NCBI GenBank assembly: GCA_017505525.1
Contig: JAFVPB010000016.1
Coordinates: forward strand, 1-44,791
Direction: 5' to 3'
From: Clostridia bacterium
GTDB lineage: Bacteria > Bacillota > Clostridia > UMGS1883
DNA length: 44,791 nt
The position numbers and the translations under genes are program-made. Numbering within the stretch: the stretch's first letter is position 1; each line of letters opens with the position of its first letter. This document shows positions 1-44,791 of this stretch, piece by piece. The notes under the pieces were generated by a model, which was given only the letters and a program-made list of their open reading frames with translations, was not told the DNA's origin and ran no database searches.

Positions 1-300
1 ACGAACAAACTTCGCCTCTCGCGCGTCGCAAGGCTCGCTAAGGTTTAAGTTTTAATAAAACTTAAACTTGCCGCTCGTTTGCTCCTTTCCCCCTTAAAGT
101 CTTGCGACTTTCGGGGACCCCGAAAAGCAGACAATGCTTTTGGGGGAGAAGGAAAAATAAAGCATAGTGCTTAAGTTTTGCTTTTAAGCAAAACGAAGCA
201 TCGTCTGCTTTGTTTTGACGTCGCTTCGGGTAACCTTAGAAAGCCTAATATAGGCTTTCTAAGCTCAGTTTGTCCGTTCTGAAACATTTTTTCTATTCCC
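1..300. repeat. Hairpin-rich intergenic stretch
   Basis: No gene is visible here. The sequence is a string of short inverted repeats: 43-53 with 57-67 (11 bp perfect, 3-nt loop), 96-101 with 106-111 (loop TTGC), 118-129 with 135-145 (one bulge), 175-183 with 186-194 (9 bp, loop TT) and 235-246 with 252-263 (12 bp perfect, 5-nt loop). A string of small hairpins is also seen at 4139-4350. It may be a remnant of a non-autonomous repeat element. Its function is unknown. Confidence 0.6.
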
Positions 301-303
301 AAT

Positions 304-338
304 AAAAGGGACTGTAAATAAAATTTACAGTCCCTTTT
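304..338. terminator. Bidirectional terminator after hppA
   Basis: A perfect 16-bp stem (304-319 with 323-338) with a 3-nt loop lies directly after the hppA stop codon. T-runs are present on both sides. On the minus strand it ends the hppA transcript. Confidence 0.85.
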
Positions 339-342
339 TTGC

Positions 343-2427
343 TTATAATATTGAAAAATGCACCACAATTGCCGCAAACACAATTGACACCATTGAAAGA
401 AGCTTTATAAGAATATTGATTGATGGCCCTGCAGTATCTTTAAATGGGTCGCCCACAGTATCGCCGACTACTGCCGCTTTGTGATTTTCCGAGCCTTTTC
501 CTCCATAAGCTCCACCTTCGATATATTTCTTGGCATTATCCCATGCTCCGCCTGAGTTCGACATAAATACAGCCATAAGAAATCCGGATGCCGTTGCCCC
601 CGCAAGCATTCCCACAACGCCTGTGCATCCAAGCACAATTCCAACAATAACAGGAACTATTACCGCAACAATTGTGGGAAGCACCATCTCGCCAAGGCTT
701 GCTTTTGTGCAAAGGTCAATACAGCTTTCATAGTCTGCATCTGCCTCTCCTTCCATAAGCCCCTTAATTTCTTTAAACTGACGACGAACCTCTTTAACAA
801 CGCTCTGTGCCGCACGGCCTACAGAGTTCATCGTAAGCGCCGCAAACACAAAAGGAAGGCATGCGCCTATGAAAAGTCCAACAAGAACTGTGGGATTAGT
901 TATATTAAGATTTGAAATCTTCTCCGCTCCGCCATCAATAGTTTTTATTTTGTCTATATATGAAGCCATAAGAGCAAGAGCCGTAAGCGCTGCTGAACCA
1001 ATTGCAAAGCCTTTGCCTGTAGCCGCTGTTGTATTACCAAGGGAATCAAGTGCATCTGTACGCTCTCTCACTTTTTCATCAAGACCTGCCATCTGCGCTA
1101 TGCCGCCCGCATTATCTGCAACAGGGCCGTAGGCATCAGTAGCAAGGGTTATTCCCAAAGTTGCAAGCATGCCAACAGCTGCAAGTGCCACTCCATAAAG
1201 TCCCATAGATGCACTTTGTGCACCGCCTGAAACAAAATATGCTACAAGCACACATACTGCTACAATTACTATCGGAATAAGCGTTGAAAGCATTCCTACT
1301 GATATACCGCTTATTATAATTGTAGCCGTTCCTGTTTCCGAGGTTTCGGCAAGTTTTTTTGTTGGTTTATAGCTGTCTGATGTGAAATACTCAGTTGCCT
1401 GACCAATCAGCACACCTGATATAAGCCCTGCAAGAATAGCAAAATAAACGGTCCAGTTGTCTTTACCAAGTATGTAATATACAATTGGAAACGCCACAAT
1501 TGCAATAACTATTGCAGAAAAATTTGTACCACGTGAAAGTGCACTTAAAAGCTGTTTCTGGCTTGCACCTTCTGTTGTTCTTACAAAGAATGTTCCAAGT
1601 ATTGAGCATATAACGCCCACTGCCGCAAGAAGCATTGGGAGCGCCATAGCCTCCAAGCTGTGAAATGCCGCAACGCCAAGGGCACTTGCAGAAATTATCG
1701 AGCCTACATAAGATTCATAAAGGTCGGCTCCCATGCCTGCCACGTCGCCCACGTTATCGCCAACATTATCTGCTATAACTGCAGGATTTCGCGGGTCATC
1801 CTCAGGAATGCCGGCTTCAACCTTACCCACAAGGTCGGCACCAACATCGGCAGCTTTTGTGAATATGCCACCACCAACTCTGGCAAATAAAGCCATGGAA
1901 GAAGCACCCATACCAAAAGTGAGCATCGCACTTGTAATAGCCTCGTTTGAAAGATTAAATACAAATTTTAAAAGCAAAAGCCACACTGAAATATCTAAAA
2001 GGCCAAGACCTACCACAGTAAATCCCATAACGCTTCCCGATGAAAAAGCAACGCGAAGTCCTCTGTTAAGTCCCTCCTGGCAGGCATTTGCCGTTCTTGC
2101 ATTGGAAAGTGTTGCTATTTTCATTCCCACAAATCCCGAAAGCGCTGAAAAAAAGCCTCCCGTAATAAATGCAAAAGGAACATACGGCGTAAGGTAGCCT
2201 AAAAGTGCCATTATTTCTAAGATTACAAACATAACACCAAAAAACACCGATACAATTTTATACTGGCGTTTAAGATACGCCCCCGCACCACGCCTGATTG
2301 AAGAAGATATTTTTTTCATCAGGTCGTTTCCCTCGGGAAAGCTAACTACTCTGCGTGCCGTAACAAATGCAAATATCAAAGCAAGCAAAGAACACGCAAA
2401 CGTTAAACCTACAAGTAACCTGTCCAT
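343..2427 (-). CDS. hppA: K+-dependent membrane-bound pyrophosphatase (Na+ and/or H+ pump)
   Basis: Integral membrane pyrophosphatase that couples PPi hydrolysis to ion export across the cytoplasmic membrane. The protein is about 694 residues and strongly hydrophobic, the usual size for the family (about 16 membrane segments). The substrate-binding signature is clear: [13 protein letters not shown], followed by the acidic [11 protein letters not shown] motif. A second acidic motif, [17 protein letters not shown], lies further on, and the C-terminal [15 protein letters not shown] is present. The GNTTAA motif has Ala where K+-independent enzymes have Lys (GNTTKA), so this belongs to the K+-dependent group, which includes the Na+ pumps. 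The pumped ion cannot be told from motifs alone. The ATG at 2427 is preferred over an upstream in-frame GTG because AGGAG lies 8 nt before it. A promoter and a terminator frame it as a single-gene unit. Confidence 0.96.
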
Positions 2428-2493
2428 TATTAACACTCCTAAAAATGTTTTTGCAGATGCGCATTATTTTCTAAATAAAGTGCAGTGTTCGAT

Positions 2494-2522
2494 ATTTTAC
2501 CACTAATCCAAGGTTCCGTCAA
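2494..2522 (-). promoter_or_regulatory. Sigma-A-type promoter of hppA
   Basis: On the minus strand TTGACG (2517-2522) and TAAAAT (2494-2499) are separated by 17 bp. The spacing is ideal and the leader to the hppA start would be about 60 nt. Confidence 0.7.
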
Positions 2523-2555
2523 TCAACTTTTATTTACGTCGAAAAAGATTTTTTG

Positions 2556-3332
2556 TTAAGTTTTGTTTACATCAGAAGTTTTTTTGGCAATCACAATTGG
2601 CTGATAAAAGTCTGTTTCTTCGGGGAATTTCCACACCACACTGCTAAAGCCATTGGATACAAGAACACTCGAAAGCTCATCTCTCTCAACAGCTCTGTAT
2701 TCACATTCAAACTTACTTGTTTTTATGGTTTTTTCGTCTTCAATAATATACTGGGTAAGCTTATAATTGTTGCCATCCCAGTTCCACGTCTGGAAAGAAA
2801 CTCTCTGCCCTGTTTGTGTTTTATGTATATATGGCGGAGAATACGGTGGCTTGCTTTTAATCAATGCATCGTAATCCCTGATACTTGCAATAAACATACC
2901 GCCCGAAGATAATTGATTTGATATGCTCTTTACTGCCTTTTCCAAATCATCACTTGAAAGCATATGCGGAAGTGCATTATCCATAGCAATAACAACATCA
3001 AACGTGCGGGAAAATGTTTCAGAAAGTGCACGAAAATCAGCTTTTTCAAAACAAATCTCCACATTGTTTTTCTTGGCGCGTTTTTTCGCCTCTTTAAGTT
3101 CTTCTTCACTTATATCGGAAGCCGATACCCTGTATCCTGAAGATGCAAGCCCTATTGCTTGTGTTCCGATACCACAGGCACAATCAAGTATTTCACATTT
3201 ATTACTGTATCCATTCTCTTTAATCAGCTTATCTAAAATTATAGCCTGCTCTTTTACTGAAGCATCCCAGTCAAGAAACAGCTTATCATATTGCAACGCC
3301 AATTCATCATAAAAGGTTTGTATAATATCCAT
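2556..3332 (-). CDS. Class I SAM-dependent methyltransferase
   Basis: A 258-residue soluble methyltransferase of unknown substrate. The Rossmann-type SAM-binding motif I is ILDCACGIGTQAIGLA (about residues 50-65), followed by the acidic strand-2 end SASDIS and the motif IV-like region DVVIAMDNALPHM. This matches the Methyltransf_25/Methyltransf_11 type, which covers many small-molecule methylases. The start at ATG 3332 is chosen because GAAAGGAG sits 6-7 nt upstream; a TTG 18 nt further up is in frame but would overlap that ribosome site. It stands alone between hppA and a repeat region, so context does not reveal the substrate. Confidence 0.85.
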   Translation of the reverse strand: MDIIQTFYDELALQYDKLFLDWDASVKEQAIILDKLIKENGYSNKCEILDCACGIGTQAIGLASSGYRVSASDISEEELKEAKKRAKKNNVEICFEKADFRALSETFSRTFDVVIAMDNALPHMLSSDDLEKAVKSISNQLSSGGMFIASIRDYDALIKSKPPYSPPYIHKTQTGQRVSFQTWNWDGNNYKLTQYIIEDEKTIKTSKFECEYRAVERDELSSVLVSNGFSSVVWKFPEETDFYQPIVIAKKTSDVNKT

Positions 3333-3445
3333 GCTGATAACTCCTTTCAATATTTTCCCCTATAGGTATGGAAACTCTTAACTAATCGCAACTTTACTTT
3401 TAAACTCATTATAAAATTGATGATCATTTTAAATGCCACGTATCA

Positions 3446-3563
3446 GAGGCTCCCTTGTGTAAAGGGAGCTCCGCCGAAGGCGGTGAGGGATTGTATTTAC
3501 TTTGCTTATTCACAACCCCTCCGTTTCGCTTTCGCTCAACACCTCCCCTTACACAGGGGAGGC
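3446..3563. repeat. Fold-back (MITE-like) element 1
   Basis: The left arm begins near 3446 (GGCTCCCTTGTGTAAAGGGA) and the right arm ends near 3563 (TCCCCTTACACAGGGGAGGC). The arms are inverted copies of one roughly 50-nt repeat, each with its own inner hairpin (for example CCGCC GAA GGCGG at 3471-3483). The GC-rich composition differs from the neighbouring AT-rich sequence. No transposase is present. Related repeats are, from memory, common in gut Clostridia genomes. Confidence 0.7.
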
Positions 3564-3580
3564 TTTTTCTTTCGACATCA

Positions 3581-3626
3581 TTCGACATCTCCTTATTGCG
3601 ACACATAAGGTTTAGATGCAAACCTT
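3581..3626. repeat. Dispersed repeat, copy 1
   Basis: This copy carries TTGCGACACATAAGG followed by TTTAGATGCAAACCTT, with TTCGACATCTCC just before it. The same unit recurs at about 4101-4137 and 4348-4379, and a truncated form is at 4525-4543. It abuts fold-back element 1. Confidence 0.7.
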
Positions 3627-3662
3627 TTTAATGTCAAGTTCGTATTAAGTTAAGACTAAAAA

Positions 3663-4073
3663 TTATTTAAATTCATTGTTACGTTTATTTTTTACAAATG
3701 CTCTTTTCAGCAAATAGCTGATTAACAATATAAAAATATCAATTAAAATTAAATGTATCACAAAAAAATCTACTGGTCTATAAATGATACCAAAGTAATG
3801 TTTACCAAAGAAATCATCTATGTAAACAAAATCATTGAGCCAACAACCAAAAGCATGAATTGTTATAAATACCAAGCTTTTAATTATCCATTCCCACTTT
3901 GTTCTTGAAAAAGAATTATATACACTATATCCTATTGGTAACAACAAAAACAATAGTATTAAGTCAAATAAATTAAGTGTGTATGATGTATAGGGGTATG
4001 GCGAAAGAAATAAATACACTCCCCATACAAGCAAAGGAAATATGCAAATAAGAATATTTCTAATAACTTTCAT
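3663..4073 (-). CDS. Small integral membrane protein of unknown function
   Basis: About 136 residues with four likely membrane segments: IRNILICIFPLLVWGVYLF, then LFDLILLFLLLPIGYSVY, then WIIKSLVFITIHAFGCWL, then a C-terminal segment ending in a basic tail. I do not recognise the family. The ATG at 4073 is preferred over one at 4097 because AAAGGAGA lies just upstream. The gene is enclosed by repeat copies on both sides and may be lineage-specific or acquired. No partner gene is evident. Confidence 0.7.
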   Translation of the reverse strand: MKVIRNILICIFPLLVWGVYLFLSPYPYTSYTLNLFDLILLFLLLPIGYSVYNSFSRTKWEWIIKSLVFITIHAFGCWLNDFVYIDDFFGKHYFGIIYRPVDFFVIHLILIDIFILLISYLLKRAFVKNKRNNEFK

Positions 4074-4100
4074 AACAAACTCTCCTTTCGACAACATTTT

Positions 4101-4137
4101 ACATATCCATATTGCGACATATAAGGTTTAGATGCAA
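4101..4137. repeat. Dispersed repeat, copy 2
   Basis: ATTGCGACATATAAGG followed by TTTAGATGCAA. It differs from copy 1 by one base in the first half and by a shortened end. It lies directly upstream of the small membrane-protein gene. Confidence 0.65.
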
Positions 4138-4146
4138 CTTATTTTG

Positions 4147-4347
4147 GCGATATACTCACTCTGTTCGTGCGATATATTTTCACTCTGTTCAAATGCGATA
4201 TAACTCCGCTTTGCTCCGTTGCGATATGATATAAATTCCTTAATCTCGTCCCGAAGGGACATATCGCACCTTTAGGTATATCGCATCCGCAAGGATATAT
4301 CGCAAATTCCGCCAGGAATTTATATCGCTGCGTTGCTTCGCAACGCA
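4147..4347. repeat. Array of GCGATATA 8-mers and short hairpins
   Basis: Four forward 8-mers, GCGATATA or GCGATATG, start at 4147, 4169, 4195 and 4221. They are followed by four complementary ATATCGC units at 4261, 4278, 4297 and 4322. In the second half each unit separates a small perfect hairpin: 4248-4260, 4268-4277, 4285-4296, 4305-4320 and 4329-4347. The array is bounded by copies 2 and 3 of the dispersed repeat. It has no convincing reading frame. Confidence 0.7.
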
Positions 4348-4379
4348 ATTGCGACACATAAGGTTTAGATGCAAACCTT
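4348..4379. repeat. Dispersed repeat, copy 3
   Basis: ATTGCGACACATAAGG followed by TTTAGATGCAAACCTT, identical to copy 1 over this span. It joins the 8-mer array to fold-back element 2. Confidence 0.7.
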
Positions 4380-4381
4380 CA

Positions 4382-4512
4382 AAGGCTTCTCCTCGAGGAG
4401 AGGCTCCGCCGTAGGCGGTGGTGAGGTGTAGATTGCGAAAGCAATCGTTATTCATTTCCACCTCATCCGAGTTGCTACGCAACCCACCTTCCCCTCAAGT
4501 GGAAGGCTTTTT
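4382..4512. repeat. Fold-back (MITE-like) element 2
   Basis: The left arm AGGCTTCTCCTCGAGG and the right arm CTCAAGTGGAAGGCTT are imperfect inverted repeats, each followed inwards by its own small hairpin (CCGCCGTAGGCGG on the left). The layout matches element 1 but the arms differ in sequence. A truncated copy of the dispersed repeat follows at 4525-4543. No coding capacity is seen. Confidence 0.65.
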
Positions 4513-4646
4513 TATATCGCCAAAATTCGACATCTCCATATTGCTCATATCAAATCAGAATAAACAAATCAACTGAACTATTTTAATCACATTATACGCC
4601 AAATTCCGCGCACTTTCAAGCAACCAACAATCTAAAGCAGCATTAT

Positions 4647-5519
4647 TTATCCTTGTCCTCCCGAATAATTTCTGTATTCCGAAGGGGTAATCCCCGTTTT
4701 TTTCTTGAATGTTTTTGTGAAATGATAAAAGCTTGAAAACCCGCATTTTTCGGCAACTTCACCAATAGCAATCTCCTGCGACCGAAGCATTTCCTTTGCC
4801 GATGCAATACGACACCCCACAACGAATTCATGCATGCTTATTCCAGTATTTTCCCTGAACACCCGATTAAGATAGGCACTGTTAAAATGAAATTTTTCTG
4901 CAATATCTTCATTCGACACGGAACATTCGTAGTTAAGATTAATATACGAAATAATATCACTCACAAGCTTCTGCGCCTTACTCTCCTTCATCTTCGGTCG
5001 GCGCTGACTCATTCGCACAACAGAAGTTATTGCAGCCTTTAAAAAAGCTGATAATAGCATATCCTTGTGCTCTTCACTCATTGAAAATTCGGTGGTGATT
5101 TCTGATATTAAATTTCCAACATTAGGCGCATCATAAATAATAATTGGCTTGTTTAATATTTCAACATCTTCAAATTCCGGCCTTTCAACAATAAGCTTTT
5201 CGCTGAACACATCACTATGTATCGGATGGATTGATTCTGTAATAGATGAAAAATTGTGTGTGTAATCAAAGTTCACAGCATAATACTTGACTTCTTCTAT
5301 TTCCCATACGTACTCTGTCCCTGCTGAAAACAGCACAACCATACCCGGCACAATTGGATAACGCTTATCTTCAATGATAATAAATCCTTTTCCAGAAATC
5401 ATTGAAAACAAACGGCAATCCGCCGATTTTATCTTTGTGTGGACATCCTGAACATTACTTCTGCTCATATTTCCTATAAGTGCAATTCTGACAAACGGAT
5501 TAATCTCTTCAAAAAACAT
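4647..5519 (-). CDS. AraC-family transcriptional regulator
   Basis: A 290-residue regulator. The N-terminal half (about 20-110) looks like a cupin-type sensing domain (MISGKGFIIIEDKRYPIVPG). The C-terminal ~100 residues hold two helix-turn-helix motifs typical of AraC/XylS: SNEDIAEKFHFNSAYLNRVF and IGEVAEKCGFSSFYHFTKTF, followed by KKTGITPSEYR. It is divergent from the oxidoreductase and DMT transporter genes and probably controls them in response to a sugar or derivative; this is inferred from the arrangement. A sigma-A-type promoter is visible just upstream. Confidence 0.92.
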   Translation of the reverse strand: MFFEEINPFVRIALIGNMSRSNVQDVHTKIKSADCRLFSMISGKGFIIIEDKRYPIVPGMVVLFSAGTEYVWEIEEVKYYAVNFDYTHNFSSITESIHPIHSDVFSEKLIVERPEFEDVEILNKPIIIYDAPNVGNLISEITTEFSMSEEHKDMLLSAFLKAAITSVVRMSQRRPKMKESKAQKLVSDIISYINLNYECSVSNEDIAEKFHFNSAYLNRVFRENTGISMHEFVVGCRIASAKEMLRSQEIAIGEVAEKCGFSSFYHFTKTFKKKTGITPSEYRNYSGGQG

Positions 5520-5539
5520 ATTATCACTTCCATATCCTT

Positions 5540-5567
5540 ATAATATCACAAAAGGATAAATTGTCAA
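5540..5567 (-). promoter_or_regulatory. Promoter of the AraC regulator gene at 4647-5519
   Basis: On the minus strand TTGACA (5562-5567) and TATTAT (5540-5545) are spaced 16 bp apart. The predicted start is close to the ATG, so the leader is very short. Confidence 0.65.
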
Positions 5568-5694
5568 CTCACAATCAAGCAGGCTTAAACATTTATAATA
5601 CAAGTACAAAAATCACAAATTTATGTTCGTTTTATACATTTTTTTGCATTTCGTTTTTTTGTATAATAAAACAATGAAAAAGGAGGTAACTAAA

Positions 5695-6891
5695 ATGACA
5701 AAAAAACTTACTATTGCCATCATTGGTTGTGGCAGATTTGCCAATCATTTTGTTGAGCTTTTCAAAGCACACCCTTTAACGGAAAAAGTCTATGTTTGCG
5801 ATACCGATTCCGAAAAAGCACAGGATTTTTCCGAAAGATATGGTGTTGAAATCATCGAAAGCTTTGAAGCCGCACTCAACGATCCAAGTATTAACTGCAT
5901 AGCCAACTACACACGCCGTCATCAACACGGAGAGATTTCTATCAGGGCATTAAAAGCAGGAAAACACGTTTATTCCGCGGTGCCCATGGCGTCGACTGTG
6001 GAAGAATGCAAAGAAATTATTGATCTGGTTGAAAAAACAGGACTTACATATTTCATTGCCGAAACCTGTTATTACTATCCTTGTGCAATGTTCTGCCGCG
6101 AGGCATACAAAGCAGGAAAATTTGGAGAATTCGCCTATGGGGCTTCCCAATATTATCATCATATTGATAACATTTCATATGGAAGAGTTGAAAACGAGCG
6201 TGGTATGCCACCGCTGTTTTATCCAACCCACTCAACTGCGATGATTCTTTCCGCCGTTGATTCTTATGTAAAGCGAGTGTCGTGCTTTGGATGCAAAACA
6301 GATGATCCCGCTTTCACAAAAGACGGTAATCCTTGGGGAAATGAATACATCAATCAGTATGTATTCATGGAGCTTGCAAATGGAGGCACCGCCCGCGTAA
6401 CCGAAGCAAGAGGTTTTGGCTACGGCAAACCAAGCTCTTATATTTCATCCCTTTACGGAACAAAGGGGAGCTACGAATTCAGTAACGCACAGCACCTTTT
6501 ATATGAAAAAGATACAGAAACTGAAGAGGAAGTAATAAAACTTACCGATGTCAGCGACTATGTAAATCCAAAAGATATGGTTAAAAACAAGCATATGCCT
6601 GATTTCAAAGAACGAGTGGCAAACGGCGAGTGGCAATGGAATTCTCCTTCAGAGATACAAAACGAAGATTATAAACGCATACCAAAAGAATTTGCAAACC
6701 TCAAAAACGGACATATGGCTTCACATCAGCTGCTTGTAGACGATTTCTGCAGAGCCATCGCATATGAAGAGATGCCTGTTCTGAACGCATGGTTTGCTGC
6801 AAGATGTAATATTCCCGGACTCATTGCAATTGAATCTGCCCGTCAAGGTGGCAAAGTTCTTGAAGTTCCTGATTTTGGAATGCCAAGATAA
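5695..6891 (+). CDS. Gfo/Idh/MocA-family oxidoreductase
   Basis: A 398-residue NAD(P)-dependent oxidoreductase, probably acting on a sugar, inositol or sugar derivative. The N-terminal Rossmann motif is IAIIGCGRFANHF. The C-terminal half resembles the usual alpha/beta substrate domain. The family's EKP motif is replaced: the matching position reads GKHVYSAVPMA, so the common catalytic Lys is missing at this point. The ATG at 5695 is chosen because AAAGGAGGT lies just upstream; earlier in-frame ATGs lack a ribosome site and encode an unlikely hydrophobic leader. The DMT transporter follows after 15 nt, so the two are probably co-transcribed and regulated by the divergent AraC protein. Confidence 0.88.
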   Translation: MTKKLTIAIIGCGRFANHFVELFKAHPLTEKVYVCDTDSEKAQDFSERYGVEIIESFEAALNDPSINCIANYTRRHQHGEISIRALKAGKHVYSAVPMASTVEECKEIIDLVEKTGLTYFIAETCYYYPCAMFCREAYKAGKFGEFAYGASQYYHHIDNISYGRVENERGMPPLFYPTHSTAMILSAVDSYVKRVSCFGCKTDDPAFTKDGNPWGNEYINQYVFMELANGGTARVTEARGFGYGKPSSYISSLYGTKGSYEFSNAQHLLYEKDTETEEEVIKLTDVSDYVNPKDMVKNKHMPDFKERVANGEWQWNSPSEIQNEDYKRIPKEFANLKNGHMASHQLLVDDFCRAIAYEEMPVLNAWFAARCNIPGLIAIESARQGGKVLEVPDFGMPR

Positions 6892-6906
6892 AGTAAGGAG
6901 TCTGCT

Positions 6907-7794
6907 ATGGGATATATCTATCTTTCACTTGCCCTCTTTGCCGGACTGGCAAAAGGTTTTTGCGGAAAAACAATAAGCCGTGATATGGATAATTTTAAAG
7001 AGTGCGTTTTCATAAATCTTATGCGCATGCTATTCTCTGCTCTGTTAGGTTTTTTACTCGTAATTGTGAAAACGCCTATTTGCGATTGTGCACTTACACA
7101 AGAGAGTTTTTTCATATATCTTCTTGCAAGCATCAGTATGAGTGTTTTTTGTGTTGCCTGGATGTATGCATATCAAAATGAAGCATATATGTTTCTGAGC
7201 ATTTTTACTATGCTTGGAACTGTGCTTACGTGCCTGCTCGATGCCATTTTTTACAATGCAAATATTTCCGTAAGTCAATGGTTTGGTATGGCTTTGCTTC
7301 TTCTTTCTGTATTTATTATGTCTGTATACAACAAGGGAATTAAAGGAAAGCTGACTAGTAAAGGGCTTGCCATACTCATCATTGGCAGCACAGGAGCTGC
7401 ATTGGCAGATTTTTCTCAGAAAATATATATGCGGGAAATCGGAAAGTCTGCGGAAGCATTCAATTTTTATATGTACGCCTTCAGTTTTGTACTTTTATTT
7501 GTGATATATATGTTTTTTGAATGTAGTAAAACACGAAAAATTTCAAATTTGATTCGTGATAAAAAACATATTTTCATATACTTTATATTGGCATTCTTCC
7601 TTTATATGAATTCCGTTTCAAAAACTATGGCGGCCGGTTTTTTATCATCTGCTCAAATCTACCCTGTACTTCAAGGCGCAAATCTGATACTTTCGGCAGT
7701 TATGGCGCACACACTTTTTAAGGAAAAAATGAACTCAAAAGGATTGGCAGGAATAACAATTGCCTTTATCGCACTTATGATTATGCACATATAA
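6907..7794 (+). CDS. DMT-superfamily (EamA-like) transporter
   Basis: A 295-residue membrane protein with about ten hydrophobic segments in two similar halves, the usual form of drug/metabolite transporters. Recognisable segments include MGYIYLSLALFAGLAKGF at the start and YPVLQGANLILSAVMAHTLF near the end, followed by a short basic loop and a last helix, as in EamA proteins. AAGGAG lies 7-8 nt before the ATG. It sits directly behind the oxidoreductase gene, so it may carry that enzyme's substrate or product. The substrate cannot be read from the sequence. Confidence 0.85.
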   Translation: MGYIYLSLALFAGLAKGFCGKTISRDMDNFKECVFINLMRMLFSALLGFLLVIVKTPICDCALTQESFFIYLLASISMSVFCVAWMYAYQNEAYMFLSIFTMLGTVLTCLLDAIFYNANISVSQWFGMALLLLSVFIMSVYNKGIKGKLTSKGLAILIIGSTGAALADFSQKIYMREIGKSAEAFNFYMYAFSFVLLFVIYMFFECSKTRKISNLIRDKKHIFIYFILAFFLYMNSVSKTMAAGFLSSAQIYPVLQGANLILSAVMAHTLFKEKMNSKGLAGITIAFIALMIMHI

Positions 7795-7806
7795 AAAAAC
7801 ATAAAA

Positions 7807-7834
7807 GAGCCTTGCATCAAATGATGCAAGGCTC
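7807..7834 (-). terminator. 28-bp palindrome, first copy (minus-strand terminator)
   Basis: A perfect 13-bp stem with a 2-nt centre (GAGCCTTGCATCA / TGATGCAAGGCTC). On the minus strand it is followed by TTTTATGTTTTTT, so it can stop transcripts from the pyruvate oxidoreductase side. An identical copy lies exactly 300 bp away at 8107-8134. Confidence 0.75.
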
Positions 7835-8106
7835 AGCGTGTCGATAAACCTATCGGCACGCTGGCAGACTGGGAAAAAGGAAGGTAAATCTGTTCAATGC
7901 AAACTCGTCGGCGTACGATGGTACGGTAGAGATTGTATTGAACAGAAGCAAGCAAAAGTCCCTGAAAACCGCGTTTTCAGGGACTTTCTTAACTTTTAAT
8001 TATTTTGATAAAAATTATATTGTTAACGGTTCGTCGAGGACGCCGAACCCTACAAATTTATAAAATTATAATTTTGCTTGTGGTTGACCGACTTTTTCAA
8101 CGATTT
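7835..8106. ncRNA. Structured 272-bp intergenic segment (possible ncRNA or small insertion)
   Basis: No reading frame of note. It contains consecutive predicted helices: 7835-7846 with 7851-7862, a long-range 10-bp stem 7889-7898 with 7937-7946 enclosing a CGTAC/GTACG hairpin, and a terminator-like hairpin 7955-7969 with 7973-7987. A 28-nt hairpin repeat lies at 8027-8054. It may be a small RNA, or part of the 3' untranslated regions of the two convergent genes, or a small inserted element. No known RNA family was recognised. Confidence 0.4.
8027..8054 (-). repeat. 28-nt stem-loop repeat, copy A
   Basis: Read on the minus strand it begins TGTAGGG and ends CCG, with a nine-pair stem containing one G.A mismatch and a 4-nt loop. 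Related copies of the same length lie at 18539-18566 and 44541-44568. Confidence 0.65.
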
Positions 8107-8134
8107 GAGCCTTGCATCAAATGATGCAAGGCTC
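8107..8134 (+). terminator. 28-bp palindrome, second copy (plus-strand terminator)
   Basis: Identical to 7807-7834. On the plus strand it is followed by TTTATAACTTT, so it can stop transcripts arriving from the DMT transporter gene. It lies 16 nt beyond the pyruvate oxidoreductase stop codon. Confidence 0.7.
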
Positions 8135-8150
8135 TTTATAACTTTACAAA

Positions 8151-11100
8151 TTATTTATTTGCAAGCTCTACAAGATGTTCGTACTTCTTACGTGCAGTTT
8201 CAGCTGCATGCTCGAAGAGAGCTTTTGCTCTTTCAGGATTAGAACGAGCAAGTGAGTTGTAACGAACTTCGTTCATAAGGAACTCTTCGTAGCTTTCTGA
8301 AGGCTCTTTAGAATCAAGCTGGAATGGATTCTTGCCTTCTGCTGCAAGACGTGGGTCGAAGCGGAATAAGTGCCAGTAACCAGCCTGTACTGCGCGCTTC
8401 TCTTCTGTCTGCGCAATGCTCATGCCGCCCTTGATACCGTGGTTGATACAAGGAGCGTATGCAATAACGATTGAAGGTCCGTTGTAGCTGCCTGCTTCAA
8501 CAAATGCTTTCATACACTGGTTGTAATCAGCACCCTGGGCAACCTGTGCAACGTAAACGTAGCCATAGCTCATAGCGATTGCAGCAAGGTCTTTCTTCTT
8601 AACTTCCTTACCAGCTGCAGCAAATTTTGCAATTGCACCTGTTGGTGTAGCCTTTGAAGACTGACCGCCTGTGTTAGAGTAAACTTCTGTATCGAACACA
8701 AGAACGTTTACATCGTCGCCACTTGCAAGAACGTGGTCAAGACCGCCGTAGCCGATATCGTATGCCCAACCGTCGCCACCGAAGATCCATACAGATTTCT
8801 TAGATAAGTATTCCTTATCCTTAAGAACTTCTGCAGCTTCAGGAGTGTTCATCTTAGAAAGTACTTCGATAAGTTCTGCTGTTGCAACCTTATTTGCTGT
8901 ACCGTCTTCCTTAGTTTCAAGGTATTTATCAATTACCTTCTTAGCTGCATCGTCTGCAGTTTCTTTAATTGCTTCAACTTTTGCAGCAAGGTCTTCACGA
9001 AGAGTATTCTGAGCAAGATACATACCGTAACCATACTCTGCATTGTCTTCGAAGAGTGAGTTTGCCCAAGCGGGACCCTCTCCCTTTGCGTTTACTGTGT
9101 AAGGTGTTGAAGGAGAGCTTCCGCCCCAGATTGAAGAACAACCTGTTGCATTAGCAATATACATTCTGTCGCCATAAAGCTGAGTTACAAGCTTAGCATA
9201 AGGTGTTTCACCACAACCTGCGCAAGCGCCTGAGAACTCAAGAAGAGGCTGCTTGAACTGGCTACCCTTAACAGTTGTTTCCTTGAACTTTTCAAGAACT
9301 TCTGCCTTAGCGGGAATCTTAATGCCGTAATCAAAGATTGCCTGCTGAGCTTCCTGTGTTTCAAGAGGCTTCATAATAAGAGCCTTTTCGCCCTTCTTAC
9401 CAGGACATACGTTAGCACAAGAGCCGCAACCTGTACAGTCGAGAACAGATACGCTCATTGCAAAGTAAAGTCCGTTCATCTGCATCATATTGATGTACTT
9501 GATTCCTTCGGGAGCATTCTTTGCTTCTTCTTCTGTAAGTACAACAGGACGGATACAAGCATGAGGACAAACGTATGAACAGAAGTTACACTGGATACAG
9601 TTATCACTCTGCCATTCGGGAACGTCGATAGCAATACCTCTCTTTTCATAAGCAGAGCTACCAAGCGGAACTTCACCGTCAGCATAAGGAACAAATGCTG
9701 ATACAGGAAGCTTCATACCTGCAAATGAGCTGATAGGATTAAGAATATTGTTTACGTATTCGATAAGTCTGCCCTTACCGTCGAACTTGATTGTGAGGTC
9801 TTCGTCCTTAGCGTTCTTCCAGCTTTCAGGAACTTCAACCTTAACAACTCTCTGTGCTCCGAGGTCGATAGCATCGTGGTTCATCTTAACGATAGCTTCG
9901 CCCTTCTTTGAGTAAGAAGCTGTTGCAGCGTCTTTCATATATTTGATTGCATCTTCAGCAGGAATAATGTTTGCAAGCTTGAAGAATGCAGACTGAAGCA
10001 CAGTGTTAATTCTGTTTCCAAGACCGATTTCCTTACCGATAGCAACACCATCGATTACATAGAACTGAATGTTGTTTTCAGCAATGTAGCGCTTAGCCTG
10101 TCCGGGAATGTGAGCTTCAAATTCCTCAGGGGTTGTCCAAGCACAGTTAAGAAGGAATACACCGCCCGGCTTAACATCAGAAACCATATCGTACTTTCTG
10201 ATATAAGATGCCTTATGACAAGCAACAAAGTCTGCCTTATTGATAAGATATGTGCTTGTAATCTTAGCATTACCGAAACGAAGGTGTGAAACTGTAAGAC
10301 CGCCCGACTTCTTAGAATCGTAGTCGAAGTATGCCTGTACGTTCATATCAGTGTGATCACCGATAATCTTAACAGAGTTCTTGTTAGCACCAACAGTACC
10401 GTCAGCACCAAGACCCCAGAACTTACAGCTTGTAATTCCTTCAGGAGTTGTATCAGGATTTTCTGTGATTTCAAGAGATGTGAATGTTACATCATCGTTG
10501 ATACCGATTGTGAAGTTATTCTTATCCTTGTTGTTGAATACTGCGATAATCTGAGCAGGAGTTGTATCTTTTGAACCAAGACCGTAACGACCGCCGAGAA
10601 TCTCAACATTCTTAAACTTAGAATTGCGGAGAGCTGCGCAAACATCAAGGTAAAGAGGCTCGCCTACGCTACCGCATTCCTTTGTTCTGTCGAGAACGCT
10701 GATTGTCTTAACAGTTTCAGGAATAGCATCGATAAAGTGCTGTGTGCTGAAAGGTCTGTAAAGACGAACCTTGATAACGCCAACCTTTGCGCCGTTCTTA
10801 ACAAGATAATCAACTGTTTCTTCAATAGTATCACAAGCACTACCCATAGCTACGATAACGTGTTCAGCATCCTGAGCACCATAATAGTTAAAGAGCTTGT
10901 AGTCTGTGCCGATTTCTTTATTTACTACATCCATATATTCCTGGCAAAGAGCCGGAACTGCTTCATAGAACTTGTTGTTAGCTTCTTTAGCCTGGAAGAA
11001 TACGTCGGGGTTCTGAGCTGTACCGCGCTGTGCAGGATGCTCAGGATTGAGGCTGCGGCGACGGAATGCATCAACTGCATCCATATCTACCATTTTCTTA

Positions 11101-11672
11101 AGCTGTTCGTCGTCCCAGCATTCAACCTTCTGGTATTCATGAGAAGTTCTGAATCCATCAAAGAAATGAAGGAAAGGAACTCTTGCCTTAAGTGTTGTAA
11201 GGTGAGCTACTGCACCAAGGTCCATAGCTTCCTGTGGGTTAACAGAACAAAGCATAGCATAGCCTGTCTGACGGCATGCATAAACGTCCTGATGGTCGCC
11301 GAAAATTGAAAGAGCATGAGATGCAAGAGCACGAGCTGATACGTTGATAACTGAAGGTAAAAGCTCACCTGCAATCTTATACATATTGGGTATCATAAGA
11401 AGAAGACCCTGTGAAGCAGTGTAGGTTGTTGTGAGCGCACCTGCTGTGAGAGAACCGTGAACAGCACCTGCTGCACCGCCCTCTGACTGCATTTCTGCAA
11501 TCTTAACAGTTCTGCCAAACATATTCTTCTTTCCCTTTGCTGCCCATTCATCTGTTACCTCAGCCATATTTGAGGAAGGAGTGATGGGGTAGATAGCAGC
11601 AACGTCGGTAAACGCATAAGAGACATATGCGGCCGCGGTGTTACCATCCATGGTTTTTTTCTTTCTTGCCAT
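8151..11672 (-). CDS. nifJ: Pyruvate:ferredoxin (flavodoxin) oxidoreductase, single-chain
   Basis: Catalyses pyruvate + CoA to acetyl-CoA + CO2 with reduction of ferredoxin, the central step of anaerobic sugar fermentation; cytoplasmic. The 1173-residue chain has the full fused domain order: N-terminal pyruvate-binding region (YPITPSSNMAEVTDEW), the CoA-binding/gamma region, a two-cluster ferredoxin insert (CIQCNFCSYVCPHAC and CTGCGSCANVCPG), and the thiamine pyrophosphate domain (ACAGCGETPYAKL, then GGDGWAYDIGYGGLDHVLAS). The length is usual for this family. The start at ATG 11672 is set by AAGGAGG 7-8 nt upstream; a further upstream start would lie between promoter and ribosome site. It is a single-gene unit with its own promoter. 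Confidence 0.97.
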   Translation of the reverse strand: MARKKKTMDGNTAAAYVSYAFTDVAAIYPITPSSNMAEVTDEWAAKGKKNMFGRTVKIAEMQSEGGAAGAVHGSLTAGALTTTYTASQGLLLMIPNMYKIAGELLPSVINVSARALASHALSIFGDHQDVYACRQTGYAMLCSVNPQEAMDLGAVAHLTTLKARVPFLHFFDGFRTSHEYQKVECWDDEQLKKMVDMDAVDAFRRRSLNPEHPAQRGTAQNPDVFFQAKEANNKFYEAVPALCQEYMDVVNKEIGTDYKLFNYYGAQDAEHVIVAMGSACDTIEETVDYLVKNGAKVGVIKVRLYRPFSTQHFIDAIPETVKTISVLDRTKECGSVGEPLYLDVCAALRNSKFKNVEILGGRYGLGSKDTTPAQIIAVFNNKDKNNFTIGINDDVTFTSLEITENPDTTPEGITSCKFWGLGADGTVGANKNSVKIIGDHTDMNVQAYFDYDSKKSGGLTVSHLRFGNAKITSTYLINKADFVACHKASYIRKYDMVSDVKPGGVFLLNCAWTTPEEFEAHIPGQAKRYIAENNIQFYVIDGVAIGKEIGLGNRINTVLQSAFFKLANIIPAEDAIKYMKDAATASYSKKGEAIVKMNHDAIDLGAQRVVKVEVPESWKNAKDEDLTIKFDGKGRLIEYVNNILNPISSFAGMKLPVSAFVPYADGEVPLGSSAYEKRGIAIDVPEWQSDNCIQCNFCSYVCPHACIRPVVLTEEEAKNAPEGIKYINMMQMNGLYFAMSVSVLDCTGCGSCANVCPGKKGEKALIMKPLETQEAQQAIFDYGIKIPAKAEVLEKFKETTVKGSQFKQPLLEFSGACAGCGETPYAKLVTQLYGDRMYIANATGCSSIWGGSSPSTPYTVNAKGEGPAWANSLFEDNAEYGYGMYLAQNTLREDLAAKVEAIKETADDAAKKVIDKYLETKEDGTANKVATAELIEVLSKMNTPEAAEVLKDKEYLSKKSVWIFGGDGWAYDIGYGGLDHVLASGDDVNVLVFDTEVYSNTGGQSSKATPTGAIAKFAAAGKEVKKKDLAAIAMSYGYVYVAQVAQGADYNQCMKAFVEAGSYNGPSIVIAYAPCINHGIKGGMSIAQTEEKRAVQAGYWHLFRFDPRLAAEGKNPFQLDSKEPSESYEEFLMNEVRYNSLARSNPERAKALFEHAAETARKKYEHLVELANK

Positions 11673-11728
11673 AAAATGACCTCCTTGTATAGTGTATATA
11701 TTAAATAAATTAAAAATCAACCCGCTAT

Positions 11729-11757
11729 ATTATACAACTTTCCCCGTCAATAGTCAA
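11729..11757 (-). promoter_or_regulatory. Strong promoter of the pyruvate oxidoreductase gene
   Basis: On the minus strand TTGACT (11752-11757) and TATAAT (11729-11734) are 17 bp apart. The leader is about 50 nt. This fits a highly expressed fermentation gene. Confidence 0.8.
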
Positions 11758-11769
11758 GTTTTTATCAGC

Positions 11770-14292
11770 TTATTCCGAGTATTTTTTTATTAATTCTTCA
11801 ATTTCCTTTTCGCTTTCCTCTATTTCCTTGATAAAACTCGATGCGGGAATCCTCTGCGCGCCATCGCCAAGGATAATCAGCTGCTCAAGTCCGTCGCTTG
11901 TTGCAACGCGCACTCTGTGATTTTTGCTGAGCTGATGAGTGGTTTTTTCAATATAAGCATCAGCAGTTTCCGCTTCCTTTGTAAATACCACAGTAATGTT
12001 TTCAACCTTTTCCACTTCACCGTGATTTCCCTTTACCTTGTAGGCATCGAAAACAAGGATAATTTCATAAGGTCGAAGAACTTTATAAGCACACACTTTT
12101 TCCGTAAGCATAGCGCGGGCATCCTCTAAGCTGTCTTTTGCAATATCCTTAAGTTTATCCCACGCAAATATAATGTTGTATCCATCAATAAGCAGATACT
12201 CATCCCCCGTTTTTCTTGGCATCGGACGCCTTTTTTCGCGGGGAACTTTTTCTTTGGGAGTGTGCATAGCGTTGTAGTTTTTGTGCACTATCTTACCATA
12301 CGTTTTTTCAAAAATTCTGATTAATTCATCTTCGTCGTATACTATTGCCTTTTTTCTTATAACAGGCTTAAATTCTTCTTCCGTTTTCTCTTTGAAAATG
12401 CTTTCAAGGTGCATATATTCTTCCACCTTGTCCCACTTCACGTTAAATCCTGCTCCGTGGTCGCAGAAAACGGAATCAGCCGTATTTTCTATATCGGCAT
12501 CGCAGTCATACGCTATCTTTTCTATAACATCATCGGAGTTTAAGCATTCGCCGTAGCCCTTAAAGCTATAGCTTAATTTACCCATTCCGTGAGTATAGGA
12601 ATTCACACTCGACTGATATCCTCTTATGGCACCTACGCTGACGCTTCCCGTTATAACACACGTGTTTTCGCGTGTGTCGGGCGCATTGAGGCTTGCGCCC
12701 ATAATCTCGAGGTCTGTCATTGCTCTGCCTGTTGAATCAAGCGGAACTTCCAGCATAAAATCGTAATACGGCTCTAAAAGAATGCTTTCCGCCTTATGGA
12801 GTCCGTTTCTCACTGCCCTGTAGGTTGCCTGGCGAAAATCACCGCCCTCGGTGTGTTTAAGATGCGCTTTACCCGATTTAAGTGTGATTTTCATATCTGT
12901 TATTTCGCTTCCCGTAAGCACGCCTTTATGCATTTTTTCTTTAAGATGTGTAAGCACAAGCCTTTGCCAGTTTACTGCCAATATGTTTTCACTGCAGTCC
13001 GTTTCAAAAACAAGCCCGCTTCCCCTTTTAAGAGGTTCTAAAAGCAAATGCACCTCGGCATAATGACGAAGAGGCTCGAAATGACCAACACCCTCAACGC
13101 AGTCTTTTATTGTTTCTTTATAGATTATCCCACCCTCATCAAAGGAAACATCCATAGAAAAACGTTCAGAAATAACCTTTGTTAAAACCTCAATTTGTAT
13201 TTCGCCCATAAGCTGAACGTGTATTTCGCCTAAAGCCTCGCTATACATCACCTTCAGCTGAGAATCTTCATCTTCAAGCTTTTTCAGTTTTGCAAGTGCA
13301 ACCCTTATGTCGGTGGAGTCGTTTATCACAACTCTGTAGGTAAAAACACTTTCGAGCATCAGCGGTGGCGAATCGTTTTCAAATCCAATTCCCTCTCCCG
13401 AATACGTTTCGTTAAGCCCTGTTACGGCACAAACATCGCCCGATGAAGCAACTTGCGCGCTTTTATATTTTTCGCCCGAATAAAATCTTATTTCGTTAAT
13501 CTTTTCTCCGTTTATTATGTCTTTAGGGCGAAGCTCTCCGCCTGTAATTTTAAGATGCGTGAGCCTTGTGCCTTTATCTTCCGTTATTTTAAAAACTCTT
13601 GCGCCAAACTCTTCTGCCCCTTCATTATCGGAAGAATAATTTATAATTCCCTCAAGAATATCCTCTACTCCCTCGTTTTTCAGCGCACTGCCGAAATAAC
13701 AGGGGAAAATTTTTCTTTCGGCTATTTTCTGCCTTAAAATTCCATCATCTATTTCTTCCCCCGAAAGAAATTTTTCCATTATTTCTTCCGAGCACATTGC
13801 ACATTCCTCAATCATATTTTCGCCTTTGAAATCAACAAATCCATCACCGAATTTATCTGCAAGATTTTTTAATATTTCTTCTTTTGAGCTTTGTGCGATA
13901 TCCATTTTATTTATAAATAAAAACACGGGGATTCCTCTGCGAAAAAGAAGCTTCCACAACGTTTGAGTGTGGCTTTGAATTCCCTCAGGCGCACTTATCA
14001 CTAAAACTGCACAATCAAGAGGCCACAGTGCCCTTTCCGTTTCCGAGGAAAAGTCAACATGACCTGGGGTATCTAAAAGAGTGATTTTTGTGTTTGCCGA
14101 TTCCATAATCGCCTGCTTTGAAAAAATTGTTATTCCGCGCTCGCGCTCAATTTCATCGGTATCTAAAAAAGTATTCTGATGATCTACTCTTCCTATTTTT
14201 CTTATTTCGCCCGCACAGTAAAGCATTGCCTCGGAAAGAGTTGTTTTGCCCGAGTCAACGTGTGCAAGAATGCCTAAAACAGTTTTTTTCAT
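11770..14292 (-). CDS. TetM/EF-G-like translational GTPase fused to a Rae1/YacP-type NYN ribonuclease domain
   Basis: An 840-residue two-part protein. Residues 1 to about 650 resemble ribosomal protection proteins (TetM/TetO) and EF-G: P-loop AHVDSGKTT (10-18), RERGITI, DTPGHVDF, NKMD, then the domain IV/V region LEPYYDFMLEVP and IRGYQSSVNSYTHGMG. Residues about 698-838 match the YacP/Rae1 NYN family: LLIDGYNIIFAWDKL, LVFDAYKVKGN, FTKEAETADAYIE, VATSDGLEQ, with acidic residues D703, D749, D778 and D800. Bacillus subtilis Rae1 is a ribosome-associated A-site mRNA endonuclease, so both halves would address the ribosome; joint action is inference. The start codon overlaps the MATE stop by 4 nt, so the genes are translationally coupled. 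Tetracycline resistance is possible but not shown. Confidence 0.88.
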   Translation of the reverse strand: MKKTVLGILAHVDSGKTTLSEAMLYCAGEIRKIGRVDHQNTFLDTDEIERERGITIFSKQAIMESANTKITLLDTPGHVDFSSETERALWPLDCAVLVISAPEGIQSHTQTLWKLLFRRGIPVFLFINKMDIAQSSKEEILKNLADKFGDGFVDFKGENMIEECAMCSEEIMEKFLSGEEIDDGILRQKIAERKIFPCYFGSALKNEGVEDILEGIINYSSDNEGAEEFGARVFKITEDKGTRLTHLKITGGELRPKDIINGEKINEIRFYSGEKYKSAQVASSGDVCAVTGLNETYSGEGIGFENDSPPLMLESVFTYRVVINDSTDIRVALAKLKKLEDEDSQLKVMYSEALGEIHVQLMGEIQIEVLTKVISERFSMDVSFDEGGIIYKETIKDCVEGVGHFEPLRHYAEVHLLLEPLKRGSGLVFETDCSENILAVNWQRLVLTHLKEKMHKGVLTGSEITDMKITLKSGKAHLKHTEGGDFRQATYRAVRNGLHKAESILLEPYYDFMLEVPLDSTGRAMTDLEIMGASLNAPDTRENTCVITGSVSVGAIRGYQSSVNSYTHGMGKLSYSFKGYGECLNSDDVIEKIAYDCDADIENTADSVFCDHGAGFNVKWDKVEEYMHLESIFKEKTEEEFKPVIRKKAIVYDEDELIRIFEKTYGKIVHKNYNAMHTPKEKVPREKRRPMPRKTGDEYLLIDGYNIIFAWDKLKDIAKDSLEDARAMLTEKVCAYKVLRPYEIILVFDAYKVKGNHGEVEKVENITVVFTKEAETADAYIEKTTHQLSKNHRVRVATSDGLEQLIILGDGAQRIPASSFIKEIEESEKEIEELIKKYSE

Positions 14293-15659
14293 CTTATAAA
14301 TTCACGTTCCTTTTTTCTTTTTAAAATTAAGAACGATATAAGGTGAAGCGTTGTAGTGAACGCCCACGAAACAGGGTATGAAAGATAAAGCGCAACAAGG
14401 TCATCTATTTCCTTATACGGTGCACACATAAACACCATCAAAAGCCTTATTCCGCAAATTCCCGTTATGCTTATTACCATCGGAATAATTGATGAGCCCA
14501 TTCCGCGTATTCCTGCAACCATTGTGTCCATCAATCCGCACAAAAAATAGCAGGCACATATAAAAGTAAGCCTCTGCGCTCCAACAGCTATAACCTCAGG
14601 TACTTCGGAGTAAATTCCCACAACCTGCTTGGAAACAAGACACATTAATCCGCCCAGAATAATTCCCGTTATAGTTACAAGCACACAGCTTGCCCTTAGC
14701 CCTTTACTAATTCTTTTAAAATTACCTGCGCCGTAGTTCTGGCTGATATAAGTTACAGTAGCATGATAATACGAATTCACCGCAACATAAACAACGCCTT
14801 CAATATTTGAGGCTGCCGCATTTCCAGCCATTGCAATTTTTCCTACCGAGTTAATTGAAGACTGGATTATAACATTCGACATTGAGAAAATCGAGCTTTG
14901 AATTCCTGCAGGGATTCCAAGATATAAAAGCTCGCCAAGCTCTTTTATATGAATTTTGATTTTGTTTAAGTACAGTTTATAGCATTCATCAGTTTTTATA
15001 AGGCATCTTATTACAAGTATTGCCGATATTATCTGCGATACTGCCGTTGCTATTGCAACGCCTGCCACACTCAGTTTAAAAAATACAACTAAAATAAAAT
15101 TGAGAACAATATTTATTATACCGGCAACCGTAAGGTATTTAAGCGGTCTTTTTGTATCGCCTATGGCTCTTAATATTGCACTGCCGAAATTGTAAAGCAT
15201 TGTAGCGGGAATTCCAAGGTAGTAAATTCTCATATAAAGGGTTGAAAGGTCGATAACCTCCTCGGGCGAGCCCATTAACAAAAGAATTTTTCTTGAAGCA
15301 GCAATTCCAAGCACCGCAACAAATAAACCGCTTATTAAAGCGAGTGCTATCGAGGTGTGTACAACCTTACTCACACCATTCAAATTTTTTGCTCCATACT
15401 TTCTTGCCACCACAACGTTTGCCGCTGAGGAAAGCCCTATAAAAAGATTTATTGTAAGGTTTATCGCTGAAGACGTTGAACCAACTGCCGCAAGTGCCGT
15501 TTCTGAATCAAATCTTCCTACGATAATCATATCGGCTGCATTATAAAGCACCTGCAAAACGCTCATAATTATCATAGGAATTACAAAGCGGATAATATGC
15601 GAATAAGTTCCACCTTGCGTCATATCAACCATATGCTTTTTACTGCTCACTTGTATCAT
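14289..15659 (-). CDS. MATE-family multidrug/Na+ antiporter
   Basis: A 456-residue membrane protein with about twelve hydrophobic segments, the usual MATE form (GGTYSHIIRFVIPMIIMSVL at the start; ILRAIGDTKRPL and GIRGMGSSIIPMVIS are conserved loop motifs of the two halves). It would export drugs or metabolites in exchange for Na+ or H+. The ATG at 15659 lies directly against GAAGGAAG. The GTG three codons later (15650) has better spacing and may be the true start. The ATGA overlap with the following GTPase gene indicates one operon, and suggests a shared role in coping with antibiotics or translation stress. Confidence 0.9.
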   Translation of the reverse strand: MIQVSSKKHMVDMTQGGTYSHIIRFVIPMIIMSVLQVLYNAADMIIVGRFDSETALAAVGSTSSAINLTINLFIGLSSAANVVVARKYGAKNLNGVSKVVHTSIALALISGLFVAVLGIAASRKILLLMGSPEEVIDLSTLYMRIYYLGIPATMLYNFGSAILRAIGDTKRPLKYLTVAGIINIVLNFILVVFFKLSVAGVAIATAVSQIISAILVIRCLIKTDECYKLYLNKIKIHIKELGELLYLGIPAGIQSSIFSMSNVIIQSSINSVGKIAMAGNAAASNIEGVVYVAVNSYYHATVTYISQNYGAGNFKRISKGLRASCVLVTITGIILGGLMCLVSKQVVGIYSEVPEVIAVGAQRLTFICACYFLCGLMDTMVAGIRGMGSSIIPMVISITGICGIRLLMVFMCAPYKEIDDLVALYLSYPVSWAFTTTLHLISFLILKRKKEREFIR

Positions 15660-15682
15660 CTTCCTTCAAAAGTCCTATAGTA

Positions 15683-15710
15683 ATTATACGCTTAAATAGA
15701 ATTATGTCAA
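15683..15710 (-). promoter_or_regulatory. Promoter of the MATE-GTPase operon
   Basis: On the minus strand TTGACA (15705-15710) and TATAAT (15683-15688) are spaced 16 bp apart, a near-consensus sigma-A promoter. No attenuator-like leader peptide is apparent in the ~20-nt leader. Confidence 0.75.
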
Positions 15711-15734
15711 GGCTTTGAGAATTTTTAAAAAAAT

Positions 15735-15800
15735 TGGCGAAAAGTTTTTTTATTTCCTCTCTTCATTTGACAAAATCAGCTATAACTAAAATGCTAAAAT
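15735..15800 (+). promoter_or_regulatory. Spo0A-type promoter of spoIIE
   Basis: TTGACA (15767-15772) and TAAAAT (15795-15800) are separated by 22 bp, longer than normal. The Bacillus subtilis spoIIE and spoIIG promoters, activated by Spo0A~P with sigma-A, share this long spacing. TGGCGAA at 15735-15741 fits the 0A-box consensus TGNCGAA, and the minus strand over the -35 reads TGTCAAA, one base off. The assignment rests on these motifs only. Confidence 0.55.
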
Positions 15801-15834
15801 TAGAATAGTTTAAACTGAAAGGAAGAATATACCA

Positions 15835-18162
15835 ATGAGTAAAATAACATTGAAGCCATTTAAGGAAAGACTTACCAAAAGGCGCGAAAGACTTTCAAAG
15901 CCACCCCGAAAAGGGCTTGTAAACTACATAACACCTCAGCTTATTTTCAAGCTGATCTGCGCACTTTTCCTCTCTTTTACAAAGCTTATCGGAGGCACTT
16001 GTCCACTTGGTTTTGCTTTTTTTGCCGCAATTATCGGCGGAACCGATGCCTATATTTGTGCTTTAATTTCAGCCCTTGGACTTTTTCTTTCGGGTGGCGG
16101 AATAGTATCTGTGGGAAAATTCGTTATTTCAGTAATTTTATTTTCTCTTATATATGAAAGATTTCTGCCTGAAAGATATAAGAAAACCAAAACACTCGCT
16201 CTTATTTCATCGTTATCTTTATTCTTCTCGGGCATTTTTCTGCTTTTTGCAACGATGACGATTGGCGGATATCCTTTAATTTACGATTTTCTGATTCTCT
16301 TTACCGAAGCCGTTACTGTTTATTTTGCCACAATCGCATTTAAAATTGCCGTTCCGATTATATTTTCTCTTAATATCCGCAGATCTTTACGCACAGAAGA
16401 AAGTATCTCTCTTGCCTTTTTAACGGGAAGCATTATATGCGGACTTGGAGATATTGGCTTTCCGAATATATTTTCCCTGTCGGGCACATTATGTGTGCTT
16501 GCAGTTTTAGCATTTGCCACAAGGTTTGGAAGCCTTCACGGGTGCGTTTCAGGGATTGTGATGGGACTTGTCTACTGCGTAAGCCGTGGCAGAATTGATG
16601 CGTGTGCCGCATCCTTTGCCGCTTCGGGACTATGCGCAGGCTATTTTTCCAGGCATGGAAGATGGGCAAGCTGCTTATCGTTTGTTATGACAAATGCCGT
16701 TATCACCATCCTTTCAAACGGCTCGAGCGAGGTTCTGATAAATCTTTTTGATACGGCACTTGCTTCGTGCATTCTTTACTGTATGCCCGAGAAGCTTTAC
16801 AATGCTATCAATAATATGGGCACAGTTTCTCACCCTGCAGCCGAGCTTGCCTCAAACCGCCTTTCCTTTGTGGCAAATGCTCTTACCGAATGCGAAAAAA
16901 GTTTTCAGGAAATATTTAAAATCAAGGATATAAATAACTATAATAAAATACTCTTATACAGAAGAACGGCTTACAAAGCCTGCTTTGGATGCGGACTTCG
17001 GAAATACTGTTGGGGGCGCGATTTAAATTCCACCAAAGAGGCGCTTGATAATCTTACCGAGATAATCTCTTCAGGCGAATCCCCCAAAAAAGAGAGCGCG
17101 CCTCCCCACTGTCTGCGCGGTGAACAATTTGTTGCCGAATTCAAAAAAATGTATGAAATATATAAAAATGACTGTGTGTGGGCATCAAAAGTTCAGGAAG
17201 TACAAGCCTCTGTTTATCAAAGCTTTAATGCAATGTCATCCCTTATAAACCATACTGCAAAAAAAGTTCTGTTGGCAAGCGATTGCGACACGATAGCCTC
17301 TGATGATATATTCTATCGCCTTAAAAAAGAGGGGATTTCAGCAAAAGAGGTATTTGTAAACGGAGATGGCAACAACACCAAAGTACATATTACCCTTTCA
17401 GAATGTGGAGGCTTCGGTCGTTGTGAGGGTGCAGTGGAAACAGTTTTAAAAAATGCAACTGGAAAAAGCTTTGTGCGTATAGGTACTCGCCGCTGCGGAA
17501 AATGCAGCTTCACATATGTTGTTAAACCATCGTTTTCTATTTCCACCGCTGTTGCAGGTGCAATCAAGCACAGCAAAAAAACAAGTGGCGACCATGCCGT
17601 TTATGCCCTTGTCGACCGTGATACATATGCAATCATTCTGTGCGATGGTATGGGAAGCGGTGAAACTGCACGAAGCGAAAGCAAGCTGTGCGCTAATCTT
17701 CTTATGACGCTTTTAGAATCGGGGCTCGATGTTTCAAATGCTATAAGCATTATAAACTCTATGCTGATATCAAGCTTTTCCGATACTCTTGCCGCTATTG
17801 ATTTATGCCTTATAAATCTTAACGATGGCTCTTCTAAGGTATATAAATGCGGCGGTGCCGACACATATGCCAAAACAGATGAAGGCGTTGAAATGATTTC
17901 GGCCGAAACGCTTCCTGCAGGAGCCGCGGAAAGCAAGTGTGATTACTTCACTCTTCCCTCGAAAAAGGGCAGTATGATAGTGCTTTGCTCCGATGGAATA
18001 GTATCGGCAGACAGGAAAAATTCTGTCTGGATAAAAAATATGATTGAAAGCTACGAAGGCACCGAGCCTGAAGCACTTGCAAAGCAAATTCTTGAAGAAG
18101 CTAAAAATTCAAATGCAAAGCTTAAAGACGATGCAACGGTTATTGCTTCCTATATTGGATAA
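15835..18162 (+). CDS. spoIIE: Stage II sporulation protein E (SpoIIE), membrane serine phosphatase
   Basis: In spore formers SpoIIE dephosphorylates the anti-anti-sigma factor SpoIIAA at the polar septum and so activates sigma-F in the forespore. The 775-residue protein has a basic N-terminus, about ten membrane segments (about 35-330), a central linker containing a cysteine cluster (CFGCGLRKYCWG), and a C-terminal PPM/PP2C-type phosphatase domain from about 570 (ALVDRDTYAIILCDGMGSG, and later VLCSDGI and DDATVI, which supply the metal-binding aspartates). The length is close to that of Bacillus SpoIIE (about 827). GAAAGGAAG precedes the ATG. It is a strong sign that the organism belongs to an endospore-forming lineage. 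Confidence 0.95.
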   Translation: MSKITLKPFKERLTKRRERLSKPPRKGLVNYITPQLIFKLICALFLSFTKLIGGTCPLGFAFFAAIIGGTDAYICALISALGLFLSGGGIVSVGKFVISVILFSLIYERFLPERYKKTKTLALISSLSLFFSGIFLLFATMTIGGYPLIYDFLILFTEAVTVYFATIAFKIAVPIIFSLNIRRSLRTEESISLAFLTGSIICGLGDIGFPNIFSLSGTLCVLAVLAFATRFGSLHGCVSGIVMGLVYCVSRGRIDACAASFAASGLCAGYFSRHGRWASCLSFVMTNAVITILSNGSSEVLINLFDTALASCILYCMPEKLYNAINNMGTVSHPAAELASNRLSFVANALTECEKSFQEIFKIKDINNYNKILLYRRTAYKACFGCGLRKYCWGRDLNSTKEALDNLTEIISSGESPKKESAPPHCLRGEQFVAEFKKMYEIYKNDCVWASKVQEVQASVYQSFNAMSSLINHTAKKVLLASDCDTIASDDIFYRLKKEGISAKEVFVNGDGNNTKVHITLSECGGFGRCEGAVETVLKNATGKSFVRIGTRRCGKCSFTYVVKPSFSISTAVAGAIKHSKKTSGDHAVYALVDRDTYAIILCDGMGSGETARSESKLCANLLMTLLESGLDVSNAISIINSMLISSFSDTLAAIDLCLINLNDGSSKVYKCGGADTYAKTDEGVEMISAETLPAGAAESKCDYFTLPSKKGSMIVLCSDGIVSADRKNSVWIKNMIESYEGTEPEALAKQILEEAKNSNAKLKDDATVIASYIG

Positions 18163-18221
18163 AAAAGGAATAAAAAGAAAAAAATGCGTCAATAATTATA
18201 ATCAAAGGGAGTTGATTAATA

Positions 18222-18488
18222 TTGAATAACACTCGGAAAATTGTAGTTCTTAACAATTTGAAATCACAAAGGATAGAACAAGCTATATTTATACTACGCG
18301 ATGAAAAAGATTATAGCGAGGCAGATGCAGTGATTGAGGCTGAAAGAATTGTCGACTCTTATCTTGAAAATATACGCCGTCCTCTTTTAGAAAAAAACAC
18401 AAAAAAAGATAACAAAAATAAACTTTTGCTGTTTTGGGGAAGTGCAGCACTTATGGTAACGGCTTTGTTATTTTTTATTATCCGCTGA
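18222..18488 (+). CDS. Small single-pass membrane protein, unknown function
   Basis: An 88-residue protein with a charged, probably helical N-terminal part (IVVLNNLKSQRIEQAIFILR, then SEADAVIEAERIVDSYL) and one C-terminal membrane helix (LLLFWGSAALMVTALLFFII). It begins with TTG, with AAAGGGAG about 10 nt upstream; no nearby ATG is available. It follows spoIIE after 59 nt on the same strand and is ended by the terminator at 18489, so co-transcription with spoIIE, and a role in sporulation, are possible. I do not recognise the family. Confidence 0.65.
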   Translation: MNNTRKIVVLNNLKSQRIEQAIFILRDEKDYSEADAVIEAERIVDSYLENIRRPLLEKNTKKDNKNKLLLFWGSAALMVTALLFFIIR

Positions 18489-18650
18489 AAACAAGAGGCT
18501 GTCTCCTTAATAATATTACAATGTATAATAATGAAAAATGTAGGGGTCGATGCCTACATCGACCCGAAATACGGGCGGATTTGGGCATCTGCTCCTACAA
18601 ATTCAATTTTTTATACACGTTTTCGTATTAAAGAGACAGCCTCTTGTTTT
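18489..18650. terminator. Long-armed terminator interrupted by a fold-back repeat
   Basis: A 16-bp perfect stem has its arms at 18489-18504 (AACAAGAGGCTGTCTC) and 18633-18648, followed by a T-rich run. The arms are separated by about 128 nt, which contain the fold-back repeat at 18539-18599. It starts directly at the stop codon of the preceding gene. Confidence 0.7.
18539..18599 (+). repeat. Fold-back element with 28-nt stem-loop repeat, copy B
   Basis: 18539-18566 is a 28-nt stem-loop unit (nine perfect pairs, 4-nt loop). The whole 61-bp element has imperfect terminal inverted repeats (TGTAGGGGTCGATGCC against GGGCATCTGCTCCTACA, read inverted). It sits in the loop of a terminator. Confidence 0.65.
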
Positions 18651-18765
18651 ATTTTTTATGTTTTTTTAAAAATCTGCATATTATAGATATTCCTTTTAAA
18701 GGCAATAATATGATTGTCTTTAAAAGAAGAAAAAACAATACTCCAAATTTATATGCACAGCAAAA

Positions 18766-18903
18766 TTATCGTTTTGTTATTACCACAGGTTTCCATTCTC
18801 CACACCCTTCGCACAAATCCAAATCCTTCGATACAACAAAATCGTATTCATCATAATCCGTTCCGTTCATCTTATTAAAGCAATCCAAACAATATTCTGC
18901 CAT
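18766..18903 (-). CDS. Small CxxC zinc-ribbon-like protein
   Basis: A 45-residue protein on the minus strand, starting MAEYCLDCFNKMNGTDYDEY and continuing with a DLCEGCGEWK motif before a short basic tail. Two CxxC pairs suggest a bound zinc ion. AAGGAGG lies about 8 nt before the ATG, and a promoter (TAGACA / TATACT) is visible upstream. Small proteins of this kind occur in Clostridia to my recollection, but no function is known to me. It is divergent from the XRE regulator at 19004, with overlapping -35 regions. Confidence 0.75.
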   Translation of the reverse strand: MAEYCLDCFNKMNGTDYDEYDFVVSKDLDLCEGCGEWKPVVITKR

Positions 18904-18934
18904 AAGCAGCGCCTCCTTTTTATACACTTACATA

Positions 18935-18985
18935 AGTATATATCTTTTTATAGGAATTGTCTATAGGGTATATATTTAATAAAAT
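18935..18985. promoter_or_regulatory. Back-to-back promoters with overlapping -35 boxes
   Basis: Plus strand: TTGTCT (18957-18962), 17 bp, TAAAAT (18980-18985), for the XRE gene. Minus strand: TAGACA (18958-18963), 17 bp, TATACT (18935-18940), for the CxxC protein. The imperfect palindrome ACTTACATAAGT (18927-18938) overlaps the minus-strand -10 and may be a repressor site. Confidence 0.55.
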
Positions 18986-19003
18986 ATATCTTGAGGTGGG
19001 ATT

Positions 19004-19207
19004 ATGATAAAAATTACACTCGATGAAGCTATACGTAAACGTGATATTTCAAGATATGAATTGGCAAAACGCACAGGCATACGTTACCATATTATTGATA
19101 ACTACTATAAAAATAAGGTTATCAGATATGATAGTTATGTTTTAAACAAAATTTGTATTGCACTGGATTGTGATATTAGCGAATTAATTAAATTTGACAA
19201 GGAATAA
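19004..19207 (+). CDS. Minimal XRE/Cro-type DNA-binding regulator
   Basis: A 67-residue protein that is essentially one helix-turn-helix domain (LDEAIRKRDISRYELAKRTG, recognition helix region YHIIDNYYKNKV, then ALDCDISELI), typical of the HTH_26/Cro-C1 type. No sensing domain is present. GAGGTGGG lies 5-6 nt before the ATG. It probably regulates its own promoter and the divergent small zinc-ribbon gene; this is inferred from layout. Confidence 0.85.
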   Translation: MIKITLDEAIRKRDISRYELAKRTGIRYHIIDNYYKNKVIRYDSYVLNKICIALDCDISELIKFDKE

Positions 19208-19246
19208 AAAACTGTTTAAAAACTTTTTGTTTTTAAACAGTTTTTT
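19206..19246. terminator. Terminator after the XRE gene
   Basis: A 17-bp perfect stem (19206-19222 with 19230-19246) rich in A and T with a T-run. Confidence 0.8.
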
Positions 19247-19255
19247 AAATTAATC

Positions 19256-19284
19256 TTTACAAACAAACTCTTTTATGGCAAAAT
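19256..19284 (+). promoter_or_regulatory. Promoter with start point at the rluA-like ATG
   Basis: TTTACA (19256-19261), 17 bp, CAAAAT (19279-19284). The expected transcription start, 6-7 nt after the -10, falls on the ATG at 19291. No ribosome-binding sequence precedes the ATG, so the mRNA may be leaderless. Confidence 0.45.
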
Positions 19285-19290
19285 CAACTT

Positions 19291-20139
19291 ATGAAAAACT
19301 TTATTCTAACAATCGATGAAAAACTGAACAATAAAACAGTAGCCCAGCTTTTAAATCATCTTAAAATTTCACGAAGCCTTATAACAGAGCTTAAAAAAGG
19401 AGATTTTATCCGTCTTAACGGAAATCACGTAACTGTGAGGGCAATCGCAAAAACGGGTGATGTTTTCACTGTAACAATTCCCGAAACACAAAAAAGCGAT
19501 ATAACTCCCGTTAAAGGCGCTCTTGATATTTTATATGAAGATGAAGATATTTTAGTGGTAAACAAATGTGCAAATATGCCCACTCACCCAACGAGGCGCC
19601 ATCTTCTGGATACGCTTGGAAACATTGTGTGCGGCTATATGGGAGATGATTTTGTTTTCCGCAGTGTTACAAGGCTCGACCGAGACACCACGGGCGTTGT
19701 GTTAATAGCTAAAAACCGCTACGCGGCAGAAAGGCTGAATTCGCAGATAAGGAACAACCTTATCAAAAAGGAATACTATGGGATTTGCGTTGGTAAAATC
19801 ATTGAGGGCGGAGAAATCAACACTTTTATCAAAAGAGAATCCCCCGCTAAGATGAAAAGAATTGTAGCAGACGATGGCCAGTGGGCACAAACAATCTACT
19901 CCCCCGTAAGCGAACATCCCAAAGGAACACTTGTGCGGCTTTCCCCCATAACGGGGCGCACCCATCAATTAAGGGTACATATGAGCCACATTAACCACCC
20001 ACTTTACGGTGATTATATCTACGGCGAGCCTATAGAGGGTACGCGCGTTTTGCTTCACTGCAAAAGCATTGAATTTGAAGATTTCAAAACAAATAAAATA
20101 ATCCGCATTGAAGCACCACTGCCCAAAGACTTTAAATAA
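19291..20139 (+). CDS. RluA-family RNA pseudouridine synthase
   Basis: A 282-residue enzyme that converts specific uridines in rRNA or tRNA to pseudouridine. The N-terminal S4-like RNA-binding domain covers about residues 5-65 (TVAQLLNHLKISRSLITELK). The catalytic domain carries the RLDRDTTGVVLIAKN motif with the catalytic Asp, and the later GRTHQLRVHMSHINHPLYGD signature. Which of RluA, RluC or RluD it matches cannot be decided by eye. The full S4 domain begins at this ATG, so the start is well placed despite the missing ribosome site. The GH1 gene begins 11 nt downstream, making a two-gene unit. Confidence 0.93.
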   Translation: MKNFILTIDEKLNNKTVAQLLNHLKISRSLITELKKGDFIRLNGNHVTVRAIAKTGDVFTVTIPETQKSDITPVKGALDILYEDEDILVVNKCANMPTHPTRRHLLDTLGNIVCGYMGDDFVFRSVTRLDRDTTGVVLIAKNRYAAERLNSQIRNNLIKKEYYGICVGKIIEGGEINTFIKRESPAKMKRIVADDGQWAQTIYSPVSEHPKGTLVRLSPITGRTHQLRVHMSHINHPLYGDYIYGEPIEGTRVLLHCKSIEFEDFKTNKIIRIEAPLPKDFK

Positions 20140-20150
20140 GGAGAATATAT

Positions 20151-21497
20151 ATGGCATTCAAAAAAGATTTTGCATGGGGCATTGCAACAGCAAGCTACCA
20201 GATTGAAGGCGCATACAATGAAGACGGGAGAGGCCTCAGCATATGGGATGTGTATACCCGCGAAGACGGAAGAATTTTTAATAACGACAATGGTGATATT
20301 GCCTGCGACCATTACCACCGTTTTCGTGAAGACATCAAAATGATGAAAGAAATCGGCGTAAAAGCATACCGCTTTTCAATCAGCTGGTCGCGGATTATAC
20401 CTGATGGCGTTGGAGCCCTTAACGAGAAAGGCGTAAAGTTTTACAGCGACCTTATCGACGAATTATTAAAAAATGGTATCGAGCCATATATCACGTTATA
20501 TCATTGGGACTACCCGTATGAGCTGCATAAAAAAGGCGGCTGGTTAAATCCCGAAAGCATCGAATGGTTTACAGAGTATGCCCAAAAGGTTACAGAGCTT
20601 TATTCAGATAAGGTTAAATATTTCATAACATTTAACGAGCCTCAGGCTTTTATCGGTCAAGGCTATGTAACAGGAATGCACGCGCCCGGAACGAAATACG
20701 AGAAAAAAGAGGTTTTTCAGATTTGCCATAATGTACTGAAAGCACACGGAAGTGCCGTTAAAGCTATGCGCAAAGTGGCACACCAGGATATAAAAATAGG
20801 CTATGCACCAACGGGTGCTGCACACTATCCCCTAACTGATACACCTGAAGATATAGAGGCAACTCGCAAAGCTTTTTTCACTTGCGAAGGGTTAAGCAAT
20901 TATATGCAAAGTGTTTCGTGGTGGAGTGATCCCGTTGTTTTGGGAAAATATCCTGAAGACGGTCTTCGCATTTTCAAAGACTATCTCCCCGAAATAACGG
21001 ATGAAGATATGCGCCTGATTTCTCAGCCGATTGATTTCTATGGTCAGAACATATATCAGGGGCGTGCCGTAAAAAAAGGTGAAAATTCTGATTTTGAAAT
21101 CACGCCACTTCCACAGGGCTATACTAAAACTGCGGCACAGTGGCCAGTAACACCACAATCACTTTACTGGGCACCGAAGTTTCTTTACGAGCGCTACAAC
21201 CTGCCGATTTTTATAACGGAAAACGGTATGTCGGCACACGATGTTATTTCACTTGATGGCAAAGTGCACGACCCAAACAGAATTGATTTTCTCGAGCGCT
21301 ATTTAACCGAGCTTGAAAAAGCAACCGATGATGGTGTGGATATTGAAGGCTACTTTATCTGGACTTTAATGGACGACTTTGAATGGGCAACTGGCTATAC
21401 CGATCGCTTTGGTTTAGTATATGTGGATTTTTCTACTCAAAAAAGAACTTTAAAGGATTCCGCCTATTGGTATAAAGATTGGATAAAGAATCATTAA
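20151..21497 (+). CDS. bglA: Glycoside hydrolase family 1 beta-glucosidase
   Basis: A 448-residue cytoplasmic (beta/alpha)8-barrel enzyme that releases glucose or a related sugar from beta-linked di- and oligosaccharides such as cellobiose. The N-terminal GH1 signature is FAWGIATASYQIEGAYNEDG. The acid/base glutamate lies in TFNEPQAF and the nucleophile in ITENGMS. The C-terminal WTLMDDFEWATGYTDRFGLV motif is typical. The length is usual. There is no signal peptide. GGAG precedes the ATG by about 8 nt. There is no phospho-specific signature I can assert, so the unphosphorylated substrate is assumed. Confidence 0.95.
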   Translation: MAFKKDFAWGIATASYQIEGAYNEDGRGLSIWDVYTREDGRIFNNDNGDIACDHYHRFREDIKMMKEIGVKAYRFSISWSRIIPDGVGALNEKGVKFYSDLIDELLKNGIEPYITLYHWDYPYELHKKGGWLNPESIEWFTEYAQKVTELYSDKVKYFITFNEPQAFIGQGYVTGMHAPGTKYEKKEVFQICHNVLKAHGSAVKAMRKVAHQDIKIGYAPTGAAHYPLTDTPEDIEATRKAFFTCEGLSNYMQSVSWWSDPVVLGKYPEDGLRIFKDYLPEITDEDMRLISQPIDFYGQNIYQGRAVKKGENSDFEITPLPQGYTKTAAQWPVTPQSLYWAPKFLYERYNLPIFITENGMSAHDVISLDGKVHDPNRIDFLERYLTELEKATDDGVDIEGYFIWTLMDDFEWATGYTDRFGLVYVDFSTQKRTLKDSAYWYKDWIKNH

Positions 21498-21526
21498 AAA
21501 AGGGATGTTTGAATTCCCGATATCAC

Positions 21527-21566
21527 AAAAAAAGGTGTAAAAAACTTTGTTTTTTACACCTTTTTT
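21527..21566. terminator. Terminator between convergent bglA and ugd
   Basis: An A/T-flanked stem (AAAAAAGGTGTAAAAAAC with its complement) with T-runs on both strands. It reaches the stop codon of ugd, so it can serve both genes. Confidence 0.8.
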
Positions 21567-22750
21567 CAATCTCTGAAATACAAATCGCGTGTGTATACTC
21601 TATCGAGTATATCTGCTATTTCTTCATTATATCTGTTTGCAATAACTATATCCGAGAGTTTTTTAAACTCATCTATATCACGGATAACACGGCTGTTATA
21701 AAAGCTGTCTTCTTTCATTGTCGGCTCGTATATTACAACCTCTATCCCCTTTGCCTTAATCCTTTTCATAACTCCCTGGATTGAGCTTTGGCGGAAATTA
21801 TCGGAATTTGCTTTCATTGTAAGGCGGTAAATTCCAACAATTGATGGTTTTTTCGATATAATCTGGTCTGCAATAAAATCTTTTCTTGTTGTATTGGCAT
21901 CAACTATTGCACCTATAAGATTCTGCGGAACATCGTTATAATTTGCGCGAAGCTGCTTTGTATCTTTAGGCAGGCAATATCCGCCGTAACCAAAGGATGG
22001 ATTATTATAATGATTTCCGATTCGGGGGTCTAAGCACACTCCTTCAATTATCGATTTTGTATCTAAACCTTTTGTTTCAGCATATGTGTCAAGCTCGTTA
22101 AAATATGCCACTCTTAAAGCAAGATAGGTGTTTGCAAAAAGCTTAATCGCTTCAGCTTCAGTAAGGTCGGGATAAAGAACATCTATGTTTTCTTTAATCG
22201 CACATTCGCTAAGCATACCGGCAAAGGTTTTTGCCGCTTTCATTAAACGCTCGTCTCCGTGCGGAACACCAACAATTATTCTGCTTGGATAAAGATTATC
22301 ATAAAGAGCATGGCCCTCTCGCAAAAATTCGGGACTGAACAAAATATTATCACAGTTAAGCATCTCACGCACAGACTTTGTATACCCAACAGGAACAGTT
22401 GATTTTATTATTATAATTGCATCGGGATTTACCGATAAAACTTGTTTTATCACGCTTTCTAATACAGTGGTATCAAAATAATTCTTATCAGGGTCATAGT
22501 TTGTTGGCGCGGCAACAACTACGAAATCAGCTTTGGAATATGCTTCCTCTCCGTCAAGAGTTGCCTTGAGATTAAGATTTCCGCTTTTAAGATATTCCTC
22601 TATTTCTTTATCAACAATCGGAGACTTTCCGCTATTTATAAGTTCTACCTTTTCACGCACTATGTCAACTGCCGTTACACTGTGGTGCTGTGATAAAAGC
22701 ACCGCTATAGATAGGCCAACGTAGCCTGTTCCTGCTACAGCAATATTCAT
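21566..22750 (-). CDS. ugd: UDP-glucose 6-dehydrogenase
   Basis: Oxidises UDP-glucose to UDP-glucuronate with two NAD+, supplying uronic acid for cell-surface polysaccharide. The 394-residue protein starts with the NAD-binding [20 protein letters not shown]. The FSPEFLREG motif and the catalytic cysteine in [11 protein letters not shown] are present. Related dehydrogenases act on other UDP sugars, so the substrate is probable rather than certain. AAAGGAGG lies 7 nt before the ATG. It follows the alpha/beta hydrolase by 39 nt and probably shares its promoter. Confidence 0.9.
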
Positions 22751-22789
22751 AAAACTGCCTCCTTTTAGGTTTATTGATAATTTTTGGTT

Positions 22790-23506
22790 TTAATTAAAAT
22801 TATGTTCTACAAAATCTATAATAAGAGAAGGATCATCAAGCCCATGCGGATGATGCCCGCACATCGATTTCGCAATCACCTTAATATTTCCGCCGTTTTC
22901 CTTATAGTAATCTTCCAAAACCTTTCCGTTTTCTTCATACACAACTATACTGTCGGCATTTCCGTAAAGCATTATCACTGGAATATTATTATCTATAAGC
23001 GGCTTCATATTATCAATAGGACTTTTTCTGAAATTCACAACCGTAGATTTATTAAAGCCGTAAGTTGCAACAAGCTCGCGCCATGTTTGCTCCATGGAAT
23101 CGCTCTTGTGCTCTCCAAATCCGAGCTGACTTAATATATTAAGCACCGGTGCATCAAGATACATAACAGAAACAAGCTCGGGATACTTCTCGGCAAACTT
23201 AGCTGCCTGAAGCCCTCCGCAGCTCATTCCCTCCAGCACACATCTTTTGTCTGCATTAAGCTCTTTTGCACAATAGCGCACAAAATCTGCCATAATATCG
23301 GTTTCCTCGTCAGGCGCCCAACGCGTTCTGTGAGAGATATGTATTAAATAATATCCCCTTTTCAGCATTTCTACATCAAACCCGGGGAAAGCATCTAAAT
23401 ACTCCGTTTTTAAAAGAATTCTGCCATTTGCGTTTTCTGCCGGTTTTACAATAGTTGCTGTCCTCTCGCAGAAAAGAAATTTTTCACATTCAAACCCATT
23501 CCACAT
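22790..23506 (-). CDS. Alpha/beta hydrolase, probable esterase or lipase-like
   Basis: A 238-residue hydrolase. The nucleophile elbow is EGMSCGGLQAAKFAEKYPE (Ser in GMSCG), and candidate catalytic Asp and His lie in MLYGNADSIVVYEENG and CGHHPHGLDDP. The start at ATG 23506 is favoured over a GTG nine nt upstream, because the GTG lies inside AAGGAG...GTG, the ribosome site region. It has no signal peptide. Its place between ugd and an AraC regulator near GH28-like genes suggests removal of acyl groups from sugar oligomers; this is inference. Confidence 0.82.
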   Translation of the reverse strand: MWNGFECEKFLFCERTATIVKPAENANGRILLKTEYLDAFPGFDVEMLKRGYYLIHISHRTRWAPDEETDIMADFVRYCAKELNADKRCVLEGMSCGGLQAAKFAEKYPELVSVMYLDAPVLNILSQLGFGEHKSDSMEQTWRELVATYGFNKSTVVNFRKSPIDNMKPLIDNNIPVIMLYGNADSIVVYEENGKVLEDYYKENGGNIKVIAKSMCGHHPHGLDDPSLIIDFVEHNFN

Positions 23507-23589
23507 AAAAAGCACTCCTTAAAGAATTATTAATTAAACGATTCTTTTTCTTTAAACATCCCCAAAATAGAATCAGAATTGTTTTTTAC

Positions 23590-23617
23590 ATTATAACATA
23601 GCATTTTAGAAAGTCAA
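23590..23617 (-). promoter_or_regulatory. Promoter of the hydrolase-ugd unit
   Basis: On the minus strand TTGACT (23612-23617) and TATAAT (23590-23595) are spaced 16 bp apart. It lies just beyond the 3' end of the AraC gene at 23619, so the two transcription units are separate. Confidence 0.7.
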
Positions 23618-23618
23618 T

Positions 23619-24401
23619 TCAGCATTTTTCGTGCCTGGCAATTTCTCTTGGATTGCAATTAAAATATTCCTTAAATATACGGTTAAAATTACGTATACTT
23701 CCAAATCCGGATTCTAAAGCAACCTCACTTATAGAAAGCTTTTTTTGTTCAAGCAAAGATTTAGCGTGATACGCTCTCAGTGAATTAACTATTCCCAAAA
23801 AACCTGGCTTTCCGTTACTGTTTAAAACATGACTGAGATGGCTTGGCGTAACGCCCGTATAAAATGCCGTTTTTGTAAGCGATATGCCGGGCTCTGTATA
23901 ATGAGTGGATATGTATACCACTGCCTTTCTGTATGTTTCATATTCAAAGGTTTCGGTATCTATAATCTTGCAGTTACTGAGAAAAGCCGAAATTGTATAG
24001 TATATAAGCGATTTCTTTTTTAAATCATCACTAAAATTGTCTTTTATTATTTCTTCTATCATTATCTTGTGAGCTTCGCTTGTTTTTGCATAAGACGGCT
24101 CGAAAATCTTTCCGATAAGCATTTGCCGGTATTCATGAAAGTATTCAATAGGGCATGCAAGAATAAATATACTGCACTCTTCATTTCCGCTGTAGGAATG
24201 AACCTGATATGGCATAATTACCGCAACAAGCCCTGTGGAAATCTGTAAAGTTTTGTTTTCTATTATTATATCCAAAACACCATTAGTAACAAACACAAAC
24301 TCGATATGGCTGTGGCAGTGCGGAGCAAAAAACGGGCTTTTTAATTGTTCACAATAATAGTAATTAGAAAAACCCTCTTCCACTTCTATCATATAACTCA
24401 C
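23619..24401 (-). CDS. AraC-family transcriptional regulator with cupin domain
   Basis: A 260-residue regulator. The N-terminal cupin shows HCHSHIEFVFVTNG, a ligand- or metal-binding fold used for sugar sensing. The C-terminal two helix-turn-helix motifs are SLTKTAFYTGVTPSHLSHVL and SEVALESGFGSIRNFNRIF, ending in KEYFNCNPREIARHEKC. The reading begins at GTG 24401; an ATG three codons later is the alternative, and neither has a strong ribosome site. It is divergent from the two GH28-like genes and is the likely activator of them. Confidence 0.9.
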   Translation of the reverse strand: MSYMIEVEEGFSNYYYCEQLKSPFFAPHCHSHIEFVFVTNGVLDIIIENKTLQISTGLVAVIMPYQVHSYSGNEECSIFILACPIEYFHEYRQMLIGKIFEPSYAKTSEAHKIMIEEIIKDNFSDDLKKKSLIYYTISAFLSNCKIIDTETFEYETYRKAVVYISTHYTEPGISLTKTAFYTGVTPSHLSHVLNSNGKPGFLGIVNSLRAYHAKSLLEQKKLSISEVALESGFGSIRNFNRIFKEYFNCNPREIARHEKC

Positions 24402-24455
24402 GCCATCACATCCAATCGCAATTTCTGTCTTATATTATATATATTTTTTCTTGTT

Positions 24456-24484
24456 TTGTCAAATTGCTGAATATATAATATAAT
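24456..24484 (+). promoter_or_regulatory. Promoter of the GH28-like tandem genes
   Basis: TTGTCA (24456-24461), 17 bp, TATAAT (24479-24484), a near-consensus sigma-A promoter. A GGAAGG ribosome site and the ATG at 24516 follow. The AraC regulator gene is divergent from it. Confidence 0.7.
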
Positions 24485-24515
24485 TATAAACTATTCAGGA
24501 AGGAAAATGATAATT

Positions 24516-25877
24516 ATGAAACAAATTTACACACCAAATGATTATTCACATCTTGAATCCGACAGCAAGATGATTCAGGCAGCCGTTGATGAAGCTGCCA
24601 AAGTAGGTGCAACTGTTGAAATCCCACGTTATAACGAAAGAACAAACTCTTATATCTGGGAATTAGACGAAAGCATTATCCTTTACACTGGAAGCAACGT
24701 TGTTCTCGACAACTGTCATATCCGCCTTGGCGACTTTAAATACATAAACTTTTTCAGAAACTCGGCTTCTCTTACTTGGCAGACAGAGATAAACAGAAAA
24801 GACCGCGAATTCGATATTTCTATAACAGGTCGTGGAAACGCTGTGCTTGATGGAGGTACCCCTCTTGATATTTGCGAAGCAGACTTTAATATTTTCGACG
24901 AAAACGGTAACTTTGTAAAGGTTGTACATCCGCACGGTCTTCCCTCTATGTGGGAAAATATAGGTCTTAGATTTATCAACGTTGAAAGGCTTAAAGTTCA
25001 GAACATAAGATTTATCAACACACGTTACTGGGCTATGGCTTTCTGGTATTGCTCACACGGTGTTGTGCGCGATATAAGCATTAAAGCAGAAAACAATGTT
25101 CCCTGCCAGGACTGCGTAAATATGCGACTTGGAACTCACAACTTCCTTGTAGAAAATATTTACGGATACATTGGCGATGATACCATCGCAATGACAGGTC
25201 TTGATTGTCAGCGCTTTGGTAAATCAGATATGAACGAAGACATCCACCACATCATTGTTCGTAACGTTCGCTCCTACCAGACAGGCGAATGCGATATCGT
25301 TAGAATTCTTCCCCGTGGTGGCACGCAGATTTATAACATTCTCCTTGATGGAATTATGGACTTTTCAGAGCCAGGAAATGGCGAAAGACCGCTTGCCGCA
25401 ATCCGCATAGGAGATATCTGCGACTACCCCATTCGTCTTAACAAGCTTGGCGAGGTAAGAAACCTCACAATCCGCAACGTATCTACCAGAGCAAGATTTG
25501 GTGCATATATTGCAAACAGCCTTGCTGATTCCATTTTCGACAATATTCAGTTGTATGAAGGAAACGGTATGGGAATGTTCTTTAACGGATGCGAAATTAA
25601 GAACGTAACTGTAAGAGATCTCTGCTACGACAGTCTTACTGTTGCTCCCGACACCGACCTTGGCTATGAAGAAATATTCCACAGAGTAAAAGTTGACGAG
25701 CTTAATGCAGTACACTTCAACAACTGCACAGCAGAAAACCTTACCTTTGACGGAGTACGTTCAGGCAAGAAGCTTTCATACGTTTTTGGTGGCAACAGCC
25801 CTATCGATATAAATGCCGACAGAGTTGTTATAACAGACGAAAACACAAAGCTTACAAGCTGCGCTAACGTTAAATAA
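24516..25877 (+). CDS. GH28-like right-handed beta-helix protein, copy 1 (altered motif)
   Basis: A 453-residue protein of the pectin-lyase/polygalacturonase beta-helix fold, recognised by repeated coil-like strands such as FINVERLKVQNIRFINTRYW and LTIRNVSTRARFGAYI. The GH28-type segment reads VPCQDCVNMRLG at about 195-206, then YIGDDTIAMTG around D221/D222. In the usual NxDG motif both N197 and G200 are Cys here. The DD pair stays. The classical GHG and RIK motifs of polygalacturonases are not evident. There is no signal peptide, so it acts on imported oligosaccharides if it is an enzyme. The ATG at 24516 is favoured because the downstream copy starts at the same residue; an ATG at 24507 lies too near the ribosome site. 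Confidence 0.75.
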   Translation: MKQIYTPNDYSHLESDSKMIQAAVDEAAKVGATVEIPRYNERTNSYIWELDESIILYTGSNVVLDNCHIRLGDFKYINFFRNSASLTWQTEINRKDREFDISITGRGNAVLDGGTPLDICEADFNIFDENGNFVKVVHPHGLPSMWENIGLRFINVERLKVQNIRFINTRYWAMAFWYCSHGVVRDISIKAENNVPCQDCVNMRLGTHNFLVENIYGYIGDDTIAMTGLDCQRFGKSDMNEDIHHIIVRNVRSYQTGECDIVRILPRGGTQIYNILLDGIMDFSEPGNGERPLAAIRIGDICDYPIRLNKLGEVRNLTIRNVSTRARFGAYIANSLADSIFDNIQLYEGNGMGMFFNGCEIKNVTVRDLCYDSLTVAPDTDLGYEEIFHRVKVDELNAVHFNNCTAENLTFDGVRSGKKLSYVFGGNSPIDINADRVVITDENTKLTSCANVK

Positions 25878-25905
25878 TAAATCTCAGAAGAAAGGAAGCA
25901 AAATT

Positions 25906-27267
25906 ATGAAACAGATTTACTCGCCTAACGACTATTTACACCTTGAATCTGACAGCAAGATGATTCAGGCAGCCGTTGATGATGCCGCTAAAGTTGGTGC
26001 AACTGTTGAAATCCCCCGCTACAATGAAAGAACAAAATCTTATATCTGGGAATTAGACGAAAGCATTATCCTTTACACAGGAAGCAACGTTGTTCTCGAC
26101 AACTGCCATATCCGCCTTGGCGACTTTAAATACATAAACTTTTTCAGAAACTCGGCTTCTCTTACCTGGAGAACAGAGGTAAACAGAAAAGACCGCGAAT
26201 TCGATATTTCTTTAACAGGACGCGGAAATGCCGTGCTCGACGGCGGTACCCCTCTCGACATTTGCGAGGCAGACTTTAATATCTTCGACGAAAACGGTAA
26301 CTTTGTAAAAGTTGTACAGCCCAAAGGTCTTCCCTCTATGTGGGAAAACATCGGTCTTAGATTTGTTAATGTTGAAAGAATCAGGGTTGAGGGATTAAGA
26401 TTTATCAACACCCGCTACTGGACCATGGCGTTCTGGTATTGCTCACACGGTGTTGTGCGCGATATCAGCATTAAAGCAGATAATAATGTGCCTAATCAGG
26501 ACGGCGTTAATATCAGGCTTGGCTCTCACAATTTCCTTATAGAAAATATCGATGGTTATACAGGCGACGATACAATCGCGCTTACTGGTCTTGATTGCCA
26601 GAGATTTGGTAAATCCGATATGAACGAGGATATTCACCACGTTATTGTTCGTAATGTTCGTTCATATCAAACAGGCGAATGCGATATCGTTAGAATTCTT
26701 CCCCGTGGCGGAACGCAGATTTACAACGTCCTTCTCGATGGAATTATGGACGTATCAGAACCCGGCAACGGAATCAGACCTCTTGCGGCAATCCGCATAG
26801 GAGATATCTGCGACTACCCCATTCGTCTTAACAAGCTTGGCGAAGTAAGAAATCTTACAATCCGCAACGTATCTGTAAGAGCAAGATTCGGCGCATATAT
26901 CGCAAACAGCCTTGCCGATTCAGTATTTGATAATATTCAGTTGTACGAGGGCAGTGGCATTGGAATGTACTTTAACGGCTGCGAGCTTAAAAACGTAACC
27001 GTAAGGGACCTTTGCTACGATAGTTTCTGCAGTGCCCCCGAAACTGATATTGGATATGAAGAAATTTTCCACAGAGTAAAAGTTGACGAGCTTAACGCAG
27101 TACACTTCAACAACTGCACAGCAGAAAACTTAACATTTAACAGATTACGCACAGGAAAAAATCTTTCATATGTTTTCGGTGGCAACAGCGCTATCGATAT
27201 AAACGCAGATAAAGTAGTTATAACAGACGAAAACACAAAGCTCACCAGCTGCGCGAATATAAAATAA
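25906..27267 (+). CDS. GH28-like right-handed beta-helix protein, copy 2
   Basis: A 453-residue tandem paralogue of the gene at 24516, with the same length and no gaps. By eye there are about 48 differences, giving roughly 89% identity. This copy keeps the GH28-like VPNQDGVNIRLG motif (N197, D199, G200) and GDDTIALTG (D221, D222), and so is the better candidate for activity. It has no signal peptide. It begins 28 nt after copy 1 with AAAGGAAG upstream, so the two form an operon under the promoter at 24456. The substrate is probably a pectin-like or rhamnogalacturonan-like oligomer, by fold only. Confidence 0.8.
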   Translation: MKQIYSPNDYLHLESDSKMIQAAVDDAAKVGATVEIPRYNERTKSYIWELDESIILYTGSNVVLDNCHIRLGDFKYINFFRNSASLTWRTEVNRKDREFDISLTGRGNAVLDGGTPLDICEADFNIFDENGNFVKVVQPKGLPSMWENIGLRFVNVERIRVEGLRFINTRYWTMAFWYCSHGVVRDISIKADNNVPNQDGVNIRLGSHNFLIENIDGYTGDDTIALTGLDCQRFGKSDMNEDIHHVIVRNVRSYQTGECDIVRILPRGGTQIYNVLLDGIMDVSEPGNGIRPLAAIRIGDICDYPIRLNKLGEVRNLTIRNVSVRARFGAYIANSLADSVFDNIQLYEGSGIGMYFNGCELKNVTVRDLCYDSFCSAPETDIGYEEIFHRVKVDELNAVHFNNCTAENLTFNRLRTGKNLSYVFGGNSAIDINADKVVITDENTKLTSCANIK

Positions 27268-27274
27268 AACACAT

Positions 27275-27315
27275 AACAATAAGTCCCCAAGATTAAATCT
27301 TGGGGACTTATTGTT
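27275..27315. terminator. Terminator between convergent units
   Basis: A long perfect stem (27275-27294 with 27296-27315) containing AAGTCCCCAAGATT, followed by T's. It can serve both the GH28-like operon and the oxidoreductase gene at 27328. Confidence 0.85.
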
Positions 27316-27327
27316 TAAAGGTAAATA

Positions 27328-28605
27328 TTAAAGTGTTTTCATATATTCCTGCATATCCACAACAGTATTATTCTTGCGTGCCTCTTCTGCCGCAAAGCAT
27401 ATTAAATGGCTCATACACGAAACGGAAACATCTGAAATTGAATCAGATGGGTTATCATTTGCGATATATTCATATAAATCAGCCATAATGCCTGCATCTC
27501 CGCCACCGTGTCCGCCTGCAATAGTCTGGTCAAGTACTTTATCAGGATTATAAACAGAGGTTGTTTCTCTTGTTTCGAAACTGTAAAACACCATGCTCTG
27601 GTCTTCCATATCAAGGCGAAGCTCGCCCTTTGTGCCCATAATAGTACTTACTCTGCCGCCCTTATTAAAGCCCGACATTGTAAGTGTGAGAAGCTTTCCC
27701 TCGCCAAACTGCACGTTCACAACCTGATGGTCAACAACATCGTTATCGCACTGATAAACGCATCTTCCGTAAGGCGATGTTTTTAAAATTTCATCAACCT
27801 CTTCATCTGTGGGGTTAAACTTGTTAGCCGCAATAGCACGGAAATGCTGCACCTCTGCAGTATCAATCCTATATAAATCGGGGGCATAGTAATAGCAGTT
27901 ATCTTTATGAGGGCATCCGTCTAAACAACGTTTGGGAGCACCCTCGGGCTTATTCTTTTCGCAAAAATAAGAAAGAGTTCCAAACGATTCCACCTTTGTG
28001 CAAGGGTCATCCAGAAGCCACTGGAAAAGGTCGGTATCGTGGCAGCATTTAGCAAGAAGCATATTTGAAGATTCCGATTCTTTTCGCCAGTTTCCTCTTA
28101 CAAAGCTATGACTGTAATGAACGTTTCCCACACCTTCAGTATGTGTAACGTTCATAATTTCTCCAAGCGCACCACTCTTAATAAATTCTTTAACTGCCTT
28201 ATAAAAAGGAGTGTATCTCAGCACGTGGCACACAAGCACACGCACATTATTCTCTTTTGCTGCTTTCGAAATCTTATAGCATTCCTCGGGTGTTGGTGCT
28301 ATCGGCTTTTCCAAAAGTAAATCGTATTTCTTTTCAATAGCTTTCATTGCGGGAGCAAAGTGCATTTTATCCTGAGTGCAAATCATAGCAATATCTGCAA
28401 ATTTGGGAAGCGCCAAAATATCTTCATAGCTTTCAAAGCAAGTCTCTTTTGGCACACCATATTTTTCCTGAAGATACTCCCTTTTTGCCTTAACAGGCTC
28501 AGCAAGTCCTACCAGCTTAAATTTTTCTGAATTAGAATCAAGGTATTTTAAGTAACTGCTTCCCCTGTCTCCTCCGCCTATTAAAATAAGTGATAACTGT
28601 TTCAT
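27328..28605 (-). CDS. Gfo/Idh/MocA-family oxidoreductase (second)
   Basis: A 425-residue NAD(P)-dependent oxidoreductase. The N-terminal Rossmann motif is LILIGGGDRGSSYL and the EKP motif is kept (YDLLLEKPIAPTPEE). The substrate domain has CHVLRYTPFYKAVKEF and a cysteine-rich insert, CLDGCPHKDNCYYYAPDLY, that could bind a metal. The ATG at 28605 is chosen because GGAAAGG precedes it; an upstream in-frame start would overlap the promoter region. The convergent GH28-like operon suggests that it handles a product of the same glycan, but this is inference. The exact reaction is unknown. Confidence 0.85.
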   Translation of the reverse strand: MKQLSLILIGGGDRGSSYLKYLDSNSEKFKLVGLAEPVKAKREYLQEKYGVPKETCFESYEDILALPKFADIAMICTQDKMHFAPAMKAIEKKYDLLLEKPIAPTPEECYKISKAAKENNVRVLVCHVLRYTPFYKAVKEFIKSGALGEIMNVTHTEGVGNVHYSHSFVRGNWRKESESSNMLLAKCCHDTDLFQWLLDDPCTKVESFGTLSYFCEKNKPEGAPKRCLDGCPHKDNCYYYAPDLYRIDTAEVQHFRAIAANKFNPTDEEVDEILKTSPYGRCVYQCDNDVVDHQVVNVQFGEGKLLTLTMSGFNKGGRVSTIMGTKGELRLDMEDQSMVFYSFETRETTSVYNPDKVLDQTIAGGHGGGDAGIMADLYEYIANDNPSDSISDVSVSCMSHLICFAAEEARKNNTVVDMQEYMKTL

Positions 28606-28669
28606 AAAACTTTGACCTTTCCTGTTGAAATATCTAATTGCCACTCTCCATAGAACTATGGCTGCGTTT

Positions 28670-28698
28670 ACTATATCACACAGTTTTTTTCGTGTCAA
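28670..28698 (-). promoter_or_regulatory. Promoter of the second Gfo/Idh gene
   Basis: On the minus strand TTGACA (28693-28698) and TATAGT (28670-28675) are spaced 17 bp apart, giving a ~58-nt leader. Confidence 0.7.
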
Positions 28699-28894
28699 CT
28701 ATAATTTACATTTCTACTTGTTTTTTATCGCAACCATAAAATTGCTTCTCATTAGGGTAGCAGTAGCAATCCTAAACATCAAAACTCCACTGCTTTTAAA
28801 ACATGCTATTTATATTTTATACTTTTCACAAAATCTTTGTAAAATTACTGCCACCTGTGCACGTGTAGCATTCCTCAAATTTTTCCATATGCAA
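28699..28894. other. Intergenic stretch without a confident gene
   Basis: Part of the gap of about 345 bp between the oxidoreductase gene and the wecB-like gene. An open plus-strand frame runs through it, but has no ribosome site and no recognisable protein. A short stretch resembling the end of an S-layer homology repeat was considered and not accepted. Nothing else is evident. Confidence 0.5.
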
Positions 28895-28928
28895 AAAGAC
28901 CTTGAGATTTTAGTATCTCAAGGTCTTT
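28895..28928. terminator. Terminator after the wecB-like gene
   Basis: A 14-bp stem (AAAGACCTTGAGAT with its complement) and a 6-nt loop, followed by T's on the minus strand. Confidence 0.8.
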
Positions 28929-28950
28929 GTTAACTGTTATAATGTAATTT

Positions 28951-30090
28951 TTATTCCCATTCCACAGGTCTGCAGCTAGTTATTCCAAAGTGATACAAAA
29001 TTGCATCAACAATTCTTCTTGAAGCATTACCGTCGCCATAAGGATTAACCGCCACACTCATCTTATGATATTCATTTTCATCGCATAAAAGCTGAGATGC
29101 AAGCGAATAGATAATATCCTCACTTGTTCCTGCAATCTTAACGGTTCCTGCTTCTGCCGCCTCAGGACGTTCCGTTTCTCCACGGAGAACAAGTACAGGT
29201 TTTCCAAGAGCAGGAGCCTCCTCCTGAAGTCCACCTGAATCAGTAAGTATAATATGTGCTTTATTCATCGCATTATGGAGAACGTCAACGTCAAGCGGTT
29301 CAACAAGATGAACTCTTGGAATATTTCCTAAAATAGCTTGCGCTGTTTCACGCACTGCCGGATTAAGATGAACAGGGTAAATAACCTCAACATCGGAGAA
29401 ATCACGTACAAGCCTTGCCACTGCACGGCAGATATTTTCAAGTGGAGCACCAAGGTTTTCACGCCTGTGAGCAGTCATAAGGATAATCCTCTTGTTCATA
29501 TCAATTTCTTCAAGAGGCGTACCCACAAAAGAGAAATCCTTTTTTATGGTAGTTTTAAAAGCATCGATAACGGTGTTTCCCGTTACAAATATATTTTCGG
29601 GATTAATCCCCTCGTTTATAAGATTTGCTCTGTTATTCTTTGTCGGCGAGAAATGAAGGTCTGAAATTGCGCCTGTGAGACGGCGGTTCATTTCCTCAGG
29701 AAATGGGAAATATTTATCATATGTTCTTAATCCCGCCTCAACGTGGCCAACCTTAATCTGATTATAATAAGCCGCTAAGCTTCCTGCAAACGTGGTTGAT
29801 GTGTCGCCGTGCACAAGCACAAGATCCGGCTTTTCCGCACGAAAAACCTCTTCAAGTCCAGTAAGAGCCTTTGTTGTAATTGAAGCAAGGGTCTGGCGCT
29901 CTGTCATAATATTAAGGTCGAAATCAGGTTTAATATCAAAAAGATTTAAAACCATATCTAGCATTTCACGATGCTGCGCAGTAACACACACCTTACAATC
30001 GATGGAAGGACGCGACTGAAGCTCGTATATAAGCGGAGCCATCTTTATAGCTTCCGGTCTTGTTCCGAACACGTTAAAAACTTTAATCAT
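28951..30090 (-). CDS. wecB: UDP-N-acetylglucosamine 2-epimerase (non-hydrolysing)
   Basis: Interconverts UDP-GlcNAc and UDP-ManNAc, a precursor for teichoic acid linkage units and capsular glycans; cytoplasmic. The 379-residue protein starts with IKVFNVFGTRPEAIKMAPLI, the hallmark of the family. VTAQHREMLDMVL, VHGDTSTTFAGSLAAYY, VEAGLRTYDKYFPFPEEMNR and LTDSGGLQEEAPALGKPVLV follow, holding the UDP-binding and catalytic residues. The length is usual. AAGGAG lies about 8 nt before the start. It is preceded by the tagO/wecA-like gene with a 24-nt gap, a sensible pairing for cell-wall polymer synthesis. Also called mnaA in Gram-positives. Confidence 0.95.
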   Translation of the reverse strand: MIKVFNVFGTRPEAIKMAPLIYELQSRPSIDCKVCVTAQHREMLDMVLNLFDIKPDFDLNIMTERQTLASITTKALTGLEEVFRAEKPDLVLVHGDTSTTFAGSLAAYYNQIKVGHVEAGLRTYDKYFPFPEEMNRRLTGAISDLHFSPTKNNRANLINEGINPENIFVTGNTVIDAFKTTIKKDFSFVGTPLEEIDMNKRIILMTAHRRENLGAPLENICRAVARLVRDFSDVEVIYPVHLNPAVRETAQAILGNIPRVHLVEPLDVDVLHNAMNKAHIILTDSGGLQEEAPALGKPVLVLRGETERPEAAEAGTVKIAGTSEDIIYSLASQLLCDENEYHKMSVAVNPYGDGNASRRIVDAILYHFGITSCRPVEWE

Positions 30091-30114
30091 AACAATCTCC
30101 TTTTATCCTGTAAA

Positions 30115-31161
30115 TTATCCGTTGTGTTTATCTGTAAGACTTTCTATAATTTTTGGTCCTATTAAAAGGAAGCCCAAAAAAGCAAGCACTACTAAAAGTA
30201 AAACCCACCACGCAACAGCACCTGTTGCTATAAGAATTATTGCCAGCATACAAAGCACGATGGAAATAAAATATATAAGCGTTACTGCCTTTTTCTGTGA
30301 AAGACCAGCATCTACGAGGCGATGATGAAGATGATTTCTGTCGGGCGACATAATAGGTTGTCCCTTTTTTACCCTGCGAATAATTGCCGATGCAGTATCA
30401 AAAATAGGAAGTGCAAGAATAAGAAACGGCACTGCGATACTGATTACTGCATAACCTTTAAACAACCCCTGCACCGATATACACGAAAGCATAAAACCAA
30501 GAAGAAGTGCTCCCGTATCCCCCATAAAAAGCTTCGCGGGATTAAAGTTATACGGCAAAAACCCAAAGCAGGCACCTGCCAAAGCACTTGTTGCAAAAAC
30601 AACCTCAGGTTCGCCCACAATAATTGCTATAACCAAAAGTGTAACTGCAGAAATTGAAGAAACACCACATGCAAGTCCATCGAGGCCATCCAGCAAATTT
30701 ATAGCATTTGTTATTCCCACAATCCAGATAATTGTAATCGGGATTGCAAGCCATCCAAGGCTGAAATATCCGTAGGACGATAAAAATTCAGGCACTTTGA
30801 TAAACTCAATTCTTACTCCCATTAAAACGGGAATAAGCGCTGCTACTATCTGCACCAGAAATTTGAGCTTTGCGCCAAGTGCATAAATATCATCAAATAT
30901 TCCAAGTACCACAATAAGCGTACATCCAATAACAACTCCGATAAACTCGGGCGTTTTATCAGAGAAAATGATTGCGCTCACTATAAATCCAAGGTATATA
31001 GCCAAACCACCAAGCCTTGCAGTTGGTTTTTTGTGCATTCTTCTTGAATCTCTTGGCACATCAACTGCACCAATTCTGAACGCAAGATTTTTCACAAAAG
31101 GAGTGGTTACAAACGTTAATATAAAAGCCAGTATAAAAGCCACAAGAATATGACTGTTCAT
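30115..31161 (-). CDS. Undecaprenyl-phosphate HexNAc-1-phosphate transferase (WecA/TagO type)
   Basis: A membrane enzyme of the MraY/WecA family that transfers a sugar 1-phosphate, probably GlcNAc-1-P, from the UDP-sugar to undecaprenyl phosphate to begin surface-polymer synthesis. The 348-residue protein has about ten membrane segments. Diagnostic motifs are GLAIYLGFI, the catalytic loop GLDGLACGVSS with NAINLLDG before it, NPAKLFMGDTGALLLGF, and RNHLHHRLVDAG. The ATG at 31161 (GAGGTGG before it) is used rather than the TTG one codon upstream. It precedes wecB in the same direction and follows trpS by 34 nt. Confidence 0.9.
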   Translation of the reverse strand: MNSHILVAFILAFILTFVTTPFVKNLAFRIGAVDVPRDSRRMHKKPTARLGGLAIYLGFIVSAIIFSDKTPEFIGVVIGCTLIVVLGIFDDIYALGAKLKFLVQIVAALIPVLMGVRIEFIKVPEFLSSYGYFSLGWLAIPITIIWIVGITNAINLLDGLDGLACGVSSISAVTLLVIAIIVGEPEVVFATSALAGACFGFLPYNFNPAKLFMGDTGALLLGFMLSCISVQGLFKGYAVISIAVPFLILALPIFDTASAIIRRVKKGQPIMSPDRNHLHHRLVDAGLSQKKAVTLIYFISIVLCMLAIILIATGAVAWWVLLLVVLAFLGFLLIGPKIIESLTDKHNG

Positions 31162-31195
31162 CAAGCCACCTCATTTCAAACGGATAAGTCCATTA

Positions 31196-32203
31196 TTAGT
31201 CAACAATAAAGCCAACCTTTTTCTTAACCTTGGCCATTGTGCGGCGGTTAACCCTTCTTGCCGCCTCTGCACCGTTTTTATAAACGCTTTCAAGGTAATC
31301 TTTGTTTTTCATATAATCTTCATATTTTTCCTGTATTGGTTTTAAATGCTCGGCCACAGCCTCACCAACCTTAAGTTTGAAATCACCATAACCTTTGCCT
31401 TCAAATTCCTTTTCAGCATCTTTTATAGATGTGTTTGTAACGGCAGAATATATTGTAAGAAGATTATTTACGCCATCCTTGCCCTCGGCATATTTTACAA
31501 CTGCCTCAGAATCGGTTACAGCTCGTTTAATCTTTCTTATGATATCCTCCGGTTTATCAAGAAGAGCAATACATCCATTGGGATTCGGATCGCTTTTCGA
31601 CATTTTAGCCGTTGGATTCTGAAGGCTCATTATCTTTGCACCCGCATTCTTCTCGGGAATATACGGTTCGGGCACTGTGAACACATCACCATAAAGAGAA
31701 TTGAAACGGTGAGCAATATCACGTGTTAATTCAAGATGCTGTTTCTGATCGACTCCAACGGGGACTAAGTCTGCCTGATACAAAAGAATGTCAGACGCCA
31801 TAAGCACAGGATATGTAAAAAGTCCTGCATTGATATTTTCAGGATGCTTCTGAGATTTATCCTTAAACTGCGTCATTCTGTTAAGTTCGCCCATCTGAGT
31901 GTAGCAGTTAAGAATCCAGGAAAGCTCAGCATGCTCACTAACATGGCTCTGCACGAAAATAATGTTTTTTTCAGCATCCAGACCACAAGCAAGGTATTGC
32001 GCAAGAAGAGAAATCGTATTTTTTCTTAATTGTGCTGCTTCCTGCCTTACAGTGATTGCATGCATATCAACAACACTGAATATACAGTTGTATTCATCCT
32101 GAAGTGTTACCCAGTTTTTAAGCGCTCCAAGATAGTTACCAAGAGTTATTGAATCGCTTGAAGGCTGAATACCTGAAAATATTACTTTTTTATCGCCTAT
32201 CAT
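31196..32203 (-). CDS. trpS: Tryptophanyl-tRNA synthetase
   Basis: Charges tRNA-Trp. The 335-residue class I synthetase has the ATP-binding HIGH variant within SSDSITLGNYLGALKNW and the KMSKS loop (TAKMSKSDPNPNG). The tryptophan-binding region is represented by MASDILLYQADLVPVGVDQ. The length is usual for the bacterial enzyme. A GTAAGGA ribosome site precedes the ATG. It appears to be the first gene of a unit with the tagO/wecA-like and wecB genes. No T-box leader is present: no TGGNACCGCG-like sequence is seen in the ~130-nt upstream region. Confidence 0.97.
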   Translation of the reverse strand: MIGDKKVIFSGIQPSSDSITLGNYLGALKNWVTLQDEYNCIFSVVDMHAITVRQEAAQLRKNTISLLAQYLACGLDAEKNIIFVQSHVSEHAELSWILNCYTQMGELNRMTQFKDKSQKHPENINAGLFTYPVLMASDILLYQADLVPVGVDQKQHLELTRDIAHRFNSLYGDVFTVPEPYIPEKNAGAKIMSLQNPTAKMSKSDPNPNGCIALLDKPEDIIRKIKRAVTDSEAVVKYAEGKDGVNNLLTIYSAVTNTSIKDAEKEFEGKGYGDFKLKVGEAVAEHLKPIQEKYEDYMKNKDYLESVYKNGAEAARRVNRRTMAKVKKKVGFIVD

Positions 32204-32268
32204 TTAATCAATCCTTACAATTTATTTTTACTAAATATTTAGAAAATACCACAAATTTTTACTTGTAT

Positions 32269-32297
32269 ATCTTACCACATCCACCTCCTAAAGTAAA
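32269..32297 (-). promoter_or_regulatory. Likely promoter of trpS
   Basis: On the minus strand TTTACT (32292-32297), 17 bp, TAAGAT (32269-32274). It is weaker than others in the window but lies in the only sensible place upstream of trpS. Confidence 0.45.
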
Positions 32298-32335
32298 GGC
32301 TTTTTTATAAATTTAATATCTGTGTCATAATTACA

Positions 32336-32367
32336 AAAAGGATGTAAAATTCTCTTTACATCCTTTT
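32336..32367. terminator. Terminator after galT
   Basis: A 13-bp stem (AAAAGGATGTAAA with its complement) with a 6-nt loop and flanking T's, just beyond the galT stop codon. Confidence 0.8.
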
Positions 32368-32372
32368 GCAGT

Positions 32373-33887
32373 TTATATACTTAGTACTTTTATGAATTTT
32401 TCAAACGCGCATCTTCCCTCTTTTGTGCATTTAAAAACCCCTGTGTCCTCCAGCACTCCTACGAAAACCTTTCCTACCTCTTCCTTCAATACATCCATAA
32501 CGTTTTCGCTTGTTATTTCTCGGGAATTTTTAATTTCACGTATCCAATCCTTATGCTTTAAAAGATCTTCAAAATCATCAATATTCTTGTTTTCGGTAAT
32601 ACAGCGAGCAATTAACTCAAGCTCTTTTTCAAGCCTTGACGGAAGTATTGCAAGGCCCATTACCTCGATAAGACCTATATTTTCTTTCTTTATGTTATGA
32701 TACTGGCTGTGAGGATGATACACTCCAAGCGGGAATTCCTTCGTTGTTATGTTATTTCTGAGTGCTAAATCCAGCTCGTATTTTCCGTTTTTCATCCTCG
32801 CAATCGGCGTAATCGTATTGTGAGGCTCGCCATTGGTATTTGCAAAAACGAATGCCTCTTCATCAGTGTAGTTACGCCATTTATTTAGTATAAGTTCTGC
32901 AAGCGAAAGTATCTTTTCACGGCTTTCACTCCGTAAGCGGATTACCGATAAGGGCCAGTTCAAGATGCCTAAACTAACATTCTCATACCCTTTTACTGTG
33001 TATTCCTTTTCAACTTCTGCCTTTTCCATTGCAAGAGTATATCTACCTCCCTGAAAATGGTCGTGGCTTAGTATCGAGCCTCCCACTATGGGTAAATCTG
33101 CATTCGAGCCTAAGAAATAGTGCGGAAAACTTTCCACAAAATCAAAAAGCTTTTCAAAGGTTTTGCTTTCTATTTTCATCGGAGTATGCTTGCTGTTAAG
33201 CACAATGCAATGCTCGTTATAATAAACATACGGGGAGTATTGCAACCCCCATTTTGAATTGTCTATTGTTATTGGGATAATTCTGTGGTTCTCTCTTGCA
33301 GGGTGGTTACTTCTACCTGCATACCCCTCGTTTTCAATGCAGAGCTGACACTTCGGGTAGTCAGAGGCAACGGCTTTTCCCGCTGCTGCAATGGCTTTTG
33401 GGTCTTTTTCGGGTTTTGAAAGATTAATCGAAATATCTATCTCTCCATACTTACTTTGCACTTTCCACTTTTTATCTTTTTCAACCCTTGTTGTTCTTAT
33501 GTAGTTTACATTTTTACAGAATTCATAAAAATAATCGGTAGCTTTTTCGGGACTTTCATCATACAAAGACCAGAACTCTTTTATAACCTCGCTTGGTCTT
33601 TTCGTAAGCACTCCCATAAGCTTTGTATCAAATAAATCTCTCTGGGTAATTTCATCGTTTTCAATTAATCCCATATGGAATGCAATATCTGTAAGAGTGT
33701 TTAAAATCTCATCAAGGTCAATATCATCCAGATTTTCTTTTATTCCATAGTTAAAATCATCAATCTTAAAAATTTGAAGCAAGGAATTAATTGTGTATAT
33801 TCTGTCTTCTTCCTCAATCAGCTTTTTTCTAACGCCATACTCTGTAAGCTTATATATGTTTTCACAAAGCTTAATTTTATCACACAA
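32373..33887 (-). CDS. galT: UDP-glucose--hexose-1-phosphate uridylyltransferase (class 2 GalT)
   Basis: Leloir enzyme that exchanges UMP between UDP-glucose and galactose-1-phosphate. The 504-residue protein is of the long Gram-positive GalT class, distinct from the ~350-residue type. It shows the region GRSNHPARENHRIIPI, the GGSILSHDHFQGGRY motif and VYHPHSQYHNIKKENIG, with histidines placed as in this class. It starts inside the last codons of galK (8-nt overlap), so the two are translationally coupled. The ATG lies downstream of GGGAGG in the end of galK. Confidence 0.94.
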   Translation of the reverse strand: MCDKIKLCENIYKLTEYGVRKKLIEEEDRIYTINSLLQIFKIDDFNYGIKENLDDIDLDEILNTLTDIAFHMGLIENDEITQRDLFDTKLMGVLTKRPSEVIKEFWSLYDESPEKATDYFYEFCKNVNYIRTTRVEKDKKWKVQSKYGEIDISINLSKPEKDPKAIAAAGKAVASDYPKCQLCIENEGYAGRSNHPARENHRIIPITIDNSKWGLQYSPYVYYNEHCIVLNSKHTPMKIESKTFEKLFDFVESFPHYFLGSNADLPIVGGSILSHDHFQGGRYTLAMEKAEVEKEYTVKGYENVSLGILNWPLSVIRLRSESREKILSLAELILNKWRNYTDEEAFVFANTNGEPHNTITPIARMKNGKYELDLALRNNITTKEFPLGVYHPHSQYHNIKKENIGLIEVMGLAILPSRLEKELELIARCITENKNIDDFEDLLKHKDWIREIKNSREITSENVMDVLKEEVGKVFVGVLEDTGVFKCTKEGRCAFEKFIKVLSI

Positions 33888-35154
33888 TTTTAATCCCTCC
33901 CACCGGCCTTACAAAAAGCACATAGCAAGCATTTTCTCCAAATACTTTTTCCATTTTTTCTTTATAACTATCAACCATTTCATTAGGCACGAAAGCCTGA
34001 ATAGTTCCTGCAAATCCGCCTCCGTGAACGCGGCACACGCCTTTCTTTCCAAGAATTTCTTCACTAAGGCACAGTGCCAGAGAAACACTTTGATTTTTTA
34101 TATCTTTTGTTGCAAACACGTTTTGCAGATATTTAAAAGATGAATTACCCGATTCTTTAACGGTGTTTTTAAATTCTTCAAATTCTCCGTTTAAAAGGCA
34201 ATCAACCTCTTTATCCACCTTCTCGTTTTCAGCATACCAGTGCATCGAGCGAAGAACTGCTCTGTCGCCCGTAAAGGTGCGGACATCGTTTATTTTTTTG
34301 TAGAACTCGTCTTTTTCTACCTCAGACAAGTATTCTTTTCCAAAGAACGATGCCACTTTTTTCATTTCCTGTGGCACTGCCGCATATTCATCAGTTAAAT
34401 CTGCGTGCGAGCCTTTTGTGTCCACAATGCACAGCGAATGATTGAATGTGTTGAAATCAATATCAATCTTTTTCACTATAGGTTTCTTCTTATCTTTAAA
34501 ATCAATATTTATAAGACCGCCAACTGATGAAGCCATCTGGTCAAGAAGTCCGCAAGGCTTTCCAAAATGTATGTTTTCAGCTTCCTGCGATATCTGTGCT
34601 ATAGTTATGGCATCTATCTTTCCATCGTTATACATTCCCGATAAAACATTTGTTATAAGCACTTCGTATGCCGCGGAAGAGGAAAGCCCTGAGCCTCCCA
34701 GCACATCGCTCGTTATGTATCCATCGAAGCCACAGGTGATATATCCCCTCTTTTTCATAGCAGCAGCAACTCCTCTTACAAGAGCTTTTGTTGTGCCTTT
34801 TTCGTTATCAAAAGGCTCGGAATCTTTTATATCAACTTCGATTTCTCCATAGCCCTCCGATGTAAGCCTTACGATACTATCTTTCCTTTTTGAAACAATC
34901 GCGATTGCATCAAGATTTATAGATGCTGCAAGCACGCGCCCATTCTGATGGTCGGTGTGATTTCCTCCAACCTCACTTCTTCCTGGGGCAGAGTATATTT
35001 CTATCTCCCTTTCTCCGTATAATTTCACAAACTCATCAATAGCTTTTATATACCTTTCAACCTGTTTTTCCACAAGCTCAACCGAGCAGTATATTTTCTT
35101 TAAAAGAGCATTATATGTTCCATTTTTTAGATTATTTTTTATTTCGTTTATCAT
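33880..35154 (-). CDS. galK: Galactokinase
   Basis: Phosphorylates galactose at C1 with ATP (GHMP kinase family). The reading from ATG 35154 gives 424 residues, somewhat longer than the common ~390. Family motifs are clear: sugar-binding APGRSEVGGNHTDHQNG, ATP-binding GGSGLSSSAAYEV, and the C-terminal CRVHGGGFAGTIQAF. An in-frame ATG at 35190 is rejected because it lies upstream of the expected transcription start; AAAGAGG precedes 35154. It is the first gene of the galK-galT operon. Confidence 0.95.
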   Translation of the reverse strand: MINEIKNNLKNGTYNALLKKIYCSVELVEKQVERYIKAIDEFVKLYGEREIEIYSAPGRSEVGGNHTDHQNGRVLAASINLDAIAIVSKRKDSIVRLTSEGYGEIEVDIKDSEPFDNEKGTTKALVRGVAAAMKKRGYITCGFDGYITSDVLGGSGLSSSAAYEVLITNVLSGMYNDGKIDAITIAQISQEAENIHFGKPCGLLDQMASSVGGLINIDFKDKKKPIVKKIDIDFNTFNHSLCIVDTKGSHADLTDEYAAVPQEMKKVASFFGKEYLSEVEKDEFYKKINDVRTFTGDRAVLRSMHWYAENEKVDKEVDCLLNGEFEEFKNTVKESGNSSFKYLQNVFATKDIKNQSVSLALCLSEEILGKKGVCRVHGGGFAGTIQAFVPNEMVDSYKEKMEKVFGENACYVLFVRPVGGIKIV

Positions 35155-35192
35155 AGTATTGCCTCTTTCTCTTTGCGAAATTTCGTTCATTA

Positions 35193-35221
35193 ATTATACC
35201 AAAATCGCCCATTTTAGTCAA
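35193..35221 (-). promoter_or_regulatory. Promoter of galK-galT
   Basis: On the minus strand TTGACT (35216-35221), 17 bp, TATAAT (35193-35198). The start point is expected near 35186, which excludes the upstream ATG at 35190. Confidence 0.8.
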
Positions 35222-35353
35222 GCATAGGGAATAGTTTTATAATATTTTCGCTTTTTAATCTCCAAACATTCCCCTTTTCGCTGTACCGCAATAATATATT
35301 ACAAATCTTTACAGAGGATGGATTTATCCACTGCGTTTGTTTTGTCAATTATT

Positions 35354-35391
35354 AAAAAAGGAAGAAAACCTTCTAGTTTTCTTCCTTTTTT
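35354..35391. terminator. Terminator after the GH95-like gene
   Basis: A 16-bp stem (AAAAAAGGAAGAAAAC with its complement) and 6-nt loop with T-runs. It lies just beyond the GH95-like stop codon on the minus strand. Confidence 0.85.
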
Positions 35392-35409
35392 TGAATTACG
35401 CATTCTCTT

Positions 35410-38400
35410 TTATTGATATCCTTTAACCGAATTCAGCATTATAAAGTTTATCTTCCACTTATAACCCGGTTTTGTAGAAACCTTAAGCACTATAGGTTCA
35501 TCGTAATCGTTAATAAGCGAAAGCACCTTGCACTGATACTCGCCTTTTTTCACAAGCTCTCCGCCGCCGCGCATTCCGTTAACTGCTTCAAGAATGGTTA
35601 CGTTTTCTTCTTCACTGTCGCCCGATACAACAAATAGCTCATATTGTCCTCTCGGTGCTTCAATCACAAACTCGGTATCTTCTGTGCCTGCAACAAAATC
35701 GCGCCTTAATGTATCAGGCTTTACAGAATCTTTAATTTCTATACCCGTTGCATTCTTAAATCCAAAGCCACGTTCAGCCTCAAACTGTATTTCGTCATCA
35801 CCAATTTTAAAGAATCCCATTGCTACACTCATCAATTCCGCTGCCGTATATGCCTGTCGCTCCATAACGGTTGCATATTTTTTAGCATCATCATTCGTGA
35901 AATCAAACTTATACACAGTGTGGTTTTGCGCGCGCACATTACCAATATACCAGTCGCGGATAAATCCGTCAAAAGCTTTCTGATATTTAACCTCTGGTGT
36001 TTCACCGATATAGATGTTTCTCTTTGTATATGTGAGGTGTTTTAAAATATCCTCGCAGTATTCGTGCTTTTCGCTTTCGGTAGAAACACTCGCGTTTGTT
36101 GCTATTACATAGTGCTTTCCTTTCTCTGTTTCAAAGAAGAACAACCCGTCTTTATATTCAAAATCAATCTTTTTTCCATCACAATAAACAGAGTATATGC
36201 TATTTGCAAACGGACTTGTAACACAAGCTTTTCCGCCTTTTTTGCTGTGAACTTCGATAAATTCAATCTTTCTGTCTTTCAGAGAAGCCGATACCTCAAA
36301 AGCTCCCTTGCACAAAAGCTTGTTGAAACGAACATCGTTCCACGCATCGTATTTATTGAAACGGTCGAAATATTCATTAAACGAATATCCGTGGCGGAGC
36401 GATTTTTCATATTCTGGGTCTCCATCGGGAATAGCAGGGAAAACCCTTATTATTCCATTGTGCGATTGAACGAGCATTTCGTTAAGAGCCGCAAGCATTT
36501 CTCCTGTAAATTCCATCATACATGGGTAATAAAGCGGCTGACGGGAAACAAGGCAGAAATTAATAAATCTGTCTGTCTTTTCAGCTGTAAGACCATTTGA
36601 ACGAAGCATATGGTCGATTCCTCTTTCATATAAAAGCCTCAGCGCCGTCTGTCCGCGCCCAAGCCTTGCCGCACATGCCGCAATCCAGCTCCCCCCGAAA
36701 ATACCGATTTCAGCTCTGTCTTCAAGGAAATCAATGGTATTTGAAAGGATTTTTACCATTTCCTTGTCGCTGTCTATATCGAATTCTGCAATCGGAAAAA
36801 GTGGCATCAGCATACTTGGATGCCTTATAAACATTTCATCGGGCGCATCATAAGAATCCTTAAGATGCATGCCGTACATTCCGTCTTTTTCCGTTATCGG
36901 ATAAGGTGCCATATTGTTCATAATCTCGCGGCATTTATCAAATATGGGAAGCTCTTTTCCTAAAATTTTTCCGGCTTCAAGTGTGAATTTGAATAAGTAT
37001 TTAACGCAGGCAACAGTGATAACACTATCGTGAGTAAGCGGTCCCTGTTCGGGGGAAACATCGGGAAATACCGAGTAATATCCCCTTTCTTCATCAAACT
37101 TAAAAATATCTGCAAAGAACTCGCAAAGCCCAACAAATACGGGAAAAGCCTCTTTTTCAAGATACTCCTTATCAAGGCTGTATTCGTATAAATACCATAA
37201 ATACTGCGCGCACCACGGCCAACAGCTATAGTAAAAGCTATAGGGATAGTCGCCCGCAATACCGCCTGCATTATGCACGTTTTTCGCGTGCTTCTTTGCT
37301 ACATCAACGTAGGATAAAAGTCCGTCGGAAAAGACCTTTGCAAGTTCCAGGCGATTACTTGAAAACACGCCTGCAAATGCCGCCTGAATATTAACATCCC
37401 AATACCACATACTTCCCCACAGGTTCGGATGGCGCACAGTCCACAACCCACTGAGTCCGCACGCGTGATGGCGCATTACGCCGTCTTTTCCGCTGCAGCA
37501 ATCAAGAGCATACTGATTCACATAATATGTATGTTCAAGAAATTTATCAGGAAGATTTATCGAAGAGCGCGCAAAGAATTCATCCCAGTATTTTTTATGC
37601 CCGGCATAAAGGTGGCTAATCTCTTTTTCATATTTATCCATCACTGAAATTCCGTCTTTAAGCGTGTCGCGGTACTGCCACTCGGTAAATATTCCCGTTA
37701 AAATATAAATGTCATTTTCGGCATTACTAAGTATAATCTCTGCGCCGTTTTCCGTTTCCTTAATGCTCGCCTGTGCACCGCAAAGTCTGATTATTCCCGA
37801 AAAAGTCGTTTTTTCGGGGTCATCAGGATTTTCAAAATTTCCAACAACGTAATTCACGGTGTAAGCCACTGTGTTTTTATCAACCAAAGTAAATTTATAC
37901 TTGGGAGGCTCTACGGGAATCGATGCATAATTTCTTCTTACGGGCGGAAAAATAACCTCTAATGATTTTAAAATACCGCCCTTGCTTTGGGTAATATGAT
38001 TAACAATCACATCTTCTCTTGCAACAATAGTGTCGAAGCTTATCTTTCCGCCATCGGCACTTAATTCAAACTGCGATTTCGCATCCTCAACATAAAGCAT
38101 AAGCTTCCACTCGGGATTTTTCTTCATATCATCGCAGAAATTAAATTTCAAATCACCCGTCTGCGGATAACTGCTGAATAAATTCGACGTATAACTTTCT
38201 CTGTTATATGCATTTTTTCTGGGGCCTCTGTAAAGTGAAAAAGGTTCGCCCTCAGGAGGAATATTTTCAAGAGCCATCTGAATACGCTCTTCATGGTCTT
38301 TGCCCGGATTTTCCACTATAGATGTTTCCGAGGCTCTCTGCTTTGGGATTACATTCTTTTCTATGTGATAATAAACCTCGTAATGGTTCATCGGCATAAA

Positions 38401-38508
38401 AAGTTCATTTTTTTCAAAATAAACCATCGTTCCAAAGCATCCGTTTCCAAGCGGAAGAGCATTATCCCAATGGTTTTCAGAATTTTTAAATACTACAGAA
38501 TGCTTCAT
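35410..38508 (-). CDS. Large GH95-like glycoside hydrolase ((alpha/alpha)6 barrel)
   Basis: A 1032-residue protein without signal peptide. The N-terminal segment WDNALPLGNGCFGTMVYFEK resembles the start of GH95-type alpha-L-fucosidases/alpha-L-galactosidases. The central region has barrel helices (WGSMWYWDVNIQAAFAGVF, GGSWIAACAARLGRGQTALR) and the conserved MLVQSHNGIIRVFPAIPDG element that joins barrel and C-terminal beta-domain. Where GH95 enzymes have an N-x-N pair, this protein reads D-V-N. The last ~200 residues form an added beta-rich region. The substrate is uncertain; placement beside galK and galT favours a galactose- or fucose-containing glycan. Confidence 0.65.
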   Translation of the reverse strand: MKHSVVFKNSENHWDNALPLGNGCFGTMVYFEKNELFMPMNHYEVYYHIEKNVIPKQRASETSIVENPGKDHEERIQMALENIPPEGEPFSLYRGPRKNAYNRESYTSNLFSSYPQTGDLKFNFCDDMKKNPEWKLMLYVEDAKSQFELSADGGKISFDTIVAREDVIVNHITQSKGGILKSLEVIFPPVRRNYASIPVEPPKYKFTLVDKNTVAYTVNYVVGNFENPDDPEKTTFSGIIRLCGAQASIKETENGAEIILSNAENDIYILTGIFTEWQYRDTLKDGISVMDKYEKEISHLYAGHKKYWDEFFARSSINLPDKFLEHTYYVNQYALDCCSGKDGVMRHHACGLSGLWTVRHPNLWGSMWYWDVNIQAAFAGVFSSNRLELAKVFSDGLLSYVDVAKKHAKNVHNAGGIAGDYPYSFYYSCWPWCAQYLWYLYEYSLDKEYLEKEAFPVFVGLCEFFADIFKFDEERGYYSVFPDVSPEQGPLTHDSVITVACVKYLFKFTLEAGKILGKELPIFDKCREIMNNMAPYPITEKDGMYGMHLKDSYDAPDEMFIRHPSMLMPLFPIAEFDIDSDKEMVKILSNTIDFLEDRAEIGIFGGSWIAACAARLGRGQTALRLLYERGIDHMLRSNGLTAEKTDRFINFCLVSRQPLYYPCMMEFTGEMLAALNEMLVQSHNGIIRVFPAIPDGDPEYEKSLRHGYSFNEYFDRFNKYDAWNDVRFNKLLCKGAFEVSASLKDRKIEFIEVHSKKGGKACVTSPFANSIYSVYCDGKKIDFEYKDGLFFFETEKGKHYVIATNASVSTESEKHEYCEDILKHLTYTKRNIYIGETPEVKYQKAFDGFIRDWYIGNVRAQNHTVYKFDFTNDDAKKYATVMERQAYTAAELMSVAMGFFKIGDDEIQFEAERGFGFKNATGIEIKDSVKPDTLRRDFVAGTEDTEFVIEAPRGQYELFVVSGDSEEENVTILEAVNGMRGGGELVKKGEYQCKVLSLINDYDEPIVLKVSTKPGYKWKINFIMLNSVKGYQ

Positions 38509-38545
38509 TTAAACACACCCTTTAATTTCTCTGAATTTCAATCAC

Positions 38546-38574
38546 ATAATAGCATATAAAAATATGTTAGTCAA
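38546..38574 (-). promoter_or_regulatory. Promoter of the GH95-like gene
   Basis: On the minus strand TTGACT (38569-38574), 17 bp, TATTAT (38546-38551). AAAGGGTG serves as the ribosome site before ATG 38508. Confidence 0.7.
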
Positions 38575-38577
38575 CAC

Positions 38578-38620
38578 AAAAAAGGGGATATAAAAACTAA
38601 TTTTTTATATCCCCTTTTTT
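38578..38620. terminator. Terminator after the 77-residue secreted-protein gene
   Basis: A stem of about 18 bp (AAAAAGGGGATATAAAAA with its complement) with T-runs. Confidence 0.85.
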
Positions 38621-38635
38621 TCAATTAATACAATC

Positions 38636-38869
38636 TTATTTTTGGAAGAAATTGTTTGAGGCCTTCCTCATTAAGTCTTTAAGAGATGATGTTTTTTCGT
38701 GGTTCTCTGTTATACTTTTTTCCTCTTCAAGAACTAATTCTGTTGTAACATCAAGATTTGGCTTTATTACAACAGTATCATAGTATGTAAGGAGCGTTTC
38801 CGCCCTACAAACCAGGCTATATGAACTTGCCATTAGCATAACAATTACTAAAGCAATAATTTTTTTCAT
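38636..38869 (-). CDS. Small exported protein, unknown function
   Basis: A 77-residue protein with a typical signal peptide: basic MKK, hydrophobic IIALVIVMLMASSYSLV, and likely cleavage after CRA. The mature part is about 55 residues, acidic in the middle (ELVLEEEKSITENHEK) and basic at the end. No domain is recognised. GGAAAGGAAA precedes the ATG. It follows the 450-residue exported-protein gene and its terminator, so some of its transcription may come from read-through. Confidence 0.65.
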   Translation of the reverse strand: MKKIIALVIVMLMASSYSLVCRAETLLTYYDTVVIKPNLDVTTELVLEEEKSITENHEKTSSLKDLMRKASNNFFQK

Positions 38870-38892
38870 AAAAGTATTTTCCTTTCCTAAAA

Positions 38893-38930
38893 AATTGCAG
38901 CAAAATAACCAGGATTATTTTGCTGCAATT
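38893..38930 (-). terminator. Terminator after the 450-residue exported-protein gene
   Basis: A 16-bp perfect stem (38893-38908 with 38915-38930), loop CCAGGA, followed on the minus strand by TTTTTT. Confidence 0.85.
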
Positions 38931-38944
38931 CAACTCATTAAAAA

Positions 38945-40297
38945 TTACGGAAGTTCTTTATACTTCTGCGCAGGAACATTTCCTGAACCACAGTAAATAG
39001 TACCGCTTATATAGCTGTCAATCAATCCACCAAGATTTCCTGTCCAGTTTTCAACCTTTGAAAGAAGAGTTCTGTTTCCCGCTTTGTCTACAACCCAATA
39101 CTCAATCATATTTCCATTAAGCTTGAAGTATGTATTTCCATATTCCCCTGTGGGAACTCTGTATACAGGATTGTTGTTTGCATCAACTGCAGCCACTCCA
39201 TCCACATATTTTCTTTCAACAACCTCGTAAACGCTGTCAATTATGTTGCCGTTTGCATCTTTTGCATTCTGGAAAAATGCAAATTTCCATGTGATTTTCG
39301 GAGAAGCCTTACCGCCTGTATAACGGAAAATCATATCCTTTCCGTTTGTACCGTCAAGCACAATGCCGTTAACGATAAGATACTGATAATAATTATAAGG
39401 CTCTGCCATTTCGTATGAAGGTGCAGTCCATGAAATTCTTGCATCGTTTCTGATGCAGAAAGAATCATAATCCCACTCCCATCCGTCATTCATATGAATA
39501 AGATACTCTTCTGCAACGCTCTTTGTGGTAAGACCTGCATTTCCTTTCTCGTTGAATTTAGCAGTAACGTACTTGCTGTATACAACAGGAATAAGTGCTG
39601 CAATATCATGGTCTGACATAACATATGTGTTGTTTTCGCTATTGCGGGCACTGAGCTTTTCAGGTGTAAGATTTTTCTTTGCCTCTTCCCATTTGCTGAT
39701 TGCATTTACGCTGAAATCAGAATACATTCTCTGCTGGTAAGCATTAAGAAGCGCACCTGATTTATTATAGGGACCAAATCCATATTCTTTCATGCTTATG
39801 TCAACAACATATGCAGTTCTGCATGTCTTTGTTTTCAATACTGAATCAGGAATACTGAAGGCATCGTTGCCGAAATCCCATGTCCATTTTTTGTTGTTAA
39901 CCTTAGTTTGCTGACGCTCCCAAATAACATAAGGAGACTTGATTTCCCACATATAATCACGTCTTCTTGTTTCCCACTGTGGAAACATATTGTTGTAACG
40001 TGTTATGGATTGTTTTTTTCCATCAAGATACATTCTGTCGTATCCTGCATAAGGATATGTTCTTTCGTATCCCTCTGCAGACCAAGTGGGATTTACGGGA
40101 ACAAGCACCTGCTTGTTTGTGTAGCTTCCATTAATAACCTCATTGTAAATTCTGTTTGGATTATATGGATCAGTTGTATCATAACCTGCAAATACCATAT
40201 TATCCATCTCTGTCTGTGCAAAAGCTGTTATGCCCATAGTAGCTGCTACGGAAATAATGGCTATGCACGCAACAAGCCTTTTGAAAAGTCTTTTCAT
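38945..40297 (-). CDS. Exported protein of unknown function
   Basis: A 450-residue protein with a clear signal peptide: basic KRLFKR, hydrophobic core VACIAIISVAATMGI, cleavage probably after AFA. The mature part is rich in aromatic residues and Asn (for example YAGYDRMYLDGKKQ, WETRRRDYMWEIKSPYVIW, KWTWDFGNDAF), as in extracellular binding or surface proteins. No membrane anchor, sorting signal or catalytic motif is recognised. GGGAGG lies upstream of the ATG. The divergent XRE gene and the palindromes between the two suggest joint regulation. Confidence 0.75.
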   Translation of the reverse strand: MKRLFKRLVACIAIISVAATMGITAFAQTEMDNMVFAGYDTTDPYNPNRIYNEVINGSYTNKQVLVPVNPTWSAEGYERTYPYAGYDRMYLDGKKQSITRYNNMFPQWETRRRDYMWEIKSPYVIWERQQTKVNNKKWTWDFGNDAFSIPDSVLKTKTCRTAYVVDISMKEYGFGPYNKSGALLNAYQQRMYSDFSVNAISKWEEAKKNLTPEKLSARNSENNTYVMSDHDIAALIPVVYSKYVTAKFNEKGNAGLTTKSVAEEYLIHMNDGWEWDYDSFCIRNDARISWTAPSYEMAEPYNYYQYLIVNGIVLDGTNGKDMIFRYTGGKASPKITWKFAFFQNAKDANGNIIDSVYEVVERKYVDGVAAVDANNNPVYRVPTGEYGNTYFKLNGNMIEYWVVDKAGNRTLLSKVENWTGNLGGLIDSYISGTIYCGSGNVPAQKYKELP

Positions 40298-40440
40298 AAT
40301 AAGACTTTCCTCCCTTCATAAAAATATTTTATTCTACATTATTTTTGTTTTCATTCCCGTTGTCTGCAATACGGACGAAAAACAAAAATAAAATGTATTC
40401 CTTGAATAATGAATATAAAAAGATACTTTTGTCAAATATT

Positions 40441-40498
40441 AGAATACTATAGTATTTAAAATTTGTCAAGTAATATTTTACAATAAGTATTGTAAAAT
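40441..40498. promoter_or_regulatory. Divergent promoter with two palindromic operators
   Basis: For the exported-protein gene, TTGACA (40464-40469), 17 bp, TATTCT (40441-40446) on the minus strand. The palindrome AATACTATAGTATT (40443-40456) lies over its -10 and spacer. The perfect palindrome ATTTTACAATA-AG-TATTGTAAAAT (40475-40498) lies in front of the XRE gene. The half-sites TACTATA and TACAATA are related. The XRE protein at 40523 is the natural candidate for binding them. Confidence 0.6.
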
Positions 40499-40522
40499 TT
40501 GATTTATGTTGGAGGTATTGCA

Positions 40523-40804
40523 ATGCTAAGCACAAGCATCAAGCTATTACGCACATCCAGAGGTTTAAGTCAGGTAGAATTGGCAAAGAAACTTTCCGTT
40601 ACAAAGCAAACTGTTTCAAACTGGGAGAACGATAATATCCAGCCTTCAATAGATATGCTTGAAAGACTTGCTGATTATTTTGGTGTTTCTACAGATTACT
40701 TATTAGGACGGACAGAAGATAGTATTATATCTACCCAAGGTCTTACAAATGATGAAATAGCACACATTGTATTGTTAATTAACGATTTAAAAAAACACAG
40801 GTAA
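40523..40804 (+). CDS. XRE-family transcriptional regulator
   Basis: A 93-residue regulator with a standard helix-turn-helix of the Cro/C1 type (GLSQVELAKKLSVTKQTVSN, then WENDNIQPSIDMLERLADYF) and the DYLLGRTEDS linker often seen after this domain. The rest is a short C-terminal tail, so no ligand domain is visible. GGAGG lies about 7 nt before ATG 40523; an upstream in-frame start at 40499 would lie inside the operator. It is divergent from the 450-residue exported-protein gene. Confidence 0.88.
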   Translation: MLSTSIKLLRTSRGLSQVELAKKLSVTKQTVSNWENDNIQPSIDMLERLADYFGVSTDYLLGRTEDSIISTQGLTNDEIAHIVLLINDLKKHR

Positions 40805-40840
40805 ACAAAAAGAGTGCCCGAAGGCACTCTTTTTGTTTAC
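40801..40840. terminator. Terminator between XRE and epimerase genes
   Basis: A perfect 18-bp stem (40801-40818 with 40823-40840), loop CGAA, serving both convergent genes. The stem starts within the XRE stop region. Confidence 0.88.
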
Positions 40841-40841
40841 C

Positions 40842-41504
40842 TCAAATTATACTTCTTAATCTCTTTATATTTTCTTCTATTTCAAAATCTTTCAAAAACA
40901 CGCTTGACGAACCTGCAACAAAAATATTCGCCCCTGCCCTACTCATCAGTTCTGCATTTTCAAAGCTTACGTTTCCGTCCACTTCAATTTCTATATTTGT
41001 GTATCCACTTTTATAAAGACTTTCGCGCAATTTCTTTATCTTCTTTAATGTAGATTGAACTAATTTCTGGCCCGCAAATCCAGGATTAACTGTCATCAGC
41101 AAAACCGCATCAATATCATCAAGCAGATCTTCAAGCATACAAAGTGGCGTTGCAGGATTAAGAGCAACCATTGCCTTTGCTCCTCTCTCCTTAATTGCAG
41201 CTATTGCTCTGTTTAAATGCCTTGTTGCTTCGTAATGAACGGAAACATAGTCCCCCTCACCAAATTCAAACCAACCAAGCTTTTTTTCTGGTTCCTCTAT
41301 CATCAAATGAATATCTAGCGGTATATTGGTATTCTTTTTAATTGTCTTTACAAAATCTGTTCCAAGAGTGTAATTCGACACAAACGAGCCGTCCATAACA
41401 TCAAGATGTACTAAGTCTATGTTGTTTTTCTCGAATGTTTCTATGTGTTTACGCAATTCAAAAAAATCAACGCACATAACAGATGGAGCTATTTTTTTAT
41501 CCAT
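40842..41504 (-). CDS. Ribulose-phosphate 3-epimerase family protein
   Basis: A 220-residue TIM-barrel epimerase acting on D-ribulose-5-phosphate or a related ketose phosphate such as allulose-6-phosphate. Motifs are APSVMCVDF, DLVHLDVMDGSFVSN, PLDIHLMIEEPEK, LLMTVNPGFAGQ and EIEVDGNVSFENA, with the metal-binding His and Asp residues in place. It follows the dehydrogenase gene with only 2 nt between them, so they are co-translated. The pairing with a polyol dehydrogenase and a DeoR regulator suggests a dedicated sugar or polyol pathway instead of the housekeeping pentose pathway. Confidence 0.9.
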   Translation of the reverse strand: MDKKIAPSVMCVDFFELRKHIETFEKNNIDLVHLDVMDGSFVSNYTLGTDFVKTIKKNTNIPLDIHLMIEEPEKKLGWFEFGEGDYVSVHYEATRHLNRAIAAIKERGAKAMVALNPATPLCMLEDLLDDIDAVLLMTVNPGFAGQKLVQSTLKKIKKLRESLYKSGYTNIEIEVDGNVSFENAELMSRAGANIFVAGSSSVFLKDFEIEENIKRLRSII

Positions 41505-41506
41505 TT

Positions 41507-42514
41507 TTATTCATCCTCATTCATATATAAAATAACCTTGTTATAAAATTCAGTTTTATTCTTCATCATTTCAAATGCTTCCTTGCATCTAAAAAGAGGA
41601 AATCTTTTGGTTATAAGGGGTTTAACGTTTATCTTTCTCTCTGCCATAGCCTTTAAGCTTTCTTCCCAGTCGTTCACTTTGTCATTGTAGGAAGAATTCC
41701 ATGTTCCCGATATTTTCAATTCTTTTCTTAAAATATGCCAGTAAGTATTTTGGCTTAAGCGCATTTCCCCCGCAGGATTTCCCATAAAAACAACTCTTCC
41801 GTGAGGCTTGGTATATTCAAGGCACGAAGAAAGTGCATCACTGTATCCCGTTCCCTCTAATGCACAATCTATCCGCAGACCTTTTTCATATTTCTTAAAG
41901 CCAAAAGTCTGCGCAAATTCAATTTTTCTTTCGTCTATATCAGAAAAGTAAACGTTTTCTGCGCCAAACATTTTTGCCCACTGCGCCGCAACAATTCCTA
42001 TGGGACCTGCACCTGAAACAAACAAATTATCTCCTTTTTGAATATCCAGCTTTAAAATAGCGTGGCGCGCTACCGATACAGGCTCGCACATTGCTCCCTC
42101 GTCAAATTCCAATTCATCAGGCATAACAAGCAGATTCCATTTTTTCACCACAAGGTATTCTGCCATGCCACCGTTTCTTCGAGATCCGTAATAGTCATAG
42201 TTTTCACAAGTTGCATAACTGCCCTCTTTGCAACTTTCACACATAAAGCATGGCAAAAGAGGAAAAACAACAACCTTTTTACCAGTAAATTCACCCAATG
42301 GGTCGTATTCTACCACACCCGAAAATTCATGCCCTATTACAGTGGGGAAATGGTATGTGCCTTTAGCATATACTCTCCCTATATCACTTCCGCATATTCC
42401 ACAGCTTTTAACTTTTACAAGCACATCACCTTCTTTGATTTCATCAATATATGTATCTTCATATCTTAAATCATTTACCGCATGCAAATTTGCAGATTTT
42501 GTAGATTTTTTCAT
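41507..42514 (-). CDS. Zinc-dependent medium-chain alcohol/polyol dehydrogenase
   Basis: A 335-residue dehydrogenase of the sorbitol/galactitol-1-phosphate dehydrogenase type. The catalytic zinc site is CGICGSDIGRV with GHEFSGVVE, the structural zinc cysteines are in CFMCESCKEGSYATC, and the NAD-binding motif is GAGPIGIVAAQWAKM. Its substrate is probably a polyol or polyol phosphate; this comes from family and context. The ATG at 42514 is chosen because AAAGGTGG is 5 nt upstream, rather than the ATG at 42535. It is the first gene of a two-gene operon with the epimerase. Confidence 0.9.
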   Translation of the reverse strand: MKKSTKSANLHAVNDLRYEDTYIDEIKEGDVLVKVKSCGICGSDIGRVYAKGTYHFPTVIGHEFSGVVEYDPLGEFTGKKVVVFPLLPCFMCESCKEGSYATCENYDYYGSRRNGGMAEYLVVKKWNLLVMPDELEFDEGAMCEPVSVARHAILKLDIQKGDNLFVSGAGPIGIVAAQWAKMFGAENVYFSDIDERKIEFAQTFGFKKYEKGLRIDCALEGTGYSDALSSCLEYTKPHGRVVFMGNPAGEMRLSQNTYWHILRKELKISGTWNSSYNDKVNDWEESLKAMAERKINVKPLITKRFPLFRCKEAFEMMKNKTEFYNKVILYMNEDE

Positions 42515-42548
42515 TGTTTCCACCTTTACTTTCAATTTCTGTTATGTT

Positions 42549-42650
42549 ATTATAATACAAACGAAAACAATTGAAAATATCTGGCGTTAAGAATGATAAT
42601 CAATCGAATTTTAGGTTCATTTACGAAAACGAACGAAAACAAACGAAAGA
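42549..42650. promoter_or_regulatory. DeoR-type operators between divergent promoters
   Basis: ACGAAAAC-type boxes: one at 42561 (ACGAAAACAA, continuing into TTGAAAATAT at 42571) and three in tandem with 10-bp period at 42623, 42633 and 42643. The minus-strand promoter of the dehydrogenase gene, TTTTCA (42572-42577), 17 bp, TATAAT (42549-42554), has the first box in its spacer. DeoR-family repressors are known to bind short direct repeats of this general kind. Confidence 0.6.
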
Positions 42651-42660
42651 AGGTTGTATT

Positions 42661-43362
42661 ATGTACATTCCTGAAAGGCATGCAGAAATATTAAATATTT
42701 TAGAAAAGCACAAAAGTATAAGTGTTTCTAAATTATCAGACCTTTTATACGTAAGCGCCCCCACTATCCGCCGCGATTTAACAAATCTTGAAAGTCAGGG
42801 ACTTGTTCTTCGCACTCATGGCGGAGTGATATTAAGGCAAACATCTGAAAGCGAAATTCCATTAATGTTTAGGGAAGATCAGAATAATCTTCCGAAAAAA
42901 ATTATAGCGAGGAAAGCCTCCGCCCACATACAAAATGGAGATGTTATTTTTCTCGACGCTTCCTCAACGGTTGCACACATAATTCCGTTTTTAAAGCAGT
43001 TTTCCGATATAATAGTTATTACAAACAGTCCGAAAACTTCAATACGCCTTGGCGAAGAAAATATTAAAAACTATTGCACAGGCGGACTGTTGCTGCTTCA
43101 TTCCATAGCCTATGTTGGAAACGAAGCTGAAAAATTCATATCAAATATAAATGCGGATATATTTTTCTTTTCAAGCAGGGGATATATGCAAGATGGCTAT
43201 ATCACCGATTCCTCGATTGAGGAAGCCGCAATAAAAAAGGCAATGATAAAAAATTCCGAGAAAATTTTCTATCTGTGTGATAACAGTAAAAAGAACACAA
43301 AATACATGTATAACATATGCCATATAAATGATGTAACTGATGTTATTAATGAAGCTGATTAA
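42661..43362 (+). CDS. DeoR-family sugar-responsive repressor
   Basis: A 233-residue regulator. The N-terminal winged helix is typical (RHAEILNILEKHKSISVSKL, APTIRRDLTNLESQGLVLRT, HGGVIL), and the C-terminal sugar-phosphate-sensing domain includes VIFLDASSTVAHII and ITNSPKTSIRLGEEN. It begins at ATG 42661 after AAAGAAGG; an upstream ATG would lie within the operator repeats. It is divergent from the dehydrogenase-epimerase operon and very probably represses it until a phosphorylated sugar appears. Confidence 0.93.
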   Translation: MYIPERHAEILNILEKHKSISVSKLSDLLYVSAPTIRRDLTNLESQGLVLRTHGGVILRQTSESEIPLMFREDQNNLPKKIIARKASAHIQNGDVIFLDASSTVAHIIPFLKQFSDIIVITNSPKTSIRLGEENIKNYCTGGLLLLHSIAYVGNEAEKFISNINADIFFFSSRGYMQDGYITDSSIEEAAIKKAMIKNSEKIFYLCDNSKKNTKYMYNICHINDVTDVINEAD

Positions 43363-43413
43363 TATAAAATTTCCGTTGATTATATTTTAGGAAGAACAGA
43401 TGAAATAAGTTAA
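43363..43413 (+). pseudogene. 3' remnant of an XRE-type regulator gene
   Basis: Directly after the DeoR stop codon, in the same frame, 16 codons read YKISVDYILGRTDEIS and then stop. This closely resembles the C-terminal end of XRE helix-turn-helix domains, as in VSTDYLLGRTEDS of the gene at 40523. No start or helix-turn-helix precedes it, so it looks like a leftover of a deleted or replaced regulator gene. Confidence 0.5.
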
Positions 43414-43470
43414 TTGCAACCACAAGATTTATATATTAAAATTTTTAAGCAAGGCATAGCACTAAGCACA

Positions 43471-43505
43471 AAAACCCCTGATTCATTAAATGAATCAGGG
43501 GTTTT
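43471..43505. terminator. Terminator between convergent DeoR and zinc-ribbon genes
   Basis: A long palindromic stem AAAACCCCTGATTCATT with its complement (43471-43487 and 43489-43505), with T's on both sides. Confidence 0.85.
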
Positions 43506-43506
43506 C

Positions 43507-44031
43507 TTAATAAACTTCGTCAATATCTATAGAATATCCCAAAACTTCTCCAATGTCTTTAACTCTTCCTTTAATTGTTATAGAATCGCCAACATTTTTC
43601 TCAACTAAAAATTCTTTTTGTTCATCTGTTTTAATATAACACATAGCAGTTGTAAAATTCCATTCTGAAGCGCCTACCGGCTCAACAGATATATAACTTC
43701 CATCACTGTCAAAATTATTGATTTTACATTCAAACTCCACATATTTCTTTTGATATTTGGTTTCAGCTTTCATTGCGTTACTTTCCATATCATCAAACAT
43801 AGTCTGCAAATCAACAACTTCATATACTATTTTTTCTGTTTCTTTCGAAGGAGTGTTTGTTGATGTTTCATTATTATCTGAGCTTCCGCCTGCTCCTGCA
43901 ATTGCAATAACAATAACAACAATTGCCCAAAGCCACCATTTTTTATAGATTGGCTTTTTTATTTTGCATCCACATCCTGTGCATACCACTGCTTTTTTGT
44001 CGACTTCTTGCCCACATTTTTTACAATTCAT
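43507..44031 (-). CDS. Zinc-ribbon membrane protein with extracytoplasmic OB-fold-like domain
   Basis: A 174-residue protein. The N-terminal zinc ribbon is MNCKKCGQEVDKKAVVCTGC, then comes one membrane helix (WWLWAIVVIVIAIAGAGG), a low-complexity Ser/Thr/Asn linker, and a C-terminal domain of about 100 residues (YVEFECKINNFDSDGSYISV, VGDSITIKGRVKDIGEVLG) resembling the tRNA_anti-like/OB-type domain seen in small bacterial exported proteins. The ATG at 44031 (AGGAGG upstream) is used rather than one 24 nt further up. The function is not known. Confidence 0.8.
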   Translation of the reverse strand: MNCKKCGQEVDKKAVVCTGCGCKIKKPIYKKWWLWAIVVIVIAIAGAGGSSDNNETSTNTPSKETEKIVYEVVDLQTMFDDMESNAMKAETKYQKKYVEFECKINNFDSDGSYISVEPVGASEWNFTTAMCYIKTDEQKEFLVEKNVGDSITIKGRVKDIGEVLGYSIDIDEVY

Positions 44032-44079
44032 AATATTGCCTCCTATTTTTGACATTCTGTAAATGTCATATTTTATTTG

Positions 44080-44108
44080 ATTATATCATATAATTTTACT
44101 ATTGACAA
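44080..44108 (-). promoter_or_regulatory. Promoter of the zinc-ribbon membrane-protein gene
   Basis: On the minus strand TTGTCA (44103-44108), 17 bp, TATAAT (44080-44085). AATGTCAT occurs on both sides (near 44062 and 44115) and may be a regulator site shared with the divergent XRE gene. Confidence 0.65.
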
Positions 44109-44139
44109 GCACTGAATGTCATTTTTGGAGGGGGTTTTT

Positions 44140-44379
44140 ATGTTTATAAATAAAAATACTGACGGTTCAAACAATATTTGTGGCAAAAAAATTGCAGAGT
44201 TGAGAAAGGATATGAAAATTTCCCAAAGAATTTTAGCTGACAGATTGCAGTTATCCGGCCTTGATGTAGACAAAAATGCCATTCAAAGAATTGAATGCGG
44301 GAAAAGATTTGTAACTGATATCGAACTTGTTGCCTTTTCTAAATTGTTTAATGTAACTGTTAATGAACTTCTAAAATAA
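44140..44379 (+). CDS. XRE-family transcriptional regulator
   Basis: A 79-residue protein with a Cro/C1 helix-turn-helix (KIAELRKDMKISQRILADRL, recognition region LSGLDVDKNAIQRIECGKRF, then LVAFSKLFNVTVNELLK). It has no sensing domain. GGAGGGGG lies close before the ATG at 44140; a start at 44116 has no such site. It is divergent from the zinc-ribbon membrane-protein gene and may regulate it. Confidence 0.87.
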   Translation: MFINKNTDGSNNICGKKIAELRKDMKISQRILADRLQLSGLDVDKNAIQRIECGKRFVTDIELVAFSKLFNVTVNELLK

Positions 44380-44418
44380 TATTATGTATGGTTTGATGGT
44401 TTCCTACTGCCCGCCCAT

Positions 44419-44641
44419 AACGGAACACCACACAGGGCACTCCCTGCAGCGTCGCAGGGTACAACGACCCGGCGCACCGCTTGGTAATACCTCAACGAGA
44501 GAAGCAAGTCCCTCCCCTACAAACTATATAAAACAATCATTGTAGGGGACGGCGTCCCCGACGTCCCGATTCGGATAATTCGTGAATTGCCCCTAGAATT
44601 TATCTATATATTGTAGGGAACGCCCTGTGTGGCGTTCCGTT
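44419..44641. repeat. Fold-back (MITE-like) element 3
   Basis: The terminal inverted repeats are about 28 bp with a few mismatches (AACGGAACACCACACAGGGC at the left, its complement-like GCCCTGTGTGGCGTTCCGTT at the right). An inner hairpin pairs CCCCTACAA (44513-44521) with TTGTAGGGG (44540-44548). Copy C of the 28-nt stem-loop repeat is at 44541-44568. No coding sequence and no target-site duplication were seen. It fills the gap between the XRE gene and the rRNA operon. Confidence 0.65.
44541..44568 (+). repeat. 28-nt stem-loop repeat, copy C
   Basis: TGTAGGGGACGGCG-loop-CGACGTCCCG, nine pairs with one G.A mismatch and a 4-nt loop. It has the same length and layout as copies A and B. Confidence 0.65.
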
Positions 44642-44652
44642 AAAAAGCACAA

Positions 44653-44686
44653 AAAAAGAACACCTACAATCGTAAGTGTTCTTTTT
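44653..44686 (-). terminator. rRNA operon terminator
   Basis: A stem pairs AAAAAGAACAC (44653-44663) with GTGTTCTTTTT (44676-44686). On the minus strand it follows the 5S gene and ends in a T-run. Confidence 0.8.
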
Positions 44687-44690
44687 CTGT

Positions 44691-44791
44691 TCCGGCGACG
44701 ACCTACTCTCCCGGGCGGCTTCCCACCAAGTACCATCAGCACTGCAGAGCTTAACTACCGTGTTCGGAATGGGAACGGGTGTGACCTCTGC
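44691..44791 (-). rRNA. rrf: 5S ribosomal RNA, partial (5' end outside window)
   Basis: On the minus strand the sequence contains conserved 5S elements: CACACCCGTTCCCATTCCG, GAACACGGTAGTTAAGC, then ATGGTACTTGGTGGG and GGGAGAGTAGGTCG near the 3' end. About 101 nt are present, so roughly 15 nt of the 5' end lie beyond the window. The 3' end is placed at about 44691-44693. A 23S gene is expected next in the genome, just outside. Confidence 0.93.

What the first reader, a model, noticed from the sequence alone, without database searches (positions are those of the whole stretch)
11770..14292. TetM/EF-G-like GTPase fused to a Rae1-type ribonuclease domain
The N-terminal part has all translational GTPase motifs and TetM-like domain IV/V segments. 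The C-terminal part is closely similar to YacP/Rae1 (DGYN, FDAY, TADA, TSDG motifs with four acidic residues). Rae1 of Bacillus subtilis cleaves mRNA in the ribosomal A site, the same site that TetM and EF-G enter. A single protein could therefore enter the A site and cut the mRNA there, for instance at stalled or drug-bound ribosomes. It is translationally coupled to a MATE exporter, which points to antibiotic or stress response. Fusions of this type may exist in other Clostridia; I know of no functional study.
Basis: partly seen in the sequence, partly recalled or inferred. Interest (0 to 1): 0.75.

Follow-up and report, generated by a model that had tools for sequence, protein, structure and literature searches.

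The report
Ribosome GTPase fused to mRNA-cutting enzyme
This gut bacterium has one protein joining a ribosome-binding GTPase to an mRNA-cutting enzyme; the fusion was reported in 2015, but here it proves widespread in Clostridia, keeps both active sites, and almost always replaces the usual separate cutting enzyme, so it probably cuts mRNA on stalled ribosomes rather than giving tetracycline resistance.

Summary
One unbroken 840-aa ORF (minus strand) joins an EF-G/Tet-type translational GTPase (residues 1-628) through a low-confidence ~68-residue linker to a Rae1/YacP NYN nuclease (697-840). The architecture is not new: Atkinson 2015 (PMC4342817) reported Tet proteins with a YacP-like NYN domain in ten Clostridiales. 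I found no functional study in the library searched. New here: (1) among 293 Clostridia genomes, 102 have only the fusion, 87 only a standalone Rae1, one has both. In 11 fusion genomes the rlmB-sigH operon persists without the rae1 that sits there in standalone genomes. The fusion therefore looks like the clade's Rae1. (2) In 108 aligned fusions the four NYN acids (D703, D749, D778, D800) are invariant and the GTPase catalytic residues essentially so. (3) The GTPase, with unfused 620-665-aa relatives, forms its own clade apart from TetM/O/W, OtrA and EF-G, with distinctive near-invariant domain IV loops lacking TetM's S508-P509-V510. (4) The MATE exporter next door is not conserved, so the antibiotic inference fails. 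Best explanation: GTPase-assisted, ribosome-dependent mRNA cleavage at stalled ribosomes. The order of events is inferred; domain IV and NYN cannot both fill one A site.

The parts
11770..14292 (-). translational GTPase-NYN (Rae1) fusion gene, 840 aa
   Evidence: single ORF, orthologues of about 840-950 aa in >100 genomes
13636..14277 (-). G domain (residues 6-219); P-loop AHVDSGKTT, switch I RGITI, DTPGH, NKMD, SALK
   Evidence: PF00009 E 4e-52; K16, T17, T55, D74, H78, N128, K129, D131 essentially invariant in 108 fusions
13405..13608 (-). domain II (residues 229-296)
   Evidence: PF22042 E 8e-5, below cut-off
13141..13353 (-). domain III (residues 314-384)
   Evidence: PF14492 E 9e-6, just below cut-off
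12790..13128 (-). domain IV (residues 389-501)
   Evidence: PF03764 E 2e-18
13048..13086 (-). domain IV loop I, GHFEPLRHYAEVH (403-415), signature of this subfamily
   Evidence: H404, E406, P407, H410, Y411 invariant in 108 fusions; shared by short forms, absent from TetM/O/W, OtrA and EF-G
12808..12873 (-). domain IV loop III, GKAHLKHTEGGDFRQATYRAVR (474-495)
   Evidence: H480, T481, D485, F486, R492, R495 invariant in 108; replaces TetM YYSPVST and EF-G YHEVDSS
12544..12780 (-). domain V (residues 505-583)
   Evidence: PF00679 E 2e-14
12409..12474 (-). C-terminal motif of the GTPase, SVFCDHGAGFNVKWDKVEEYMH (607-628); unfused short forms end here
   Evidence: alignment of 13 short forms and the fusions
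12205..12408 (-). linker (629-696), one predicted helix at 654-665
   Evidence: AlphaFold pLDDT below 50 at 635-652 and 669-692; low conservation
11773..12204 (-). NYN_YacP/Rae1 nuclease domain (697-840), acids D703, D749, D778, D800
   Evidence: PF05991 E 7e-47; YacP 5mq8 E 3e-27; acids invariant in 108/108
14289..15659 (-). MATE-like transporter gene whose end overlaps the fusion start by 4 nt; not a conserved partner

Best explanation
This is the Rae1 of its lineage, carried on a dedicated translational GTPase. The GTPase half (domains I-V plus a C-terminal motif) binds the factor site of ribosomes whose A site is empty or blocked. Its domain IV tip, with loops unlike those of EF-G or TetM, reads or clears the decoding centre. 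After GTP hydrolysis and withdrawal of domain IV, the tethered NYN nuclease enters the A site of the same ribosome (or of a following, collided one) and cuts the mRNA there, as standalone Rae1 is reported to do; tmRNA can then release the ribosome. Shown here: the fused architecture, conservation of both active sites, one origin of the fused GTPase clade, replacement of standalone rae1, and coexistence with tmRNA. Inferred: ribosome dependence, the order of GTPase and nuclease steps, and which ribosomes are targets.
For: NYN_YacP far above cut-off, with YacP/Rae1 (5mq8/5mq9) the only solved relatives of the C-terminal part. Four acids invariant in 108/108 fusions and GTPase catalytic residues essentially invariant. 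Near-perfect exclusion of fusion and standalone Rae1: 102 fusion-only, 87 standalone-only, 1 both, where independence predicts about 31 both. In 11 fusion genomes rlmB and sigH are still neighbours with no rae1, which lies between them in standalone genomes. The NYN tree separates fused from operon-borne domains, apart from a few weakly placed or long branches. Standalone Rae1 is described as an A-site, translation-dependent endoribonuclease proposed to act on stalled ribosomes (PMC6613710; PMC10100781). tmRNA above cut-off in 21 of 22 fusion genomes. The linker is modelled with low confidence, as expected of a flexible tether.
Against: Nothing here shows ribosome binding, GTP hydrolysis or RNA cleavage. 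Domain IV and a Rae1 domain would compete for the same A site, so the fusion alone does not explain how they cooperate. Unfused short GTPases exist both with and without a standalone Rae1, so the two activities can part. A same-genus genome 96% complete lacks both, so the function is dispensable. The exclusion statistic is not corrected for shared ancestry. Many fused NYN domains, the window's included, lack the C-terminal ~25 residues found in standalone Rae1. tmRNA is nearly universal, so its presence says little; the window's own draft shows no tmRNA above cut-off.
Confidence: 0.55

Rival explanations
1. Two independent ribosomal factors that are merely joined. The NYN is housekeeping Rae1; the GTPase is a separate elongation or rescue factor; fusion gives only co-expression or ribosome localisation, without coupling between GTP hydrolysis and cleavage.
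For: Short GTPases without NYN are common, in Clostridia and in Ligilactobacillus and Paenibacillus, some in genomes with no NYN at all. One genome (G229) has a standalone NYN nested in the fusion clade of the tree, with a GTPase elsewhere. Linker poorly conserved.
Against: The fused GTPase clade has one origin and has kept the fusion across about two dozen families; re-separation is rare, and neither active site has decayed in 108 sequences.
Confidence: 0.22
2. A tetracycline or other antibiotic ribosomal protection protein that gained RNase activity as part of its resistance mechanism, as Atkinson 2015 suggested.
For: Best solved relatives are TetO/TetM; RefSeq names several members 'TetM/TetW/TetO/TetS family'; MATE gene next door in the window.
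Against: Score 399 against a cut-off of 775 for the RPP model and 271 against 1100 for TetM/W. The S508-P509-V510 region of TetM loop III is replaced by KHTEGG; P509 overlaps the tetracycline site (PMC7456112). Separate clade with 100/100 support. MATE not conserved and no conserved neighbourhood. Caveat: a TetM triple mutant S508A P509A V510A is reported active (PMC4750697), so the loop sequence alone does not exclude protection.
Confidence: 0.12
3. A ribosome or stable-RNA processing factor: the GTPase docks on ribosomes or precursors and the NYN trims rRNA or tRNA, the role once predicted for NYN domains (cited in PMC4342817).
For: Standalone rae1 sits between rlmB (rRNA methylase) and sigH, near mrnC.
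Against: Reported Rae1 activity is on translated mRNA; the gene is absent from near-complete relatives, which does not fit an essential maturation step.
Confidence: 0.08

Closest known systems
Clostridial Tet proteins with a YacP-like NYN RNase domain (Atkinson 2015, PMC4342817)
   Same: Same architecture, same taxonomic group: trGTPase of the Tet type plus C-terminal NYN_YacP; RNase activity proposed but untested.
   Different: That paper counted ten species and filed them under Tet; here the group is in over 100 species, forms its own clade with unfused relatives, has distinct domain IV loops, and replaces standalone Rae1.
Rae1/YacP of Bacillus subtilis (PDB 5mq8, 5mq9)
   Same: NYN family and the four acids D7, D53, D81, D104; presumed A-site mRNA endonuclease.
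   Different: Rae1 is a ~170-aa protein encoded next to rlmB; here it is the C-terminus of a GTPase at unlinked loci, and in the window it lacks the last ~25 residues.
TetM/TetO ribosomal protection proteins
   Same: Domain order I-V, C-terminal extension after domain V, about 30% identity.
   Different: Different domain IV loops I and III; separate clade; far below RPP score cut-offs; extra nuclease.
EF-G
   Same: Five-domain translocase scaffold and GTPase motifs; the AlphaFold model matches EF-G structures best in Foldseek.
   Different: Domain IV tip lacks the RQSGGKGQYGHV and YHEVDSSEMAF loops; the genome has its own EF-G and a second EF-G-like protein.
Unfused short relatives (e.g. Ligilactobacillus salivarius WP_172824497, 'TetM/TetW/TetO/TetS family')
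   Same: Same GTPase with the same kind of loop I, loop III and C-terminal motif; L. salivarius form 49% identical to the window protein.
   Different: Stops after the C-terminal motif; no NYN.

Membership tests
Clostridial Tet-NYN fusion (Atkinson 2015) | EF-G/Tet-type GTPase and YacP-like NYN in one polypeptide | tested here: met
Clostridial Tet-NYN fusion (Atkinson 2015) | occurs in Clostridiales | tested here: met
   named orthologues Monoglobus, Agathobacter, Lachnospiraceae, Oscillospiraceae, Ruminococcus
Rae1/YacP | NYN_YacP domain over curated cut-off | tested here: met
   159.9 bits against 24.6
Rae1/YacP | four active-site acids | tested here: met
   D703, D749, D778, D800 = Rae1 D7, D53, D81, D104; invariant in 108/108
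Rae1/YacP | full-length domain including C-terminal helix | tested here: inconclusive
   window ends near Rae1 residue 142-144; about 40 of 108 fusions end near there, most of the rest extend ~15-40 residues
Rae1/YacP | gene between rlmB and sigH | tested here: not met
   fusion at unlinked loci; rlmB-sigH site has no rae1 in 11 fusion genomes
Rae1/YacP | ribosome-dependent mRNA cleavage in the A site | not testable with these tools
   needs biochemistry
Tetracycline ribosomal protection protein | score above NF012153 / NF033148 cut-offs | tested here: not met
   399 vs 775; 271 vs 1100
Tetracycline ribosomal protection protein | loop III YYSPVST tip | tested here: not met
   AHLKHTEGG instead, in fusions and short forms
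Tetracycline ribosomal protection protein | groups with TetM/O/W/OtrA in a tree | tested here: not met
   own clade 100/100; TetB(P) was not included
Tetracycline ribosomal protection protein | raises tetracycline MIC | not testable with these tools
   needs a laboratory strain assay
EF-G | score above TIGR00484 cut-off and EF-G domain IV loops | tested here: not met
   279 vs 659; loops differ
trGTPase superfamily | P-loop, switch I, DTPGH, NKxD, SAxK motifs | tested here: met

The most novel reading that the evidence does not exclude
A third functional class of EF-G-like GTPase, neither translocase nor drug ejector, whose domain IV prepares the A site and hands it to a covalently attached nuclease: a GTP-driven, single-protein mRNA-cleaving ribosome quality-control factor that has replaced standalone Rae1 across much of the Clostridia. 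Unfused short relatives may act with standalone Rae1 in trans.
Probability: 0.35. Interest if true: 0.78.

Novelty: new member of a known kind. Interest (0 to 1): 0.5.

Why it matters
How Rae1 gets into the A site, and what triggers it, is an open question. A lineage that has welded Rae1 to an A-site-type GTPase, and lost the separate copy, is a natural experiment that points to a GTPase-gated step and gives a single protein to test. It also bears on annotation: RefSeq names some members of this group 'TetM/TetW/TetO/TetS family tetracycline resistance', and the group is common in gut Lachnospiraceae and Oscillospiraceae, so resistance gene counts based on such names may be inflated.

Tried and rejected
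MATE operon as functional clue: tested and rejected. Conserved gene neighbourhood in general: none found. Plasmid or mobile spread of the fusion: only two plasmid records with most of the protein, both large replicons of Clostridia. Frameshift or two genes in the window: rejected (one search translated the wrong strand). Apparent second NYN copies in G145, G196, G228: 49-residue sub-threshold hits, not Rae1. Leroy 2017 and Condon 2018 (primary Rae1 papers) and Li 2013 (Tet(O)) are not held, so statements on Rae1 rest on papers that cite them. Comparison with clostridial TetB(P): one accession look-up (a tetracycline-resistance plasmid) found no record; I did not pursue plasmids of that species further. 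Structure prediction gave well-supported domains but no trustworthy relative placement of NYN (pTM 0.61), so no docking was attempted.

Full report
What is there. The ORF at 11770-14292 lies on the minus strand, has 840 codons, starts with ATG and has no internal stop or frameshift. Pfam places GTP_EFTU at 6-219, EFG_IV at 389-501, EFG_C at 505-583, weaker domain II and III matches, and NYN_YacP at 700-839 with E 7e-47. TetO and TetM are the nearest solved GTPases, and B. subtilis YacP (5mq8/5mq9) is the only solved relative of the C-terminal 145 residues.

It is not a new architecture. [quoted passage not shown] Further literature searches found no functional study; the primary Rae1 papers are not held, so a mention there cannot be excluded.

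Distribution. In 293 genomes of the window's class, at least 90% complete, 191 contain NYN_YacP. The class is Clostridia, since a sampled member matches Monoglobus pectinilyticus almost exactly. Sorting by open-frame length, and counting five frames broken by contig ends or frame breaks as fusions (four have the GTPase domain on the same contig; the fifth, G179, groups with fusions in the NYN tree), gives 102 genomes with only the fusion, 87 with only a standalone protein of about 160-220 aa (one with a 342-aa frame), one with both (G300) and one fragment. Independence would predict about 31 genomes with both (Fisher p about 1e-19, not corrected for shared ancestry). Six families hold both kinds in different members, so the exclusion is seen within families too. 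Apparent second copies in G145, G196 and G228 are 49-residue sub-threshold hits. All 76 full-length proteins among the best 80 are fusions, from Lachnospiraceae, Oscillospiraceae, Ruminococcus, Roseburia, Hungatella and others.

Replacement of standalone Rae1. In standalone genomes rae1 lies in a cysS-mrnC-(thyX)-rlmB-rae1-sigH cluster (gene names by resemblance to known firmicute order, not scanned one by one). In 11 fusion genomes where that cluster is recognisable, rlmB and sigH are still neighbours but no rae1 lies between them (G141, G228, G196, G145, G047, G256, G212, G270, G051, G307, G257). G300 keeps both. In other fusion genomes, the window's own included, sigH no longer has rlmB beside it, so the site cannot be judged. 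The NYN tree puts fused domains on one side and operon-borne ones on the other (89/93), with a few weakly placed or long-branched exceptions (L078, L123, L118) and one standalone NYN (G229; L038, same gene as L082) nested among fusions, which looks like a later split. The simplest reading is that the fused domain took over the standalone one's job.

Active sites. In 108 aligned fusions D703, D749, D778 and D800, equivalent to Rae1 D7, D53, D81 and D104, are invariant. The P-loop, switch I threonine, DTPGH histidine and NKxD residues are invariant or differ only in single rows. The stated refutation test 'loss of the acidic residues across homologues' is therefore answered: they are kept.

What kind of GTPase. 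Unfused relatives of 618-665 aa occur in Clostridia and, on plasmids, in Ligilactobacillus salivarius and Paenibacillus. They stop just after the motif SVFCxHGAGFxVxWxxVxxYMH (window 607-628); the fusion adds linker and NYN behind it. Fused and short forms make one clade, 100/100, apart from TetM/O/W, OtrA and EF-G; the fusions are one clade, 98/97, with the L. salivarius short form nested inside, probably by loss of NYN. Their domain IV tip is peculiar: loop I GHxEPLRHYAEV and loop III AHxKHTEGGDFRxATYRAxR, where TetM has EVPPNPFWAS and YYSPVSTPADFR and EF-G has RQSGGKGQYGHV and YHEVDSSEMAFK. TetM P509 overlaps the tetracycline site (PMC7456112), although a triple S508A P509A V510A mutant is reported active (PMC4750697). 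Scores fall far below the RPP and EF-G cut-offs. I therefore do not file it as a tetracycline protection protein. The host genome has its own EF-G and a second EF-G-like protein.

Surroundings. The overlap with the upstream MATE-like gene is shared only with L054 of the same genus, and the downstream nifJ-like gene only within the genus; 72 named loci have no MATE directly upstream or downstream and no neighbour recurs in more than four. The MATE argument for antibiotics fails. A same-genus genome, 96% complete, lacks both GTPase and NYN, so the gene is dispensable.

Mechanism. B. subtilis Rae1 is described as an A-site endoribonuclease that needs translation and is proposed to enter stalled ribosomes (PMC6613710, PMC10100781). 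EF-G-type factors place domain IV in the same site. The two cannot be there together, so I favour a sequence: GTPase binding and GTP hydrolysis, withdrawal of domain IV, then NYN entry on its tether (about 68 residues, pLDDT below 50 over most of it), or cleavage on a trailing ribosome. tmRNA, needed to free a ribosome on a cut message, is present above cut-off in 21 of 22 fusion genomes, which is compatible but weak. Every biochemical step is inference.

Verdict. The new points are its breadth, its replacement of standalone Rae1, strict conservation of both active sites, and the distinct GTPase subfamily with unfused relatives. Interest is moderate: known architecture, unknown function, now directly testable.

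Noticed in passing
L124:3986-5920 (Ligilactobacillus salivarius plasmid) and L123:5968-8769 (Agathobacter rectalis): RefSeq names these 'TetM/TetW/TetO/TetS family tetracycline resistance ribosomal protection protein' although they belong to this separate clade; probable over-calling of resistance.
   Followed up: partly
L082:3987-4508 (minus strand, genome G229) and L109:1987-3936: A standalone 173-aa NYN outside the rlmB operon that nests inside the fusion clade, in a genome whose GTPase is a separate short form: looks like a split of a former fusion or loss of its GTPase half.
   Followed up: partly
L120:1041-3755 (genome G211, single contig): The fusion gene is split into ORFs of 285 and 540 aa; frameshift, sequencing error or real split not resolved.
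   Followed up: no
G623 contig C4:58571-59173: A second, broken copy of the GTPase domain IV region with an internal TGA beside an intact fusion elsewhere in the genome.
   Followed up: no
L080 and L081 (genome G300): The one genome with both a fusion and a standalone rae1 still in its rlmB-sigH operon: a useful strain to ask whether the two differ in targets.
   Followed up: partly
G141 contig C9:531861-532230 and 542763-543073: Two extra weaker tmRNA matches about 10 kb apart in addition to the main tmRNA, possibly on mobile elements.
   Followed up: no
G000 (window's own genome): No tmRNA above the Rfam cut-off in this draft (best 25.9 bits), unlike 21 other fusion genomes; missing contig or divergent tmRNA.
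   Followed up: no
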